Shown here one piece after another: positions 1 through 64,000 of a stretch of 64,000 nucleotides of DNA. The translations under genes and the position numbers were made by a program. Source of the stretch: Planctomycetota bacterium (GTDB taxonomy: Bacteria > Planctomycetota > Planctomycetia > Pirellulales > Pirellulaceae); assembly GCA_026692905.1 (NCBI GenBank), contig JAPLNL010000018.1, positions 1 to 64,000 of the forward strand, written 5' to 3'. Numbering within the stretch: position 1 is the first letter of the stretch; each line of letters starts with the position of its first letter. The notes under the pieces were generated by a model. The model saw only the letters and a list, made by a program, of their open reading frames with translations, searched no databases and had not been told where the DNA came from.

Positions 1-230
1 CACGACGCGCGAGCTAGTGAATTGGATCGTAGATTCACTAGCTTGCGCGTCGTGCTAGGTCGATTCGGGTCACTAGCTTGCGCGTCGTGCTTAGAGGAGT
101 TGTGCTCGGTTGATTCGGTTCACTAGCTTGCGCGTCGTGCTCGGTCGGTTCGGGTCACTAGCTTGCGCGTCGTGCTAGGAGGAGTCGTGCTCGGTTGATT
201 CGGGTCACTAGCTTGCGCGTCGTGCTAAGA
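1..230. repeat. Composite tandem repeat with a terminal hairpin
   Basis: A 20-base core, cactagcttgcgcgtcgtgc, starts at 36, 71, 121, 156 and 206. The spacing alternates 35, 50, 35, 50, so the higher-order period is 85 bases; the longer units carry an extra segment resembling ggaggagtcgtgctcgg. Bases 1-20 are the reverse complement of 35-54 with one mismatch, giving a 20-bp stem with a 14-base loop. The last unit runs directly into the AGGAGG at 230-235 that serves the gene starting at 242. A further full core lies at 22145 and a partial one at 38399. There are no unique spacers, so this is not CRISPR. Confidence 0.9.
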
Positions 231-235
231 GGAGG
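230..235 (+). promoter_or_regulatory. Strong Shine-Dalgarno AGGAGG at the repeat edge
   Basis: AGGAGG sits 6 bases before the ATG at 242. It belongs to the tail of the last repeat unit; a similar ggagga stretch occurs inside an earlier unit near 178-184. The ribosome-binding site of the pseudopilin gene is therefore built from repeat-derived sequence. Confidence 0.7.
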
Positions 236-241
236 TTTCCG

Positions 242-1303
242 ATGAAATGGCTCGTGAAAAAAGGGTTTACGCTCGTTGAGTTGTTGGTCGTTATTTCCAT
301 CATTGGGATTTTGACGTCACTGCTTTTGCCGGCCGTTCAAGCTGCACGCGAAGCGGTTCGTCGGATGAGCTGTCAGAACAACTTGAAGCAACTTGGGCTT
401 GCGATCGCCAATTACGAGTCCGCAGTCAAGATGATTCCGCCCGCTTACATTACGAATACGCGGCTGGATGGAAACTTCTATGGTGTTGCCTCCGCAGACG
501 AATATCGCAATTCGACGCCGGGCTGGGCCTGGGGGACGTTCTTGCTCCCCTATATGGAGCAAGGAGCTTTGTACCAGAGTTTTGATCTCGACGAGCCTTG
601 CTGGTCACCTAAGAATGCAGACTTCGCTCAATCAAAAGTTTCCGTCTTTTTGTGTCCGTCCGCTTCCGGAGGCAGCGAGGGGTTTTATGTCGAAAAGGCA
701 GTGGATCATCGCCATGGGACACCCATTTTGCTCAGCAATGGAAATCGCATCCGTTTCTCACATAGCCACTACGTCACCAACGCCGGAATCCATCAGCCTT
801 GGGGACGTGAGACTCCTTATTGCTACGACTACGAACAAGGGGAGCCGATCGCTGCCAACGGTGGCAAGCCTGCATTTCTCGACGGCCCCTTTTTCCCAAA
901 CTCACGCATGCCATTGCGGCGTATCACCGATGGTTTGACCAACACCATCTTTATTGGCGAGCATAGCTCTATTCTTAGCAACAAAACTTGGGTTGGCGTG
1001 GTTCCGACCGCGGTTACTCCGCCTCGCTTGGATTTGCGAAATTGGCTTTCGGAAAACAATGGTGCCGGTTGCTTGGTTGGGGTGCATAGCGGACCGGACA
1101 CGCACGATCACCCCGAAACAATCATTCACGCTCCCAATAATCCATTTGGGCACACCGACGAAATGTGGGGTGAGCACGGCCCAGGTTGCTCCATCGCAAT
1201 GGGGGACGGGTCGGTTCGTTTTGCTTCTGCGTTTATCGATCCGAACGTGTGGGTTGCTCTTTCGACCAGAAACGGTGGAGAGGTAGTCAATGATTCGGAA
1301 TAG
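242..1303 (+). CDS. DUF1559 pseudopilin-like protein
   Basis: A type II pseudopilin-like protein of the DUF1559 family, which is greatly expanded in Planctomycetes and has no settled function. Residues 6-13 (KKGFTLVE) form a prepilin-peptidase cleavage/methylation site, followed by a hydrophobic helix to about residue 32 and the family's [11 protein letters not shown] segment. The C-terminal part contains H-GPGCSIAMG-DG, an exact H-X9-DG motif, followed by the usual ending with NGGEVV. Length (353 aa) is normal for the family. The start is fixed by AGGAGG 6 bases upstream and by the leader. The next gene overlaps its end by 14 bases, so the two are probably co-translated. The protein is probably exported and anchored in the membrane by its N-terminal helix. 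The family call is secure; the role is unknown. Confidence 0.93.
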   Translation: MKWLVKKGFTLVELLVVISIIGILTSLLLPAVQAAREAVRRMSCQNNLKQLGLAIANYESAVKMIPPAYITNTRLDGNFYGVASADEYRNSTPGWAWGTFLLPYMEQGALYQSFDLDEPCWSPKNADFAQSKVSVFLCPSASGGSEGFYVEKAVDHRHGTPILLSNGNRIRFSHSHYVTNAGIHQPWGRETPYCYDYEQGEPIAANGGKPAFLDGPFFPNSRMPLRRITDGLTNTIFIGEHSSILSNKTWVGVVPTAVTPPRLDLRNWLSENNGAGCLVGVHSGPDTHDHPETIIHAPNNPFGHTDEMWGEHGPGCSIAMGDGSVRFASAFIDPNVWVALSTRNGGEVVNDSE

Positions 1304-1673
1304 AAGTGATGTAATGTACCAGCGATCCCTTTGGGGAGTAGTAATCGCGATTGCAGTTGTCCTCGCATGGGGCTGGGTGTCGTGGAATGCTGTTCCCAAC
1401 TTCAAAGCAAACGGCGATGCACTAAAGACCATTGATGCACTTTTTACCGCAATCAATGCGCATGATGCGAATCGCGTCGCGTTGTGCCGAGAGAGTCTGG
1501 CCAAGCACGCGAGCAGTGGACAATTGAATCCCGTTGCAATGATTGAGTTGTCGCGGTGCTGTGAGCAAGCTAGCACAGGAGGCTGGGAGAATGCCGCCCG
1601 AAGACTTTATCGAATGATCGAGAAGCAATGTGATAAAGTGCAGTGTCCCCTGACCTCCTTAATAACAAAGTGA
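1290..1673 (+). CDS. Small single-pass membrane protein with a repeat-derived C-terminus
   Basis: Not recognised as a named family. It starts inside the end of the DUF1559 gene (ATG at 1290; a second ATG at 1314 is possible), which suggests coupling. Residues about 11-31 form one hydrophobic helix (SLWGVVIAIAVVLAWGWVSW), followed by a soluble segment of about 80 residues with several cysteines. Small membrane proteins often follow DUF1559 genes in planctomycetes, so a shared role is plausible but inferred. The last 13 residues or so, and the stop codon, are encoded by the first two units of the direct repeat that starts at 1635. The native C-terminus may therefore have been replaced by repeat sequence. 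Confidence 0.7.
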   Translation: MIRNRSDVMYQRSLWGVVIAIAVVLAWGWVSWNAVPNFKANGDALKTIDALFTAINAHDANRVALCRESLAKHASSGQLNPVAMIELSRCCEQASTGGWENAARRLYRMIEKQCDKVQCPLTSLITK

Positions 1674-1784
1674 AGTGTTCCCCTGACCTACCCCGCCCTG
1701 ATCCTGCAAAGTGGAGTGTCCCCTGACCTGCTCTGCTGACCTACCCCGCCCTGATCCTGCAAAGTGGAGTGTCCCCTGACCTGC
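1635..1784. repeat. Direct repeats with the aaagtg-agtgtcccctgacct core
   Basis: Four units of an approximately 22-base core (consensus aaagtg, one variable base, agtgtcccctgacct) begin at 1635, 1667, 1708 and 1761. The last two lie in a 49-base direct repeat, 1683-1731 and 1736-1784, that looks identical and has a 53-base period. The array lies between two convergent genes and encodes the last residues and stop codons of both. There is no transposase nearby. Confidence 0.88.
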
Positions 1785-2161
1785 CTGACCTGCTTAAGGG
1801 ATTTCACAAATTCGTTCGACTCTCGCGTTTTGAACTGTTCGATCGCACCTTTGAATTGGTCTGGATTTGACTTGAGCTGCTGGAATTCTTCCGATGGCAA
1901 TATTTTCTCAAACATCTCTGCATACTTTTCCTGACCGACCAACTCTAGCAATTCCTTGATCGACTTCTCCAAATCCTTACTGATTTCGGAAGGGATGCCC
2001 GATTTGGGGTACCATTCGGCTTTGGTGGCGATTGCATCATGAAGTGCTAGCCCCATTCGAAACGCGCGTTCGAGGTTCTCCTCCGAATTGCCCTGGCAAA
2101 ACACTTCCGTGACGATTGTTTTGTCACTGAGGAATAGGATGTCGCAACGATACCCGGCCAT
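1688..2161 (-). CDS. Hypothetical soluble protein downstream of the CzcA-like pump
   Basis: Unrecognised soluble protein. The reading frame opens at a TTG (2176) next to the CzcA stop, but the ATG at 2161 (MAGYRCDILFLSDKTIVTEV) looks the better start. The body is rich in Glu, Lys and Leu and probably helical (KDLEKSIKELLELVGQEKYAEMFEKI in two runs); no signal peptide or membrane helix is seen. From about KQVRQVRGHS onward the last 30 or so residues are translated from the 1683-1784 direct repeat, including the stop, so the native C-terminus appears lost or extended. Close placement after the RND gene suggests the same operon. No function can be assigned. Confidence 0.6.
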   Translation of the reverse strand: MAGYRCDILFLSDKTIVTEVFCQGNSEENLERAFRMGLALHDAIATKAEWYPKSGIPSEISKDLEKSIKELLELVGQEKYAEMFEKILPSEEFQQLKSNPDQFKGAIEQFKTRESNEFVKSLKQVRQVRGHSTLQDQGGVGQQSRSGDTPLCRIRAG

Positions 2162-2176
2162 CACGCGGGACACCAA

Positions 2177-5100
2177 CTATTCGAAGCTCTCATCGGCCGT
2201 TTCGATCGCGCGTTGCGCAGAACGCAGGCCGAACAGCCAGAACAACGCTGGGTGAACAAAGAAATCGAGCAATGTCGAACTGATCACGCCTCCCAAAATC
2301 ACGGTCGCCACAGGATACAGGATCTCTTTCCCAGGTTGCCCCGCCGCGAGCACCAGTGGTACGAGCCCGATCCCGGCCGTTAGGGCCGTCATGAGGACAG
2401 GAGCCAATCGCTCCAGTCCCGCGCGAACGATCATCTCATGGCTCCACGACTCACCCTCGTACTTCACCAAATGCAAATAATGCTGTAGCAATAGGATGCC
2501 ATTGCGAGAAGCAATTCCTCCCAACGAAATGAAACCGACCATGCTGGCAATCGTCAAGTTTTGACCAGTAAGAACAATCGCCGCCACCGAGCCGATAAAG
2601 GCCATCGGTATCGCTGCCATGACTTGCAATGATAAATTGATACTTCGGAACATCGTGAACAACGTCAAAAAAACACCAACTAAAGCTAACGCAAACAGGC
2701 CGAGAATGGCTTGCGATGCCTTTCGCTGACTTTCGAATTGCCCGCTGAATTCGAAATAATATCCTGCGGGCAATGAACCCTTAATGCCCGCAATTTTGGA
2801 TTGGATCTCTTCGACCACTTCGACAAGGCCACGATTGGCCGTGTTGCATTGGATGACGATACGACGGCGAATCTGCTCGCGCTGGATCGTATTGGGGCCG
2901 CTGGCTTGGGTAATCTTGGCAATGGATTCGAGGGGAACCATGCCGCCACTTGGCAACTCCACCGGTAATCGTCGCATCACATCAAAGTTTTCCCTCGCGT
3001 CGTCCTTGAGTCGTACGACCAAATCGAAGGTGCGTTGCCCTTGCAGGACTTCCGAGACAACTTGACCATTCATGGCTGTCTCAATCAGCCGATTCAGCGA
3101 TTCCACATTGAGGCCAACCGCCAACAATTGATCGCGGTCGTATTCGATTTTGATTTGCGGAATGAGCGTTTGCTGCTCGACGATCAAGTCGCGGACACCG
3201 CGGACCTGTTGGATTGCACTTTTGACTTCATTTGCCTTGCGTCGCAAAAGATCGAGGTCATCTCCGTAGAGCTTGATTCCAATTTGCGCTTTGACTCCAG
3301 AGAGCATGTGTGAGATCAAGTGCGAAATCGGTTGCTCAACGGCAAAGAAGACACCGGGAATCTCATTTAAATCGGTTCGGATTTGGTCGAGCTGCTGCTC
3401 TCGTGTTCGAGAAGATCGCGGATCGAGGTCGATAATGTACTCGCTCGAGCTGACGGGTTCCGCATGCTCATCTAGCTCCGCACGGCCTGTTCGTCGAACG
3501 AAATTCAATACGTCGCGATTACCTGTCAGCGATTGCTCTACAGTCCTGTTGATCGCAATGGTCGTCGCAAGCGAATTGCCGGGCGGCAGCAAGACGTTGA
3601 GTTGAATTGCCCCTTCGTTAAAGGGTGGTAAGAAGTCGCGGTCCATTCGCGTCACGGCCCAACCAGCCACCGCGACCATCGCCAATACCACACCGATATT
3701 CAGGGCGGGGAATCGCAGACTAAATCGGATAATCATCGCAACCAATCGCTTTAGAACGCGAAGGATAAGGCCATCTTCGGCATGCGCAACGGCTCTTGAA
3801 CTTGGCAGCAACCAATAGGACAAGATAGGAGTTACGGTGAGCGAAACGATCAAGGACGAAAGAATCGAAACGACATAAGCGACCCCCAATGGCCGGAACA
3901 GTCGGCCCTCCATACCAGATAACGCGAATAATGGCAAGAAAACGAGACAGACAATGATCGTGCTAAAGACAATCGAACTGCGCACCTCCAGGCTTGCTTC
4001 ATAGACCACGCTTAGTGGTGATTTCGGTGCTGCGAGATTGGCATTTTCTTTTAGGCGGCGAAAGATATTTTCAACGTCAACGATCGCGTCGTCCACCAGC
4101 TCGCCGATGGCAACCGCCAATCCTCCGAGCGTCATTGTGTTGATCGATAAACCAAACGAATAAAACACGAGAACTGTCATCAAAAGGGAAAGTGGGATGG
4201 CAGTCAACGAAATGAATGTGGCACGGAAATTCATCAGAAAAAGAAACAAGATGATAACCACCAATACGCCGCCGTCGCGAAGGGCGAGCATGACGTTTTC
4301 AATCGCGCGGTCGATGAAGTGTTCTTGGGCATACAGCGACTCGATACGAATACCTGCCGAAAGTGATGGCTGGACCTCTGCGATGGCTGCGTGGATTTGC
4401 TTGGTGATGTTGCGAGTGTCCGCGCCAGGTTGCTTGCTGACGGTCAGCACGACAGCTTGTCCACCGCTAAATTGGCCATTGTTTTCTCGGACAAATGCGG
4501 CTGCATCGCCTCGCTTTAACTGAGGAGCTTCGACGACGTTGGCCAGCATCGACAAGGAAATCGGCCGTCCATTGCGAGGCGTGACGGCGATCCGTTTGAG
4601 ATCGGCGATTGTTTCGATTCGGCCGATCGCGCGCACGAGCAATTCGTCCGCGCCGCGTTGCTCCAAGTAGCCACCCGTTGCATTCTCATTGCTACTCTCA
4701 ACCGCTGCCCGCACGTTTTCGATCGTTAGACCATATCGCACCAAAGCCTCTTGATCGATTTGGATTTGAAATTGTTTACGACCTCCACCCATCGTGAAAA
4801 CTTGAGCCACTCCCGGGATGGATAGCAATCGCTGTCGAACGACCCAATCCGCTTGGGTGCGAAGCTCCATCGGGTCGACGGAATTCTCTGGACTCCACAT
4901 TCCGAGCACCAAGATTTGCCCCATGATGGAGGAGATGGGGGCTAGTTGCGGTTTGGCGTTCTTGGGCAGTCGATCTGCCACCATGGCAAGTCGCTCGTTG
5001 ACGATTTGACGGGCGATATGCACGTTGGTGCCAAAGCCAAACTCGACATAGATGATGGAAAGCCCAACCGAAGATGTGCTTCGAACGGCCTGCACGCCGT

Positions 5101-5338
5101 TGCCCCCGTTCATAGCCGTTTCGATGGGAAAGGTGACGCTGGTTTCGGTTTCTTCCGGAGCCATTCCCGGTGCCTCAGTCATGATGACGACGCGTGGTCG
5201 ATCGAGATCAGGGAATACATCGATGGGCAAGCTGAAAGCGGTCCAAGCTCCCAACGCAGATAAAAAGACCGCCACTGCGATGACAAGCAACCTATCTCTC
5301 AGTGCAAATTTCAGAATCGCATTTAACATGAACGGCAA
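2177..5338 (-). CDS. CzcA-family heavy-metal RND efflux transporter
   Basis: Inner-membrane proton/metal antiporter subunit of the heavy-metal efflux RND class (CzcA/CusA-like). Length (1053 aa) is typical. Visible features: N-terminal helix ending in FSLPIDVFPDLDRPRV; the porter-domain start (PGMAPEETETSVTFPIE); the helix-4 signature GGLAVAIGELVDDAIVDVEN with the acidic residues of the proton relay; a second half starting near RFSLRFPALNIGVV; and the C-terminal GGIASRNGILLLQHY helix. An alternative start is ATG codon 4. It lies 12 bases downstream of the CzcB-like gene, so the two form an operon. The metal specificity (Zn, Co, Cd, Cu or Ag) cannot be read safely. No TolC/CzcC-type outer-membrane factor is encoded in the window, so it must be supplied elsewhere. 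Confidence 0.95.
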   Translation of the reverse strand: MPFMLNAILKFALRDRLLVIAVAVFLSALGAWTAFSLPIDVFPDLDRPRVVIMTEAPGMAPEETETSVTFPIETAMNGGNGVQAVRSTSSVGLSIIYVEFGFGTNVHIARQIVNERLAMVADRLPKNAKPQLAPISSIMGQILVLGMWSPENSVDPMELRTQADWVVRQRLLSIPGVAQVFTMGGGRKQFQIQIDQEALVRYGLTIENVRAAVESSNENATGGYLEQRGADELLVRAIGRIETIADLKRIAVTPRNGRPISLSMLANVVEAPQLKRGDAAAFVRENNGQFSGGQAVVLTVSKQPGADTRNITKQIHAAIAEVQPSLSAGIRIESLYAQEHFIDRAIENVMLALRDGGVLVVIILFLFLMNFRATFISLTAIPLSLLMTVLVFYSFGLSINTMTLGGLAVAIGELVDDAIVDVENIFRRLKENANLAAPKSPLSVVYEASLEVRSSIVFSTIIVCLVFLPLFALSGMEGRLFRPLGVAYVVSILSSLIVSLTVTPILSYWLLPSSRAVAHAEDGLILRVLKRLVAMIIRFSLRFPALNIGVVLAMVAVAGWAVTRMDRDFLPPFNEGAIQLNVLLPPGNSLATTIAINRTVEQSLTGNRDVLNFVRRTGRAELDEHAEPVSSSEYIIDLDPRSSRTREQQLDQIRTDLNEIPGVFFAVEQPISHLISHMLSGVKAQIGIKLYGDDLDLLRRKANEVKSAIQQVRGVRDLIVEQQTLIPQIKIEYDRDQLLAVGLNVESLNRLIETAMNGQVVSEVLQGQRTFDLVVRLKDDARENFDVMRRLPVELPSGGMVPLESIAKITQASGPNTIQREQIRRRIVIQCNTANRGLVEVVEEIQSKIAGIKGSLPAGYYFEFSGQFESQRKASQAILGLFALALVGVFLTLFTMFRSINLSLQVMAAIPMAFIGSVAAIVLTGQNLTIASMVGFISLGGIASRNGILLLQHYLHLVKYEGESWSHEMIVRAGLERLAPVLMTALTAGIGLVPLVLAAGQPGKEILYPVATVILGGVISSTLLDFFVHPALFWLFGLRSAQRAIETADESFE

Positions 5339-5350
5339 TCTTGTTGGAGT

Positions 5351-6820
5351 CTAGTGGGAATGTCCAGCATGAGGATCGACGGCGGCTCCCGACTTGCTCT
5401 TGACTGCCATTTGCATTTGATGAGCGCCGCGAAGTGCAACGACATCGCCAGGAAAAATAGCTCCATCGTTTTCGATAACGACATGCGATTGATCGCGGTG
5501 TTTTTCGTGGACTGCGATGCGGTTGAAGCGATCGCCATTCCGCCTGAAGACAAAACTCTCCACACCATCGCGAACGACAGCATCGATCGGTAGTACGATT
5601 TGGTCGACCCATTGGGCGACCGGTACGCCGAGTTGCATGCGTTGCCCGACTCGATATTTCCAAGCCACATGGCGTTGTCCAGATGGATTGCGTAGATCGT
5701 CGAGAATCTCATTGTTGAGCGTTACGAAGAACTTAAAGGTTCGCGTAGCAGGATCGATCTCGTTATTCAGCCAGCTAAGCGACAAATTTTCGATTCTCTC
5801 AACATCTGCACCTGCTCCCGCGACAGACGATAGTGGCCATCCGGCGCTTTTCGCTTTTGCAATCATGCCTGCTTCGTTTTCGAAGGCTTGCCCTTCGATC
5901 AATAGCTCTTCGTAGTCAGCTAGGATGCAAAGAGTCTCACCCGCGCTGACGCTTTGCCCCTTCTGAACTTGGATGTCTTGCAGAACCAGCGTGTGCTTTG
6001 TTTGGGGGCGACGGCTCGCGACAGAATGGACGATGCCAGAGTTGTGTTCTTCTTCGGTATGTTCGTCTGGGCCAGGAGCATACACTTTCATCTCAGCCAA
6101 GAGTCGACGATCGGACTCGATTGTTGCGATTTGAACGTCTGTTAATCCGTGCAGACGCAACGCTTCCCGCTGGGAACGCAGCAAGGAGTCCAATTTGTCG
6201 CGACTGTATTGTCGATCGAGCAGCGTCTTATTGGAGATAGCCCCAGAATTGGCAGCTCCTTCGATCCTTGCGATCTCTTTGAGCTCGATATCGCGATCAC
6301 CCAGGGACTGCAGGTAGTCTTTTTGAGCCGTAACGAGGTCTTCGTGAGTCAATCTCATCTCCAAGATCAGATCACCTGGCTCGACGGCTTCCCCGGATAC
6401 CGCATGGATATGGGTAACGATGCCGGTCATGGTTGCACTGATTGGCAATCGAGTTCGGCCTGGTCTGTCCACCACAATCGCAGGTACCGAAATCGTGTGT
6501 TGATAGGACTGCAACGCGATCGGCGGCAAGTACGCCTCGGTCAAGCCGAGGTTTTTCTTGGCTGCTTCGGAGAGATCCAAGAAGTCACCGGTGGCAGGTT
6601 CCTTATGATCGTCGTGCGCATGTGCATCATGACCGTGAGCGTCGTGATTGGGACCTGCATGGTCATCGTGAGAATCGCGTCCGATAGTTGTTTGATCTGC
6701 ATGGCGATCACCGAAAGGCCAAACAAATTCAAAGTAGGTACCGTGAACCCAGCCAGCGACATAGAGTCCAAAGCAGATCACAACAGCCGAGAGCCAAAAA
6801 AGGGGTGATTTGTTTTTCAT
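5351..6820 (-). CDS. CzcB-like periplasmic adaptor (HlyD/MFP) with His-rich linker
   Basis: Membrane-fusion subunit of the same RND pump. The frame is open to 6976, but residues before the ATG at 6820 look non-coding; MKNKSPLFWLSAVVICFGLYVAGW gives a normal N-terminal anchor (ATG at 6856 is an alternative). After the anchor comes a His/Asp-rich stretch (about residues 40-75, repeated HD/DAH pairs), a likely metal-binding segment. Then follow the barrel-sandwich half motif (ISATMTGIVTHIHAVSGEAVEPGDLILEM, in pieces), a coiled-coil hairpin of KDYLQSLGDRD type, a second lipoyl half (VQKGQSVSAGETLCIL) and beta-barrel/MPD domains. The C-terminus ends in another His motif (DPHAGHSH). It probably links CzcA to an outer-membrane channel encoded elsewhere. 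Confidence 0.92.
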   Translation of the reverse strand: MKNKSPLFWLSAVVICFGLYVAGWVHGTYFEFVWPFGDRHADQTTIGRDSHDDHAGPNHDAHGHDAHAHDDHKEPATGDFLDLSEAAKKNLGLTEAYLPPIALQSYQHTISVPAIVVDRPGRTRLPISATMTGIVTHIHAVSGEAVEPGDLILEMRLTHEDLVTAQKDYLQSLGDRDIELKEIARIEGAANSGAISNKTLLDRQYSRDKLDSLLRSQREALRLHGLTDVQIATIESDRRLLAEMKVYAPGPDEHTEEEHNSGIVHSVASRRPQTKHTLVLQDIQVQKGQSVSAGETLCILADYEELLIEGQAFENEAGMIAKAKSAGWPLSSVAGAGADVERIENLSLSWLNNEIDPATRTFKFFVTLNNEILDDLRNPSGQRHVAWKYRVGQRMQLGVPVAQWVDQIVLPIDAVVRDGVESFVFRRNGDRFNRIAVHEKHRDQSHVVIENDGAIFPGDVVALRGAHQMQMAVKSKSGAAVDPHAGHSH

Positions 6821-7015
6821 TTTTGACGATTCCAGTCTTGGCGTTACTTTGATCATGGTTTCAAACTTATTCCCTGGCTTCGCAGGGTGACCTATACATC
6901 GGAGGCTACAGCCGCTTTTCTTTCGCAATGACCGTAGCTGAATTCGTGAAAATTCAGAGCCTGGGTATGAGAGCAATGGAGCCTTGGGAGGAGAGCAAAT
7001 CTTTGCGTGAAGACA

Positions 7016-7165
7016 TTATTGTTTCTTCACAGGTTGCGTTGCTGGTTGTTGAGTGTGAGTGTCGCCTGAGTGATCATGCTTGTGGACCATCTTGACCACA
7101 TAGGCATTGTTCCGAATTCGAACGGACCATTTCGGGTCGGGCTTGGCTGCATGCAAAGCAGTCAT
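7016..7165 (-). CDS. Short His-rich ORF, small gene or gene remnant
   Basis: An unrecognised 49-codon frame upstream of the CzcB-like gene. From ATG 7165 it reads MTALHAAKPDPKWSVRIRNN, then AYVVKMVHKHDHSGDTHTQQ and a short Lys/Gln tail. In-frame sense codons extend upstream to about 7216 and look protein-like (RFVAVSPEW), but no ATG or GTG is found there and a TAG closes the frame. This could be a genuine small metal-related protein (KHDHSGDTH) or the 3' remnant of a longer gene whose 5' part was lost. Its position just upstream of an RND metal pump fits the His-rich composition. Confidence 0.4.
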   Translation of the reverse strand: MTALHAAKPDPKWSVRIRNNAYVVKMVHKHDHSGDTHTQQPATQPVKKQ

Positions 7166-7731
7166 CCATTCGGGACTTACCGCGACAAAACGTGACGAGG
7201 AACCTTGCGGGTCAGCTTTCTATGGTATCGACTTCAACTCAATTTGAACTGGCCTTCTTGCTGCTAGAAAATGGATCAAGCAATTCAAATTACACGTCTT
7301 TGCCGAGTTTATCGAATGCGAGGTCAATCCGGCAACAGCATCTTTCTAGCAATTGCCTAGCCAATGCTCAAGCTGATTTCCTTTGCGCCACGGCGATTGA
7401 GGAACGCTCGCCCCCCCCAGTTCATCTGATTTTGCGGCGGCCTAGCGCGAGCGCGGAATAGGGGCACACGATGCAGGAGCGAGGATTTGGAACTCAATCC
7501 CTAGATTACGCGATGGGTTACCACGTCCATCGGGGGGGCCTTCGGCGTGTCGGATTCTGAAAAAACCGCATAAAAAAGGGAGTTATTTTGCTAAATTGTT
7601 TCCGAAAAACGTAACAATTACCCGTTTTTTCTCCCGTTCCGACTCAAAAACAGGTATTTTCGGTTTCGGGATTGGAACCTGGCCGAATTGAAGCGATCTA
7701 AGCCTTCACAACGCTTTCCAAGTAACACATT
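7166..7731. other. Intergenic region, no convincing gene
   Basis: About 565 bases between the His-rich short ORF (minus) and the anti-sigma-like gene (plus). It contains short C and G runs (near 7411-7418 and 7531-7537) and an A/T-rich stretch at 7560-7640. I looked for an ECF sigma factor matching the downstream anti-sigma-like gene and found none in any frame. No tRNA-like fold or obvious terminator was recognised. Confidence 0.5.
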
Positions 7732-9003
7732 ATGCAACCACCACCCCACATCGACGAACTCTTGACAGGATTGCTTGACGGCAACCTATCCGAGGGCGAA
7801 CTGCGCCATTTGGAAGCGGCCATGGCTGCGGATTGTACTCTAGAAAAGCAGTTGGAAACGCTTCGGAAAATGCGGTCCAATTTGCTAATCCATCGTCCGA
7901 AAGGACGATTGGGAGCGGATTTCGCGAAGCGAGTTACCGCATTGGCGGAGGAGAGGGCGCGCGCTGATGCGGCCCATTTGGCTCCTAAAGCCGCTCCAAA
8001 ACTGCGGTTGGCACCCTGGATTTATACTGGAGTCGCGTCCGCAGCGGTCGTTGCATGCATTATCGTAGCGATGCCTTCAGACTCCAACGTGCAACCGCTA
8101 GTTGCAAAGACCAATCTGCCAGTGGAAATCGAGGCAGCGACGCCAGCGGAAATTCCTCCTGTGGGAACCTTGGAATCGCAACTTGGTATCGCCGAATCGA
8201 AGGTTGCGGAAGGTACTTTCCGAAAGCCGAATTCACCCGTTGTCATCAAAGAACTAGAGCAAGCAAATTCATTGGCTGGCGTCTTACCGCCATCTCCAGA
8301 CGATAAAGTGCAGAAGGATGAAGCCCAGAAGAAAGAGGTGGGTAGCGTTCCAGCCCAACTCGAAAATCTGGATGCTTCTAATGTGGCCTCGAATTCGAAA
8401 GACAATATTTATAACGAAAAAAGCCTGAAGAACGCCAAAACGAAGCTTGGTCCTAATCAGCTTACCAAGAATATGTTGACTCTCGTTGTCGACATTTCTC
8501 TCACGAAGAGTGCAATTGATAATGAAGTGCTGGAGTCGATACTGTCACGGCATGACATTGCGATGACCGAACAGCAAATCTTGACGGCTGAAGAGATTAC
8601 AAATCTTGAAAAGACAAGTCTTGCTAGTAAACCTGTTGACGATGGGTCCGGAGAAATAGGAATCATTTTCATTCGAGCCCCGGGAACCAATGTCAACAAA
8701 GCGATCGCGGACATCCTGCTAGAAGAGAATTCTTTTCCGCAGGTTGGTATGGATATTCAGATGGACAATTCTTTGAAAGCGTTTGTCACGGAATTGAGCG
8801 CGATCCGCGTCCTTCCGGAGCGGAAAGGTCAGGCTCGTCATCTTCGTAGTACCTCAAAAGAATCACGAATGTCTTTCGCGGAAGGGTCAAAGAAGCTTTC
8901 ACCTTTGAGGCTAAAGACAGAGAAATCGGGCATGTCCGCAATTCTGAATGCAGATAGTCGTGCAATGTCGAATGCACTACTAATCATTCGGCAGGCGAAG
9001 TAA
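7732..9003 (+). CDS. Anti-sigma-factor-like single-pass membrane protein
   Basis: The N-terminal 50 residues (HIDELLTGLLDGNLSEGELRHLE...) resemble the cytoplasmic anti-sigma helices common in planctomycetes, of the type without zinc-binding H-x3-C-x2-C. A single membrane helix lies at about residues 95-114 (PWIYTGVASAAVVACIIVAM). The remaining 300 residues would be periplasmic, with low-complexity Glu/Lys/Ala linkers and a folded region near residues 245-360 (TLVVDISLTKSAIDNEV). If it is an anti-sigma factor it would hold an ECF sigma factor at the membrane, but no sigma gene is adjacent. No Shine-Dalgarno was recognised; the start is chosen from the conserved N-terminal pattern. Confidence 0.7.
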   Translation: MQPPPHIDELLTGLLDGNLSEGELRHLEAAMAADCTLEKQLETLRKMRSNLLIHRPKGRLGADFAKRVTALAEERARADAAHLAPKAAPKLRLAPWIYTGVASAAVVACIIVAMPSDSNVQPLVAKTNLPVEIEAATPAEIPPVGTLESQLGIAESKVAEGTFRKPNSPVVIKELEQANSLAGVLPPSPDDKVQKDEAQKKEVGSVPAQLENLDASNVASNSKDNIYNEKSLKNAKTKLGPNQLTKNMLTLVVDISLTKSAIDNEVLESILSRHDIAMTEQQILTAEEITNLEKTSLASKPVDDGSGEIGIIFIRAPGTNVNKAIADILLEENSFPQVGMDIQMDNSLKAFVTELSAIRVLPERKGQARHLRSTSKESRMSFAEGSKKLSPLRLKTEKSGMSAILNADSRAMSNALLIIRQAK

Positions 9004-9077
9004 GCTGGCGGGCGTTAGCCTCATCTTTTTGATTTTGCTCTGATCGCCACTCTCAGACAACGCCGGTTGTCACTAAT

Positions 9078-10037
9078 TTACTCTAGTCCATCATGTAATC
9101 GGTGCAAAATCAAGTGTGCCATGTCGACCTGCAGCGCTCCAGCGGTAGCCCGCCAACCTGGAACCGCATTCAACTCAAGTAAAATGTTGCGGCCATCTCG
9201 CGTTGGCAAAATATCAACGCCAATCATCCAGCCACCAATAGCCTTGCAAGCTCGAAAGGCAATTGAAATTTGCTCAAAGGTGGGCTCATGTATAATCGCT
9301 TTGCCGCCCCGAGAAACATTGGAACGCCAGTCCCCATGATTCTCTCGGCGGACGCAGAATAGTTCGTCCCCCACCACCAGCAATCTCAAATCGTATCCTT
9401 CGCTTTCCAGAAACTCTTGGATGTAGATGACCGATTGAAGTTGCTCTAGTGTACTGAATACGCGCCAAGCCATATCCGAATCAGCCACACGCACTATCCC
9501 CCGGCCTTCACCGCCGAAGATGGGTTTGACGATACAGTCGCCGCCGAGTGATTCCCAGGCCTGCAAAGCATCGTCGCGTGTCTGACAGCAAATGGTTCTC
9601 GGTGTTTGAATTCCTGCCCTTTGAGCGATGTCCAGCGTCAACCATTTGTCGATAGCGATTTCCAAGCATCGAGGCGGATTCAAAATTTGAACGTTAGAGG
9701 CTTGGGCTGCATGCAACGCGTTCATTCGAAACACAATCTGCTCGACAGAGCCCAGTGGCATCGAGCGGACCAGCACAGTATGGCAGTCCGAAAGCCCAAT
9801 CGCTTTGGGCTCTTCCATACTGTTGCCAGACTGCGACCAAGTTTTCGCTTGGGGTAGACTCGGTCCAGTCGACCAAACACTTAGCTTTTGAAACGACAAG
9901 GGTTCGACGGTTGTCGGTCGGCTTGAAGGCATTTCACTGGCTGCGCGTTGCAAGTCTTTCATGTACCAGCCGGTCGGCGCCCCTAACACGCCAACTTGCA
10001 ACGTTCGGACCGATTTGGGATGTCGCCCTCGATTCAT
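9078..10037 (-). CDS. RimK/MptN-like ATP-grasp ligase, H4MPT-linked
   Basis: ATP-grasp superfamily protein close to RimK. Visible elements: the lysine-containing beta strand CIVKPIFGGEGRGIVRV (nucleotide binding), YIQEFLESEGYDLRLLVVG (adenine/Mg region), and the C-terminal metal-binding strand IGVDILPTRDGRNILLELNAVPGW with the E/N pair. Its ATG overlaps the end of mch by 4 bases. Family knowledge: MptN is an ATP-grasp enzyme adding glutamate to tetrahydromethanopterin, and RimK-like genes sit in bacterial H4MPT/C1 clusters. I infer a role in making or glutamylating the bacterial H4MPT cofactor; general amino-acid ligation remains possible. Confidence 0.85.
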   Translation of the reverse strand: MNRGRHPKSVRTLQVGVLGAPTGWYMKDLQRAASEMPSSRPTTVEPLSFQKLSVWSTGPSLPQAKTWSQSGNSMEEPKAIGLSDCHTVLVRSMPLGSVEQIVFRMNALHAAQASNVQILNPPRCLEIAIDKWLTLDIAQRAGIQTPRTICCQTRDDALQAWESLGGDCIVKPIFGGEGRGIVRVADSDMAWRVFSTLEQLQSVIYIQEFLESEGYDLRLLVVGDELFCVRRENHGDWRSNVSRGGKAIIHEPTFEQISIAFRACKAIGGWMIGVDILPTRDGRNILLELNAVPGWRATAGALQVDMAHLILHRLHDGLE

Positions 10038-11047
10038 ACCGACGCCGCAGGATTTGCGGGTTCCACGAACAATTCACCGAAGGATTGTTCGAGGATGTCA
10101 GGGCGAAGAGCACCGTACCGAAACGACCGCCCCGACCTGAGATTGACTATCGTTATCATGGCTGGGCTGAACAATCCTGGGTCGACTTTGTAAAAATCGT
10201 ACTCGTACTTTTTGAACGTGTTGGCAAAGGGAATGCCGTAATCGCGAGAGGCTAGACTCGGAACCTTGGGGCCGATCTCCTGAATTTGGTCATCGGTCGC
10301 GTTGACCCAAAGTGTAACGTGTCCGCCATAAAGGATCGCATCGTTGGTCCTACCAATCCCGTTCACAAAATCCAACGCGGGAGGCGGCAACGGGGCGGTA
10401 CCAGAACCGGACACGACAGAACACAAGTCGAAGCCCAACTCGAATAGTTTATGCATGGACGTTTCGACGCTTCGTGCGACAACTTGGACAGTTCCTGCAA
10501 TTGATCGCGTCGGCGCCACGCAGATCACGGTGTTTTCGACGGAAACACCGCATTCCGTCGCAATCATTTCTGCAATCGAATCATCTGGGATCGAATCGCA
10601 CTCCAAGACACCTACGGCTGAGGAACTCGGATCGGAAACATGGAGAGTTTGAAGCACATGCTCTTTGCCACGTTTCACTCGCATCGGGCCGCTTCCCATC
10701 GCAAAGAATTTATCCTTTTTGACGGGCCATCCCGCGTACTGCGATGCCATGCAAGCATGAACGGGATCGTCGGTAACGACCTGGATGATCCCCCACGGTC
10801 CAATCGACGGGTTCACAGGGCAAAGTGAAATCTCGGCTCGGCTAGCCATGCAAATACGGGCGAGCATCAAGCCAGCGTTCATTCCACCGATGGCATTGAC
10901 ACCAAAGTCCAAAATCGTTGCGCCGTTGGCTAGCTTGTGCGATTCCACTCGCCACGCGGTTGCGTTGACTAAAGTCGTTTGGCACAGCTGGAAAGTTGAC
11001 TCATTGAGAAGCTGCGTTGTGGGAGATTGAAGGGGCACGTGATTCAT
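10034..11047 (-). CDS. mch: Methenyltetrahydromethanopterin cyclohydrolase
   Basis: Cytoplasmic enzyme converting methenyl-H4MPT and water to formyl-H4MPT in the C1 oxidation/formaldehyde pathway. Length (337 aa) is near the family norm of about 320. Recognisable blocks: ATILDFGVNAIGGMNAGL near residues 44-61, VHACMASQYAGW, the phosphate/pterin-loop block FFAMGSGPMRV, and a late block with GHVTLWVN and SRDYGIPF. The gene overlaps the downstream ATP-grasp gene by 4 bases. Family knowledge: planctomycetes carry H4MPT C1 genes scattered rather than clustered as in methylotrophs, which fits only two being present here. It probably serves formaldehyde detoxification rather than methylotrophic growth. 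Confidence 0.93.
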   Translation of the reverse strand: MNHVPLQSPTTQLLNESTFQLCQTTLVNATAWRVESHKLANGATILDFGVNAIGGMNAGLMLARICMASRAEISLCPVNPSIGPWGIIQVVTDDPVHACMASQYAGWPVKKDKFFAMGSGPMRVKRGKEHVLQTLHVSDPSSSAVGVLECDSIPDDSIAEMIATECGVSVENTVICVAPTRSIAGTVQVVARSVETSMHKLFELGFDLCSVVSGSGTAPLPPPALDFVNGIGRTNDAILYGGHVTLWVNATDDQIQEIGPKVPSLASRDYGIPFANTFKKYEYDFYKVDPGLFSPAMITIVNLRSGRSFRYGALRPDILEQSFGELFVEPANPAASV

Positions 11048-11143
11048 TGGCGAGATTGCTGACTAAGGTTGAAAATGAATGAGAATGCGATTATACGGGA
11101 CTTCTCGGTTACCACCATCCATGGCACGAGTCGCTTTCGCGAT

Positions 11144-11551
11144 TCAAGTCGCGAGTTGACTTGCGACTTCACCAATCGTGGTCCAGTTCCCCTCGTCGAC
11201 ACGATGGACCCTGGCAACTCGATTCATTTCACTACAATCAAACTCGCTGTAGTCCAGTTCTGTTCCCTTTTCGAACTGTCCGGCGTCGTGCCCGCAAACC
11301 GCCGAGCACAAGATAATCCATTGCCTCGCGTTGCACACTCCTTTGATTTCAACGTACTCCAATCGTCCGTTCCGATCGTAAACCATTCCGTCCATTTGGC
11401 CGGGCGGAACGCTTCCGTGATCGACCCAGACAAAGGAGCCGTCCATTTCAAAGTACAAGCCTCGCATTCCCCCCAATTGTTCCGCAAGTTCCTCAAACGA
11501 CGACCGTAGTTCCGTGCCAGGATTGGGATGGATTTGGACAAAGATATGCAT
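11144..11551 (-). CDS. Hypothetical small soluble protein
   Basis: A 135-residue protein not assigned to a family. It has no signal peptide or membrane helix. The N-terminal half (MHIFVQIHPNPGTELRSSFE, EELAEQLGGMRGLYFEMDG) looks like a small alpha/beta domain; the middle has an Asp/Gly-rich section (DGMVYDRNGRLEYVEIKG) and several cysteines (ICNARQW-like region, CSAVCGH). It lies upstream of mch on the same strand with about 100 bases between them, so co-transcription is possible. A competing plus-strand frame across the region has weaker protein character. Confidence 0.6.
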   Translation of the reverse strand: MHIFVQIHPNPGTELRSSFEELAEQLGGMRGLYFEMDGSFVWVDHGSVPPGQMDGMVYDRNGRLEYVEIKGVCNARQWIILCSAVCGHDAGQFEKGTELDYSEFDCSEMNRVARVHRVDEGNWTTIGEVASQLAT

Positions 11552-11568
11552 GCAACAGTCTCACTGAC

Positions 11569-11688
11569 CGGGCTGTTGATTTAATGTGTTTGCCGCAAGG
11601 CAGAATCCCTTTCCCAACCCGGAGCGTAAGCGAGGGGCAATGAATCTCTTCGCTTACGCTTCGGGTGGGGATAAAATCAACGAGCCCG
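11569..11688. repeat. Nested palindromic repeat element (about 120 bp)
   Basis: Outer arms 11569-11583 (cgggctgttgattta) and 11672-11688 (taaaatcaacgagcccg) pair with small bulges. Inner arms 11613-11636 (centred on ggagcgtaagcga) and 11646-11669 (tcgcttacgctt) pair with few mismatches. The arrangement of two stacked stems resembles the extended palindromic repeats widespread in Pirellulaceae. It lies between divergent genes, upstream of the AAA ATPase. Confidence 0.75.
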
Positions 11689-11826
11689 CGCCTTTCGGGT
11701 TATGTTTGGTACACCCAAAGGATAACGGATCGTCTACAATCACACAGCCGTATTCATAGTCAAGCCGTTTTATTTTAGTTGGCCCCGTTTTGGGCTGCCG
11801 TTACACCAATCGCCATTCGAGACATT

Positions 11827-13617
11827 ATGAGTTCAGTTGTCCAATTGCCTACCGGGGATTTACCCGCAGCCTCCTATCCGTTTTTCGGCAATCTTGCCCG
11901 CATTATCAACTCGGGACAAGCTCGATCAATCGTCATTTCGGGCAATATTTACGATTTGTATTTCGATGGCAAGCAATACGTGCCACTGCTCTCTTTTATT
12001 CAAACGAAGACCCAGATCCCCGGCCTGATTCAGGTCGTCTATGAATTGAATGGGCCGGTGCGAGTCTCCGAAGAGGACAAAGTAAAGTTACGCGAAGCCT
12101 GGGCGGCATGGAAAAATGGAGTCGCGATCGACGCCATTCCAATGCGAGAAGTCCTCAACGATGGCAGCAAGTTCGACTTGAGACGCCGAGAATTCGATCA
12201 ATACTTGCGCGATGCAATCGGCAACGCAACCCAAGCTCTCGAGTTTTTGAGGCAGCTGACGATATGCTCACGAACGTGCCTCAAGGAGAACGTTTTGATC
12301 CTGATCGAGGGCGCGGACATGCTGCTCCCAGCGGGTGATGGTGACGTCGCCAGGATGAACGACGCGCAAGTTCGACGGATTGCGATCGTGACCGATTGGT
12401 TTGGCGATCCGACGTTCTTCGGCGGCAAGGACACGGTCCTGCTTTTTGCTGAGTCGCGAAGCCTGATTCATCCTCGCATTTCGCGAATGCCTCAAGTGGT
12501 TTCGATCGATGTCGCGGCACCCGATCTCGCTTCGCGAAAGCATTTCATTCAATGCCATGGATCCCAGGGTAAAGGTTTTGTGCAACCGTCCCCGGATACG
12601 GTCGCCGAAGCGACGGCAGGACTGAGTCTGCACGCCATGCGGCAATTGCTTCTGGCGGCGGACTATGCTCAGAAACCGATCGAGCGACAGGATACGACTC
12701 TTCAAGTCGAACAGTTTATCCAATCGCAATTGGGCGAAGATGTTATCGAGTTCAAAAAGCCATCGCAGGCGTTGACGGACGTGATCGGGTTCTCCAAGCT
12801 CAAAGAGTTCCTCAACGTTTACTTGATACCACGGATGAAGCTGCCAGACGATCGAGCTTTGCCGGGTGCGGCTATTGCCGGACCGATCGGTGGCGGCAAG
12901 ACATTTATCTTTGAGGCAGTGGCAGCCGAATTGGACATGCCGGTCCTAGTTCTTAAGAACATTCGCAGTCAATGGTTTGGGCAAACCGACGTGATCTTTG
13001 AACGGCTACGGCGCGTGCTAGAAGCGTTAGAAAAAGTAGTCATCTTCGTTGACGAGGCCGACACGCAATTCGGCAGTGTTGGCGAAGGAGCTCACGAAAC
13101 GGAACGACGCCTCACGGGCAAGATTCAAGGGATGATGAGCGATCCGAGGTTACGGGGTAAAGTGATTTGGCTCTTGATGACAGCTCGCATCCACTTGCTG
13201 TCGCCCGACATTCGCCGACCGGGGCGCGTTGGGGATTTGATCATTCCAATCTTGGACCCGATTGGCGAAGATCGAAAAGAGTTTATTCGCTGGATGTTGA
13301 AACCCACCAAGATCGACAACGATGAATTGGTGAATTGGTTGGATGCCGAAGGGCTCGAGCAAGACTTTTCTTCGGCTGGCTATGCCGCGCTCAGGAGTCA
13401 GTTCAAAGCGATTCCGCCCAAGGATCAAGAGGACCTTAAGAGCATCATTCGAGACTTCATGTCCCCTGCAATCAAACAGACCCGAAGGTATCAAACCCTC
13501 CAGGCGCTCATCAACTGCACGCGACGCTCATTGCTGCCGGACCCGAACATTACGGAAAAGGATCGTGCCTTGATGGAAGACGAGATTCGAATGCTGGAAC
13601 TACAGGGCATTCATTAG
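11827..13617 (+). CDS. AAA ATPase with degenerate N-terminal module
   Basis: The frame opens at 11779; the ATG at 11827 (MSSVVQLPTGDLPAASYPFF) is the likely start, giving 596 aa. The C-terminal AAA module has Walker A GPIGGGKT, Walker B VVIFVDEAD, a changed sensor-1 (LLMTARIHLL, where ATN is usual) and an arginine-finger region RRPGRVGD. The N-terminal half contains NVLILIEGADMLLP and DTVLLFAESRSLIHP, which look like a Walker-B-like strand and sensor strand without a P-loop, so it may be an inactive AAA-like module. This layout recalls Ycf46-type proteins (inference). The substrate is unknown. The pseudouridine synthase follows within 20 bases. Confidence 0.85.
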   Translation: MSSVVQLPTGDLPAASYPFFGNLARIINSGQARSIVISGNIYDLYFDGKQYVPLLSFIQTKTQIPGLIQVVYELNGPVRVSEEDKVKLREAWAAWKNGVAIDAIPMREVLNDGSKFDLRRREFDQYLRDAIGNATQALEFLRQLTICSRTCLKENVLILIEGADMLLPAGDGDVARMNDAQVRRIAIVTDWFGDPTFFGGKDTVLLFAESRSLIHPRISRMPQVVSIDVAAPDLASRKHFIQCHGSQGKGFVQPSPDTVAEATAGLSLHAMRQLLLAADYAQKPIERQDTTLQVEQFIQSQLGEDVIEFKKPSQALTDVIGFSKLKEFLNVYLIPRMKLPDDRALPGAAIAGPIGGGKTFIFEAVAAELDMPVLVLKNIRSQWFGQTDVIFERLRRVLEALEKVVIFVDEADTQFGSVGEGAHETERRLTGKIQGMMSDPRLRGKVIWLLMTARIHLLSPDIRRPGRVGDLIIPILDPIGEDRKEFIRWMLKPTKIDNDELVNWLDAEGLEQDFSSAGYAALRSQFKAIPPKDQEDLKSIIRDFMSPAIKQTRRYQTLQALINCTRRSLLPDPNITEKDRALMEDEIRMLELQGIH

Positions 13618-13636
13618 GCAACTATTGGCTCGACGA

Positions 13637-14554
13637 ATGACACTCAACCAGGGCTACCGCTATCGACATATCCTTGGTCCCAATGCAACGGGGCAAACGA
13701 CACTCTCCTATTTGGTAACCAACTTTACCCATTCGACGGAAGACCAGTGGAGTGATCGCTTGTCTGCAGGCGAAGTCGAATTAGATCAACGGCTTGCCAT
13801 CGCAACAGAGTCATTGTATCCGGGCATGGAGTTGATTTGGAACCGACCTGGTTGGCTTGAGCAAGAGACGCCGCAGAACTTTGCGCTCGTGTATCGCGAC
13901 GTAGACCTTCTGGCGGTCGACAAACCGAGTGGATTGCCTACGATCCCGGGGGGAGGTTACTATCTCAATACGCTGTTGAGTATGGTTCAAGCCCAATTTC
14001 CTGGAGCACGGCCATTGCATCGTCTTGGGCGAGCCACTTCAGGCCTAGTCTTGTTCGCATTGAGTAACCAAATGGCGTCGCGACTGTCCCAAAACTGGAG
14101 CAAAGTGCAAAAACAATATCGGGCCTTGAGCTGCTCGGTTGCTTCGGAGGAATGCTATGACATACGGTCACCCATTGGCAAGCTTGAGCATCCGAGATTA
14201 GGAACAGTTTACGCAGCCAGCGAAACGGGCAAGCCGTCAAGAAGCGTGGCCAGGGTTCTAGAGCGACGACCGGAGTCAACGCTTTTTGAAGTTGACTTGC
14301 ATTCAGGTCGCCCGCATCAAATCCGCATTCACCTTGCCTACATCGGCCATCCATTACTCGGCGATCCTTTGTATGCTTCCGGTGGTCAGCCATTGCTGGA
14401 TCAACCCGGCCTACCTGGCGATTCCGGCTACTGGCTGCACGCGAATCGACTTGTTTTTGATCATCCCATCACTGGTGAACGGATAGAATTGGATGCACCT
14501 CTTCCTACGTCATTAAGAACTCAATCTCTTCGACCTTTACTCGCGCTTGAGTAA
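13637..14554 (+). CDS. RluA-family pseudouridine synthase, catalytic Asp replaced by Gly
   Basis: RluA-type tRNA/rRNA uridine isomerase fold: NFALVYRDVDLLAVDKPSGLP (motif I, in part), PLHRLGRATSGLVLFAL (motif II) and LHSGRPHQIRIHLAYIGHPLLGDPLY (motif III, in part). A short S4-like N-terminal region precedes these. The canonical motif II is HRLDxxTSG, where the Asp is the nucleophile. Here the codon at 14027-14029 is ggg, so residue 131 is Gly. The start is ATG 13637 (TTG at 13625 is in frame). It lies directly after the AAA ATPase and is probably co-transcribed. It may be inactive as an isomerase, or belong to an HRLGR variant branch. Confidence 0.88.
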   Translation: MTLNQGYRYRHILGPNATGQTTLSYLVTNFTHSTEDQWSDRLSAGEVELDQRLAIATESLYPGMELIWNRPGWLEQETPQNFALVYRDVDLLAVDKPSGLPTIPGGGYYLNTLLSMVQAQFPGARPLHRLGRATSGLVLFALSNQMASRLSQNWSKVQKQYRALSCSVASEECYDIRSPIGKLEHPRLGTVYAASETGKPSRSVARVLERRPESTLFEVDLHSGRPHQIRIHLAYIGHPLLGDPLYASGGQPLLDQPGLPGDSGYWLHANRLVFDHPITGERIELDAPLPTSLRTQSLRPLLALE

Positions 14555-14590
14555 TAACAACACCAGAGCCTGAGAACCCGTTCTTGATTC

Positions 14591-14620
14591 GTAGCGAAAG
14601 TCGTCAAGACTTTCGGCTGC
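14591..14620. repeat. Short hairpin between convergent genes
   Basis: gaaagtc (14596-14602) pairs perfectly with gactttc (14608-14614) around a 5-base loop, within gtagcgaaagtcgtcaagac. A related ttttcgctac follows at about 14657-14666. The element lies between the convergent pseudouridine synthase and VWA genes. No U-run follows on the plus strand, so a termination role is uncertain; it may be a dispersed palindromic repeat. Confidence 0.5.
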
Positions 14621-14676
14621 GTTTTATGGCAGTGCTAAAAGCGGATAATTATGTAGGTTTTCGCTACAAAATGCGG

Positions 14677-17022
14677 TTAGATCGAACCATTGCGACGACG
14701 GACAATCCAGCTTGTAATCCATGCTCCTAAGATCGCGAACATGACTATCGGTCGATCCCATATTGTTGTTCGTGTGATTTGGGGTGGTCGGTTTTGGTAG
14801 AGACGTTGCTCGAAGCGGTCTACGATCGTCCCTACTTGATCCAGTCGCAATGCCTCGCCACCACTGATCATCGCTATTCGCTTCATCAAATCCGGACGCG
14901 AGTCTGCCTCTAGCTTTTCAAACCAAGGATCCCGGACTTCAATCGCGGTTTCGGCCAACGACTCCTCTTTGTCGCCTTGAACAACGCTAGCTGTGAAGTA
15001 ACCAACTTCCAACGCTCCGAAATCAACTCGAAACATCTCGGGCTGTTCGGTCGGGATCGGCACAAAACGTTTGGGCAAAGAAGTCTCATCGCGAACCAAA
15101 AGCACAGCGCATTTCGGTTTCCCGCTGGCGTCCAGGAATCGCTCTCTATCGCGGAGAAGCAACGATGCGGTCACTTTGTCTCCCGTCAAAAACGTGGCTC
15201 TATCCGAACGAATCGCCACGCTTTGGCCCGGCATCAAGTCCTGTTGTGAGATGATCCACTGCACCAGCGATTGCCACAGCGTTGCATAGATCTTCTCTTT
15301 GTCTGCAAACTGCGGTGCCAGGAAGGCCCAACGCCACATACCAGCCCCCTCGACCACGATCGTCTGGCCGCTGCCGACCGGCTGATAAGTCACAACGGGA
15401 ATGTTCCTTCCCGTCGTGTCTGAAATGCTCTGCAATAAAACTTGAGGCAGTCCCAATCGAGGCGTTGGTTTGTTGGCCGTCGCCAGCGATGGCAACTGAG
15501 AAAGCGGGTCCCCCTCCATCGTCAAGGAATCAAAGACGGCGGAGTCAAAGCCGTATTGGCTAATCTTGGTCCGGAATCGCGACTCCGCTTGTTCGCTCCA
15601 TTCGATGGGCAGCATGGCAGTGAGCTGCGCGTTGGCGATGCGGACGGGTTCACCGCGAGAGCAAATCAGACAGCCACCTTTGGTATTGATCCATTCCATC
15701 AGGTTTTGCAAACCTTTCGTGGATAAAAAAACTTCCGCATCGCGTCCAAGGATCACGACCCGATATTGCTCGAGAGTTTCCATATCTTCAAGCGGCGATT
15801 CCAAATGGTCGAGAATCATCCAGTCGGTGGCGACATTTTCGACTGCGGCGCGAATGTCGATATCAGGCTCTTCTTTCGTCGAGGTAGGGTCCGGCTTTTT
15901 AAGTTCGGGCCGTGGGTACTTTTTGCGAAGGAAACGTTTATCGCTAACCCGGATCAGACTTGTCAATTGCATCGTTGGATTTGTGCCCAAGTTGGCAGCT
16001 AGGAATTTGCTGTCCCAATAGGGTTTACCCTCGAGCAAAATCGCGCCGATCGGCTCATCAAGTCGCTGCACGAGTACGGAGGTCTGGTTGTCCAAGTCGG
16101 TTGCTTCGCCTGCGATCGGCGTCGCCATGATGCGAAAGCATGTCAGCCGTTGCTCAGGCGGTCTATCCATAACGAAGCGGATTTCTTGATTGGATTCTTT
16201 GCCCAAGCGAACAGTGCGAGTTTGCAAGATCTCATTAGCTTGCATCAATGCAACTTGGGTTGACTCACCCTCCAAGCCGGAATGCCCGACACGTACCTTG
16301 ATGGACAACGGATGGTCTGCAAAAGCGATCATGCGTGGGCTGCGAGCGGCCAACGATAAGTTCTGCGCTCCTACTTGTTTGCCCAACGTCACGGTGTAGA
16401 TGGGAATATCCAGCGACTTGGCTTCGTACGCGGCCGAGAGTACGGAATCGACGCTGCCGACATTGTGCGCTCCATCGCTGATCAGCACGATAGCTTGTCC
16501 TGATTCGGTGTTGTTGCGAATGGCTTCTCGCAGGACCGCTGTCAAATCGCTGCGATGACCTCTCGGCGAAGCACCATCGTTGTTGCTCGATGGTTTGCTA
16601 TTCTGCGTCCCGACAACCAATGGGTGAACATCGGTGTCAAAAGCACTCTTTCGGACGTCGACCGTTTCGGTGCTTTCGCCAATCTGCTCGGCTGCTGCGA
16701 TAGCGGATTGCTGCCGTGTTTGATTGGGCCTGTCATCGACATCGGTGATCTCCATGCTCATGGTTTGATCGACGTAGACCGAAACCAAGGGCCGGCCTGG
16801 TGTGGGTGGAATCTCCTCGACCCAAGTTGGGTTAAGTGCAATCAGCAGTGGGCCAACGACGCTCATGCCGAGCAAGACGGTCAAAAGAGAGCGACGCATC
16901 GTACCGATTGCTTGATCGCGACGAAACCAGTACGCAGCCAACGCCCCAATGCAGATCAAAACCAAACACCACCAAACGAAGATTGGAATTCGAGGCTCAA
17001 AACTCCAGAAGGCGATCATCAT
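14677..17022 (-). CDS. VWA/glutamine-amidotransferase-like membrane protein
   Basis: Large membrane protein of the kind found in BatA/MoxR-type operons of planctomycetes. Start ATG 17022 (MMIAFWSFEPRIPIFVWWCL) overlaps the upstream gene's TGA in the string ATGATGA, indicating translational coupling. Two N-terminal membrane helices (about residues 8-30 and 43-65) are followed by a von Willebrand A domain with a variant MIDAS (VSVYVDQTMSMEI, D-x-T-x-S), a beta-rich region, and a class-I glutamine-amidotransferase-like fold (VVILGRDAEVFLSTKGLQNL, CLICSRG) typical of this family. A C-terminal helix (PIVMFAILGAWITSWIV) gives a third anchor. The periplasmic role is unknown, possibly envelope stress or complex assembly. 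Confidence 0.82.
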   Translation of the reverse strand: MMIAFWSFEPRIPIFVWWCLVLICIGALAAYWFRRDQAIGTMRRSLLTVLLGMSVVGPLLIALNPTWVEEIPPTPGRPLVSVYVDQTMSMEITDVDDRPNQTRQQSAIAAAEQIGESTETVDVRKSAFDTDVHPLVVGTQNSKPSSNNDGASPRGHRSDLTAVLREAIRNNTESGQAIVLISDGAHNVGSVDSVLSAAYEAKSLDIPIYTVTLGKQVGAQNLSLAARSPRMIAFADHPLSIKVRVGHSGLEGESTQVALMQANEILQTRTVRLGKESNQEIRFVMDRPPEQRLTCFRIMATPIAGEATDLDNQTSVLVQRLDEPIGAILLEGKPYWDSKFLAANLGTNPTMQLTSLIRVSDKRFLRKKYPRPELKKPDPTSTKEEPDIDIRAAVENVATDWMILDHLESPLEDMETLEQYRVVILGRDAEVFLSTKGLQNLMEWINTKGGCLICSRGEPVRIANAQLTAMLPIEWSEQAESRFRTKISQYGFDSAVFDSLTMEGDPLSQLPSLATANKPTPRLGLPQVLLQSISDTTGRNIPVVTYQPVGSGQTIVVEGAGMWRWAFLAPQFADKEKIYATLWQSLVQWIISQQDLMPGQSVAIRSDRATFLTGDKVTASLLLRDRERFLDASGKPKCAVLLVRDETSLPKRFVPIPTEQPEMFRVDFGALEVGYFTASVVQGDKEESLAETAIEVRDPWFEKLEADSRPDLMKRIAMISGGEALRLDQVGTIVDRFEQRLYQNRPPQITRTTIWDRPIVMFAILGAWITSWIVRRRNGSI

Positions 17023-19142
17023 GCGGAAAACCACCGAAGGGTAATGATCTCGCTGACCAAACCGAGGATGCAGGCGATGATCAACCCATTCCACCACTGA
17101 TCTGATTTTTGGTCTGCCGACTTTGCGTCGCGAAACGTAACGACACGATTGCCAGCCAAGCGTCCTTGCAATACGTCCGCCGGAAGCGTTTTGGGATCGG
17201 ACTCGGACGCCGGTGCAGTTATGGCTGTCGCAACGGCTGGTTCACGTTTGTTGAGGAGTTGGTAGACACCGGGACCGACAGGATCCGGCCATGCCCAGAC
17301 AAAGCTATTTTGCGCTGTGTTCCACTCCCAGCTTCCAAAACTTTCCGCCATGGCCGATCGCTTGTCGACAGACTCCGCAACCAAGTTCGCCGTTTCGGGG
17401 ATCGTGCCCGACAACTGACGAATGAGTGGCTCGCCACCAAATGCCTCTGGGCTTGAATTGCGATTGCTGTAAGCTGCATTGATCAGTTCATTGAACATCG
17501 GGAAAAAGCTTGATTGAGAACACCAATTGCTTTCGTCCAAGTCGGCATTGAGAACAGCGACCGTTCCTGCATCGCAGCTGGTCAAGAACAGGAGGGCTGA
17601 TGAGTCACTTAATTCCGCGACTACTTGATCTCGCAGTCCCGTGTCGAGCCAGCGCGAAGCGAGTCCACCTCCTATTCGCGTCGTTTGCATGGCCGCGTTG
17701 GCTTGTTCGCCGAAGACGTCGAACGGTGGTTGGCGTAATCGAACATCGCGAACAAACAAATCTTTTCGTTTGGAATCATTGTCAGGCGGAACAAGCTGGA
17801 CAGGTGGTTGGTAGCCGCTGCCCATGGCCGTTGCAAGGAGGTCCAAGTTGACCGCGTCGACTTGCTCGCCAGCGATGTACAACAGCCCCTTGCCCTTTCG
17901 AACGCGCGATGCGATAGCCTCCACAACCGAACGAGCGAGTGCACCCGATCGGTGCACCAGAAAGATGTCAGCATCGCTCAAGTTCTCCGCGTTGGCATTG
18001 TCTGGATCGAGCGTTCGAATCTGACTGGATGGACTGTTTTGTTTTTCGTCAGAAACGGAGGGGCCGCTGATTACGTCGAGGGCTTGTTTCAAGAAGAACG
18101 AGCTCATCGCTTCTTTTTTGCCCATCGATTTTGTAATCATCACAACCTTGGGAGGTTGATCGATACGAAACGCGATTGCGCGAGCATCGTCGGCGGGAAT
18201 GGCGTCGTTGTTGCCCTGTAGTTGAACCCAACCCGCAACCCACTGCGGCCGCGAGAATTTCATTGGGGCGGTTATGGTTTCCACGCTTTGCGCGTTTACT
18301 GTCCTGTTGATGGCCTTTTGAATTTCACCTAAATCCATGGAGATTTGCACCTCGGCCGCTTGGTCAGAATAGTTAGCGACATCGAACTCGAGCATGACAT
18401 CGGATTCCACGATGGCTCTTCCCGAGATACGAAAACCAGTAATAGCGACATTGGAAACCGTTTCGGTCGAAACGGACTCCAGTTGGATTTTCGTTGCTGT
18501 CGGAATCGCGTCCAGAAATAGGTTACTCCAATTCGAGCGTTGGAAATCGCTGATGACGATAAGTTCAGCTTTAGCCGCTGAGGATTCGGAGAGCATCGAT
18601 CCGATGATATTCATAGCCGACTTGATGTCTGCTTTTTCGCAACGCGGTGACGCGGATTGGACCGCCTCGCGAAGGATGGCAAGGTTTGAAGAAACGGATT
18701 TGAAAGTGGGGCGTGCCTTCGCGCCGATCATGATCACATTGGCTTGAAGATTGGGCGAGTATTCCAGGTACTTGAGAGCGATGGTTTGAGCCTGGGCGAT
18801 GGCGGTGGTCCCAGCCACCTTTGCCGACATACTTTGGCTAACATCGATCACGATCACACGTGCGGTCGCGTCGTCTGGAATCGCTTCGATGGCCTGCGAG
18901 TTGTCGAGCCATGGTCTAGCGAGGGCCATTGCAAGCAGTCCAACGGCCAGCATGCGGAGCAGCAGAACTATCCAATCCCGAAGTCGACTGCGAGATCGCT
19001 TTTCTTCGATGGCCTCGCGCAGAAACCGAATGGTCGCCAAAGGATAGGTGACAGGCCTAGGCTTTGTTAAGAAGTGCACAGCCACAGGGATCGCTAATGC
19101 GCCTGCACCAATCCCAAGTGCCCACAGGTGCAAAAAATTCAT
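17019..19142 (-). CDS. BatA-domain VWA membrane protein
   Basis: Begins with the BatA N-terminal double-membrane domain: MNFLHLWALGIGAGALAIPV, then HFLTKPRPVTYPLATIRFL and a second helix DWIVLLLRMLAVGLLAMALA, ending RPWLD. This is followed by a von Willebrand A domain with a canonical MIDAS start (VIVIDVSQSMS, D-x-S-x-S) and a long periplasmic region, including a glutamine-amidotransferase-like stretch (GKGLLYIAGEQVDAVNLDLL). A C-terminal helix (GLIIACILGLVSEIITLRW) ends the protein. It is the first gene of a two-gene operon with the next VWA protein. No MoxR ATPase or DUF58 gene, the usual companions, is next to it. Confidence 0.87.
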   Translation of the reverse strand: MNFLHLWALGIGAGALAIPVAVHFLTKPRPVTYPLATIRFLREAIEEKRSRSRLRDWIVLLLRMLAVGLLAMALARPWLDNSQAIEAIPDDATARVIVIDVSQSMSAKVAGTTAIAQAQTIALKYLEYSPNLQANVIMIGAKARPTFKSVSSNLAILREAVQSASPRCEKADIKSAMNIIGSMLSESSAAKAELIVISDFQRSNWSNLFLDAIPTATKIQLESVSTETVSNVAITGFRISGRAIVESDVMLEFDVANYSDQAAEVQISMDLGEIQKAINRTVNAQSVETITAPMKFSRPQWVAGWVQLQGNNDAIPADDARAIAFRIDQPPKVVMITKSMGKKEAMSSFFLKQALDVISGPSVSDEKQNSPSSQIRTLDPDNANAENLSDADIFLVHRSGALARSVVEAIASRVRKGKGLLYIAGEQVDAVNLDLLATAMGSGYQPPVQLVPPDNDSKRKDLFVRDVRLRQPPFDVFGEQANAAMQTTRIGGGLASRWLDTGLRDQVVAELSDSSALLFLTSCDAGTVAVLNADLDESNWCSQSSFFPMFNELINAAYSNRNSSPEAFGGEPLIRQLSGTIPETANLVAESVDKRSAMAESFGSWEWNTAQNSFVWAWPDPVGPGVYQLLNKREPAVATAITAPASESDPKTLPADVLQGRLAGNRVVTFRDAKSADQKSDQWWNGLIIACILGLVSEIITLRWFSA

Positions 19143-19363
19143 ATGTGGTTAGGCATAGTGGAGGTAAAGGAGGTCAAGAGACGCCGGGTAGTTGTATCCG
19201 CACCAATCATACCCTCGTTTTGAAACTCACGTTACGACCGAAAACAACATCTTGAGCGAGAATTTTGGATGAAAAACGAGTCACTCTATCGAAAAGGGAC
19301 TAGGCTGAACTCGTACGATTCGTCACTTTGCGTTAGCTTTAACGTCTTACTCTCCGTCCGGAA

Positions 19364-21187
19364 ATGATTCTTGGGTCGCTACTGTTGTCCAGCCGAAAAC
19401 GAAATCTTGCCAATCGTATTCTTGCCACTTCATGGCCAGTTGTAGCTATTTTTTCGACCGTTGGACTTGGTCTTGCTTTGATCTTCGTTTCAATCCGATG
19501 GCATAACGTCGAGTCGGCCTGGCGCGAAAATCAAGTTGAGATTGCTCGATCGGATCTGCTGGCTATCAAGACCCTTTTCCAGACGGCGAATCCGGGGGAG
19601 ATGGACGCTCGATCCAAAGCTGCCATTGATACATTGACCAAGGGAGGCGAGTTGGCCTGGGCTACGTCAAGTGCCGACTTGGGTGTGACCGAGAATATCG
19701 GCGAGTTGCAAGCGGTACAAAGCTGGAGTATCGAGCCGAACGGTTACCAGCGGTTGAAATTGACTTGCCGAACGGACTCGATCGTGAACTTGGGAAACGA
19801 AATGAGTCTTGTACGCCGATTCGCGGTTAGCGGCATGGCGACGCTCAGTTGGTGGGACAAGTTCATATCCTGCCTGATTGTTTTCAGCGCGGTGGCACTT
19901 GGGTTGTTGCGAGGCAAGGCGGTTGACGAAAGAAAACGCTTGATCGCGTCGCTTTCCGAGTGGTCCAACCAGACGTCGCATACTTCACCCTCTCCGGCTC
20001 TGCTGGCCGCGGATAACCGCGATTCCGTTGCGAGCTTTGATCCCGGAGTCTCGAGGATTTTGCTGCGAGCGACGGAGGGAATGCAGAAGCGACTTGAGGC
20101 GGTTCAGCACTCCGTGGAACAGTCATCGAAAGTCATGTCGGCCATGCCGGTTGGCGTCTTTGCGTTTGATCAAAAATTGAAATTGCTCTTCGTTAACCGT
20201 GCGGGGAGAGAACTGCTGGGGCTGGGAGCCACGTTTCAATTTGGCCAAGACTTGATCGAAGTGATCCGACAACCAACGGTGGTGAATCTCATTCAAGAAG
20301 TGTCGGCGGAGCCGCAAATCCAGGAGGCTGAGCTGGAGCTGCCGCTGAGCAAAGTGACCTTGCGGCTTCGCGCGCACCCGTTGCTCGAACCGGAGCACGC
20401 ATCGATGGCGACGGTTTCAAGCGGTGTCCTGCTAACGGTCACAGACGAAACCCGGCTCAAGCAACTGGAGAACGCGCGACGTGACTTTACCGCAAATGTA
20501 TCACACGAGCTGAAAACCCCGCTCTCAGCTATCAAAGCCTACGCCGAAACGCTTCTTATGGGCGCCCTCGAGGACGAAGAGGCAAGCCATCGTTTCGTCG
20601 AACGAATTGCGGAACAAGCGCATCGACTCGATTCGCTGATTCGAGACTTGTTGCATTTGACCAAGTTGCAATCCCAACCGGACAAGCCTCAGCTATCGAA
20701 TCTTTTACTCGATGATGTCCTGAAGACTTGCGTTGAGGAACATCTAACCATTGGACAAGCGAAGAAAATTTCCATCGACTCAACAGGTGTCGAATACGGC
20801 TGTCGCATCGAAGCTGATCTGGAGTCTCTTCGCACAGTCATTGGCAACTTGCTTGGGAACGCCGTCCGATACAATCATCCAGAGGGTTGGGTCAAAGTGT
20901 CGACACGCCGCGAGCCGAACCATGTGGTGTTGATTATTGCAGACAATGGAATAGGAATTCCGCCAGAAGACCTAGACCGCATATTTGAACGTTTTTATCG
21001 CGTCGAGAAAGCAAGAAGCCAAGACTCGGGTGGCACAGGCTTGGGGTTATCGATTGTCAAGCATTTGGTTCAGGGGATGTCGGCAGACATTCAGGTGTCT
21101 AGTGTTCTCGGGAGAGGAAGCTCATTTGAACTACGCTTGAAAAGCGCCGTTGCAGCTGGCCCAACATCTGAGGGACAAGATCGATGA
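19364..21187 (+). CDS. PhoR-like sensor histidine kinase
   Basis: Membrane histidine kinase. Two N-terminal helices (about residues 24-45 and 165-185) enclose a periplasmic sensor of about 115 residues. A PAS-like region follows at about 245-365 (SAMPVGVFAFDQKLKLLFVN). The H-box is FTANVSHELKTPLSAIKAYA with the phospho-acceptor His at residue 381. The ATP-binding domain shows NLLGNAVRYN (N box), DNGIGIPPEDLDRIFERFYR (G1/F) and GGTGLGLSIVKHLV (G2). The ATG at 19364 is chosen; no clear Shine-Dalgarno. No response regulator is adjacent, so the partner is encoded elsewhere. Its end overlaps the following metallophosphoesterase gene by 4 bases, so those two are coupled. Confidence 0.94.
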   Translation: MILGSLLLSSRKRNLANRILATSWPVVAIFSTVGLGLALIFVSIRWHNVESAWRENQVEIARSDLLAIKTLFQTANPGEMDARSKAAIDTLTKGGELAWATSSADLGVTENIGELQAVQSWSIEPNGYQRLKLTCRTDSIVNLGNEMSLVRRFAVSGMATLSWWDKFISCLIVFSAVALGLLRGKAVDERKRLIASLSEWSNQTSHTSPSPALLAADNRDSVASFDPGVSRILLRATEGMQKRLEAVQHSVEQSSKVMSAMPVGVFAFDQKLKLLFVNRAGRELLGLGATFQFGQDLIEVIRQPTVVNLIQEVSAEPQIQEAELELPLSKVTLRLRAHPLLEPEHASMATVSSGVLLTVTDETRLKQLENARRDFTANVSHELKTPLSAIKAYAETLLMGALEDEEASHRFVERIAEQAHRLDSLIRDLLHLTKLQSQPDKPQLSNLLLDDVLKTCVEEHLTIGQAKKISIDSTGVEYGCRIEADLESLRTVIGNLLGNAVRYNHPEGWVKVSTRREPNHVVLIIADNGIGIPPEDLDRIFERFYRVEKARSQDSGGTGLGLSIVKHLVQGMSADIQVSSVLGRGSSFELRLKSAVAAGPTSEGQDR

Positions 21188-22077
21188 ATGAATCGGATAT
21201 AAAACTGGAACTAACTCAGCCTAAACGCTCTCGGCTAGTGACGCGTCGACGAATGTTGGCATGCCTTGCCGCGACCGCAACTGCTGTGTACACCGACATG
21301 CGTTTTATCGAACCGAATTGGATCGGAGTTGGCCGGCATCGAGTCCCAATTCTTCCTGCCGGTTCGAATCCCGTCCGCATTGTTCAATTGTCCGATTTGC
21401 ATGCTTCGAGTGAGGTGCCGCTGGATTTCATCGAGTATGCGATCAATCTAGGCTTGCAACAAAAGCCTGACATCATCTGCTTAACCGGTGACTTCATTAC
21501 ACATAGCTGGGATGAATGGGACGCATATTCCAAGATTATGCAGCAGCTATCTGCCGCTGCACCGACCTTTGCCAGCACGGGAAATCACGATGGCTGCAAG
21601 TGGATTGCAAGGTATGGAGGTTACGCAAGGCCGACCAAAGTGGTCGACATGCTCGAGAAAGCAAACATCCGAGTGTTGATGAATGAGCGAGAACAAGTTG
21701 CGATTCCAAACAAAGCGGGTTTCGAGCTGATTGGCTTGGGGGACATTTGGGCCGATGATTTCAAGCCTCAGTTGCTCGAGGAGACCAAGCAAGTTGGCAC
21801 GCCACGAGTATTGCTGTCCCATAATCCTGACACCAAGGACCTAATTGAAAAAGCGAACTGGGATTTGATGTTGTCTGGACACACACACGGTGGTCAATTG
21901 ACTTTGCCCTGGGGAAGCACACCGTTTGCACCAGTAAGGGACAAGCGATTTGTTCGAGGATTGCACCCGTGGAAGAACCATTGGTTGCATATTACTAAAG
22001 GCGTAGGTTCCTTGCGTAAAATGCGTCTGAATTGGATTCCTGAGATCAGCGTCGTCGAGCTAGTTTCGGTATCTTAA
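21184..22077 (+). CDS. YkuE/YaeI-like metallophosphoesterase
   Basis: Calcineurin-like phosphoesterase with all main metal motifs in order: QLSDLHASS (D-x-H), CLTGDFITH (GD), ASTGNHDG (GNHD), LLSHNPD (H) and LSGHTHGGQ (GHTH). The N-terminus has a twin-arginine-like segment (VTRRRMLACLAATATAVYTD), so it is probably exported or membrane-anchored, as in the YkuE/YaeI group that acts on envelope lipids. Its ATG overlaps the histidine-kinase stop (ATGA), so it is co-translated with the sensor. The substrate is not readable; lipid pyrophosphate hydrolysis (UDP-diacylglucosamine-type) is a family-based guess. Confidence 0.9.
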   Translation: MNESDIKLELTQPKRSRLVTRRRMLACLAATATAVYTDMRFIEPNWIGVGRHRVPILPAGSNPVRIVQLSDLHASSEVPLDFIEYAINLGLQQKPDIICLTGDFITHSWDEWDAYSKIMQQLSAAAPTFASTGNHDGCKWIARYGGYARPTKVVDMLEKANIRVLMNEREQVAIPNKAGFELIGLGDIWADDFKPQLLEETKQVGTPRVLLSHNPDTKDLIEKANWDLMLSGHTHGGQLTLPWGSTPFAPVRDKRFVRGLHPWKNHWLHITKGVGSLRKMRLNWIPEISVVELVSVS

Positions 22078-22350
22078 ACGGCGATGATAGATCGTTCGCA
22101 GTCGCACCGGCCAGGTCGCACGCTACTGAATTGAATAGTAGATTCACTAGCTTGCGCGTCGTGCTAAGGTATTTTTCATGCTGCCGCCCTCATTGAAGCG
22201 TTTGTTTTGACTTCGGCCAGTTTTTCGGTCGCCCTGCTTTACCGAATTGGGCTATAATAATGACTGGACCACCACTGGCTAAACACGTGACTGACAAGTA
22301 GTCCATGTGTTTTGCCGATGCCCACCACCTGCCTTGTTCCCACCCCCTGA
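22078..22350. other. Intergenic region with dispersed repeat copy
   Basis: Contains one further copy of the repeat core of the window's first 230 bases (cactagcttgcgcgtcgtgc at 22145-22164), with conserved left flank gaattg-at-gtagatt. The left palindrome arm, intact at 1-20, is degenerate here (cacgctactg). A TATAAT lies at 22253-22258, but no acceptable -35 is correctly spaced. It precedes the large PSD1 gene. Confidence 0.7.
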
Positions 22351-25300
22351 TTGGTTCGCATTTGCGCCAGCCGATTTCGGATTTCCGAGAAGGACAAATT
22401 CTTGCGATCTTTGGTTGCCCCAATCTTGATGTTGCTTTGCATCCTCATGTTGGCCCGCGTGGATGCGGCCGATAACGAGGAGATGCTGGTGCTCATGAAT
22501 AGCTCGGGCAAAGTCGAACGTTATGACCTTTCAAGCGGCAACCATCTTGGAACTTTACTTAGCGGATTGCCTCCGTCGAACACCATCCTTTTCGACCCAG
22601 ACGGCCGACTGCTGATATCGACTGGTTTGCCCGGCGGCGAAGGAACCGTACTTCGTTTCGACCCGCGCGGTGATGGACTCATTGAGACTCTGCTCGATAT
22701 TCCCGAAGGCTACGGTGGCAGACTCTTTCGAGCAACTGGGATGACCTGGTACGAAGGGGACTTGTTGGTCGCTAGCCAGGGGGATGGCAAAGTCAAACGT
22801 TACGCCTACCCGTCAGGAGAATGGAAAGCAGACTCCGCACTCGCATCCCCCGGCGGCATCACCCAAATCGCCATTCATGATGGGCGATTGTTCATAACCG
22901 ACTATGTGGCTCAGGCATTGCGGCGTGCATCCGAAAAGCTCGATGGATCCATGAGCGAAATCTGGGCGCAGCGAGCACCTCAGGCTCCGTGGGGCCTGGC
23001 TTTCGATAAAAAAGGCGATGCATTTTGGAGCACTTCCGCGAATCGCATTCTTCGTTTCGACGGAAAAGAAACCATCGAATGGACTGGAGTTGGTGGCGAG
23101 CTGAATACGCCTGTAGGCTTGACGATCGGACCAGATGAACTGCTCTATGCTGCGAGTTTGAGCGGAACAGTCAGCGTCTGGCCGAGCGATAGTCCCAGCA
23201 GCGGCAGCCCGTTGCGACAGGTCGGTGGTCCCGAAATGAAATCCCCGATCAGTTTCGCGTTTTCATCAAAAACTCCTAGCAAGGAGTTTGCATACATGCC
23301 AGCCACCAAAGAGACCGCGGACTCCGAAAAGCTTGCGTTCTTTGAGGCAAAGATTCGACCGCTACTTATCGCAAGATGCATCGAGTGTCATGGCGAAGCT
23401 TCGCAGGAAGGTGGCCTGCGTCTGGATACTCGCCACGCTTGGGAAAAGGGTGGCGAGTCGGGCCCTGCGATTCATCCTGGCAAGCCTGTTGGCAGTCTAT
23501 TGATCAAGGCTGTTCAATACACCGACAAAGATCTCAAGATGCCACCAGACAAACAATTGTCGATGGACGAAGTAACCTTGCTCACCAAATGGATTCGACA
23601 AGGTGCGATCGACCCGAGACAAGATGCTGGCTCTGCCGTTCCACCCGCGTCGAGCACTTGGGCCGAGGAATTTGAAAAACGACTGGATTGGTGGAGTCTA
23701 AAGCCGCTGGCTAATACAGTCCCGCCAGTCGTTGCCGAAAACCATGGGTCCGATCTTCCCGTCGATCGATTCATCTTGGCCGCACTCGAACAAGCGAATC
23801 TGAAGCCTGCGCCTGCTGCTGAGCCTGAGGTATTGTTACGGAGAATTGCGATCGTCCTGACAGGTTTGCCACCAACGCTAGCTCAGCGTGAAACATTTTT
23901 GCAGCAATGGCAAGTCGATCGCAAGGCGGCAATTGAGCAGCTCGTCGATGAGTTTCTTGCCTCACCTCATTTCGGTGAGCATTTTGCGAGACACTGGATG
24001 GACGCCGTTCGATACACCGACACGTATGGCTACGAATGGGATGTCCCCGCGAAAGGAGCCTACGAGTACCGTGACTATCTGATCCGTGCATTCAACGGCG
24101 ATGTCGGATTTGATGTTTTCCTTCGCGAGCAGTTGGCTGGCGACCTTTTGCCTCAACCGCGAGTCCACGCCGATTTGGGAATCAACGAGAGCATTATTGG
24201 ACCGATGTTTTACCATTTGGGCGAGCATCGCCATGGCAGCAGTCTGGCATACAACGGTGTCCACCAGGAGATGGTCAGCAACAAGATTGATGCCTTTTCA
24301 AAAGTTTTTTTGGCCACCACGGTCGCTTGCGCCAAGTGCCACGATCACAAACTGGAAGCGGTGTCGCAAAAAGATTACTACGCATTGGGAGCTGCATTCA
24401 TGACCCCGCGATGGGTTAGCCGACCAGCGGATGCGCCGGGCAAGAACGACACGGCGATCGCAAAGCTAAAGGAATTGCGAATGGCAATTCGCAGCGAGGT
24501 TGCAATGCTTTGGAGGGCCGTATCGCTTCAACCGTCAAGCTGGCGTGGTCCATTGGAAGCACCGAACGCTCCACCGCCAACCATCGAAGACGTCGCGTAT
24601 CCGCTCTCAAAACTGATCGCAGCCAATGCGTCTGCTAATATCGATATTGAATCGACTTGGAATGCTCTCACTGCCGAATGGAAAGCCGCTCGGGCGGCTC
24701 GAATCAAAGCGAACGAGTCGTTCCAAGTACTAACCGACTTTGCGCAACCTAATATCCCAACAGGCTGGGTCACCGATGGCGATGGCATGAAGCACGGTTG
24801 GGTCGACGAGGCCACGCCCCTCATTGCGTTGGATGGCGATTCCGCCATCAAGCGATTATTACCCAGAGGCTACCATTCGCATTCGCTTTCTTCCAAATTG
24901 CCTGGTGCATTGCGAATGCCTCCCGAACACCTTGTGCCCGGCCAGTTCGTAAGCCTCAAACTCGCAGGTGGCGAGTTTGGCGGGTATCTTCAAATGGATG
25001 AAAACGCACTTCTCAATGAAGGTGTCAGTATCGTCAATCAGATTCAGCCGACATGGCGAACCCTTGGAGATACTCCGATGAAAGGGGGCGTTACAAAGGT
25101 TACTATCGATTTTGTCACTTCGTCGCTCAACCCGAATTTTCCAGCTCGAGTGGGCGTCATTCCCGGATTGCCGAACAACGACTTGGGTTATGACAAACGA
25201 AGTTGGCTAAGCGTCACCGGCATCGTAACCCATGATGCGGGAGGAACTCCGCAGGATACACTGGATGCCTTCGAATCGTTATATGCAAACGCGACTCCCA

Positions 25301-26523
25301 AAAATAGCGTCGAAGTTAATGCTCACGTCACCGCATGGTTCAACGATGCGATTCATCGATGGAGCGACGAACATACTCGCTTCGGCGACCGCCAAATCAT
25401 TGATTGGTTGATATCGCACAAATTGTTACCAAACCAATCTGGCCAGGATAGTCCTCTCTCGCAGCTAATTTCGGAGTATCGAGCGATCGAGCAAGCCATC
25501 GCGTTTCCGCGTTCGGTCAACAGTATGGATGAACGTGAAGTTACGAGATCGGGATTGCATCTCAACATTCGCGGCAATTACGATGCGCTCGGTGAGTTGG
25601 TCATGCCCGATTCATTGCAAATGTTTGCAGGTCGGAACGATGTGGCCAAGAGTACAGGGAGCGGAAGACTTGAATTGGCCGACTCGCTGTTGACCCCAGA
25701 GCATCCACTGACTTCGCGAGTCTATGTGAACCGCGTATGGCAATGGGTGTTTGGGACTGGGCTCGTCACGACGCCCGATGACTTTGGACGGCTGGGGGAC
25801 AAGCCATCGCATCCGGAATTACTCGATTGGCTTTCGCGCGATTTTGTTCGTCAAGGCTGGTCGACGAAGAAGTTGGTGCGACAACTACTGCTCACAGGAA
25901 CATTCAGCCAATCGGGCATCGGAAATGATGATTCGAAACAGCAAGATCCAGCCAATCGCTTGCGTCATCATTATCCAACTCGCCGTTTGGAGGCAGAGTC
26001 TATTCGCGATACGATGCTTATGGTCTCTGGCCGTCTCGATGGCCGACTCTACGGACGGTCGATCAATCCGTTCCGGTCCGCAGAAGATGCAACCAAGCGA
26101 CTTTATTCTGGCCCAATGGATGGCGATGGACGTCGGTCACTCTATTTGACCATGTCGATCATGGCTCCTCCTAAAGTTTTGACAGCGTTTGACTTGCCGG
26201 ATCTGCGACTCCCAAGCGGTAAGCGCAATGTGACAAATGTTCCAACGCAGTCGCTGATGATGCTCAACGACCCGCTGGTTAGCACCCTTGCCAAACATTG
26301 GGCCATGCATCTACTCAAAGCCCCGCATACCACGGCAGAAGAACGTGTGACAAGCATGTTTATTTCTTCGTACGCTCGTGCACCAAGCCCGCAAGAATTG
26401 CAGCAATGGACCGCCGCGGTTCGATCCTTTGCCACCACGGCAGATATCCTTCATGACGAAGCCGCTTGGACCCAACTGGGGCACGCTATTTTCAACACCC
26501 AAGAATTCATTCACTACCGCTGA
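22351..26523 (+). CDS. PSD1-type cytochrome-domain protein with N-terminal beta-propeller
   Basis: Exported planctomycete-specific protein of 1390 aa. The start is uncertain: TTG at 22351 opens the frame, and TTG at 22402 gives a cleaner signal peptide (LRSLVAPILMLLCILMLARV-DAAD). Residues about 42-300 form an NHL/streptogramin-lyase-like propeller (repeats such as GRLLISTGLP, DGKVKRYAYP). PSCyt1 follows, with haem-type CIECH at residues 343-347, then DUF1549 with a second CxxCH (CAKCHDHK, 660-664), a DUF1553 C-terminal domain (NRVWQWVFGTGLVTTPDDFG) and an extra insertion with a beta-sandwich look between them. Its DUF1501 partner follows after 52 bases. The biochemical function of the family is not established. 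Confidence 0.9.
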   Translation: MVRICASRFRISEKDKFLRSLVAPILMLLCILMLARVDAADNEEMLVLMNSSGKVERYDLSSGNHLGTLLSGLPPSNTILFDPDGRLLISTGLPGGEGTVLRFDPRGDGLIETLLDIPEGYGGRLFRATGMTWYEGDLLVASQGDGKVKRYAYPSGEWKADSALASPGGITQIAIHDGRLFITDYVAQALRRASEKLDGSMSEIWAQRAPQAPWGLAFDKKGDAFWSTSANRILRFDGKETIEWTGVGGELNTPVGLTIGPDELLYAASLSGTVSVWPSDSPSSGSPLRQVGGPEMKSPISFAFSSKTPSKEFAYMPATKETADSEKLAFFEAKIRPLLIARCIECHGEASQEGGLRLDTRHAWEKGGESGPAIHPGKPVGSLLIKAVQYTDKDLKMPPDKQLSMDEVTLLTKWIRQGAIDPRQDAGSAVPPASSTWAEEFEKRLDWWSLKPLANTVPPVVAENHGSDLPVDRFILAALEQANLKPAPAAEPEVLLRRIAIVLTGLPPTLAQRETFLQQWQVDRKAAIEQLVDEFLASPHFGEHFARHWMDAVRYTDTYGYEWDVPAKGAYEYRDYLIRAFNGDVGFDVFLREQLAGDLLPQPRVHADLGINESIIGPMFYHLGEHRHGSSLAYNGVHQEMVSNKIDAFSKVFLATTVACAKCHDHKLEAVSQKDYYALGAAFMTPRWVSRPADAPGKNDTAIAKLKELRMAIRSEVAMLWRAVSLQPSSWRGPLEAPNAPPPTIEDVAYPLSKLIAANASANIDIESTWNALTAEWKAARAARIKANESFQVLTDFAQPNIPTGWVTDGDGMKHGWVDEATPLIALDGDSAIKRLLPRGYHSHSLSSKLPGALRMPPEHLVPGQFVSLKLAGGEFGGYLQMDENALLNEGVSIVNQIQPTWRTLGDTPMKGGVTKVTIDFVTSSLNPNFPARVGVIPGLPNNDLGYDKRSWLSVTGIVTHDAGGTPQDTLDAFESLYANATPKNSVEVNAHVTAWFNDAIHRWSDEHTRFGDRQIIDWLISHKLLPNQSGQDSPLSQLISEYRAIEQAIAFPRSVNSMDEREVTRSGLHLNIRGNYDALGELVMPDSLQMFAGRNDVAKSTGSGRLELADSLLTPEHPLTSRVYVNRVWQWVFGTGLVTTPDDFGRLGDKPSHPELLDWLSRDFVRQGWSTKKLVRQLLLTGTFSQSGIGNDDSKQQDPANRLRHHYPTRRLEAESIRDTMLMVSGRLDGRLYGRSINPFRSAEDATKRLYSGPMDGDGRRSLYLTMSIMAPPKVLTAFDLPDLRLPSGKRNVTNVPTQSLMMLNDPLVSTLAKHWAMHLLKAPHTTAEERVTSMFISSYARAPSPQELQQWTAAVRSFATTADILHDEAAWTQLGHAIFNTQEFIHYR

Positions 26524-26575
26524 GCCAATCGATCACGCCGCCCTTCCGCCTATTTTCGCTAACTCCTGACTAGCC

Positions 26576-27997
26576 ATGAAACACCCTATTTGCCCCGGCT
26601 CCATCGCACCTGCGTTTACGCGGCGAGGTTTTCTTCAGCAGGCCTCCTGCGGGTTTGGCATGCTCGCGCTGAACGGATTGATTTCCAGTGAGGTCGATGC
26701 CGCGCCTCGTTTTCCTGCGAAGGCGAAAAACATCATCTTTTGTTTCATGGATGGTGGACCGAGCCATGTCGATACGTTCGACTACAAGCCGATGCTCAAG
26801 AAACATCAAGGGCAACCCATCGGCTCCAGTTGGGTCAGCAAACGATCGGACAACTCAGCAGGCCGCGTTTGGCTGGGATGCCCTTGGGAGTTCAAACAAC
26901 GTGGAGAGAGCGGATTGTGGGTAAGCGACCTCTTTCCTAACCTAGCTCAAGTCGCGGACCATCTTTGCGTAGTGCGTTCCATGGTCGGTGAATTACCTTT
27001 GCATGGTCAGTCCAATCTCCTGCTGCATACCGGACGTGTTTTGGGACAAGCACCCAGTATTGGCGCTTGGATTTCGTATGGGCTCGGGACAGAGAACCAA
27101 AATCTTCCAGCGTATGTGCTGCTGAACAATGATTGGGTACCCAACGGCGGGCTAGAAAACTTTGGCAGCTCTTTCCTGCCCGCCAGTCACCAAGCAACCA
27201 TGATGCGTGCGAAAGGTACTCCTGTTGACAACATCGCGCCGCAAGAAAGCATGATCTTACAGCGGCAGAAGCTGTCTTTGCTCGCCGAGTCCAATCTAGC
27301 CTTCGGCAAACAAACCTCGGAGCCACAAGAGATTGAAGCCGCAATCGCTAACTACGAGACCGCATTCCGAATGCAGAGCACAGTTCCGGAACTTGCGGAT
27401 ATCAGCAAAGAACCCGAACACATTCAAAAAATGTACGGCGTAGACTCGACCGATGAACATCAGCGGTTTTATGCGACGCAGGCTTTACGAGCTCGCAGGT
27501 TGGTGGAGGCGGGGGTACGGTTTGTTGAAATCACTTGTCCAAGTTTCGATGGCAACAATTCGCCATGGGACCAACACACTCTTCTCAAGACCAACCACGA
27601 GAAGAACGCGAGGGTCACCGAACAATCGGTCGCCGCACTCATTAAGGACCTTCATCAGAGAGGGTTGCTGGACGAGACAATCGTACTTTGGGCAGGCGAG
27701 ATGGGACGAACTCCTGCCGTCGGTGCTATCAACGAAACCACGGGACGCGATCATCACGTGAGCGGCTACACCCTCTTTATGGCAGGCGGCGGGTTCAAGG
27801 GAGGGACCACTTACGGCGAGACCGATGAATTCGGTACGAATGCTGTTGTCAACCCTGTTACCGTTCATGACATCCACGCCACAATATTGCATCAAATGGG
27901 ACTCGATCACGAACGACTGACGTATCGCTATGGCGGTCGTGACCATCGACTGACCGATGTGCACGGCAACGTGATCCAAGATTTGCTAAGCATATAG
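26576..27997 (+). CDS. DUF1501 protein (alkaline-phosphatase/sulfatase fold)
   Basis: Tat-exported DUF1501 protein: FTRRGFLQQASCGFGMLALN is a twin-arginine leader. The mature part starts FPAKAKNIIFCFMDGGPSHVDTFD, the family's first metal-binding motif; WDQHTLLKTNHEKN and LWAGEMGRTPAVG supply further conserved acidic/His positions, and GRDHHVSGYTLFMAGGGFKG the late His motif. The fold is of the alkaline-phosphatase superfamily, but activity has not been shown for the family to my knowledge. It follows its PSD1 partner by 52 bases and almost certainly shares the transcript. The 3' end and first downstream bases resemble 34341-34380. Confidence 0.93.
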   Translation: MKHPICPGSIAPAFTRRGFLQQASCGFGMLALNGLISSEVDAAPRFPAKAKNIIFCFMDGGPSHVDTFDYKPMLKKHQGQPIGSSWVSKRSDNSAGRVWLGCPWEFKQRGESGLWVSDLFPNLAQVADHLCVVRSMVGELPLHGQSNLLLHTGRVLGQAPSIGAWISYGLGTENQNLPAYVLLNNDWVPNGGLENFGSSFLPASHQATMMRAKGTPVDNIAPQESMILQRQKLSLLAESNLAFGKQTSEPQEIEAAIANYETAFRMQSTVPELADISKEPEHIQKMYGVDSTDEHQRFYATQALRARRLVEAGVRFVEITCPSFDGNNSPWDQHTLLKTNHEKNARVTEQSVAALIKDLHQRGLLDETIVLWAGEMGRTPAVGAINETTGRDHHVSGYTLFMAGGGFKGGTTYGETDEFGTNAVVNPVTVHDIHATILHQMGLDHERLTYRYGGRDHRLTDVHGNVIQDLLSI

Positions 27998-28066
27998 GCA
28001 TGAGTCTTCAAGCGAGAAAAACAACAACCAAAGTTACGCCTTTTTGTCTACGCATGGGTGCTTAGC

Positions 28067-30955
28067 ATGACTTCTTCTTCCATAAATCCATTGCGATCAA
28101 TCCCCAGAAAAAACGCTGCGAAATCGGCCTATTTGATGGCGATTGGAGTATTTGTCAACGCATGGAATGAACACGTTTTTGCTGACGGAAATGACGACTT
28201 CTTTGAGTCCAAGATACGACCTGTTTTGGTACAACGATGCGAAGGCTGCCATACCTCTGACAAAGGCAAGATGCACGGCGGACTAGCGTTAGACACAAAG
28301 CTAGGATGGACGAAGGGGGGGGATTCCGGGCCAGCGATTGTTCCCGGCAAGCCGATGGAAAGCCTGGTCATCGCAGCGATCGAGTATGGAGAAGACGGTC
28401 CGCAAATGCCACCTTCCGAAGCGGGTGGCAAATTGCCAAACGCCGAAATCCAATTGCTAAAAGATTGGATTAGTCGAGGCGCACATGACCCGCGTATTGC
28501 GAAGCAAAAAGTTGGCGGAATGGACGAAGCAGAAGCAAAATCATGGTGGGCATTCCAACCGCTTCAAAAGTCCGCCTCTTTCGATACCGCAACAATAGAC
28601 AGTTTCCTTGAGTCAAAATTAACGACTGCGAATCTCAGCAAAGCACCCGAAGCGGACAAGCGTACGCTGCTGCGACGTGCTACATACGATTTGACGGGGC
28701 TCCCTCCGACGTCTTTCGAGATGTCGGCTTTCCTCGCAGATACGAGTGTGGATGCGTTTCCGAAAGTCATTGAGCGACTGCTGGCTTCTCCGCAGTATGG
28801 CGAACGTTGGGGGCGACATTGGCTGGACCTCGCACGTTATGCCGACTCCTGGGACGCTCGCTCCTACGGCGGCGCGGGAGATATTGCCGAAGCCTGGAGG
28901 TATCGAGATTGGGTGGTCAACGCATTCGATCGCGATCAACCCTACGATCAATTTGTTAGGGACCAGATTGCCGGGGACATTCTAGGAACCAGGGACGGTC
29001 AATTTAATGTCGAGCAAATCATCGCAACGGGAGCGTACGCGATCGGTGAATGGGGCAATGGTGATGCTGACAAAAAGAAGATTCACACGGACATCGTGGA
29101 CGACCAAGTCGATTTCACGAGTCGTACCTTCCTCGGCATAACATTGGCATGCGCCCGCTGCCACGACCACAAATACGATCCCTTTACGACTCGAGAATAC
29201 CATGCGATAGCGGGATTCTTTTACAGCAGTCGCATTCTCGAAAACTTCACTCCGCCGGGTGCGGGCGAAGAGCCGATGCGAATCGATTTGACCGAGCCGA
29301 ACATCCGATTACAGCAAACGCAAAAGCAAAAACGGATCGCTGAGATCGACACAAGTTTGACGGCCATGCTTCGGCCATTGCCAACCGTAGAGCGCAATGC
29401 GCTCGGAACCAATGGGTTGATGCGTCGAATCAAGCAAGGAGCAGACACACCCTCGTTGATGTTCAATGAGACAGACGCCGAGTTAAAAGTCCTAACGTTT
29501 CGTATTCCACCCAGCGGTGTTGCGCTCCATCCAGGTCCAACCTCATCGATTACGGCAGCCTGGGTTAGCCCAGCGGAAGGCAATTACCAGGCAAAAATAA
29601 AGCTAGTAGACACGGACCCGAATTGCGGTGATGGCGTCTTGTGGGAACTTCGTCACGGGACAACGCTGCTAGGCTCAGGGGCCATTGCGAATGGTGGCAC
29701 CGCTGAGTTTGACAAGGCTGACATTTCGATTGCACCAGGTGAACTGTTGCGGATGAGTATCAAGCCTCAGGCCAGTCATGCTTGCGATACAACGGTCACC
29801 GAGTTTGTCATCACACGTTCCAGTGCGAGTACGCCACAACATTGGAGTTTAGGCGAATCGCTAAAAGCGGGACGTCCGCATGGCGAAGACGGTTGGTGGG
29901 TGTGCGAGGGTGATGGGCAGCAACTCATTCAAGACGATGCAATCGCCAGGACCTTGGAGGCGGAGCGGACACAATTAGCCGCCGAGATCATTGTCTCACC
30001 GAAGGCCGTGGGACTAGCGGACGGAGGTGTCAAGAATACGACCTATGCCGGATATCACAATGCCCGCATTCACAAACGTGGCCAGTACGATCAACTCAGC
30101 GATGAAGTTCCACGGGGCTTTCCTGTGTTACTTGCCAACGAACAACCAAAAATCGTTGAGGGAAGTGGTCGAGTCGAACTAGCGAAATGGGTGACCAGTC
30201 CAGAAAATCCGCTAACCGCTCGAGTCATGGTAAATCGGATTTGGCAACATCATTTCGGACAAGCCCTCGCGCGAACGCCTAACAACTTTGGCAAGCTGGG
30301 TGAGCGGCCAACGCACCCCGAACTGCTGGACTATTTGGCTACCAAGTTCATCGAAAATGGTTGGAGCATTAAACAAATGCATCGATTGATGATGAACTCG
30401 GACGCTTACAAACGATCGTCGGTACCTGCGTCCAATGCAGGTGAGATTGATAGCGAGAACATATTCCTATCGCATCAGCAGCGTCGGCGACTGAGCGCGG
30501 AGGAGTTACGAGATTCATTGCTGTTCGCGGCCGGGTCGTTGGATCAGGCTCGGGGCGGGCCTGCGGTTCGCGACCTCATGGTACCGCGACGAACCCTTTA
30601 CATCGCCAATGTTCGATCGGATCGCTCAGGATATCTTGCAGTGTTCGATGGAGCTAATGCGCAAACAATCGTCGATAAACGCAACGATACGGTTGTTGCC
30701 CCACAAGCTTTGTGGCTTCTCAATAATACCTTTGCTCTCACTCAGGCCAATACACTCGCAACGTTAGTCGTCAAACAGGATGGCGATACGAATCAACGTC
30801 TTGCTTGGCTAACCGATCGATTGTTTCAGCGACCACCTACCAAATCCGAACAAGCTCTCGTATCGGTTGCTGTCGACAATTCGAATCCTATGGAATCCTG
30901 GGTAGCACTTTGTCACGTACTCCTTTGCACCAATGAGTTTGTCTATGTTGACTAA
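28067..30955 (+). CDS. PSD1-type protein (PSCyt1-DUF1549-DUF1553)
   Basis: Second PSD1 protein of the block, without a propeller. ATG 28067 is preferred to the in-frame GTG 28058. A signal region ends near WNEHVFADG. PSCyt1 carries CEGCH (near residue 58) and the family pattern GGLALDTKLGWTKGGDSGPA. DUF1549 contains RRATYDLTGLPPT and a second CxxCH (CARCHDHKYDP near residue 362). DUF1553 starts at VELAKWVTSPENPLTARVMV and includes NRIWQHHFGQALARTPNNFG. A segment between them (about residues 470-570) may be a beta-sandwich. The next DUF1501 gene starts inside its 3' end, so the pair is coupled. The two CxxCH motifs suggest c-type haem binding; no enzyme activity is known. Confidence 0.92.
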   Translation: MTSSSINPLRSIPRKNAAKSAYLMAIGVFVNAWNEHVFADGNDDFFESKIRPVLVQRCEGCHTSDKGKMHGGLALDTKLGWTKGGDSGPAIVPGKPMESLVIAAIEYGEDGPQMPPSEAGGKLPNAEIQLLKDWISRGAHDPRIAKQKVGGMDEAEAKSWWAFQPLQKSASFDTATIDSFLESKLTTANLSKAPEADKRTLLRRATYDLTGLPPTSFEMSAFLADTSVDAFPKVIERLLASPQYGERWGRHWLDLARYADSWDARSYGGAGDIAEAWRYRDWVVNAFDRDQPYDQFVRDQIAGDILGTRDGQFNVEQIIATGAYAIGEWGNGDADKKKIHTDIVDDQVDFTSRTFLGITLACARCHDHKYDPFTTREYHAIAGFFYSSRILENFTPPGAGEEPMRIDLTEPNIRLQQTQKQKRIAEIDTSLTAMLRPLPTVERNALGTNGLMRRIKQGADTPSLMFNETDAELKVLTFRIPPSGVALHPGPTSSITAAWVSPAEGNYQAKIKLVDTDPNCGDGVLWELRHGTTLLGSGAIANGGTAEFDKADISIAPGELLRMSIKPQASHACDTTVTEFVITRSSASTPQHWSLGESLKAGRPHGEDGWWVCEGDGQQLIQDDAIARTLEAERTQLAAEIIVSPKAVGLADGGVKNTTYAGYHNARIHKRGQYDQLSDEVPRGFPVLLANEQPKIVEGSGRVELAKWVTSPENPLTARVMVNRIWQHHFGQALARTPNNFGKLGERPTHPELLDYLATKFIENGWSIKQMHRLMMNSDAYKRSSVPASNAGEIDSENIFLSHQQRRRLSAEELRDSLLFAAGSLDQARGGPAVRDLMVPRRTLYIANVRSDRSGYLAVFDGANAQTIVDKRNDTVVAPQALWLLNNTFALTQANTLATLVVKQDGDTNQRLAWLTDRLFQRPPTKSEQALVSVAVDNSNPMESWVALCHVLLCTNEFVYVD

Positions 30956-32345
30956 TCAATCATTCGCAGGAAAAGTCAATCGCCGAGATGCACTGGCTCG
31001 TTTTGCGGGCGGGTTCGGAATGCTAGGACTAGCTGCCATGTGCGCCGAGTCCTCAGCCGGAGAACCTGCACCGCACTTTCCAGCCAAAGCCAAGAATGTC
31101 ATTTTCCTTTTTATGTCCGGCGGTCCATCCCATGTGGACCTTTTCGATCCGAAGCCGTCACTAAAGCGATTGAATGGACAGCCGCTGCCGTTTGAGAAGC
31201 CTAAACTTGAGCGGACCAAGACCGGCAATCTTTTGGCTTCACCCTACCAGTTTGCCAAGCATGGCCAATGCGGCATGGAGATCAGCGAGCTATTCCCAAA
31301 CGTCGCCAAGCACGCTGATGACATTTGCCTAATCCGCTCGATGGTCGCGGACAACATCAATCACAACGGTGCGTGTTTGCAAATGAACACGGGCGAACAA
31401 GCTTTTTCACGGCCGTCGATGGGGTCGTGGTTGTTGTACGGCCTCGGTTCTGAAAACAAAAACCTGCCCGGTTATGTGGTCATTTCGCCATCTCAACCGG
31501 CTCAAGGTGCACCATTGTGGAGCAGCAGTTTTCTGCCAGGTGAGTATCAAGGAACTTTGGTGAACGATCTCAAGACTCCGATCGCGAACTTAGGCAACTC
31601 ACGGTTCAATGCGACCGCACAACGTCAGCAACTCGATTGGTTGCGAGACTTGAACCAATCGCATGCTGCCCAACGGGCCGAGGACAGTCGTCTCAACGCT
31701 AGGCTTGAATCCTTTGAGTTGGCGTTCCGTATGCAACGCGAGGCCCCCGAAGCCTTTGACATCTCGAATGAAACCGAAGCGACTAAAAAATTGTATGGAG
31801 TCGATGAACCTGTGACGGATCACTTTGGAAAGCAGTGCTTGATGGCTCGACGACTTGTTGAGAGGGGCGTTCGAATGGTCCAAGTTTATCACACGCAAAC
31901 CTCCAAGCGGTCTTCATGCCAACTGTGGGACCAGCATTCGAACTTGGCTACGGAGTTGCCTAACAATTGCCAAAGCACAGATCAGCCGATTGCTGGTCTG
32001 CTGGCAGATTTGAAACAGCGAGGACTACTGAAGGAAACGCTTGTCATTTGGGGCGGCGAGTTTGGACGTACACCAACGGCAGAAAGTGGAACGGGACGTG
32101 AACATCATCCCTTTGGATTTAGTATGTGGATGGCGGGTGGCGGAGTCAAAGGAGGCATGGTCCACGGAGCAACGGATGAGTTTGGATGGCACTCGGTGGA
32201 AAACAAAGTGCACGTGCACGATTTGCACGCCACCATATTGCATCTAATGGGTATCCATCATGAAAAGCTCACCTACAACTATGCGGGTCGCGACTATCGA
32301 TTGACGGATGTGCATGGTAACGTGGTCCGCGAGATACTCGCGTGA
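30945..32345 (+). CDS. DUF1501 protein (second copy)
   Basis: Exported DUF1501 protein, partner of the preceding PSD1 gene, which it overlaps by 11 bases (23 if the ATG at 30933 is used). Leader: VNRRDALARFAGGFGMLGLA. Motifs match those of the 26.6 kb paralogue: HFPAKAKNVIFLFMSGGPSH (then VDLFDP), WDQHSNLATELPNN, WGGEFGRTPTAESG, GREHHPFGFSMWMAGGGVKG and DYRLTDVHGNVVREI. Similarity of the two neighbouring pairs suggests a tandem duplication followed by divergence, but the pairs differ in length and in the propeller, so the event would be old. Confidence 0.93.
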   Translation: MLTNQSFAGKVNRRDALARFAGGFGMLGLAAMCAESSAGEPAPHFPAKAKNVIFLFMSGGPSHVDLFDPKPSLKRLNGQPLPFEKPKLERTKTGNLLASPYQFAKHGQCGMEISELFPNVAKHADDICLIRSMVADNINHNGACLQMNTGEQAFSRPSMGSWLLYGLGSENKNLPGYVVISPSQPAQGAPLWSSSFLPGEYQGTLVNDLKTPIANLGNSRFNATAQRQQLDWLRDLNQSHAAQRAEDSRLNARLESFELAFRMQREAPEAFDISNETEATKKLYGVDEPVTDHFGKQCLMARRLVERGVRMVQVYHTQTSKRSSCQLWDQHSNLATELPNNCQSTDQPIAGLLADLKQRGLLKETLVIWGGEFGRTPTAESGTGREHHPFGFSMWMAGGGVKGGMVHGATDEFGWHSVENKVHVHDLHATILHLMGIHHEKLTYNYAGRDYRLTDVHGNVVREILA

Positions 32346-32738
32346 AAGAGCGATCGCAATGGAACTTCAGCAAGGCGTTTGGAAAAATTTCTTGAGCGAT
32401 ATTGAGAACCCCGCGGGCATCACCCGTCTTACGGTCATCGACCAGCCGTGAGACGACCTTCTCCAGAATCTAATACAAAGACCATATAGGCCCCTCAGAG
32501 CCAGCTAGGGCACAAAAAACGCCGCAAAGGGGTTGCGATCAAGGAAACATTGAGTGTAATCCGATACGGATCGAGGAATCTCCTTACCCTGGGGGCGCCT
32601 GCGTAAGTACCAAAATGGACCATTGTCTGGTAATTTCCTTATCGGATGTTTACAAATCTGTATACTATGGCTGTGGTAGCATCTCGCTCCTCTCAATTTT
32701 ATTTTTGATCTTACTTTGGATTATCAGGGAGTCTAGGA
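32346..32738. other. Intergenic region with hairpin and possible promoter
   Basis: About 390 bases between the DUF1501 gene and the second DUF1559 gene. cgtcttacgg (32425-32434) and ccgtgagacg (32446-32455) could pair with one G-U/mismatch, but no U-run follows. A TATACT at 32661-32666 is a reasonable -10 element, though its -35 (ttatcg, 16 bases upstream) is weak. I see no convincing small gene. Confidence 0.4.
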
Positions 32739-33836
32739 ATGGTTCGAAAAGGACATCACCGCGGTTTCACGTTGGTGGAACTGCTAGTAGTGATCGCAAT
32801 TATAGGAATTTTGGTTGGCTTGCTGCTACCTGCAGTACAAGCAGCGAGAGAAGCTGCACGGCGAATGCAGTGCCAGAACTCTATTCGGCAGTTGGCATTA
32901 GCGTCTCACAACTTTGAGAGCGCGATGAAATACTTTCCTCCGAGACGTCACTCGAAGGTACTTCCTTCTCCAACAACAGGTGTACTAACCACTTACTACT
33001 CCGACGCATCTCCACAAGTCTTTTTGCTTGCGTACGTTGAGCAGAGTAACCTGAACAATCTGTGGAATTTGGACTACAACGTAAACAGTGACGCACCACT
33101 CAACGCAAGTATTCCGGTGATAGCCAACGTGAACGCCCTTGCTAGAATCGGCAACATCCCGATGTATCAGTGTCCGTCTGACCCATCAAGCATGTTTCAG
33201 CCGGTTGCCGGCGGCGACGCTGGGCGATCGAACTACATGATCTCCACGGGAGCGAATTGCGATTTTCGAGGTGGTCAACCTGGTGATGGGATCTTCTGCA
33301 TGCCCAATCCGCCCTCGGGACTACCTCTCAAGGGGCCAACTCACGCAGCCATCACCGATGGTACGAGCAACACGGCAATGTTTGGAGAAACAAAACGAGG
33401 CAATTTCCAAAACTCACAAACCGGAATGTTCGACCACACGACTCACATGCTAAATGGCACGGCCTATACTACGCCTGCGGAACTTTCCGACGGAAGAAAC
33501 CTTTTGCTGTGCAATCCAGGTCCGAATGGTTCAACGTATTTCCGATATGTCGGATTGCAGTACTACCGAGGCTCGGTTAGTTCGACGATCGCTTACTCCC
33601 ACACACTACCGCCTAATTGGAACAGGAAAACGCAAACGGTAGCCACGCAAAAATTTGGCTGCGGAAACACAAGCTTCGCTCAAACACACATTCCAGCATC
33701 CAGCTATCACACAGGCGGTGCCAATATCGCTTACGCGGATGGTTCGTGCCGCTTGGTTGCCGACAGCGTCGATTTCGCTGCTTGGCAGGCGCTTGGTAGT
33801 CGTGCAGGTGGTGAAGTCGTTTCAGGAATTGAATAG
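32739..33836 (+). CDS. DUF1559 pseudopilin-like protein (second copy)
   Basis: Paralogue of the gene at the window's start. [20 protein letters not shown] is the prepilin cleavage site and helix, followed by [20 protein letters not shown]. The C-terminal part shows [12 protein letters not shown], an exact H-X9-DG motif, then GSRAGGEVV. Length (365 aa) is normal. An aggga at 32726-32730 and an agga just before the ATG act as ribosome-binding sequence. The lipoprotein gene begins one base after its stop codon, so the two are an operon. The membrane or surface role is unknown. Confidence 0.93.
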
Positions 33837-33837
33837 C

Positions 33838-34230
33838 ATGAAAAACTTTATCTCCTGTTTGATTGTTTGTTTCGCGGGATTTGCGGCTGGAGGTTGCTCG
33901 TCTTCCCCTTCGTCCGTTCCTGCGGTTCCCGGTGGGGTTTCGGAAGCGCTCGCTGACACGCAAGCATTGATTTTGGAGTCTACTTACGGCGGTGCTCCGC
34001 TGAAAAGCGCTAAGGACTTAGATCAATACGAAAGTCGCTTTCCCAAGGCCATCGCCGCATTGAAAAGTGGCGAGGTGAAGATGGTTTGGGGCAAGCAGAT
34101 CCAGGACAATGCCTCATCCCCTCAAGTCATCTCGTATGAGGCTAAGGCGGAATCAGGTGAGGGATGGGCGGTTAAGGAAGATGGAAAATTTCATAAAGTT
34201 TCGGCTTCGGATCTGCCGCCAAAGAAGTAG
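33838..34230 (+). CDS. Small lipoprotein paired with DUF1559
   Basis: The ATG at 33838 follows the DUF1559 stop by one base. MKNFISCLIVCFAGFAAGGC is a lipoprotein signal with the acylated Cys at residue 20. The remaining 110 residues are soluble and hydrophilic (SLDQYESRFPKAIAALKSGE-like region, VKMVWGKQIQDNASSPQVIS). A short lipoprotein or membrane protein following a DUF1559 gene also occurs at the window's start, so a working pair is likely. No catalytic motif is seen. A strong terminator follows 20 bases after the stop. Confidence 0.85.
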   Translation: MKNFISCLIVCFAGFAAGGCSSSPSSVPAVPGGVSEALADTQALILESTYGGAPLKSAKDLDQYESRFPKAIAALKSGEVKMVWGKQIQDNASSPQVISYEAKAESGEGWAVKEDGKFHKVSASDLPPKK

Positions 34231-34249
34231 TCTCATTGAGACCCATATC

Positions 34250-34282
34250 AAAGGAACAACCGAGTCGGTTGTTCCTTTTTTT
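34250..34282 (+). terminator. Rho-independent terminator
   Basis: aaaggaacaaccg (34250-34262) pairs perfectly with cggttgttccttt (34266-34278) around a 3-base loop (agt), and is followed by a run of T to 34282. It ends the DUF1559-lipoprotein operon. Confidence 0.92.
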
Positions 34283-34340
34283 GACTCAGCAGCACAGCCC
34301 AGGCGGAGCTTAGGAATGGGCCAAGAAAGCAGACGACATC

Positions 34341-34380
34341 CATTGCTAAGCAGTTCGGCATGAGTCTTTAAGTGAAACAA
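34341..34380. repeat. Partial copy of the sequence at 27981-28020
   Basis: Aligned without gaps, 31 of 40 bases match 27981-28020, which is the 3' end and downstream flank of the first DUF1501 gene (shared pieces ttgctaagca and ggcatgagtctt). No coding frame is evident here. It may be a fragment left by a duplication or another dispersed repeat. Confidence 0.5.
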
Positions 34381-34386
34381 ACCTTT

Positions 34387-34455
34387 AGCCGTTGGGTGCT
34401 AGCTCCGGTTTTCCACTCGACATTCGTCGAGAACCCGGGCTAGCGCCCATCGGCT
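34387..34455. repeat. Long palindromic repeat element
   Basis: Outer arms 34387-34410 and 34432-34455 pair over 24 bases with about four or five mismatches (agccgttgggtgctagc against gctagcgcccatcggct). An inner perfect stem ctcgac/gtcgag (34416-34421 and 34426-34431) has a 4-base loop. The nested two-stem form resembles the element at 11569-11688 but the sequence differs, so it is a separate palindromic repeat family. Confidence 0.75.
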
Positions 34456-34485
34456 AATTAATACGAAAAACAAATGAGGATGTGC

Positions 34486-35712
34486 TTATCTTAACGCAAC
34501 TTTGTAAAGATACTCATCCGTTCGCAGATACATAGCATTTTCGGAAAACGCAGGCGTTGCTAACGTTCTTCCCGGCACTTCATTCTTGCCGAGCTCTTCA
34601 AACTTCTTTCCCAATGCTACCCAGGTCGCCGTGCCTGTTTCGTTCAAAAAAAGTAGACGACCGTTTACAAACACGGGCGATGCTGAAAAATTTCCTCCGA
34701 GCCTCTCCATCCAATGGCTTTCGCCTGTCTTGGCGTCAACGCAGGAGGCTATGCCTTTGTCGGAAACAAAATAGAGTTCATCGCCGACCAAAAGCATGGA
34801 TGGTGTGCTCGGTGCGCCACGCTTGAGTCGCCAAACAACATTCGTGTCGGTTACATCGCCCTTGCCACCCAGTTTCACCGCCATCAACTCGGGATTGTCA
34901 TAGTCATGATTGTAAATGACGAGCCCATGTCCAACGGTTGGTTGTGGCACTACGGACCAACCTGGCGCTCGCACCTTCCACAACTCCTCACCTGTCTTCA
35001 AATCATAAGCGGCAAAGTGATCAGGACCGGGAGCAAACATTTGCGATTGGCCATCCACAGTCGCTACGGTCGCCGTCACAAAGGAGTGACTGATTTTCGC
35101 TTCTATCGAACGCAATGTCTTCCAAGCGACTTTGCCGGTTGCGGCATCCACTGCAGCCACAAAAGGCTTGGTGCTGCCATCGCAAGCAATAACCAACTTG
35201 CCCTCATTCAGAATAGGCGATCCACCACTACCATGCATCGGCGGGTAGTCGAGCTCGTTGCACATCCATTGAGTTACGCCATCCATTGCGGATAGTCGGG
35301 CCATTCCGAGTGCCCCGAAGTGCACGAAGACAGAACCATCGCGAACCACGGGCGTGGGGCTTGCATGGCTGTTCTTGGCATGAATCGAAGGCGCTTTATC
35401 GACGGCTTTGACCTCACGGTCCCAGATAACTTTACCGGTCTCTTTGTCGAGTGCGATAGCTCTCAGCGACAGTCCTTCGCCTTTGGCCACAGCAGTCGTC
35501 ATGTAGACTTTGCCATCGGAAATCGACGGAGAGGACCAACCCAGCCCTGCGACCGGAACTTTCCAGACCACGTTTTTTGTATCGGACCATTCCAAAGGTG
35601 TGTTGGAACCGACTGCATGACCATCCGAATTGGGGCCCCGAAACTGCGTCCAATCGCCTGCAACGAAACCGCTTAGTATCAGAGTTAATAGAGAAAAAGT
35701 CGAAACATTCAT
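34486..35712 (-). CDS. Secreted PQQ-type beta-propeller protein (BamB-like fold)
   Basis: Signal peptide MNVSTFSLLTLILSGFVAG, then DWTQFRGPNSDG, the usual start of the many planctomycete PQQ-like repeat proteins. At least six blade motifs of the type DGKVYMTTAV, DAATGKVAWKTL, DLKTGEELWKVRA and DAKTGESHWMERL are visible. The protein has no dehydrogenase catalytic domain, so it is a propeller-only protein like BamB. It is probably periplasmic or secreted and used for binding, not for outer-membrane assembly specifically. It is monocistronic, with a repeat-rich region on each side. Confidence 0.92.
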   Translation of the reverse strand: MNVSTFSLLTLILSGFVAGDWTQFRGPNSDGHAVGSNTPLEWSDTKNVVWKVPVAGLGWSSPSISDGKVYMTTAVAKGEGLSLRAIALDKETGKVIWDREVKAVDKAPSIHAKNSHASPTPVVRDGSVFVHFGALGMARLSAMDGVTQWMCNELDYPPMHGSGGSPILNEGKLVIACDGSTKPFVAAVDAATGKVAWKTLRSIEAKISHSFVTATVATVDGQSQMFAPGPDHFAAYDLKTGEELWKVRAPGWSVVPQPTVGHGLVIYNHDYDNPELMAVKLGGKGDVTDTNVVWRLKRGAPSTPSMLLVGDELYFVSDKGIASCVDAKTGESHWMERLGGNFSASPVFVNGRLLFLNETGTATWVALGKKFEELGKNEVPGRTLATPAFSENAMYLRTDEYLYKVALR

Positions 35713-35762
35713 CAGGCAGGCCTCGGGTGAGTCAATTGGAGGGGAATAGACGATTATTGTAG

Positions 35763-35781
35763 CACGGCTCTCCGAGCCGTG
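35763..35781. repeat. Palindrome cacggctctccgagccgtg (copy 1)
   Basis: A 19-base perfect palindrome with 8-base arms and a 3-base centre. The same sequence, with shared gcacgg...gtgatt flanks, occurs at 58730-58748. It lies upstream of the PQQ-like gene. Confidence 0.85.
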
Positions 35782-35932
35782 ATTCGCAGTCGTCGCGAAA
35801 GCGAGTCGTAGTAAAGTGCTCCTTGCTCACGCAGCGTTACATGATAGCCACAAAAATTCACAAAGGTCACAAAGTGGCAGGCACATTCCATGTGCCGCAT
35901 CAAAAAATGTGGAGGCCTTCGGGCTTTGTGTG

Positions 35933-35970
35933 CCTGCTACTTTGGTCCTGCTACTTTGGTCCTGCTACTT
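35933..35970. repeat. 14-base tandem repeat overlapping a stop codon
   Basis: Three consecutive units of cctgctactttggt begin at 35933, 35947 and 35961, the last partial. The TAG stop of the minus-strand M28 fusion gene (35965-35967) lies in the third unit, so the repeat encodes that gene's end. Confidence 0.85.
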
Positions 35971-38436
35971 TTTTCTCACGATCGCTCGGTCGATTACATT
36001 CTTAGTAATCCGTTGCACCCTCGCGTCGGGGCCGTGCGGTCGACTCCAATGCGACCAAGGCAGGGTATGCCCAGGAGGCGAGGAAAGCCCTTGTACCCAG
36101 AAAATACTCGAAGCATTAAACACCGTGTTGCCCTTTGGGCCCTCGTAGATAGTCGCTGTCCATTGCTGTGGCTTTTCGCCACCAACCCAAGCTGTTCCGG
36201 CACCAACAATTTCTAATCCTGGAATGTCCGCTGGATCGCCGTGGTATTCCCAACCGATGAGGCCAGGAATCTTGTCTCCATCTTTCATGCCGGTTCCTTC
36301 GAAAATCCAGTGCTTTGAATTGGTACATATCCAATCGCCCCCGCCATTGACCGGTTCCACGTTTCTCGCTCCCATCAAGAATCCCTCGTCAGGCCCATGT
36401 TCTGGAAATGGACCATTCTGTTTGTTTCGCTCCTCGGCGACTTGACGATCACCGCCGTAGGGACCGCCGCGGAACATGATTCGGTTTGGACGATTGTCGA
36501 AGCTTGGACGCATGGGAGTCACCCAGCAAACACTGTTACCCGACAAGAACATCAAGTGAACGCCTTCGTCTCGCATTTTCTCAACGCTTCGAAATTGGCG
36601 AATGTCCCAGTATTCGTCATGACCAACACTGACGAACACTCGGCTCTTGAGGCCACGCTCAGGCGTAACCATGTCGCTGTTGCAAACATAAGAAACATCG
36701 TAGCCATTTTGTTCTAGCCAATAAGCCAAGGGAAACTCGAGAGGCAGGTACTCGCCCGCTCCCACGGTAAGCGGATCATTCACGACGCTATCGAATTGAG
36801 CCTCGCGTCCATAGGGCCTGTCGAAACTGACATCCGCCCAAGGTCCTTGATTGCCCTTGGGATGAGTGTAAACAGAGTAGTGACTCGGCCATTGGTTGTA
36901 GGCTTGCCAAGTGTTGTCGGAGCATTGAAACAAAACATCACACTTGCGATCATCGGTAACGACAAAGATGACGTAGCTCTGCCAATAGGGTTCTGAAGGG
37001 GATGCTGGAATGGTTGTAAGCCGGCCGAGATAGACACCGCTTAGCCAATCTTTGGGAATCTTCAAACTGTGCGTTGTTGACCAATGGCACTCGTGCAAGT
37101 CTTTTTCACCTGGAGTTGGAGTCGTTTGAGTCGTGGCTTCGAGCGGTCCAATCGACTTCATCAATCTGGCCCCGGCACCACCGTAGTATCCGGTCCGGAA
37201 AATTTCCAGGTTGAACGATCTGGCCGGATTGGCTGAGACCTTGATATCGATCGTCTCGCCAGCACGAACGCTTTGACGCGAACAGTATCCTTCGATCCAG
37301 GGCGATCGATACTTTTGGCCATCGACGCGGACACGCGTGAGTTGCCAATCCGTAGCGCCAGGCTTCGCATTCTCCTCGACAATCAAATTGCTCTCAGAGG
37401 CAAGATCGTGGATGGTCTTCGCTAAACCGTCAACGACTTGTGAGTACGGACCGAAAGCTAATTTGTCGACCGTGTCTTCTGGCTGATGGTAGTGCGTATA
37501 TCGAAACAATGCAGTGTCGGTGACCATGATGCCTATATAGCCTTCCTGCCAGAATGACCAATGGTCTGACCAGCCTACGCCTGGCAGTTCGTCTCGAAGC
37601 GCACCTTTCTGCACGTCGACTTCGCAATGTGACTTGAGCTTTTCGGTAACTTGGTCGAGCAACTTTCGCGATGGGATGTTCGAAACCAGGCCGATGAAGT
37701 TTCCTGTGCTGGGATAGAAAGGTGCCAACAATGCGGGATATTTTTGGCTGTTGGGTACATCCGTAAAGTATCCCATCGTCTCGAGACTCAGCACCATTTT
37801 GATGTTTTCGTTGCGCTGGCGGCAGGATTTAGCGTAAATCCATGAGCCCATTTTACCATCGCGTTGGAAGTAAGGTGGCTCTTCATTTGCAAAGGCGACA
37901 TAGCGAACCGTTCTAGGATAACGCTTGCCATGCATCTGTCTTGCAATTTCTAGCAACGCGGCGACACCTGAGCCGTTGTCGTTCGCTCCCGGTGTGCCTT
38001 GAGCACTATCGTAGTGAGCCCCTACGATCACGATCTCGTCAGGTTTATCGGTACCGATCACTTCTGCAATCAAGTTGTGACAATCGATGCCGTTGACCTG
38101 GAACGTTTGCTTGGTGATGTTGTAGCCGACCGACTCAAACTCCCGTTGCAAATACTCGACGGTTTCATCCAACTTCTTCGGCTTGGTTAAATTTCTTTCT
38201 CCGATGGTCTCGCTGAGGTGAGTAACTGTTTTACGGAGTCGGTCCTCAGTTGTGAGGTTAGCCGTTATCTGAGCATCGCTCGGTTCCTCGTGGCCATTTG
38301 TATTGGTTACGGTGGCGGTTAGGCATAGTAACATCGAGGTTAGTCCGACAGTAGAACGCACGATGGATCGGAAGCCGTGTGTAATAGGCGTTGGTAAAAG
38401 CTTGCGCGTCGTGTGATGTTGGGCATTTTGAGGCAT
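35965..38436 (-). CDS. M28 peptidase fused to a dimethylformamidase-like domain
   Basis: Exported two-domain protein. ATG 38436 is preferred over the frame opening at 38505. After a signal region (SIVRSTVGLTSMLLCLTAT), residues about 60-345 form an M28 aminopeptidase with the zinc ligands in place: H141 (GAHYDS), D153 (GANDNGSG), E185/E186 (FANEE), E219 (LSLET) and a late His in THYHQPEDT. From about residue 375 (EGYCSRQSVRAGETI, FRTGYYGGAGARLM) the protein matches the large-subunit-like domain of N,N-dimethylformamidase. The two activities in one chain are unusual. A repeat core (agcttgcgcgtcgtg, 38399-38413) lies inside the N-terminal codons, and the stop lies in a tandem repeat. Confidence 0.86.
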   Translation of the reverse strand: MPQNAQHHTTRKLLPTPITHGFRSIVRSTVGLTSMLLCLTATVTNTNGHEEPSDAQITANLTTEDRLRKTVTHLSETIGERNLTKPKKLDETVEYLQREFESVGYNITKQTFQVNGIDCHNLIAEVIGTDKPDEIVIVGAHYDSAQGTPGANDNGSGVAALLEIARQMHGKRYPRTVRYVAFANEEPPYFQRDGKMGSWIYAKSCRQRNENIKMVLSLETMGYFTDVPNSQKYPALLAPFYPSTGNFIGLVSNIPSRKLLDQVTEKLKSHCEVDVQKGALRDELPGVGWSDHWSFWQEGYIGIMVTDTALFRYTHYHQPEDTVDKLAFGPYSQVVDGLAKTIHDLASESNLIVEENAKPGATDWQLTRVRVDGQKYRSPWIEGYCSRQSVRAGETIDIKVSANPARSFNLEIFRTGYYGGAGARLMKSIGPLEATTQTTPTPGEKDLHECHWSTTHSLKIPKDWLSGVYLGRLTTIPASPSEPYWQSYVIFVVTDDRKCDVLFQCSDNTWQAYNQWPSHYSVYTHPKGNQGPWADVSFDRPYGREAQFDSVVNDPLTVGAGEYLPLEFPLAYWLEQNGYDVSYVCNSDMVTPERGLKSRVFVSVGHDEYWDIRQFRSVEKMRDEGVHLMFLSGNSVCWVTPMRPSFDNRPNRIMFRGGPYGGDRQVAEERNKQNGPFPEHGPDEGFLMGARNVEPVNGGGDWICTNSKHWIFEGTGMKDGDKIPGLIGWEYHGDPADIPGLEIVGAGTAWVGGEKPQQWTATIYEGPKGNTVFNASSIFWVQGLSSPPGHTLPWSHWSRPHGPDARVQRITKNVIDRAIVRKK

Positions 38437-38795
38437 GTCGGTTTTCTCCAATGGCTTAAGTTTGGGGCCTTCTAAGATTGGAGTCTTTGGTCGAACTTCG
38501 AACAAGCATCATTCAGTCGCTTCAATCCGGTTTTTTGGAACGAACCATTCTACTGATTCATTTCATGGGAAATACCGTTTTCCTTTGGATCAGGACGATT
38601 CTTTCATTCCTCGAATGTCGATAGACGTTTTACCCCCAGCACCAGGCCATTTTGGCCGCTTTAAACTCTCCACTAGCGATTTTCATATCGCTACCATTGC
38701 CTCAATGATAGTCGTCGCCCCAATCAAAGAGCTATGCTTGCATGCGTTCGAGATCTTGCAGTCGTTCGTTTCCCCCCGAACAGTGAGGCTGCAAG
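38437..38795. other. Intergenic region, nothing specific recognised
   Basis: About 360 bases between divergent genes (M28 fusion, minus; HD-GYP, plus). An open plus-strand frame exists here but lacks protein-like composition. I see no hairpin with a U-run and no clear promoter boxes. Confidence 0.4.
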
Positions 38796-40100
38796 ATGAC
38801 CGTTGAATCTCAATGGGGGATACCCTCGGACAAACTCCGCAACGGGGCCTCCATCCATTTCGATCTAGTCAGTCCCGACGGCCAGTTGCTTCTTAAAGCG
38901 GGTGAGCCCATCACCAATCGACTGCTTGAGCAACTGCGTGAACGCGGTATCCAGTCACCCGTTTTGCATCATGCTCCTCGCTTCCGACCGGAACAAAAAA
39001 CCGCTGCGCTCCTGTCGAATTTCCCACCGGAGATGGTCCGCCAGATTCAAGCTTCCATGGAGTCGGCAAGAACTTCTGTCAAATCACTCCTGACCTCGTT
39101 GACGAACAAGGAGGAAATCCGCCTCGATGTGATTCAGATGAGCGCCGGACAGTTTGTTGTTCAAGCAAAGCGAGATGTTGCAGCAACGCTAGCTGTGCTC
39201 GCTTTGAACGGGAAAGTCGCGGATTCTGAGGTCGCCAATAGCCTTGCAAATCACTCAGCGAATTTGTCCTTGCTCGCAACCGTTATGAGTACATTGCAAA
39301 AGGACGAGCCCATCCAATCATTTGAGATCGGACTGGCGGGCCTACTTCACGATTGTTCGCTCATATTGAATGACGAATGGTATACGGGCCAGGCGAATTC
39401 GCGGGACGAAACGGCTCGAAAGCGATACCGTAGACACTCGATTGAAAGTGCCGATCTGCTAAACGGTTTAAGCGGAATTTCGAAATCGGTACTAGCGATG
39501 ATTCAGGAAGTTCACGAACAGGCTGATGGTTCGGGATACCCTCGTGGCTTGACGATCAGCCAAGTAAAGCCTGGCACCGAAATACTCAATTTGGCAGATG
39601 CATATCTGTCGTTGACAAGCCCTGTCCAAGGGCGTTCCATCGTACCCGCCGATGCGATCAGTTACCTTTGTTTGCATACGGCCCAAGGCAAATTTAGCCG
39701 AGATGCATTGCAGCTGCTGACCACGAGCTTGTCCATGTATCCTGTTGGCTCAGGAGTGGAATTGGACGACTTATCCGAAGCCGTCGTCGTCCGAGGAAAC
39801 AGCGACGCTCCCATGACGCCCTTGGTGCGGCTACTTCATCCCAGCCACCAAGAGATCGATCTTCGCGTATCCGATCGATTCATCTCCCGACCTGGAGGTC
39901 CGATAGTTAAGGAAAATCAACTACACCATCACGAGCCCAAAAAATGTGCGGCAGATTTACACTCAAAACCCCCGTCGACCATTGGCTTGAGGACCTGTTT
40001 CCGACCTGGAAGGATGACCTCGCTCCGTCGCTTGCGTCGATCTCTGCTCCATTCATCGCACAGTCTCGCTACAACATCGCACCAAGTCAAAATATCTTAG
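38796..40100 (+). CDS. HD-GYP-type phosphohydrolase with extended C-terminus
   Basis: Putative cyclic-di-GMP phosphodiesterase-like protein. HD metal residues are visible: H153 region, LLHDC (H185/D186), H214 (HSIESADLL) and VHEQADGSGYPRG (H240, E241, D244, GYP at 247-249). Canonical HD-GYP has HHExxDGxGYP; here the first His is Val, and HDIGK is HDCSL, so activity is not certain. The N-terminal 110 residues are an unassigned domain. The last 51 or so residues (from about residue 383) overlap the SRAP gene by 157 bases in another frame and are Arg/Ser-rich, so the original stop has probably been lost. Confidence 0.82.
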   Translation: MTVESQWGIPSDKLRNGASIHFDLVSPDGQLLLKAGEPITNRLLEQLRERGIQSPVLHHAPRFRPEQKTAALLSNFPPEMVRQIQASMESARTSVKSLLTSLTNKEEIRLDVIQMSAGQFVVQAKRDVAATLAVLALNGKVADSEVANSLANHSANLSLLATVMSTLQKDEPIQSFEIGLAGLLHDCSLILNDEWYTGQANSRDETARKRYRRHSIESADLLNGLSGISKSVLAMIQEVHEQADGSGYPRGLTISQVKPGTEILNLADAYLSLTSPVQGRSIVPADAISYLCLHTAQGKFSRDALQLLTTSLSMYPVGSGVELDDLSEAVVVRGNSDAPMTPLVRLLHPSHQEIDLRVSDRFISRPGGPIVKENQLHHHEPKKCAADLHSKPPSTIGLRTCFRPGRMTSLRRLRRSLLHSSHSLATTSHQVKIS

Positions 40101-40678
40101 TTGTTCGACTTGGTCCGGATGGTTGCCCTATTATAGAGCCGATGCGTTGGGGACTTGTACCGAGTTGGGCGGAAACTCTCTCCGCGGGCTACAACATGAT
40201 CAACGCACGATCGGAGTCGATCGCAGACAAACCTAGTTTTCGATTTTCGCTGATCAGCAAACGCTGCGTAGTCCTGGCCGATGGATATTACGAGTGGAAA
40301 ACACTGGCCCCAAAAGTCAAGGAGCCCTATTGGATTCACACGGCGGGTGAACACGTTTTCACGATGGCTGGCATTTGGGCGGAGAATCGCAAAATTCCGA
40401 ATTCGCAATCGCCGGACGTTCCAATTCGATCTGTTTCGATCGCCACCATCGCGGCCAATGAGGATGTAGCGGAAATCCACGATCGGATGCCGGCGATTAA
40501 GACCAGTGAAACGCAAATTGCAAACTGGCTGAACCCTGCCCTCTCCAACGCAGACGGCATTCCTAATTTGCTTGAGCAACTTCAATCAAGCGTAGGTGTG
40601 CTGCAGTTTCGGCAAGTTTCAACATTGGTCAATCGGGCGACCAATGAGGGACCTGAGATTTTGGAGCCGTTGAGCTGA
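39944..40678 (+). CDS. SOS-response-associated peptidase (SRAP, YedK/HMCES family)
   Basis: DNA-protein crosslinking enzyme that captures abasic sites in single-stranded DNA. The start is fixed because the catalytic Cys must be residue 2: MCGRFTLKTP. Further signature parts: SRYNIAPSQ (Asn that supports the thiazolidine link), MRWGLVPSW, INARSES, VLADGYYEWK (catalytic Glu) and EIHDRMPAI (active-site His). Length 244 aa is normal. Its 5' end lies inside the HD-GYP frame, so translation may be coupled. No SOS box was recognised upstream. Confidence 0.95.
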   Translation: MCGRFTLKTPVDHWLEDLFPTWKDDLAPSLASISAPFIAQSRYNIAPSQNILVVRLGPDGCPIIEPMRWGLVPSWAETLSAGYNMINARSESIADKPSFRFSLISKRCVVLADGYYEWKTLAPKVKEPYWIHTAGEHVFTMAGIWAENRKIPNSQSPDVPIRSVSIATIAANEDVAEIHDRMPAIKTSETQIANWLNPALSNADGIPNLLEQLQSSVGVLQFRQVSTLVNRATNEGPEILEPLS

Positions 40679-40681
40679 GCG

Positions 40682-40711
40682 ATGAGGCTCTAGGCTATGA
40701 GGCACTAGGCG
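40682..40711. repeat. Two-unit 15-base tandem repeat
   Basis: atgaggctctaggct (40682-40696) followed by atgaggcactaggcg (40697-40711), 13 of 15 matching, directly after the SRAP stop. Confidence 0.6.
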
Positions 40712-40740
40712 GTCTGGACATCACCCCATCGCTGGGAATT

Positions 40741-42072
40741 TTATCCGATTTCACAGATAAAAACTTGTAGCCAACGTTCTCGATCCGTGCCCATATACCG
40801 ATTGAAGACAAAGCGGTTCTCACCAGCAAAGTGAATCGCACCAACAAGGGATGCCGCAGATCGGTCCGTCAACCAATGGACGCAGCCAGAACGCAAATCG
40901 ACTAGGCAGATGCGTTGATCGCAAATGAAACTGCATAGGGTTCCACTTGGATCAAGCGAGATTTGGCCCTCGAGCGATTGTTCGAGGTTCGTGATTTGCT
41001 CAATCAGGCCCTGCAATACGTTGATTCGGCATAACTGAACAATGCCGCGATCATCTCGCATCGGTGCGAAAAGAAACTTTCCGTCCGCTGAGGAAACGAG
41101 CCAGCAGCGAGGGCCTTGAACTCCAGGAAATGCCCGATGCGTTGTGTGTGTAAGTCGCCTTTGGATACAGCCTATTACCGGTTCTAAAAGTTTACTTGCG
41201 TCCACCGCCGTTGCGGAACCAACCCTTTTCGCGATCTCATTCCACTGGTTTTCGCCAGGTAGGTCGCAAACGAATATTTCGTTTACCAAGTCACCCGAGT
41301 CGTCGCGAATGGCTCCCAAAAACGCCAGAGCATGTCGATTGGTTCCGACCCAACATTCCTCGACCGCAGCCTCAATGTCATCACTGCCATTGCGAGCCTC
41401 TACGCATAGCGAGGCAGCAAGAAACGCACAGTAGGCGCCGCTGAACGATTCCGGATCACTGACGTCTACCCCTCGGTCGTCGACGCAAACAGGCATGTTG
41501 GGCACCATGAAGCCAACACTGCGTTGATTTCGGAATGGACCGTTGGCTGGCGATTTGCGTTCCAGCCAAGCGTCGTTGTAAGTAAAACTCAGCCAACCGT
41601 CTTTGCTCCACGAATGAGCATGCGTCCCACCGCTCAACGCTCCAAACGGTCGAACTCCGACGCCGTCGGCATTTAGTACGGAGCGAGCTTCCGCATGAAT
41701 AAACTTGCCATGCTCTTTGATGTCAACCATCGCGCCGAATCTGCGAGCAGCCGAATAAGGCTTTTCGCTAGTGCAATTTTCTAAACCGTGAATGAAAGCG
41801 ACCAGAGGTTTGTTGGGATGAAACGATGCCGCCCCAACTCCAGGCCCAAACTCCGATTGATTGGCCGTTTGGTAGAGTCTTTTGATTTCACCGCTATCCA
41901 GGTGTACCATCTCGATCGCGTCGGTTCTCGCGATGTGCGAGTCGTCGTTGCGAGTGTCGTAAACGGCCCAGTTGCCATCAGGAGAAATAGCCTGACGGTG
42001 ATTGAGGGTATGGCCATAACAGCCAAACGTTAGATGACGCTCACGAACCATAGCTGAGAGCACTGGTGCCAA
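40741..42072 (-). CDS. YidR-like DUF3748 beta-propeller protein
   Basis: Soluble propeller protein. ERHLTFGCYGHTLNHRQAIS, then PDGNWAVYDTRNDDS and ASFHPNKPLVAFIHG match my memory of the DUF3748 family (Escherichia coli YidR), in which TolB/WD40-like blades form most of the protein. Other blade-like strands occur at SWSKDGWLSFTYND and SLDPSGTLCSFICD. There is no signal peptide, so it is probably cytoplasmic. Function is unknown in the family. ATG 42072 is used; ATG 42048 is also possible. It is monocistronic. Confidence 0.75.
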   Translation of the reverse strand: MAPVLSAMVRERHLTFGCYGHTLNHRQAISPDGNWAVYDTRNDDSHIARTDAIEMVHLDSGEIKRLYQTANQSEFGPGVGAASFHPNKPLVAFIHGLENCTSEKPYSAARRFGAMVDIKEHGKFIHAEARSVLNADGVGVRPFGALSGGTHAHSWSKDGWLSFTYNDAWLERKSPANGPFRNQRSVGFMVPNMPVCVDDRGVDVSDPESFSGAYCAFLAASLCVEARNGSDDIEAAVEECWVGTNRHALAFLGAIRDDSGDLVNEIFVCDLPGENQWNEIAKRVGSATAVDASKLLEPVIGCIQRRLTHTTHRAFPGVQGPRCWLVSSADGKFLFAPMRDDRGIVQLCRINVLQGLIEQITNLEQSLEGQISLDPSGTLCSFICDQRICLVDLRSGCVHWLTDRSAASLVGAIHFAGENRFVFNRYMGTDRERWLQVFICEIG

Positions 42073-42301
42073 AAGACTTACTTCCCTTCACTTTTTGAGC
42101 CGAAAGACAACGAAAGAAAGCGAAAGAAAATCGAGCGTTGATGTGCTTAATCCCATTCGGCGGTTATGCATGTTACGAATGAAGGAGCTGAGAACCATTG
42201 ACTAACGTGAACTCATTCATTCGAGCGTCTTTTTCGGGTCTTTTCGTTTTTTTCGGCTGAATTGTTTAGCAAGAACGGAAGGAAGCTACCAATTCTTGGC
42301 A

Positions 42302-43831
42302 CTAGCGCGCCAACTTCGGTCGGCCAGAGACGGTTGGGTCGGCAGACTTACTCGGTTGCGAAATCAGATTTTTCTTTCCATCGGATGCCGGTGTTTCCTT
42401 GCCTAACGCCTCAACTGCATTTGCATCGAGTTTGGTCGGCCAGTTGATGAGTTCGAACGAGTCAGCAAGCTGAGCGTCCTCGGCGGCAAACAAATCCATG
42501 TTGGCCTCGTTCAACGTAAAGGCCAACACGACGCGTCGGCCATCGTCATTGGAAATGTGGTAGTGAATCCACTGGATATCAACTCCTTGCGTCTCACCGC
42601 GACAAACGATTCTCAACAACCGGAGCTTATTGACCGAAAGCCGTTCTGAGGCCTCGACAACCTCTATCAAAGCCTTGCCAAGCGCGGTCTTGACATCCGC
42701 CTGAAAGCCTTCCAAGCTCAATTGTCGCCCTGGCTCGTAGTCGATCATGTTGGTGATATTGCACTGCGCGACAACTCGATTGTTGACTACATATCGCAGC
42801 GTCGCTTCCTCACCGCTGTCGCGATAAGTCGACCACTTTCGGTTGGCGACGAATCGATAGTAGCCCAAGTCCGATTGAAACTGAAAAAGACTAGCGGTTT
42901 CCATGGTCCCCATTTTGGCAGAAACGGTTTTCAAGGTTTCGCCCGTACTCATGGCATCAATGGGCGAGCGAAGGATGCGGAGTTGGGCGGTAATTTGAAA
43001 GCCGGGTTCCGCTTCACTGATCTCGCGGGTCTCCATAATGTTGACGGCAAACCAAGATATCGTGCCGGTCTTGCGATCGAGCTGTGCTTTTCCTTCGATC
43101 TTGAGCGTCGTTGGAACTTGGCGAACCGAAGCCGACAACGTTCCGTCAAGCTCAAGTTGGGCCTTGTCCTCGTCGGCGTCAACCAAACACATGACCAATT
43201 TGCCCGCTTGAATCGCGTCCATGTTCAGTAAGCGGCAGGCGATGGAGTTGTCGATCGTCCACTTGTCCGCGATGTGAACTTCTTTCTCCGTCAACAATTG
43301 GTCGATGAACATGGTATTGATCGGGCCTTCGATCAAGTCCCTTTCGGCGGCAAACAGCGGATTGTTGGGGCATGTTGCGATGAGACCTTGGTCTGAACCG
43401 ACCCGAAGAATATCGTTGCATTGCTCACGAAGGCTGGTCTTGGTGATATGTCGGTCGATTTGAATCTCGGAGCCTGACTCATGATAATGTTGGTACGATT
43501 TGCAGCCGTTTAATTGAGTGGCGATTTCATATTGTTCGTCGAAGTCGACCGTCGAGCTCGCTTTGATCGGGGCGGTCTTGGCTGCGATCATTTTGCCACC
43601 CTTGGCCGTCGCGTCGTTGGTTTGACTCTTGAGCCGGATCTCGCCGGCTATCTCCAAAACCGCGCGAACTCGGAACATGCCTGTCAACGCATCGTGCGGC
43701 TTGCTCTTCGAGTCAGTGATAGCTTGCGAGGCCGAGGACCAGACCAAGGAGGATGCGATCGCAATGCTGCTTGCGATCCATTCACGACGCGTTTGTCGAA
43801 CGGTTTCAATTCCGATGAGCTTAGAGTTCAT
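42302..43831 (-). CDS. Secreted hypothetical protein
   Basis: Family not recognised. The ATG at 43831 (MNSKLIGIETVRQTRREWIA, then SSIAIASSLVWSSASQAI) gives a leader of about 40 residues; the frame is open further upstream. The mature protein of about 470 residues looks beta-rich with alternating polar strands (AVLEIAGEIRLKS, KWTIDNSIACRLLN, TTLKIEGKAQLDRKTGTISW). The layout of two similar segments (about residues 35-290 and 300-500) may be a duplication. No catalytic motif is seen. Such large secreted proteins of unknown role are common in planctomycetes. Confidence 0.75.
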   Translation of the reverse strand: MNSKLIGIETVRQTRREWIASSIAIASSLVWSSASQAITDSKSKPHDALTGMFRVRAVLEIAGEIRLKSQTNDATAKGGKMIAAKTAPIKASSTVDFDEQYEIATQLNGCKSYQHYHESGSEIQIDRHITKTSLREQCNDILRVGSDQGLIATCPNNPLFAAERDLIEGPINTMFIDQLLTEKEVHIADKWTIDNSIACRLLNMDAIQAGKLVMCLVDADEDKAQLELDGTLSASVRQVPTTLKIEGKAQLDRKTGTISWFAVNIMETREISEAEPGFQITAQLRILRSPIDAMSTGETLKTVSAKMGTMETASLFQFQSDLGYYRFVANRKWSTYRDSGEEATLRYVVNNRVVAQCNITNMIDYEPGRQLSLEGFQADVKTALGKALIEVVEASERLSVNKLRLLRIVCRGETQGVDIQWIHYHISNDDGRRVVLAFTLNEANMDLFAAEDAQLADSFELINWPTKLDANAVEALGKETPASDGKKNLISQPSKSADPTVSGRPKLAR

Positions 43832-44202
43832 GCTCGAATCCAATGGTTCTGTGAGGTGCTGGGCTATCGTCGCTTGAGGAACGACCACGTACCGTCGTGC
43901 ATCGGATCGGAATCATCGGGATGCTTAGCAGAACCGAACTAATCGGCAAACTTTGCCTAGACTACCATTTTTAAGGCAGGCGAATTGCTGGCATTGAGAT
44001 TTGGCGCTCGGATAAGACTTGTCCGGCGGATTTGCCCGTTAGAATTGCCCCGTTCGGACCAGTTTCCGAATTTGCACAGCCACCTTTGGGGGGTGCATAG
44101 GTGGGGCTGCATCGTCAGTGACCCATAATTCGAAGGTCCTTTTTTGGGCGAGTTCCAAAAGTACGGTTGCTTTATTGGGACACATCACGAACCTTTGTAT
44201 TT
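43832..44202. other. Intergenic divergent region
   Basis: About 370 bases between divergent genes. cagccacct (44077-44085) and aggtggggctg (44099-44109) could pair with a two-base bulge around ttggggggtgcat. No clear promoter boxes are seen. The frame of the PP2C gene is open across part of this stretch, but the segment does not look coding. Confidence 0.4.
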
Positions 44203-45021
44203 ATGTCGACTGTTTCAAACCACCACTATCTACTCCGCGAAGAAAAGAGCGAGCTCCTTTCGCAAAAGGACACTCATTGGGAGGCCTGCGCGTTTTCCCG
44301 GCGAAGTCCCGCCAAGGAGACGTGCAATGAGGACGCAGTGGGTATCATCCGGGTCGATGACGAAACGGCTGTCTTCGCTATTGCGGATGGTTGTGGTGGG
44401 ATGCGAGGTGGCGAACAAGCGTCCGAAATTGCATTGCAGGTTTTGACCCATTCCATTGAGAGCAACGAAAGCGGGCCGGACCGACTACGCGTTGCAATTT
44501 TAGACGGTATCGAACAGGCCAACAGGGCGGTACAAGAGCTTAAGATTGGAGCCGCGTGCACTATCGCGGTGGTCGAGTATCATCGCGGCACGATTCGTCC
44601 GTATCACGTCGGCGATTCGATGATTTTGGTCACGGGAGTTCGAGGCCGCATTCGCTATCAGTCGGTGAGCCATTCGCCGGTAGGTTTTGCGGTCGAGTCC
44701 GGGATGCTTGCGGCAGATGAAGCGATGCATCATGAAGACCGCCATTTGGTGTCCAACGTCGTGGGTGACGCTCGCATGCGGATTGAGATTGGTCCCGCGC
44801 TCGTCTTGTCGCAGCGCGATACCGTCATCATTGCAAGCGACGGACTTTTTGACAATTTGAGCATTGACGAAGTGGTGGGAGGCTTGCGTAAGGGCAAACT
44901 AGCCCTAGCGCTCGCGTCGGTAACCGATGTGGCATATCAACGCATGCTAGGCATCAAAGATCAGCCATGCAAGCCCGACGATCTAAGCGTCGTCGCCGTC
45001 CGTCCGTTGAGTCTGCGATAA
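44203..45021 (+). CDS. PP2C-family Ser/Thr phosphatase
   Basis: PPM/PP2C phosphatase that removes phosphate from Ser/Thr. Metal and signature motifs in order: CNEDAVGI (motif 1, ED), AIADGCGGMRGGE (motif 2, DGxGG), ACTIAVVEYHRGTI, YHVGDSMILV (GDS), TVIIASDGLFDN (DGlxD) and PDDLSVVAV (DD). Start ATG 44203 gives 272 aa; an upstream in-frame ATG at 44167 is possible. No membrane helix is seen, so it is cytoplasmic. Planctomycetes carry many Ser/Thr kinases, but none is adjacent. The gene is convergent with the next and only 17 bases apart. Confidence 0.93.
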   Translation: MSTVSNHHYLLREEKSELLSQKDTHWEACAFSRRSPAKETCNEDAVGIIRVDDETAVFAIADGCGGMRGGEQASEIALQVLTHSIESNESGPDRLRVAILDGIEQANRAVQELKIGAACTIAVVEYHRGTIRPYHVGDSMILVTGVRGRIRYQSVSHSPVGFAVESGMLAADEAMHHEDRHLVSNVVGDARMRIEIGPALVLSQRDTVIIASDGLFDNLSIDEVVGGLRKGKLALALASVTDVAYQRMLGIKDQPCKPDDLSVVAVRPLSLR

Positions 45022-45038
45022 CGCCTCACGAGGTCATC

Positions 45039-46997
45039 CTATTTCAATAGGCTCAGACTCAGTAGTCCCATGGCTGTTCCATAACATCGGCCCAGTTCGT
45101 GGGAGTCCACGAAACAGCCATCAATCTCCGGAAGATTCAAAATCAATTCTCGTTGTTTCGCGGCTAACTTTTTCCGAGCACCTTCGTCCGACACCAGTCC
45201 GATGGCTTCGCTGCGTGCCTGCATGTCGTACCAAAAGAAAAAACCGCCATATGCATAAGTCGACGTATGATTGTCATACTTGAGCGCCTTGGCCAAAAGA
45301 TCGTGGAAGCCCAAGGATTTGGTCACCGCAGCTTCGTAGTCCGCATCGTTGACTTGCCCCCAGCGCCGACGTGCCAGTTCGCAAATCGAAATGCGTCCGC
45401 CGCCCCCTGCAAGCTCATTGGCAGTCCCCGCGTCTTTGCCGTTTTCAGGTCGAACCGCATAGGGATAAGCCCCGTTGGCAAACCGTTGCGTTGCTAATCG
45501 CTTTAGTCCCGAATTGACTTTGCTGCTGTCCACTGTGGCGCCGACCAAGCTGGCATCAAACAATGCAGTCAAGGCTGTAGCAGAGACAAAGGAGTTGGCG
45601 TATTCGTGATACCATCCGCCCGTGCTGAGTTGTAAGTTTTCCAATTGCTTAACCGAACGCTGTAAATTCGAAAGGATCGAATCGTTGCCAGCTTTCTTTT
45701 GCACCGCTGCTAAAAAACGGACGCGATAGGCTTGTGCCCAAAGGATTTCATCGCGATCGTTCAAGTTCACGTTGGCATCGTCGGAAACGTAAGCAGTGAT
45801 TCGCTCGATGGCAGCCCGAATCTCCTTGTTCTTGTCCAAGTCCGTGGACTTGTGTTCGGCTTCGAGCAACGCCAATCCAACGAGCGAGGTGATGGCGGTG
45901 TATACGTTAGGGAGACTGTCCGCACCACCAAAGTCGTAGTCGCTATCAAAGAAGCCTCCATCTTCTCGCTGCATGCCTAACAAGTAGTCAACGCTTCGTT
46001 CCCATAGTTCCGCTTCTGTGAAGGCAGTCGGCAACGCAGCGCTGGTTATGTTCATCACGTCTGGAATCTTATAGGCTGAATCCGACAATTCGGAAAAGAC
46101 TTCGAAGCCACGGCAGAACGGGCCATAGCCCTGTGCTTCGCAGGATGCTTTCCATGCAAGTGGATCGTTGGGGTGCGCCCGAGACGCTTCCAACCAAATG
46201 CGTTGCGCCTGAGCATGCCGACCAGTGCGAAACACCAGCATCCCTGCGACGAGTTTGGCCTCCATCGAATCGCTTGACGCCATGCTTGCGATGTCGGAGT
46301 CCGATGGTGGGTTCTTGAAACTCGCTGTTAAGTCTAGTTTGCTACCCGAATACTCCGCCCAAGTCGAACGGTTACCGAGTGCGCTAGCAATCGTTTGGAA
46401 AAGCCAAAGCGGATGCAACGTGGTCATCCGATTGGCAGACAGTTTGACTCGTTCGTCGGGTTGGATAATCAGAAAGCCGGGCTCGACGAAGTCGTATACC
46501 TTGAGCGTAAACTGCTCGGAAAGAGCTTTGTTTGGCAACGCCTTGAGTGGGATGCAATTCTCGTTGATCAGTTTGATGATGGCTGGCCAGCTAAATGGGC
46601 CGGCCAACATGTAGCGGTCGATTTCGACTTTGCGATCGGTGAAGGTACCAGGGATCGAAGGCACGTACCAAAAGATCGGTTTCCCGGTCTCTTTGGATTT
46701 CGCTAATGCATCGGCATACTTGCGTTCCCAAAGGATCGCGGAACCCGCTTTTTTACTGAGCTCATCTGGCTTGACTCTCGCTTTATCGGTCGAGTTTTCG
46801 CCGGTGGGCTTGTCTTGAACGGCTAGAGCGTTGGCGGTCAAGGCAAAGACACAAATCAGGATGGAGATTATCCGGGAGGGTGAGGCTCCTGCCGAACCAT
46901 TGCGTCGCCAGCTCGGCAGGAGCCTCGCTCTCCCAATGGTTTCCGATCGAGTTGATATTGCATTGATGTTTTGATTCGAAATCATAATCAGGTTCAT
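45039..46997 (-). CDS. Thioredoxin-like plus terpenoid-toroid protein with in-frame repeat
   Basis: Exported multidomain protein. The leader-like helix (IISILICVFALTANALAVQ) follows an Arg/Ser-rich segment (GRARLLPSWRRNGSAGASPS) that is encoded by a palindromic repeat, so the true N-terminus is unclear. Residues about 85-210 (ILWERKYADALAKSKETGKP, YVPSIPGTF) look thioredoxin-like with no CxxC. A short TPR-like helix pair follows (AGMLVFRTGRHAQAQRIWLE). Residues about 320-650 form an alpha/alpha toroid of squalene-cyclase/prenyltransferase type: LLGMQREDGGFFDSDYDFGG, LENLQLSTGGWYHEYANSFV, RFANGAYPYAV and AYGGFFFWYDMQAR. No squalene-cyclase DxDD motif is visible. Confidence 0.72.
   Translation of the reverse strand: MNLIMISNQNINAISTRSETIGRARLLPSWRRNGSAGASPSRIISILICVFALTANALAVQDKPTGENSTDKARVKPDELSKKAGSAILWERKYADALAKSKETGKPIFWYVPSIPGTFTDRKVEIDRYMLAGPFSWPAIIKLINENCIPLKALPNKALSEQFTLKVYDFVEPGFLIIQPDERVKLSANRMTTLHPLWLFQTIASALGNRSTWAEYSGSKLDLTASFKNPPSDSDIASMASSDSMEAKLVAGMLVFRTGRHAQAQRIWLEASRAHPNDPLAWKASCEAQGYGPFCRGFEVFSELSDSAYKIPDVMNITSAALPTAFTEAELWERSVDYLLGMQREDGGFFDSDYDFGGADSLPNVYTAITSLVGLALLEAEHKSTDLDKNKEIRAAIERITAYVSDDANVNLNDRDEILWAQAYRVRFLAAVQKKAGNDSILSNLQRSVKQLENLQLSTGGWYHEYANSFVSATALTALFDASLVGATVDSSKVNSGLKRLATQRFANGAYPYAVRPENGKDAGTANELAGGGGRISICELARRRWGQVNDADYEAAVTKSLGFHDLLAKALKYDNHTSTYAYGGFFFWYDMQARSEAIGLVSDEGARKKLAAKQRELILNLPEIDGCFVDSHELGRCYGTAMGLLSLSLLK
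46874..46934. repeat. Palindromic repeat inside a coding sequence
   Basis: Arms 46874-46895 and 46913-46934 pair over 22 bases with two mismatches (core gaggctcctgccga against tcggcaggagcctc) around a 17-base loop. It is read in frame as GRARLLPSWRRNGSAGASPS near the N-terminus of the 45-47 kb gene. Inverted repeats of this aggctcctgcc type are common between planctomycete genes. Confidence 0.85.
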
Positions 46998-47163
46998 TCC
47001 CTACAGAGACAAATGTTCAAAGCATCTTGCTGGCCACAAAAAGACGCAGAGGTCACAAAAGCAGGACTTACCTAGGCTCACCAAAGGGATTGAGCATTTC
47101 CTTTTGTGTGTTTTGTGTCTTTTCGTGGCAAAAAACTCGATATCTGAAACCTAGTTGAGGTTT

Positions 47164-50100
47164 TTACTTCAGTACAAACAGGAGGTCTCCCGTTTCGACT
47201 TGGCTGCCTGATTGGACTAGCAATTGGGCGATTTCTCCATCGCGTTCCGCGTTGATCACAGTCTCCATTTTCATGGCTTCCAGCGCCAAGAGTTTTTGCC
47301 CCTTGGTTACCTTGGCTCCTTGTGTGACAGCCACACCGATCACCATGCCCGGCATACCGGCAGCGACGTGAGTCGGGTCTGCCGGATCCGCCTTGACGCG
47401 CGTGGCCGCTTTGGACTCGATCGATTTGTCTAACACTTCGACTTCTCGCGGCTGCCCGTTCAATTCAAAGAAGACCGTTCGAGTGCCATTCGGCCTCGCT
47501 TCGCCGATCGCCAAGAACTTGATGATCAAACGCTTTCCCGCTTCGATGTCGACTGAGAACTCTTCTCCGATCGATGGTCCGAAGAAGAAAGCTGAGGTCG
47601 GTATCAAGGAGACATCGCCATAGTTACGAACGTGGGTTACGTATTCGTCGAATACCTTTGGATAAAGTGCGCTCGTGACGATTTCTTTCATTGTCGCATC
47701 CCGTCCAAGCTTAGGCTTCAACGAGATACCAATGGCGTCGAAATCAACTGGAGGCAACGTTTCACCCGGGCGTTGTAGAACTTCTGGATTGTTCTTCAGA
47801 ATCGATTTCTTAGCTTGCGCAGGGAAGCCGCCAGGGGGTTGCCCCATCATGCCACCCACCAAATCCAATACCGAACCTGGGTAGGCTATTTCTCGTTCTC
47901 CCGAAACCACGTCGTTGGCCGACAGTTGATTCGCAACCATGAACAGAGCCAAGTCCCCAACCGCTTTGCTGGTCGGGGTCACTTTCACGATGTCGCCGAG
48001 CAATTGGTTTGCGTCGGCATACCGTTTGCAAATCAGGGACCACTGATCCGCGAGCCCCAACGCTTTGGCCTGTTGATAAAGATTCGTGTATTGTCCGCCG
48101 GGCATTTCGTGTTGATACAAGTCACCGCCTGCAACCAACGATTCGCTTTCAAACGGTGCGTAGAATTGGCGAGCTGCTTTCCAGTATTCCGAAAGCTCAG
48201 TCATCGCATCGGTATCGAGTTGGCTTTCGCGGGGGGAATACCGAAGCGACTCAACCAAGGTATTCAAGTTCACTTGCGAGGTACCACCGGACATCGATGC
48301 AAAGGCACCATCCGCGATCTCAAGTCCCTCTTCGGCTGCGTTCAGGATCGAAGCTGCTTGGATTCCGGCCGTATCATGCGTGTGGAAATGGATCGGAATG
48401 CCAATCTCTTGTTTGAGCGTAGCAACTAGTTTTTTGGCCGCAGCAGGCTTGCAAAGCCCCGCCATGTCCTTGATCGCCAGAATGTGGGCTCCCATGCGTT
48501 CGAGTTCTTTGGCAAGATCGACGTAGTACTTGAGCGAATACTTTTGGCGATTGGGATTTAAGATATCTCCTGTGTAGCAAATGGCTGCTTCGCAAATCAT
48601 GCCGGATTCCACGACGGCATCCATTGCAACTCGCATGTTTTCGGTCCAATTGAGCGCATCGAAAACTCGGAAGATATCGATGCCAGCCTCAGCCGCCTCT
48701 TTCACAAACGCGCGAACCACGTTGTCAGGATAATTCGTATAGCCGACCGCATTCGAAGCTCGCAGCAGCATTTGGAAAAGCATGTTCGGAATCTTGGAGC
48801 GGAGTTCCGAAAGGCGTTGCCAAGGGCTTTCCTTCAAAAATCGCATGGTCGTATCAAAGGTTGCACCACCCCACATCTCCAAGCTGAAGAACTGTGGAGT
48901 CAATCTCGCATACGCGTCTGCGATCTTCATCATGTCAAACGTTCGAACGCGAGTTGCGAGAAGAGACTGGTGAGCATCGCGCATCGTCGTGTCGGTTAGC
49001 AACAGTTCCTTGCTCCCGCGAATCGAGTCGCAGAACTTCTTGGCGCCAAGGGCCTTGAAGCGATTGCGATAGCTTTCTGGCATTGGCTTGGTGATATCGA
49101 GCTTGGGAAGCATGGCCGGTTCGCGTCGAATGGTCGCATTTGGATTACCGACCAACTTGCTACCATTAACCAGCGTTTCGGCGATAAAGCTCAACAGTCG
49201 GGTCGCCCTGTCGCGTCGACGTTGCATCGCGAACAGTTCTGGCGTTTTGTCGATCATGCGAGTCGTAGCATCACCGGCGAGGAACGTTTTGTGCGTGATC
49301 AGCGAAATCAAGAACGGGATATTGGTCTTCACGCCGCGAATACGAAACTCTTGAAGGCAGCGCTCCATACGCCCTGCGGCTTCCCCGAGATTGCGGCCGC
49401 GGGCGGTGACCTTTACGAGCAGCGAATCGTAAAAAGGATTCACCACTGCCCCGCTAAATGCGCTGCCAGCGTCCAGTCGAACCCCCATGCCCCCGGCACT
49501 GCGATAGTGAGTGATGCGTCCGTAATCAGGGCGGAACTGATTTGTCGGATCTTCGGTCGTGACCCGGCATTGAATCGCAGAGCCGACAACTTGCACATCC
49601 TTTTGTAGAGGCAATCCGAGTGCATCGTCACCAAGACGTTCACCGCACGAGACAAGAATCTGGGCGCGGACCAAATCGATTCCGGTCACTTCTTCGGTCA
49701 CGGTGTGTTCGACTTGAATACGAGGGTTGACCTCGATGAAGTAGAATTTGTTGGTTTCCGTATCGAGCAAGAACTCGACCGTCCCTGCGCAATAGTATCC
49801 AACTTCTTTGGCGATCGCGATCGCGGCTTCGTGCAATTCCCTAGCCGTCTGCTTGCTGAGGTTCGGTGCAGGTGCTAGTTCGACTACTTTTTGATGTCGG
49901 CGTTGAACCGAGCAATCGCGCTCGTGGAGGTGGATGATGTTTCCATATTGGTCGCCCAAGATTTGGACTTCGAGGTGCCGCGCTTTTCCAACCAGCTTTT
50001 CGAGAAAGACTTCGTCGCTACCGAATGCGTTTTTGGATTCTCGTTGAGCTTGTTCTAAGTTTGGTGCAAGTTCACTTTCGGACTCAACAACTCGCATTCC

Positions 50101-50607
50101 GCGCCCACCGCCCCCCTTGGACGCTTTGAGCATAATTGGGTAGCCCATGCGATTGGCTGTTGCAATCGCTTCCTCTAGCGAAGCCACCGCGTGCGCAGAA
50201 CCCTCGAGGACGGGCACCCCGACCTTCTTGGCAATCGAACGAGCGGCGACTTTGTCTCCAAGCAATTCGAGTGCCCGAACACTTGGCCCGACAAACGTTA
50301 TCCCGGCTGCCGCAAGAGCTTTCGCAAATTCGGCGTTTTCCGAGAGAAAGCCGTAACCTGGATGGACTGCGTCAATACCGTTTTCAACGCAAAGTCGAAC
50401 GATTCCGTCGATATCAAGATAGGAACGAATCGGCTCTCCGGCTTTGCCGATTTGGTAGGCTTCGTCCGCTTTAAAACGATGCAATGCAAATCGATCTTCG
50501 TGCGAATAGAGGGCGACAGTTCTGATCTTCAGTTCGTGGGCGCTTCGGAAAATTCGTGTTGCGATCTCGCTGCGGTTTGCGGCGAGCAATTTGCGAATGG
50601 CAGGCAT
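47164..50607 (-). CDS. pyc: Pyruvate carboxylase
   Basis: Biotin enzyme that makes oxaloacetate from pyruvate, bicarbonate and ATP, replenishing the TCA cycle. All domains are present at the usual 1147-aa length. Biotin carboxylase (about 1-450): KASKGGGGRGMRVV, ERDCSVQRRHQKVVELAP and EVNPRIQVEHTVTE. Carboxyltransferase (about 540-830): DTTMRDAHQSLLATRVR and FHTHDTAGIQ (HTHD metal site). The C-terminal biotinyl domain has LEAMKMETV with the biotin Lys at residue 1113. The gene is alone, with a divergent gap to its neighbour. Start MPAIRKLLAANRSEI is clear. Confidence 0.97.
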   Translation of the reverse strand: MPAIRKLLAANRSEIATRIFRSAHELKIRTVALYSHEDRFALHRFKADEAYQIGKAGEPIRSYLDIDGIVRLCVENGIDAVHPGYGFLSENAEFAKALAAAGITFVGPSVRALELLGDKVAARSIAKKVGVPVLEGSAHAVASLEEAIATANRMGYPIMLKASKGGGGRGMRVVESESELAPNLEQAQRESKNAFGSDEVFLEKLVGKARHLEVQILGDQYGNIIHLHERDCSVQRRHQKVVELAPAPNLSKQTARELHEAAIAIAKEVGYYCAGTVEFLLDTETNKFYFIEVNPRIQVEHTVTEEVTGIDLVRAQILVSCGERLGDDALGLPLQKDVQVVGSAIQCRVTTEDPTNQFRPDYGRITHYRSAGGMGVRLDAGSAFSGAVVNPFYDSLLVKVTARGRNLGEAAGRMERCLQEFRIRGVKTNIPFLISLITHKTFLAGDATTRMIDKTPELFAMQRRRDRATRLLSFIAETLVNGSKLVGNPNATIRREPAMLPKLDITKPMPESYRNRFKALGAKKFCDSIRGSKELLLTDTTMRDAHQSLLATRVRTFDMMKIADAYARLTPQFFSLEMWGGATFDTTMRFLKESPWQRLSELRSKIPNMLFQMLLRASNAVGYTNYPDNVVRAFVKEAAEAGIDIFRVFDALNWTENMRVAMDAVVESGMICEAAICYTGDILNPNRQKYSLKYYVDLAKELERMGAHILAIKDMAGLCKPAAAKKLVATLKQEIGIPIHFHTHDTAGIQAASILNAAEEGLEIADGAFASMSGGTSQVNLNTLVESLRYSPRESQLDTDAMTELSEYWKAARQFYAPFESESLVAGGDLYQHEMPGGQYTNLYQQAKALGLADQWSLICKRYADANQLLGDIVKVTPTSKAVGDLALFMVANQLSANDVVSGEREIAYPGSVLDLVGGMMGQPPGGFPAQAKKSILKNNPEVLQRPGETLPPVDFDAIGISLKPKLGRDATMKEIVTSALYPKVFDEYVTHVRNYGDVSLIPTSAFFFGPSIGEEFSVDIEAGKRLIIKFLAIGEARPNGTRTVFFELNGQPREVEVLDKSIESKAATRVKADPADPTHVAAGMPGMVIGVAVTQGAKVTKGQKLLALEAMKMETVINAERDGEIAQLLVQSGSQVETGDLLFVLK

Positions 50608-50677
50608 ATTTTTAAGATTGAATCGTGATTAAAGGGAAATCGACAATAAGGGATTGGACCGTCAAACGATCGTTCAT

Positions 50678-53440
50678 TCAAGGATGAGGGGGAGCGTCTT
50701 TTGCAAAGTCGCCGGCGGTCACAACAACGAACCGATCAGGGTCGAAGTACTCGGTAATGGCTTCGTTTACATCCACGATGGTCAGATGTGCAATGTCAGC
50801 TTCCAGTTTTTCGTAATATTCCATACTGCGACCTGTGAACAGGTTGCTCGCAAGGATTCGTGCAAGTTCTCCATCGCGAGAACGATCGAGTCGCTGGTTC
50901 TCGAGGAACCCTTGGACATTATCCTTGAGTTCTTTTTCCGTCACTCCCTCCTTAACAAACTTACGAATTTCTTCATCAATGACCCTGACCAGCTTGTCTC
51001 GATTGGCTGGATTGGTTTTTGCGGAAACGGAAAGCGAGGCGCGTTCGTCGATGGGGCTGGCTGCAAAACGGCTGGAGATCTCATAGGACAACCCTTCCTC
51101 TTGTCGAACACGGCTTCCTAATCGCGACGAAAGACTGCTTGCGCCGAGTATCCGATTGGCCATGAGCAACGCGGGGTACTTCGGATGGTCGTCTCGAATG
51201 GCGTATTGTTGACTTGCCACATAACTGGAATCTGCCTTGTCCGGAGTTTCTATGGCACGCATCGGGACTTTGACATCGGTGGTGGCGGAAGCAGAGATGC
51301 GTTGATATGCAATTTTGGATCGCCAGTTTGCCAGCATCAACGAAAGCTTTTCCTCAACCGCTTTCGAGTCAAAGTCACCGATGACCGTCACCTCCCCTTC
51401 CGTGCCCGATAAAAATCTGGCATGAATATCCTTGACCTCCGACAGCTTGAGTTTTTTGTAATCTTCGAGCTCTTCCTCGATGGTCGGCATGTACCGTGCG
51501 TCGCCACGTTTGTAGGGATTCAAAGTTCGAGCAACCGCTTGGATCGCTAAGACTCGCGGCTCGTTCTTTTGGCTTTCCAAGTGCGTGATCGCTTGATCGC
51601 GAAGGATCGAAAACTCGTTTTCCTCCAAGGCCGGATTTCGAAGAATTTCTCCGACCAAGTCCAAAACGTCTGGGAGCTTGTCCCGTTTCGTTTCCAAATG
51701 AACCTCCAGGGTTTGCAATCCCGAGTCGACGCTTATGCCCGCTTTCAATTGGTCCTTGCGGTCGTTAAGTTGTTGAAAGGATAGCGTTTTGGTGCCCCGC
51801 TCCATTAAGCTACCCACCATACCGACAGCAGCCGCTTTACCGGTCAATGACTTTTCATCGCCGAAACGTAGGTTTAAAGTTAGGCTGACTGTTTCGCCTC
51901 GTGTTTTCTTTTGTAGGAAAGCATAGGGGATACCCGTTTTCAATTCGCCGCGAACGATTCGCCCTTCGATGTTCTTCGGTGTGGGGTCAAACTGCTCCCC
52001 CTCGCTGACGGCTTCGCGACCAACATATCCCGTAACCAGCTCGGCGACCGATCGTCTCTCGGGTATTTCAATTCGCTCGGGCTCGTCCACAGGAAGAAAA
52101 AGGCCAAGGGTTCGGTTGTTGCGAACAAGATATTTGGTGGCAACATTCTGGACTTGTTCGGCGGTCACCGTTTCGATTGCATCGCGATGCAAGAAGTAAA
52201 GCCGCCAATCTCCTTGAGCGGCCCAATCGCTAAGACTAATCGCGAGCCCATGCGTTTTCGATGAGAGCATTTCTCGTGAGTTTAGGGACTGCTGCTTGGC
52301 TCGATCTACCTCTTCGGCTGTGATCGGAGACTCGGCCAGTTTCTCTAGAGTTACGATCATGGCCGTTTGGGCATCGTCGATGCTCTTGTCTTTGGGCAAC
52401 TGAGCCATAAAAAGCAAGGCACCTGGGTCGTGCAAAGCGAACGCATGGCCATACATACTCGTGGCTTTCTTGCTCTCGATCAGAGACTTGTAAAGTCGAC
52501 CGCTTGGCTGATCGGTCAAGACATACGTGAGCAACTGCGCGGCTGCAAAGTCGGGGTCGCTTGCTGCAGGGATATGATACATGGCTCCCACCATTTGGAC
52601 CTCGCCAACTCTGCGGACGGTCGTCACTCGATCTCCATCTTGTGCGGGCTCTACGGTGTGCGATGGAGCGAGATTGAACTTTGGTTTTTCGATCGGGCTA
52701 AAATATTTCTGAATGAAGCCCAGCGTTCGGGCTTCGTCGAAACTGCCCGCAACGATCAACATGGCGTTGTCCGTTCGGTAGTGCTTGCGATAGAAGACAC
52801 GCAGACTATTCGCGGGAACCCGTTCGAAGTCGCTGCGATTTCCAATGATCGCGTTTCCGTAGTTATGCCAAAGAAAGGACGCGGAGAAAATACGTTGGGT
52901 AAGCACATTCGCGGAGTTGTTCTCTCCCATTTCGAATTCGCTACCGACTACAGTAAACTCCGTTTCCAAATGCTCGGGAAGGATCTTGCTATTGATCAGG
53001 CGGTCTGCTTCTAGACGAATCGCAAACTCCAAATTTTCATCGGATGCGGTTAGTGTTTCGTAGTAGTTGGTGCGGTCGCGTCCCGTGGAACCGTTGAACT
53101 CGGCCCCCCGGTCTCGCAAGGCATCCGAAATTTTGGGGTGAAGGTCCGTGCCCTTGAAAAGCATGTGCTCCAACAAGTGCGCCATACCCGTTTCGCCGTA
53201 ACCCTCATGGCGCGAGCCGACAAAGACAGTGCAGTTGACTGTCACCTTCGGCTGACTCATGTCTTGAACAAGAAGAACTTTGAGACCGTTCTCAAGACGA
53301 TACTCAGCGATCCCCTCAATGGCCCCGATCTTGGTAGGCATCTTATCGTCCGCAACTCCGTTAGCAGAAATAGAAAGCATGCCCATGACAGCCACAAACA
53401 AGCAAAAGCTGGTTGTTGTTTGGACTTTGGCTTGTTGCAT
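50678..53440 (-). CDS. Double-domain M16 zinc metallopeptidase
   Basis: Exported zinc peptidase of the pitrilysin/processing-peptidase M16 family (920 aa, two M16 halves). A signal region (SFCLFVAVMGMLSISANGVA) precedes the first half, whose inverted zinc motif is GMAHLLEHMLFKG (H-x2-E-H); the third ligand Glu is in the VVGSEFEMGENN region about 75 residues later. The second half (from about residue 480) has no HxxEH, as usual, and shows the C-domain pattern SRLGSRVRQEEGLSYEIS. It probably degrades peptides in the periplasm. The gene is divergent from the Rieske gene. Confidence 0.95.
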   Translation of the reverse strand: MQQAKVQTTTSFCLFVAVMGMLSISANGVADDKMPTKIGAIEGIAEYRLENGLKVLLVQDMSQPKVTVNCTVFVGSRHEGYGETGMAHLLEHMLFKGTDLHPKISDALRDRGAEFNGSTGRDRTNYYETLTASDENLEFAIRLEADRLINSKILPEHLETEFTVVGSEFEMGENNSANVLTQRIFSASFLWHNYGNAIIGNRSDFERVPANSLRVFYRKHYRTDNAMLIVAGSFDEARTLGFIQKYFSPIEKPKFNLAPSHTVEPAQDGDRVTTVRRVGEVQMVGAMYHIPAASDPDFAAAQLLTYVLTDQPSGRLYKSLIESKKATSMYGHAFALHDPGALLFMAQLPKDKSIDDAQTAMIVTLEKLAESPITAEEVDRAKQQSLNSREMLSSKTHGLAISLSDWAAQGDWRLYFLHRDAIETVTAEQVQNVATKYLVRNNRTLGLFLPVDEPERIEIPERRSVAELVTGYVGREAVSEGEQFDPTPKNIEGRIVRGELKTGIPYAFLQKKTRGETVSLTLNLRFGDEKSLTGKAAAVGMVGSLMERGTKTLSFQQLNDRKDQLKAGISVDSGLQTLEVHLETKRDKLPDVLDLVGEILRNPALEENEFSILRDQAITHLESQKNEPRVLAIQAVARTLNPYKRGDARYMPTIEEELEDYKKLKLSEVKDIHARFLSGTEGEVTVIGDFDSKAVEEKLSLMLANWRSKIAYQRISASATTDVKVPMRAIETPDKADSSYVASQQYAIRDDHPKYPALLMANRILGASSLSSRLGSRVRQEEGLSYEISSRFAASPIDERASLSVSAKTNPANRDKLVRVIDEEIRKFVKEGVTEKELKDNVQGFLENQRLDRSRDGELARILASNLFTGRSMEYYEKLEADIAHLTIVDVNEAITEYFDPDRFVVVTAGDFAKDAPPHP

Positions 53441-53480
53441 CTTGAAACGATCCTGGGGCTCGCGAAAGTTCGCGTTCGAT

Positions 53481-53508
53481 TTGTTGATGCGAAATATTGT
53501 AATACAAT
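53481..53508 (+). promoter_or_regulatory. Promoter-like boxes with an overlapping dyad
   Basis: TTGTTG (53481-53486), 16 bases, then TACAAT (53503-53508) is an acceptable sigma-70-type promoter for the Rieske gene at 53570. The -10 lies in a 13-base perfect palindrome attgtaatacaat (53496-53508). The palindrome reads the same on both strands and could be an operator or a bidirectional -10 for both divergent genes. Confidence 0.4.
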
Positions 53509-53569
53509 TCTCTGCGTTCGTAGATTGGAGATTCTTCGAAGTATCCGAATTAACAGGTTAGGCAAAAGA

Positions 53570-53878
53570 ATGGTTTGGCAACGTATTTGTGCATCAAATG
53601 AGCTCGCCGAAGGCAAATCGATGGAGGTGGTTTCTAAGGGAGAGGTGATCGCAGTTTATCGTCACGCAAACGTTCTTTACGCCATCGATGGAGTTTGCAT
53701 GCACCAGGGGGGCCCTTTGGCGCGAGGACGCTTAGCCGATGGAACGATTACTTGTCCGTGGCACGGATGGCAATATGAATTGGCGACCGGAAATCACGCG
53801 GCAACATGCAAGCCAATGCTGAAAACCTACAAAATCCAGGAATCTGATGGGGCAATTGAGATTGACTTACCCCTCTAA
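53570..53878 (+). CDS. Rieske [2Fe-2S] small ferredoxin-like protein
   Basis: A 102-residue Rieske protein. The frame is open upstream to 53138, but ATG 53570 (MVWQRICASNELAEG) matches the family start. The iron-sulfur ligands are complete: GVCMHQGGPL (C43, H45) and TCPWHGWQYEL (C62, H65), i.e. C-x-H-x16-C-x2-H. Its length fits NirD-like or dioxygenase-type Rieske ferredoxins. No catalytic oxygenase or reductase partner is adjacent, so its electron partner is not known. Confidence 0.93.
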   Translation: MVWQRICASNELAEGKSMEVVSKGEVIAVYRHANVLYAIDGVCMHQGGPLARGRLADGTITCPWHGWQYELATGNHAATCKPMLKTYKIQESDGAIEIDLPL

Positions 53879-54026
53879 CAGTTCCTAGCATCCGGCGTGG
53901 ACTCGAAGGAGCTATTTGGTTTTCCCGTATTCAGCCCCCCGAAAAGGCCGAATTGCTCGAAAACCAATTCCCGAATCGTCTGCCAAACTGTTTTTAAGAC
54001 TGGACATTCGGTCAGGGAGGACCGCA

Positions 54027-55421
54027 GTGCAAACTATCAAAACCGCCGTTGTTGTCGTATTGCTACTTTTCGTGCTTTACGGAGGCTGGATTGCTTTGAA
54101 CGGGAACGATACGCCCCTCAAGGTCGAGGAAGAATTCGGCGACGCTTTCCAGCAAGTCATCACTCCTGGCCCGATCGGCCCAAGCGATTCTTCGACGGCA
54201 GGCAATACCGCTAACGCATTCGACATGTTCAACAGCGCGCCTTCCAAAGGTTTTGGGGCAAGCACACCGGCAAATCCGTCCCCGTTTGGTGCGCCAGCGA
54301 AACTAGACTTGACCAATCCCTCGATGGCCTTTCCAAGCCCGTCCAGTCCATCACTCCAAGCCGCACCGCTACTCATTCCCCCGACGGGAAATGCCCCCCC
54401 AGGAAATCCGCCCCAGAGCAACACAGCACAAGCCAATACCCTCCCACCCTTGGCAAGCGTTGCTCCTAACCTCATTCCCAGCTTCACCTCGAATGCGGAA
54501 GACAAGAAGGAAATGAACAGTTCCTCGCTGCCGATTTCAACCAATGCCTCGAACCTAAGCGTCAACGCTTTCGATACCAAGCCATCAAATGATTTTCCAC
54601 CTAGCTCGAACGGGTTGTCCTCGGTCACTCCGCTCCCTGCACTTGACCCTACGCCAAATTTAGAATTGCCATCCGCAACCAATTCCGTTGGCACAAGCTC
54701 GTCCCCGATTACGTCCGCGGCCAGCAAGTCGTACGAAAACGCCAAGGACCTGGCCATGGAACAAATCGACCGTCGAAACCTAAAGGACGCTTTGGCAACG
54801 CTGTCCGTCTTTTACAATGCTGCCGAACTTACAACCGAACAACGTCAGGACCTGCTCGATCTGCTCGATGCGCTCTCGCGCGAAGTTGTCTTTTCTCGCC
54901 AACACCTACTCGAATTGGCTTATATTGTTGCTCCAGGTGAAACCCTCGAACAAGTTGCAAAGCAACACAATTTACCGGCCGAGATTTTAGCGAGAATCAA
55001 TGCGTTGGATCCAAGTGCGCCTCTTCGTAGCGGCGAGAAGTTGAAAATTGTCCCCGGGCCATTTCGGGCTGAAGTCGATCTTGCAAAAAACGAACTCACC
55101 ATTTTTGTGGGCGATCTTTACGCAGGCCGTTATCCAGTCACGTTTGGCGCAGAGCCTTCCCCAATTCCTGGCATTTTCCAAGTGGTCGGCAAAGAGAAGA
55201 ATAAAAACTACTACGGCAACGGCGTTCCGATTCCAGCGACCGACCCACGTAATCCGTTCGGCGGTTACTGGATCGACCTTGGTCAAGATCTTTGCATCCA
55301 CGGATCAACCAGCGCTGGGCCTGCTGACAGCAAGCTTGGTTGTATTAGCCTTTCGCCAATGGATGCGAACGATGTCTATGGAATGCTTGGCAGCGGATCA
55401 CAGGTTACGATTCGCCGGTAA
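54027..55421 (+). CDS. LysM / L,D-transpeptidase (YkuD) membrane-anchored protein
   Basis: Start GTG 54027 is decided by AGGGAGG at 54014-54020, 6 bases upstream; the frame opens earlier at 53916. One N-terminal helix (AVVVVLLLFVLYGGWIAL) is followed by a Pro/Ser/Asn-rich low-complexity linker to about residue 240, a short helical segment, a LysM domain (YIVAPGETLEQVAKQHNLPA) and a YkuD domain. The YkuD catalytic Cys is C439 in DSKLGCISL, preceded by H425 in CIHGSTS. The usual S/T-H-G-C motif has Leu in place of the His. The enzyme would make 3-3 peptidoglycan cross-links or anchor proteins. Planctomycetes have peptidoglycan, which fits. Confidence 0.88.
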   Translation: MQTIKTAVVVVLLLFVLYGGWIALNGNDTPLKVEEEFGDAFQQVITPGPIGPSDSSTAGNTANAFDMFNSAPSKGFGASTPANPSPFGAPAKLDLTNPSMAFPSPSSPSLQAAPLLIPPTGNAPPGNPPQSNTAQANTLPPLASVAPNLIPSFTSNAEDKKEMNSSSLPISTNASNLSVNAFDTKPSNDFPPSSNGLSSVTPLPALDPTPNLELPSATNSVGTSSSPITSAASKSYENAKDLAMEQIDRRNLKDALATLSVFYNAAELTTEQRQDLLDLLDALSREVVFSRQHLLELAYIVAPGETLEQVAKQHNLPAEILARINALDPSAPLRSGEKLKIVPGPFRAEVDLAKNELTIFVGDLYAGRYPVTFGAEPSPIPGIFQVVGKEKNKNYYGNGVPIPATDPRNPFGGYWIDLGQDLCIHGSTSAGPADSKLGCISLSPMDANDVYGMLGSGSQVTIRR

Positions 55422-56310
55422 AACTTGTCGCCGGTAAAGCTTGAACCGAGATCACAGCCGTCGTGGAATGCGATTCCCCAGGTGAAAGCCGAATGCGGCT
55501 GTCGCCAACGTTAGCGGTCTCAATACAAACCATGCTAGGCCACTCGGAATCGCCAAAATCTGACATCCGTTTGCTCTTGTCGATCCAAGGGTTCCAAACA
55601 ACCGTCGATGCTGAACCAAGTTTGGTGACACGAATCGCCCTCTCCCCTTGCGCATCCTCGATGACACAATCACTCAGTGTGTCCACGTACACTCGGTCCG
55701 TTTCTGATTCGATCAGAATAGGACAATGGGTAGCTGATTTCAATTGAGCATGATCCACTTTGTCCATGAAGCTCACCGGCTCCAACCCTCGAATTGAAAT
55801 GGTACGCACATCACTAACCGAAAAGTAGGTGTGCAGCGCGTCCTCATACGACTGCGATGACTTTGCACTTTGCGGAAGCTGGGTTTTCAGAGTCATTTTC
55901 AGCTCAGCCCCAAACTCAACCTGAAAAATCAGACGAAATGGGTCGATGGTTGTTTCCAAAAGGAGCTCAATAGCGTCTCCGTCTTTGTGCTGTGCGTCGA
56001 CGATTTGCCAATCTTGCAAGCGGGCGAAGCCGTGCGCGGGAAGTGTTGGGTCGTTGGCATTTGGTCCAAACCACGGAAAGCAGATGGGAACGCCGCCGCG
56101 AATGGGTTTGCCCTTTTCGTAGTTTGACTTCTGGCTCAACCACAAGACGGGCTCGTGGCCGACGGGACGCCACGAAGTGATGTGCGCGCCCTGAAGAAAT
56201 AGTTCGCCTGTGCAGACCGCAGTTTGGATAACCACGCTAATGAGTCCGTTATGGTTCTGCTCAAACCTGAGACCTGGAACGGAAAAACGGCGATTGAGTT
56301 CGTTGAACAT
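55405..56310 (-). CDS. Hexose-6-phosphate mutarotase-like (aldose 1-epimerase family)
   Basis: YeaD-type epimerase. Visible motifs: GAHITSWRPVGHEPVLWLSQ, IRGGVPICFPWFGP and AHGFARLQDW (the active-site His), with a late VVWNPWIDKSKRMSDFG containing the catalytic Glu/Asp region. The family interconverts the alpha and beta anomers of glucose 6-phosphate-like sugars. It follows purK with a one-base overlap and is part of the purE-purK operon. Its 3' end overlaps the convergent L,D-transpeptidase by 17 bases. Cytoplasmic. Confidence 0.92.
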   Translation of the reverse strand: MFNELNRRFSVPGLRFEQNHNGLISVVIQTAVCTGELFLQGAHITSWRPVGHEPVLWLSQKSNYEKGKPIRGGVPICFPWFGPNANDPTLPAHGFARLQDWQIVDAQHKDGDAIELLLETTIDPFRLIFQVEFGAELKMTLKTQLPQSAKSSQSYEDALHTYFSVSDVRTISIRGLEPVSFMDKVDHAQLKSATHCPILIESETDRVYVDTLSDCVIEDAQGERAIRVTKLGSASTVVWNPWIDKSKRMSDFGDSEWPSMVCIETANVGDSRIRLSPGESHSTTAVISVQALPATSFTGES

Positions 56311-57476
56311 TAGAACAGCCTTCCTTCCGTAGATCGAATCGCTTCTCGCATTGCGGTAACTTCGCGCGAGGCGTCGGCCGCGGTCGATGATAGCTTGGTC
56401 AAATGCCCCATTTTGCGACCTGGCCGTGGACCACTTTTGCCGTAGAGATGCAGGTAGGTCGCAGGGCTCTGCAAAGCTCGTTCAAAGTGCGGTGAACCGC
56501 TACCCCAAACATCACCCAATAGATTCGCCATGGCTGCTGGCTGAATGAGCGACGTATCACCTAAAGGTAAATTGCAAATCGCCCGAACTTGCTGCTCAAA
56601 CTGACTTGTTCGGCAGGCTTCCACCGTCAAGTGCCCGGAGTTGTGTGTGCGAGGTGCGATTTCGTTGATCATCAACTCGCCTCCCTCGCAAACGAAAAAC
56701 TCGACACACAAAACTCCCTCTAACTGCAACGAGTCAGCGACCGACAAGGCGATCGATTCGGCTTTGGCTGCCACCGCTTGTAGACTGGGGGCAGCCGGGC
56801 AAGTTGTAACGTCCAGAATATGATTGGAATGCGAGTTGGTGAACATCGGAAAGACCGACGTGGCTCCCGTCGCGGTTCTCGCAACAATGACCGAGACCTC
56901 GGCAATGTACGATATCCATTTCTCTGCAATCAACGGCTCGGGACCTAGCAGTTCGATAGCGTCCTTGGCTTCATTGGAATTGGAAACCTTGCGTTGCCCT
57001 TTGCCGTCATACCCCCAATTCACCGTCTTGAGAACCATTGGCCAGCCTAGCTCTGCCGCCGCCAGCCCTATATCCTCGGTCGAACGAATTTCATGAAAAG
57101 GGGTGACTGGAAATCCAGCGTTCTTAAGCGTTCGCTTTTCGTTCAGACGATGCTGTGCGACCGATAGGACGCGCACACCGGGACGAACCAGCGTGATCTC
57201 GGCCGCCCTAGCGACCGCGTCCAGAGCGATGTTCTCAAACTCAAGCGTAATGACCTCCACTCGTTCTGCAAATTTGCGAACGGCATCTGGATCGAGGTAG
57301 TCTGCTTGAATCGTCTCCTGTGCTACCTGTCCTGCAGGACTATCGATCTCGTCTGTGAAAACGATGACGCGATACCCCAAACGCTGCGCTGCGTGCGTGA
57401 ACATACGGCCAAGTTGGCCGCCGCCGAAGACCCCAAGTGTGGCACCAGGAGCGATTACTCGAAATCTGGAATTCAT
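56310..57476 (-). CDS. purK: N5-carboxyaminoimidazole ribonucleotide synthase
   Basis: ATP-grasp enzyme of de novo purine synthesis: carboxylates AIR with bicarbonate and ATP to N5-CAIR. The N-terminal GATLGVFGGGQLGRMFTHAA is characteristic of PurK; AAELGWPMVLKTVNWGYDGK (then GQRKV) and AEKWISYIAEVSVIVAR form the ATP-grasp core; MINEIAPRTHNSGHLTVEAC is the family's metal/substrate loop. It begins 6 bases after purE and overlaps the mutarotase by one base, so all three share a transcript. Confidence 0.96.
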   Translation of the reverse strand: MNSRFRVIAPGATLGVFGGGQLGRMFTHAAQRLGYRVIVFTDEIDSPAGQVAQETIQADYLDPDAVRKFAERVEVITLEFENIALDAVARAAEITLVRPGVRVLSVAQHRLNEKRTLKNAGFPVTPFHEIRSTEDIGLAAAELGWPMVLKTVNWGYDGKGQRKVSNSNEAKDAIELLGPEPLIAEKWISYIAEVSVIVARTATGATSVFPMFTNSHSNHILDVTTCPAAPSLQAVAAKAESIALSVADSLQLEGVLCVEFFVCEGGELMINEIAPRTHNSGHLTVEACRTSQFEQQVRAICNLPLGDTSLIQPAAMANLLGDVWGSGSPHFERALQSPATYLHLYGKSGPRPGRKMGHLTKLSSTAADASREVTAMREAIRSTEGRLF

Positions 57477-57482
57477 AGTCGC

Positions 57483-57992
57483 CTAGATTAAGTCTTGATT
57501 TTCTATAACAGTCTGAGTTTGATTGGCCATGTAGTCGTTCATTTTGGTTCGCAATTCGGCATTGTTAAGACCGAGGATTCTCGCGGCCAGCAATCCTGCG
57601 TTCTTAGCACCAGCGGCACCGATGGCCAACGTAGCGACAGGGATCCCACCTGGCATTTGAACGATACTGAGCAAAGAATCGAGCCCCTGCAACGAGCGAC
57701 TTTGTACAGGAACCCCTAAAACCGGAAGCGGCGTGCAAGCCGCCACCATGCCAGGCAAATGAGCCGCACCACCGGCACCTGCGATAATGACTTGGAGCCC
57801 CATCGCTTGGGCTGCCGAAGCGTACTCAACCATAAAATGGGGGGTTCTGTGTGCAGAAACAACCTTGGCTTCGAATGGGATTTCAAACTCTTTCAGAATG
57901 TTGCAGGCCTCTTTCATGGTTTCCCAATCGGACTGTGAGCCCATGATGACGGCAACCAATGCCCTCGGTTTTTCAGCTGTTTTTTCAGTCAT
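57483..57992 (-). CDS. purE: N5-CAIR mutase
   Basis: Class I Pur[21 protein letters not shown] is the substrate-binding GSxSD motif, then [15 protein letters not shown] (the active-site SAHRTP) and [20 protein letters not shown], followed by [20 protein letters not shown]. It transfers the carboxylate of N5-CAIR to make CAIR, the step after PurK. Length 169 aa is typical. First gene of the purE-purK-mutarotase operon. The start at 57992 has no strong Shine-Dalgarno. Confidence 0.97.
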
Positions 57993-58082
57993 TCGCCATG
58001 CTTTTCCAAAATGGTTGGGTTCGAAAATCCCATTTTTTACGAGTTCCTACCGTTCGGCGAATTGTAGCTCTATTACGACAGA

Positions 58083-58112
58083 TTGACAGCCGATTGACTT
58101 TCCATCTACAAT
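58083..58112 (+). promoter_or_regulatory. Sigma-70-type promoter
   Basis: TTGACA (58083-58088), 18 bases, then TACAAT (58107-58112): a near-consensus vegetative promoter. Transcription would start around 58119, about 40 bases before the ATG at 58160. A ggag at 58148-58151 is the ribosome-binding site. Confidence 0.65.
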
Positions 58113-58159
58113 CAACCCACTGTGGACATGGTTGATATTTCGTTTCTGGAGAAAAACAC

Positions 58160-58615
58160 ATGAAAAACTCTTGGGTTGCTGGTTTGTTTGCGTTCGTCGT
58201 TGCCTTTACGGCTGTCAGTTTCGCAGCAGACTCCAAAATTGATTTTACAAAAATGAAGTGCTTGTTCGCTGACAAGGCACCAGTCGAAGATAAATCAAGC
58301 GATTGGAAAGAAAGCAAAGTTTATTTCTGCTGTGGAAATTGCTTGAAGAAGTTCGAAGGAGATAAGAAGAGCTTCGCATCGAAGGCAAATCATCAGCTCA
58401 TCGCTTCGAAGCAAGTTGAACAAAAGGCTTGCCCATTCACTGGCGGACCTTTGAAGAAAGACGCTAGCGTTGAGTTCAAGGGTGCGACCGTTGGATTCTG
58501 CTGCGACAATTGCAAAGGCAAGGCAGAAAAGATGTCCGATGAAGACAAGCTTGCCAAGCTCTTCGGCGAAGAGTCTTACGCAAAAGCCAAGTTTGCCAAA
58601 GCCGAAAAGAAGTAG
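58160..58615 (+). CDS. Secreted protein with two tandem Cys metal-site modules
   Basis: Small exported protein, 151 aa. MKNSWVAGLFAFVVAFTAVS is a signal peptide ending near SFAADS. Two similar modules follow: KMKC...KVYFCCGNCLKKF (C34, C57, C58, C61) and KACPFTGG...TVGFCCDNCKGKA (C91, C114, C115, C118). The spacing of 23 from the first Cys to the CC pair is the same in both, so this is an internal duplication. The form is close to YHS/TRASH-type metal-binding domains, and I infer binding of a soft metal. The C-terminus is Lys-rich. It has its own promoter and terminator, so it is transcribed alone. Confidence 0.83.
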   Translation: MKNSWVAGLFAFVVAFTAVSFAADSKIDFTKMKCLFADKAPVEDKSSDWKESKVYFCCGNCLKKFEGDKKSFASKANHQLIASKQVEQKACPFTGGPLKKDASVEFKGATVGFCCDNCKGKAEKMSDEDKLAKLFGEESYAKAKFAKAEKK

Positions 58616-58647
58616 TTCGGCAACTAGCTTTTTAGGCTAAAACGACT

Positions 58648-58705
58648 CCGCCCCTACTGTCTGCACCGTAGAAAACGATGCAAGCAGTAGGGGCGGTTTT
58701 TATTT
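58648..58705 (+). terminator. Rho-independent terminator
   Basis: ccgcccctactg (58648-58659) pairs perfectly with cagtaggggcgg (58685-58696) and is followed by tttttattt. It ends the metal-site protein gene 33 bases after its stop. Confidence 0.95.
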
Positions 58706-58729
58706 CGTTCGGCAGCTCGTTTCGTGTTG

Positions 58730-58748
58730 CACGGCTCTCCGAGCCGTG
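58730..58748. repeat. Palindrome cacggctctccgagccgtg (copy 2)
   Basis: Same 19-base perfect palindrome as at 35763-35781, with the same flanking g before and att after. It lies between convergent genes, downstream of the terminator. Confidence 0.85.
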
Positions 58749-58865
58749 ATTGATGGGAGAGCGAGGCCACCGCAATGTTGCAAACCCTACCGAATCGGAC
58801 GCAACAATCGTGCCGCATTTTATCGGGAATTCGGACCGATAAGCCAGAACCATTTCCAAAAAAAA

Positions 58866-59858
58866 TCACGAACCGATCGGCGAGGCGATGGCTGGAATAT
58901 TTTGATTAGCCCAGATTGCCGCTCCCATCGCGCCGGCATCATCTCCAAGCTTTGCCATTTTGATTTCGAACATGTCTTCGTAGCATTGCAGCACACTCCT
59001 CTTGACCGTCTTGGTGACTTCATCAAGGTAGATTTCGCTGATCGATTCAACCAATCCGCCCCCCAAAATAATCACTTCTGGACAAAGCATGTGGACCAAA
59101 TTGGTGACCGCGTACCCGACCGTTTGGGCTGCTTGCCGAACAACCCGTTCGACCGATTTGTCTCCATCGCGAATCGCTGCGGCTAGGACTTTGCTGCGAA
59201 TTTGAGAAATATCGGTCCCCGCTGCACGCAACAAGTTTGGCGCCTCGCCGCGATAGGCTAGCTTCGCACACTCTGCAGCAATAGCCAGCCGGCTCGCTTC
59301 GCTCTCCAGCGTCCCAGTCATTTCCGTTCCACTGTTGCGATTCGATGACGTGATCCGAGTGTGCCCGATTTCCATGGCGGACGAACGTCTACCTCGTAGG
59401 ATCTTGCCTTCGTAAATAAATCCGCCACCGATTCCGGTCCCTGGGAAAACTCCCGCGACACTTCGAGCCCCTACCGCCGCGCCCATTGAAAACTCGCCGT
59501 ATACACCCGCATCAACATCATTGAGTACTGAAACGTGGCAGTCGAGTTCGTCTTCGAGCATTGCGCCTAACGAAACGTTTTTCCAACCGAGATTCACTGC
59601 CACATTAACGACCCCGTTGTCCATATCGACAGGGCCAGGACAGCCAATTCCTAGTGACTTTAATCCTTCAAGAGGCAAATTGTTTTCGGTAAAAGTCTCG
59701 CGAATCATATCTGCGATCCGCATGACGCCTGCTTGAGCCCCCTCCGTACCCTTGGTTTTCTTCCTTTTTCGTGCAACGATTTTTTGTTTATCGTCCAGAA
59801 GAATGCAAAGCATCTTGGTGCCGCCCAAGTCAAAACCACATGAATACTGATTCTGCAT
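58866..59858 (-). CDS. ROK-family sugar kinase lacking zinc-site cysteines
   Basis: Probable glucokinase or related kinase. ATG 59858 follows a purine-rich agagagaa and gives 330 aa; the frame opens earlier at 59930. ATP-binding: CGFDLGGTKMLCILL (phosphate 1). Substrate: GIGCPGPVDMDNG and NDVDAGVYGEFSMGAA (Asn-Asp catalytic loop). GTGIGGGFIYEG is the second phosphate motif; AMEIGHTRI is the ExGH sugar motif. The canonical ROK motif CxCGxxGCxE that binds zinc is absent here; the stretch after ExGH reads TSSNRNSGTEMTGTLESEAS. The enzyme may be a zinc-free ROK variant. It is cytoplasmic and divergent from the PSD1 gene. Confidence 0.9.
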   Translation of the reverse strand: MQNQYSCGFDLGGTKMLCILLDDKQKIVARKRKKTKGTEGAQAGVMRIADMIRETFTENNLPLEGLKSLGIGCPGPVDMDNGVVNVAVNLGWKNVSLGAMLEDELDCHVSVLNDVDAGVYGEFSMGAAVGARSVAGVFPGTGIGGGFIYEGKILRGRRSSAMEIGHTRITSSNRNSGTEMTGTLESEASRLAIAAECAKLAYRGEAPNLLRAAGTDISQIRSKVLAAAIRDGDKSVERVVRQAAQTVGYAVTNLVHMLCPEVIILGGGLVESISEIYLDEVTKTVKRSVLQCYEDMFEIKMAKLGDDAGAMGAAIWANQNIPAIASPIGS

Positions 59859-60103
59859 ACTGTTCTCTCTTGGCGAATTTCCGACTAGAACGATTCTGTT
59901 TTGGGGCTGTGCGGCCGCTATTGTAATCATAAGGCCTCATTCCCGGCAGGCACTTTGGCCAATGCTGTTGCGATTGATGGAATCCAGTGGCCATTTGGTC
60001 TACAATAATCGTTACATTGGTTTTGTTCCCACCCTGAGGTTTTCTACCTCATTCAGAAGATGACGCCGACGGTCGAAATTCCTCTCCCTACCGCTAGAAC
60101 CTG

Positions 60104-62725
60104 ATGAACAAGGTAATCCCCCAACGTTGCTCTCAATTATCGTGTGCCACTCCTGCCGAGAATGACTTCGCACATGCTTCTACCCTGTATCGAACTAGCC
60201 ACATCGCGACGCTCATCCTAGTCACGATCCTTTCATCCCAACATGCCGTCTCGGAAGAACCGATCGACTTCAATCGCGATATCCGTCCAATCTTGGCTGA
60301 AAACTGCTTTTACTGCCACGGTCAGGACGGAAACAAACGTCAAGCGGACCTCAGGCTGGATCTTCGCGACCCGGCCATCAAAGCCAACGCAATTCAACCG
60401 GGCAAGTCTTCTGAAAGTTCCATCATCGCTCGCATTCATTCCGAAAATGCGGATGAACAAATGCCTCCTCCCAAGTCGAACCGTCATCTCACGGTCGACC
60501 AAAAGCGACTGCTCGGAAAATGGATCGACCAAGGTGCGAATTATTCTAGCCACTGGGCATTCGTTGCCCCCGTTCGTCCTGAGCTTCCCAAACTTGCCAA
60601 CCCAAACTGGGCCCGAACTCCGGTGGATCATTTTGTTCAAGCCAAGTTTGAGACAGAAGGCTTAACTCCATCCCCGGAAGCCGATCGGGCAACTCTCATT
60701 CGCCGTTTGCACATCGACTTGATCGGTCTTCCGCCGACGCCCGAGCAAGTGGATGCCTTCGTCAACGACAGCGACCCAAAAGCGTACGAAAAACTGGTAG
60801 ATCAACTTCTCGAAAACAAACACTACGGCGAACGCATGGCCTTGAGTTGGCTCGACGCAGCTCGCTATGCCGACAGCAATGGATTTCAACAAGACGGCGA
60901 TACTTGGCAATGGATTTGGCGAGACTGGGTGGTTCGTGCATTCAACGAAAACCTACCCTTCGATCAATTCACGATATGGCAACTCGCAGGCGATCTGCTT
61001 CCCGATGCGACGGCCGATCAAAAAATCGCAAGTGGCTTCAATCGCAATCATTTGCTGAACGGAGAGGGAGGTGCCATCGCGGAGGAACAACGCTTCGTCG
61101 TTCTTTTTGATCGTATCGATACAACGGCAACCACATGGCTTGGCTTGACCATGGCGTGCGCGCAATGCCATGATCACAAATACGATCCGATCACCCAGGT
61201 AGACTACTACAGTTTACTGGACGCCTTCAATCGTGTGCCGGAAACGGGCACGCCGCAATTCTTTTCGTCTCGCATCCGAGTCGGTGCACCCTTCCTCGAA
61301 CTCCCGAGCGAAGAATACAAACTCAAAGTTGCGGACTTCGATTCCCAAATCACAGAACTTGAAAAAGAAGCCGCACCGGTGATCGACGCGTCCTTCATGG
61401 GATGGCGTGCAGGTTTGTTTCTGGACGGAGAGCCAGCGGATGGAAAAGGCTTGCCCGACGACCTAACCAAGCTCTTGAAGAAGCCGGAAGCGGAACGCTC
61501 CAATGAAGAGAAGCTGTCCACGGAAACACTGCTCAGAAAATACTTCGACGAAAAAGTAAAGTCGTCCATCCAATACAAATTACCTACGATCAGCAAACTA
61601 TCTGAGTTGCGAAAGCAATTGGCAGACTACAAAGCCAACTCATTGCCTCGCGTGATGATCATGAGCGACGACAAACCGCGCGAGTCGCATGTGCTCTCGC
61701 GAGGGGAATACCTTAAACCCACGGACAAAGTTACCTTCAATACACCCGGTTTCCTGCCACCATTGCCTGCAGATGCCCCACGCAATCGATTGGGGTTTGC
61801 GCAATGGCTGGTGTCGCCAGAGCAACCTCTCACGGCGCGAGTCCAAATCAATCGCATGTGGCAAAATCTTTTTGGAGTCGGTATCGTCAAGACCACAGAG
61901 GACTTCGGCGTCCAAGGTGAATACCCGATGCACATGGCCTTGCTCGATTGGCTGGCCGTTGAGTTTCGAGAGTCGGGCTGGAATATGAAAGCCATGCAAA
62001 GGCTCTTGCTCAACAGCGCGACTTACCGCCAATCGAGCCGTATGACCCCTGAGTTGCTTTCCCGCGATTCGGAGAACCGACTGCTAGCGCGAGCCAGTCG
62101 ATTCCGCATGCCGTCGCTGATCCTTCGCGACTGGTCCCTGTCCGCTGCCCAAATGCTCGACCCTCGCATTTCGGGTGCGCCTGTTTATCCCTACCAGCCA
62201 GATGGCATTTGGGAATCATTGGCAATCACCAAGGAACGGGACTTTACCTATCCGGCCTCTAGCGGCAACGACTTGTATCGGCGCAGCCTCTATACCTTCT
62301 GGCGACGTACGGTTGGGCCTGCAAATATGTTTGATGCTTCGAACCGCCAAACCTGCCGTGTCCGTCCGTCAACAACGAGCACACCGCTGCACGCGCTTAC
62401 CACGCTCAACGATCCCACTTGGGTCGAAGCTGCCCGCGTCCTGGCCGAAAACAGCATGAAACATTCCACGGTGGTCGCCGATCAAATTGCGTTCGCCTTT
62501 CGCAAAGTGCTCGGTCGTCCGCCGCGTGACAAGGAACTGGTCACACTTGAGAAGGCGATGCAAAAGCAACTCGCATTTTATTCCGAAGATTTTGTCTCGG
62601 CAAAAGCGTTGGTGGAAGTGGGCAATGCGCCGCGAGATACTGCATTAGAACTACCCAAGCACGCAGCATTGTCCGCGGTCTGCTTAGCGATATTGAACCT
62701 CGATGAAACGATGACACGAGAGTAA
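60104..62725 (+). CDS. PSD1-type protein (PSCyt1-DUF1549-DUF1553), third copy
   Basis: Exported planctomycete protein of 873 aa, shorter than the two in the 22-31 kb block. The signal region is HIATLILVTILSSQHAVSEE. PSCyt1 starts IDFNRDIRPILAENCFYCHG with CFYCH near residue 68, then QMPPPKSNRHLTVDQKRLLG. DUF1549 has RRLHIDLIGLPPTPEQVDAF and the second CxxCH, CAQCHDHKYDP, near residue 352. DUF1553 follows from about residue 560 (QWLVSPEQPLTARVQINRMW). The DUF1501 partner begins 8 bases after its stop. Two CxxCH motifs suggest c-type haem attachment; the substrate is unknown. Confidence 0.94.
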   Translation: MNKVIPQRCSQLSCATPAENDFAHASTLYRTSHIATLILVTILSSQHAVSEEPIDFNRDIRPILAENCFYCHGQDGNKRQADLRLDLRDPAIKANAIQPGKSSESSIIARIHSENADEQMPPPKSNRHLTVDQKRLLGKWIDQGANYSSHWAFVAPVRPELPKLANPNWARTPVDHFVQAKFETEGLTPSPEADRATLIRRLHIDLIGLPPTPEQVDAFVNDSDPKAYEKLVDQLLENKHYGERMALSWLDAARYADSNGFQQDGDTWQWIWRDWVVRAFNENLPFDQFTIWQLAGDLLPDATADQKIASGFNRNHLLNGEGGAIAEEQRFVVLFDRIDTTATTWLGLTMACAQCHDHKYDPITQVDYYSLLDAFNRVPETGTPQFFSSRIRVGAPFLELPSEEYKLKVADFDSQITELEKEAAPVIDASFMGWRAGLFLDGEPADGKGLPDDLTKLLKKPEAERSNEEKLSTETLLRKYFDEKVKSSIQYKLPTISKLSELRKQLADYKANSLPRVMIMSDDKPRESHVLSRGEYLKPTDKVTFNTPGFLPPLPADAPRNRLGFAQWLVSPEQPLTARVQINRMWQNLFGVGIVKTTEDFGVQGEYPMHMALLDWLAVEFRESGWNMKAMQRLLLNSATYRQSSRMTPELLSRDSENRLLARASRFRMPSLILRDWSLSAAQMLDPRISGAPVYPYQPDGIWESLAITKERDFTYPASSGNDLYRRSLYTFWRRTVGPANMFDASNRQTCRVRPSTTSTPLHALTTLNDPTWVEAARVLAENSMKHSTVVADQIAFAFRKVLGRPPRDKELVTLEKAMQKQLAFYSEDFVSAKALVEVGNAPRDTALELPKHAALSAVCLAILNLDETMTRE

Positions 62726-62733
62726 ATTTACCC

Positions 62734-64000
62734 ATGGAAAATCTGTTTCAACAAAACATGGCCCGAGTCAATCGGCGTCAACTCTTTGGTTCCGCAGCCA
62801 GCGGTGTCGGAGTCGCTGCTCTCGCGTCGTTGCTGGGTGGCAATGCCTTGGCTGACAAATCATCTACAGCAACAGGTTCAAAAGGACTGCCGGATCTGCC
62901 GCATCATTTGGCCAAGGCCAAGCGAGTTGTGCTGTTGTGGCAAGGTGGTGGACCTTCGCACGTCGATCTGTTTGATCACAAGCCGACACTACAGGAAATG
63001 GTCGGAAAGGATATTCCCGATTCGATTCGAGGTTCGACCCGACTCTCTACGATGTCGAGCGGATACGGCAAATGGCCCTGTGTACCTGCGATCAAACCCT
63101 TCCAAAACAACGGTCAATCGGGTATCCCATTAAGTTCAATGCTGCCCAAGATCGGTGGAATTGCCGATGAGATGACGCTCGTTAAATCGATGCACACCGA
63201 AGCGGTCAATCACGCGCCCGGGGTCACGTTCTTCTTGACGGGCTCGCAAGTCCCCGGACGTCCAAGCATGGGCTCATGGCTCTCGTATGGTCTTGGTTGC
63301 GAGTCTGAAAATTTACCGAGCTTTGTCGTTATGACGTCGAGTGACAAGTCGAAAACATGCGGACAACTTTTCTTTGACTACTACTGGGGTAGTGGATTCC
63401 TGCCGAGCCGATTTCAAGGAGTTCGGTTTCGCAACACAGGTGATCTCGTTCCCTATCTTGCCAATCCACCTGGTGTTAGCCCATCGGCTCGTCGAGCCTT
63501 GTTGGACGATATCGCAACCATGAACGCTGAGCATCTGGCTGACTACGGCGATCCCGAAATCGACACGAGAATTGCACAGTACGAAATGGCGTTTCAGATG
63601 CAAACCAGCGTACCTGACTTGATCGACTTTTCGAAGGAATCCGCATCGACTATCGAGCGTTATGGCCCCGATGCGCTTGTCAAAGGGACGTTCGGCAACA
63701 ATTGCTTGATTGCTCGTCGACTGCTCGAGCGAGGTGTTCGATTTGTTCAACTCATGCATGCCGGGTGGGACCAACACAACAATCTGTACACGCAATTGGA
63801 ACAGCAATGTGCGGACACCGACGCACCTGCCGCCGCTCTCGTTCAAGACTTAAAAGATCGAGGCATGTTGGAAGATACACTCGTGATTTGGGGAGCCGAG
63901 TTTGGCCGGACCCCATTTGGCCAAGGCGATCCAGCCAAGCCGAATGGCCGCGACCATTTCGGTAGGGCCTTTAGTTGGTGGATGGCGGGAGGTGGCGTCA
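62734..64000 (+). CDS. DUF1501 protein, cut by the window end (partial)
   Basis: The open frame runs from ATG 62734 without a stop to the last base, 422 codons. The leader is VNRRQLFGSAASGVGVAALA (twin-arginine-like), then HHLAKAKRVVLLWQGGGPSH (then VDLFD), MGSWLSYGLGCESENLPSFV, WDQHNNLYTQLEQQ and IWGAEFGRTPFGQG match the two DUF1501 proteins at 26.6 and 30.9 kb. It follows its PSD1 gene by 8 bases. The missing end should carry the late His/Gly motif and DYRLTD-like terminus. The real protein is probably about 460-480 residues. Confidence 0.93.
   Translation, partial: MENLFQQNMARVNRRQLFGSAASGVGVAALASLLGGNALADKSSTATGSKGLPDLPHHLAKAKRVVLLWQGGGPSHVDLFDHKPTLQEMVGKDIPDSIRGSTRLSTMSSGYGKWPCVPAIKPFQNNGQSGIPLSSMLPKIGGIADEMTLVKSMHTEAVNHAPGVTFFLTGSQVPGRPSMGSWLSYGLGCESENLPSFVVMTSSDKSKTCGQLFFDYYWGSGFLPSRFQGVRFRNTGDLVPYLANPPGVSPSARRALLDDIATMNAEHLADYGDPEIDTRIAQYEMAFQMQTSVPDLIDFSKESASTIERYGPDALVKGTFGNNCLIARRLLERGVRFVQLMHAGWDQHNNLYTQLEQQCADTDAPAAALVQDLKDRGMLEDTLVIWGAEFGRTPFGQGDPAKPNGRDHFGRAFSWWMAGGGV

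Follow-up and report, generated by a model that had tools for sequence, protein, structure and literature searches.

A rare planctomycete gene joining an M28 peptidase to a dimethylformamidase-like domain, predicted to encode a bifunctional exported hydrolase

Is a planctomycete reading frame that carries both a peptidase and an amidase-like domain really one gene, and would its two parts work together? The frame lies in the stretch of DNA analysed here (the window, 64,000 nucleotides), where positions 35965-38436 of the minus strand form a single open frame of 823 codons with its ATG at 38436 and its stop at 35965-35967, while the plus-strand reading of this interval in the same frame contains many stops. 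The encoded protein of 823 amino acids begins with a hydrophobic stretch (about residues 1-48; 38293-38436), followed by an M28 peptidase domain that extends to residue 345 (37402-38292) and by a DMFase-like half (residues 346-823; 35968-37401) composed of Ig-like and ThuA/GATase-like domains. At the junction (residues 343-350; 37387-37410), the end of the M28 part passes directly into the start of a DMFA2_C protein. Pfam placed Peptidase_M28 at residues 121-332 (E=2e-28, 99.9 bits against a curated cut-off of 21.3) and DMFA2_C (PF20254) at residues 410-785 (E=4.9e-76, 257 bits against a cut-off of 27), the latter match covering profile positions 2-369 of 374; for NCBIfam, none of the 10 families listed for the protein reached its cut-off. 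The first-pass annotation had placed both domains in one exported protein. The Pfam matches, far over their cut-offs, bear out the first part of this claim, and for the second the N-terminus, read by eye, looks like that of an exported protein.

A second copy of the gene shows that the frame is intact. Genome G021 contains, on its own contig of 6,010 bases, the same 823-residue gene with a 92% identical protein, flanked by the same two genes as the window copy, a PQQ/beta-propeller gene (34486-35712, minus strand) and an HD-domain gene (38796-40100, plus strand). Between both coding sequences 823 of 823 codons align with no indel, the DNA being 88.3% identical and the whole-gene dS about 0.54. 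The dN/dS ratio was 0.065 for residues 61-345 of the M28 part (dS 0.62) and 0.03 for residues 346-823 of the DMFA2_C part (dS 0.53), compared with 0.78 for the fast-evolving residues 1-60; both halves are thus under strong purifying selection, and the gapless shared gene indicates that the fusion is older than the split between the window and G021 lineages. The possibility that an internal ATG start divides the gene in two was ruled out, since Met is absent between residues 304 and 426 and no internal ATG lies near the junction. The two parts are separate genes in relatives, but the doubt raised earlier, that a sequencing or assembly error had joined two adjoining genes, fails this frame check and can practically be dismissed, because junction and frame are identical in the separate G021 contig despite an 11.7% nucleotide difference and because the signal-like start of the DMFA2_C protein is wholly gone, whereas a single base error would leave that start in place.

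The fusion is young and rare. A search of 60 genomes, 57 of which had a match at E<=0.001, gave a match over residues 1-823 only in the window genome and G021 among the matches listed. Within the family, the fused protein matched 136 of 241 genomes at E<=1e-60, with the full-length fusion in 2 of them among the matches listed; in a phylum sample of 392 genomes that did not contain G021 (119 matching at E<=1e-20), the window genome gave the only full match among those listed. Searched separately, the M28 half has relatives in 19 of the 241 family genomes (E<=1e-70) and the C-terminal half in 118 (E<=1e-90). Among the places listed for each half, frames longer than 700 amino acids were limited to both fusions plus G486 (881 aa, a sulfatase-M28 protein) for the M28 half, and to both fusions plus G625 (1029 aa, with no M28 seen by eye) for the C-terminal half; some of the listed frames end at contig edges (G461, for example), and full-length matching could overlook a fusion with one strongly diverged half. 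As far as searched, M28 plus DMFA2_C therefore looks like a new combination of two known families, and a literature search, with subscription papers mostly outside it, found no paper pairing dimethylformamidase with M28 or with planctomycetes.

The origin of the C-terminal half can be followed in its tree, where it groups with the stand-alone protein of G012 (99/96) and the fused pair falls inside a seven-row set whose members all belong to the same genus (100/100). Stand-alone DMFA2_C proteins occur in Planctomycetota, Verrucomicrobiota, Bacteroidota and other phyla and reach 85% identity to the C-terminal half among the matches listed. They differ from the window protein in having no M28 part and in carrying N-terminal extensions of their own, signal-like by eye, which the fusion does not have. 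The nearest stand-alone M28 protein, 62% identical, was that of G023 (60 genomes searched, among the matches listed). We infer that the fusion may have exchanged the C-terminal enzyme's own export signal for the whole peptidase together with its signal and that, as a result, both enzymes would be exported at a 1:1 ratio.

Around the PQQ-like gene, the gene order of the window was seen only in L152 among 12 loci of relatives. At one of these 12 loci, in G002, a relative of the PQQ-like gene is inverted and separated by 61 bases from counterparts of the window genes 40741-42072, 42302-43888 and 44167-45021; both the fused gene and the HD-domain gene are missing from this gap, and the single site only shows that the window arrangement is not general. 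For the HD-domain gene (38796-40100), local matches in other genomes stop at or before residue 382 of 433, and the final portion of the gene overlaps, in another frame, the start of the next open reading frame (39944-40678); its original stop may have been lost or shifted.

Peptidases of the M28 family bind their metals through H, D, E, D/E and H and use a Glu as general base. The window protein has H141, D153, E186 and H317 together with the base E185, and presents E219 at the position occupied by Asp in LapB, the solved enzyme aligned with it (5gne); the six positions, E219 included, are kept in 27 of the 27 M28-bearing rows of alignment A5. The initial claim that all M28 zinc ligands are present thus holds with one Asp-to-Glu exchange with respect to LapB. 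In structural comparisons, the M28 part of the full-length model matched the zinc aminopeptidases BSAP (6hc7; Z 32.4, 257 residues aligned, rmsd 2.4), that of Aeromonas (1amp; Z 31.3, 258 residues aligned, rmsd 2.3) and that of S. griseus (1cp7), with Z 29.9-32.4 over this group; fold, metal positions and the base E185 are shared with these enzymes, whereas the window protein adds a C-terminal DMFA2_C partner. Glutaminyl cyclases match almost equally (7cjg, Z 29.1), so the fold alone leaves the activity unsettled; the M28 half would, in our reading, be a two-zinc aminopeptidase.

The C-terminal half was modelled on its own with high confidence (pLDDT 95.2, pTM 0.94), and its closest folds belong to two amide hydrolases, DMFase and N-acetyl-(R)-beta-phenylalanine acylase, with Z 31.2 against both 8i59 (383 residues aligned, rmsd 2.6) and 6lve (381 residues aligned, rmsd 2.5). 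The first match beyond these two enzymes was 6t6g (Z 15.5), and the ThuA-like protein 1t0b is also near (Z 13.7). The large subunit of Paracoccus DMFase (PDB 6lvb and its mutants) aligns over 381-399 residues with Z 30.4-31.2 and 23-24% identity, the matched portion being its Ig-like domain and ThuA-like domain III (Z about 31). The acylase (PDB 8huy, 8i59, 8i5a) shares the fold (Z 30.8-31.2) and the H-x-E-Y and Q-A-Y motifs but is only 21-22% identical and has chains of 772-776 residues, compared with 478 in the window half; a search for a paper on the acylase structure, with subscription papers mostly outside it, found none.

In DMFase, according to the published account (PMC7686228), Y399, Y440 and E521 bind Fe3+, the variants Y440A, E521A and H519A are inactive, and N547 is named beside H519 in a figure legend. 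Profile comparison pairs H519, E521 and N547 of DMFase with H606, E608 and N634 of the window protein, Y399 aligns with Y513, and Y523 falls two columns away from Y440. These five putative iron-site or catalytic residues (Y513, Y523, H606, E608 and N634, within 35968-37401) do not vary in any of the 61 rows of alignment A4, which represents the window's own subfamily. By eye, Y523 is followed by a V-x-F/Y...R-P stretch similar to the one after Y440 of DMFase; based on this stretch and on its invariance, we take Y523 as the likely second Tyr ligand and counterpart of Y440. Both putative active sites of the fused protein look intact.

The same source names, in addition to the Ig-like domain and ThuA-like domain III, a pentraxin-like domain II (residues 74-337), and reports that the large subunit is inactive without the small one (PMC7686228). 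Domain II is absent from the window protein, as the profile stretches skip from residue 41 of DMFase to residue 335 in the space of 30 query positions and the C-terminal half has 478 residues against 775 in DMFase. Nor is a small subunit encoded by either of the two flanking genes (PQQ-like and HD-domain), so the protein need not be a dimethylformamidase in the strict sense. The proposed likeness to the DMFase large subunit stands for the fold and most catalytic residues but not for domain II, and DMFase has in turn neither the export-like N-terminus nor the peptidase fusion of the window protein. The full-length model, built from alignment A5 once the mixed alignments A3 and A6 had been dropped for their misplaced M28 rows, was poor over the C-terminal half, where the mean pLDDT was 71.0, and gives no mutual placement of the halves.

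We consider it probable that the locus encodes a recent and maintained fusion, that is, one exported protein with two predicted metal-dependent hydrolase domains, and a bifunctional exported hydrolase is the most likely prediction for it. The C-terminal half would act as a mononuclear-iron amide hydrolase with a 2-Tyr-1-Glu site assisted by His and Asn, and its substrate would be an N-acyl amide (for example, an N-acyl amino acid) instead of DMF. For the stand-alone planctomycete DMFA2_C proteins, no activity data or substrate was found in the literature search.

ThuA/GATase-like folds serve other roles too, and the DMFA2_C half could be a binding or structural module that leaves the peptidase as the sole active part. 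DMFA2_C is found inside very large multidomain proteins (L187, L188), one of which, the distant L188 protein, has its His and Asn positions changed, indicating that the site is not kept by every relative; the absence of domain II and the nearness of the fold to 1t0b point in the same direction. Against this, the putative catalytic residues show no change within the window's subfamily, the DMFA2_C part has the lower dN/dS reported above, and both closest folds are amide hydrolases, and we regard a purely structural role as unlikely.

Two active domains could still have been brought together by accident, acting on unrelated substrates and sharing nothing but the export signal. An M28 gene of this kind stood beside a DMFA2_C gene in 0 of 109 loci (E<=1e-6), of which 80 were named loci with flanks of up to 4 kb, the best ones, through which other phyla were represented, and 29 were others with up to 1.5 kb, flanks being often shorter at contig ends; the count keeps L047 and L151, whose frames are interrupted within the match, and L087, L127 and L137, which run off an end. 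When the two fusion genomes are left out, 239 family genomes remain, with M28 in 17, DMFA2_C in 116 and both in 4, fewer than the 8.3 expected (Fisher test, two-sided 0.043, one-sided for avoidance 0.028, with kinship and genome completeness ignored). The rarity of the fusion in the family favours an accident as well, and so do other unions: the M28 kind is joined to a sulfatase (G486) and the DMFA2_C kind to a weakly BNR-like part (L087, L092), which indicates that these genes fuse with various partners and makes the surprise of the new combination moderate to low. What speaks against an accident is that both halves have been kept without an indel since the lineages split, at a dS of about 0.54. 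Weighing both sides, we give the accidental union slightly less than an even chance.

These counts also bear on the earlier suggestion that the protein jointly processes an N-acylated or formylated peptide, which is favoured by the fusion itself but not by the neighbourhood or the co-occurrence of the separate genes, leaving the fusion and its maintenance as the support for cooperation. In its most specific form, one exported enzyme would remove an N-acyl or N-formyl block at the mononuclear-iron site and trim the freed amino end at the two-zinc M28 site; we think this improbable, although, if true, it would describe a self-contained 'deblock and trim' peptidase. Neighbouring genes gave no substrate clue, since no common neighbour emerged from 20 loci, 15 of them with a stand-alone DMFA2_C gene: the commonest other gene cluster was present in 6 and non-adjacent. 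Four loci (L026, L027, L028 and L035) have an entire block in common, with a beta-lactamase-fold gene as adjacent neighbour (tested for L026).

The reading of the fusion as one exported protein with two hydrolase domains provides two activities that lend themselves to joint study. It also extends beyond the fusion, given that many genomes of this planctomycete family carry close relatives of the DMFA2_C half: these shorter, apparently exported relatives are predicted to retain the unusual 2-Tyr-1-Glu iron site of DMFase while lacking domain II, a prediction that is directly testable and concerns a large uncharacterised group.

Several further arrangements of both gene kinds were observed. In two genomes of the genus, a ThuA-like gene (L033:8101-9069, tested; L037:11331-12176, assigned by likeness) lies directly upstream of a stand-alone DMFA2_C gene, a neighbour of note as the DMFA2_C half has a ThuA-like fold too. 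The sulfatase fusion of G486 (L185:2333-4975) combines, in its 881-aa frame, Sulfatase (PF00884, E=2.2e-57) with M28 of the same kind (E=3.1e-30). The DMFA2_C proteins of L087 and L092 are extended at the C-terminus by about 325 aa, and in L087 this addition shows a weak likeness to BNR_2 that stays below the cut-off (E=2.6e-4). Among the large proteins, L187:7856-14779 (2308 aa) combines DMFA2_C with Ig-like, DUF4082 and lectin-like domains, and L188:2353-6870 (1506 aa) combines it with DUF4082 and thrombospondin-type repeats. Finally, the window genome itself carries a distant stand-alone DMFA2_C paralogue (L001 / L164, on G000:C40) in a 494-aa frame, 28-30% identical.
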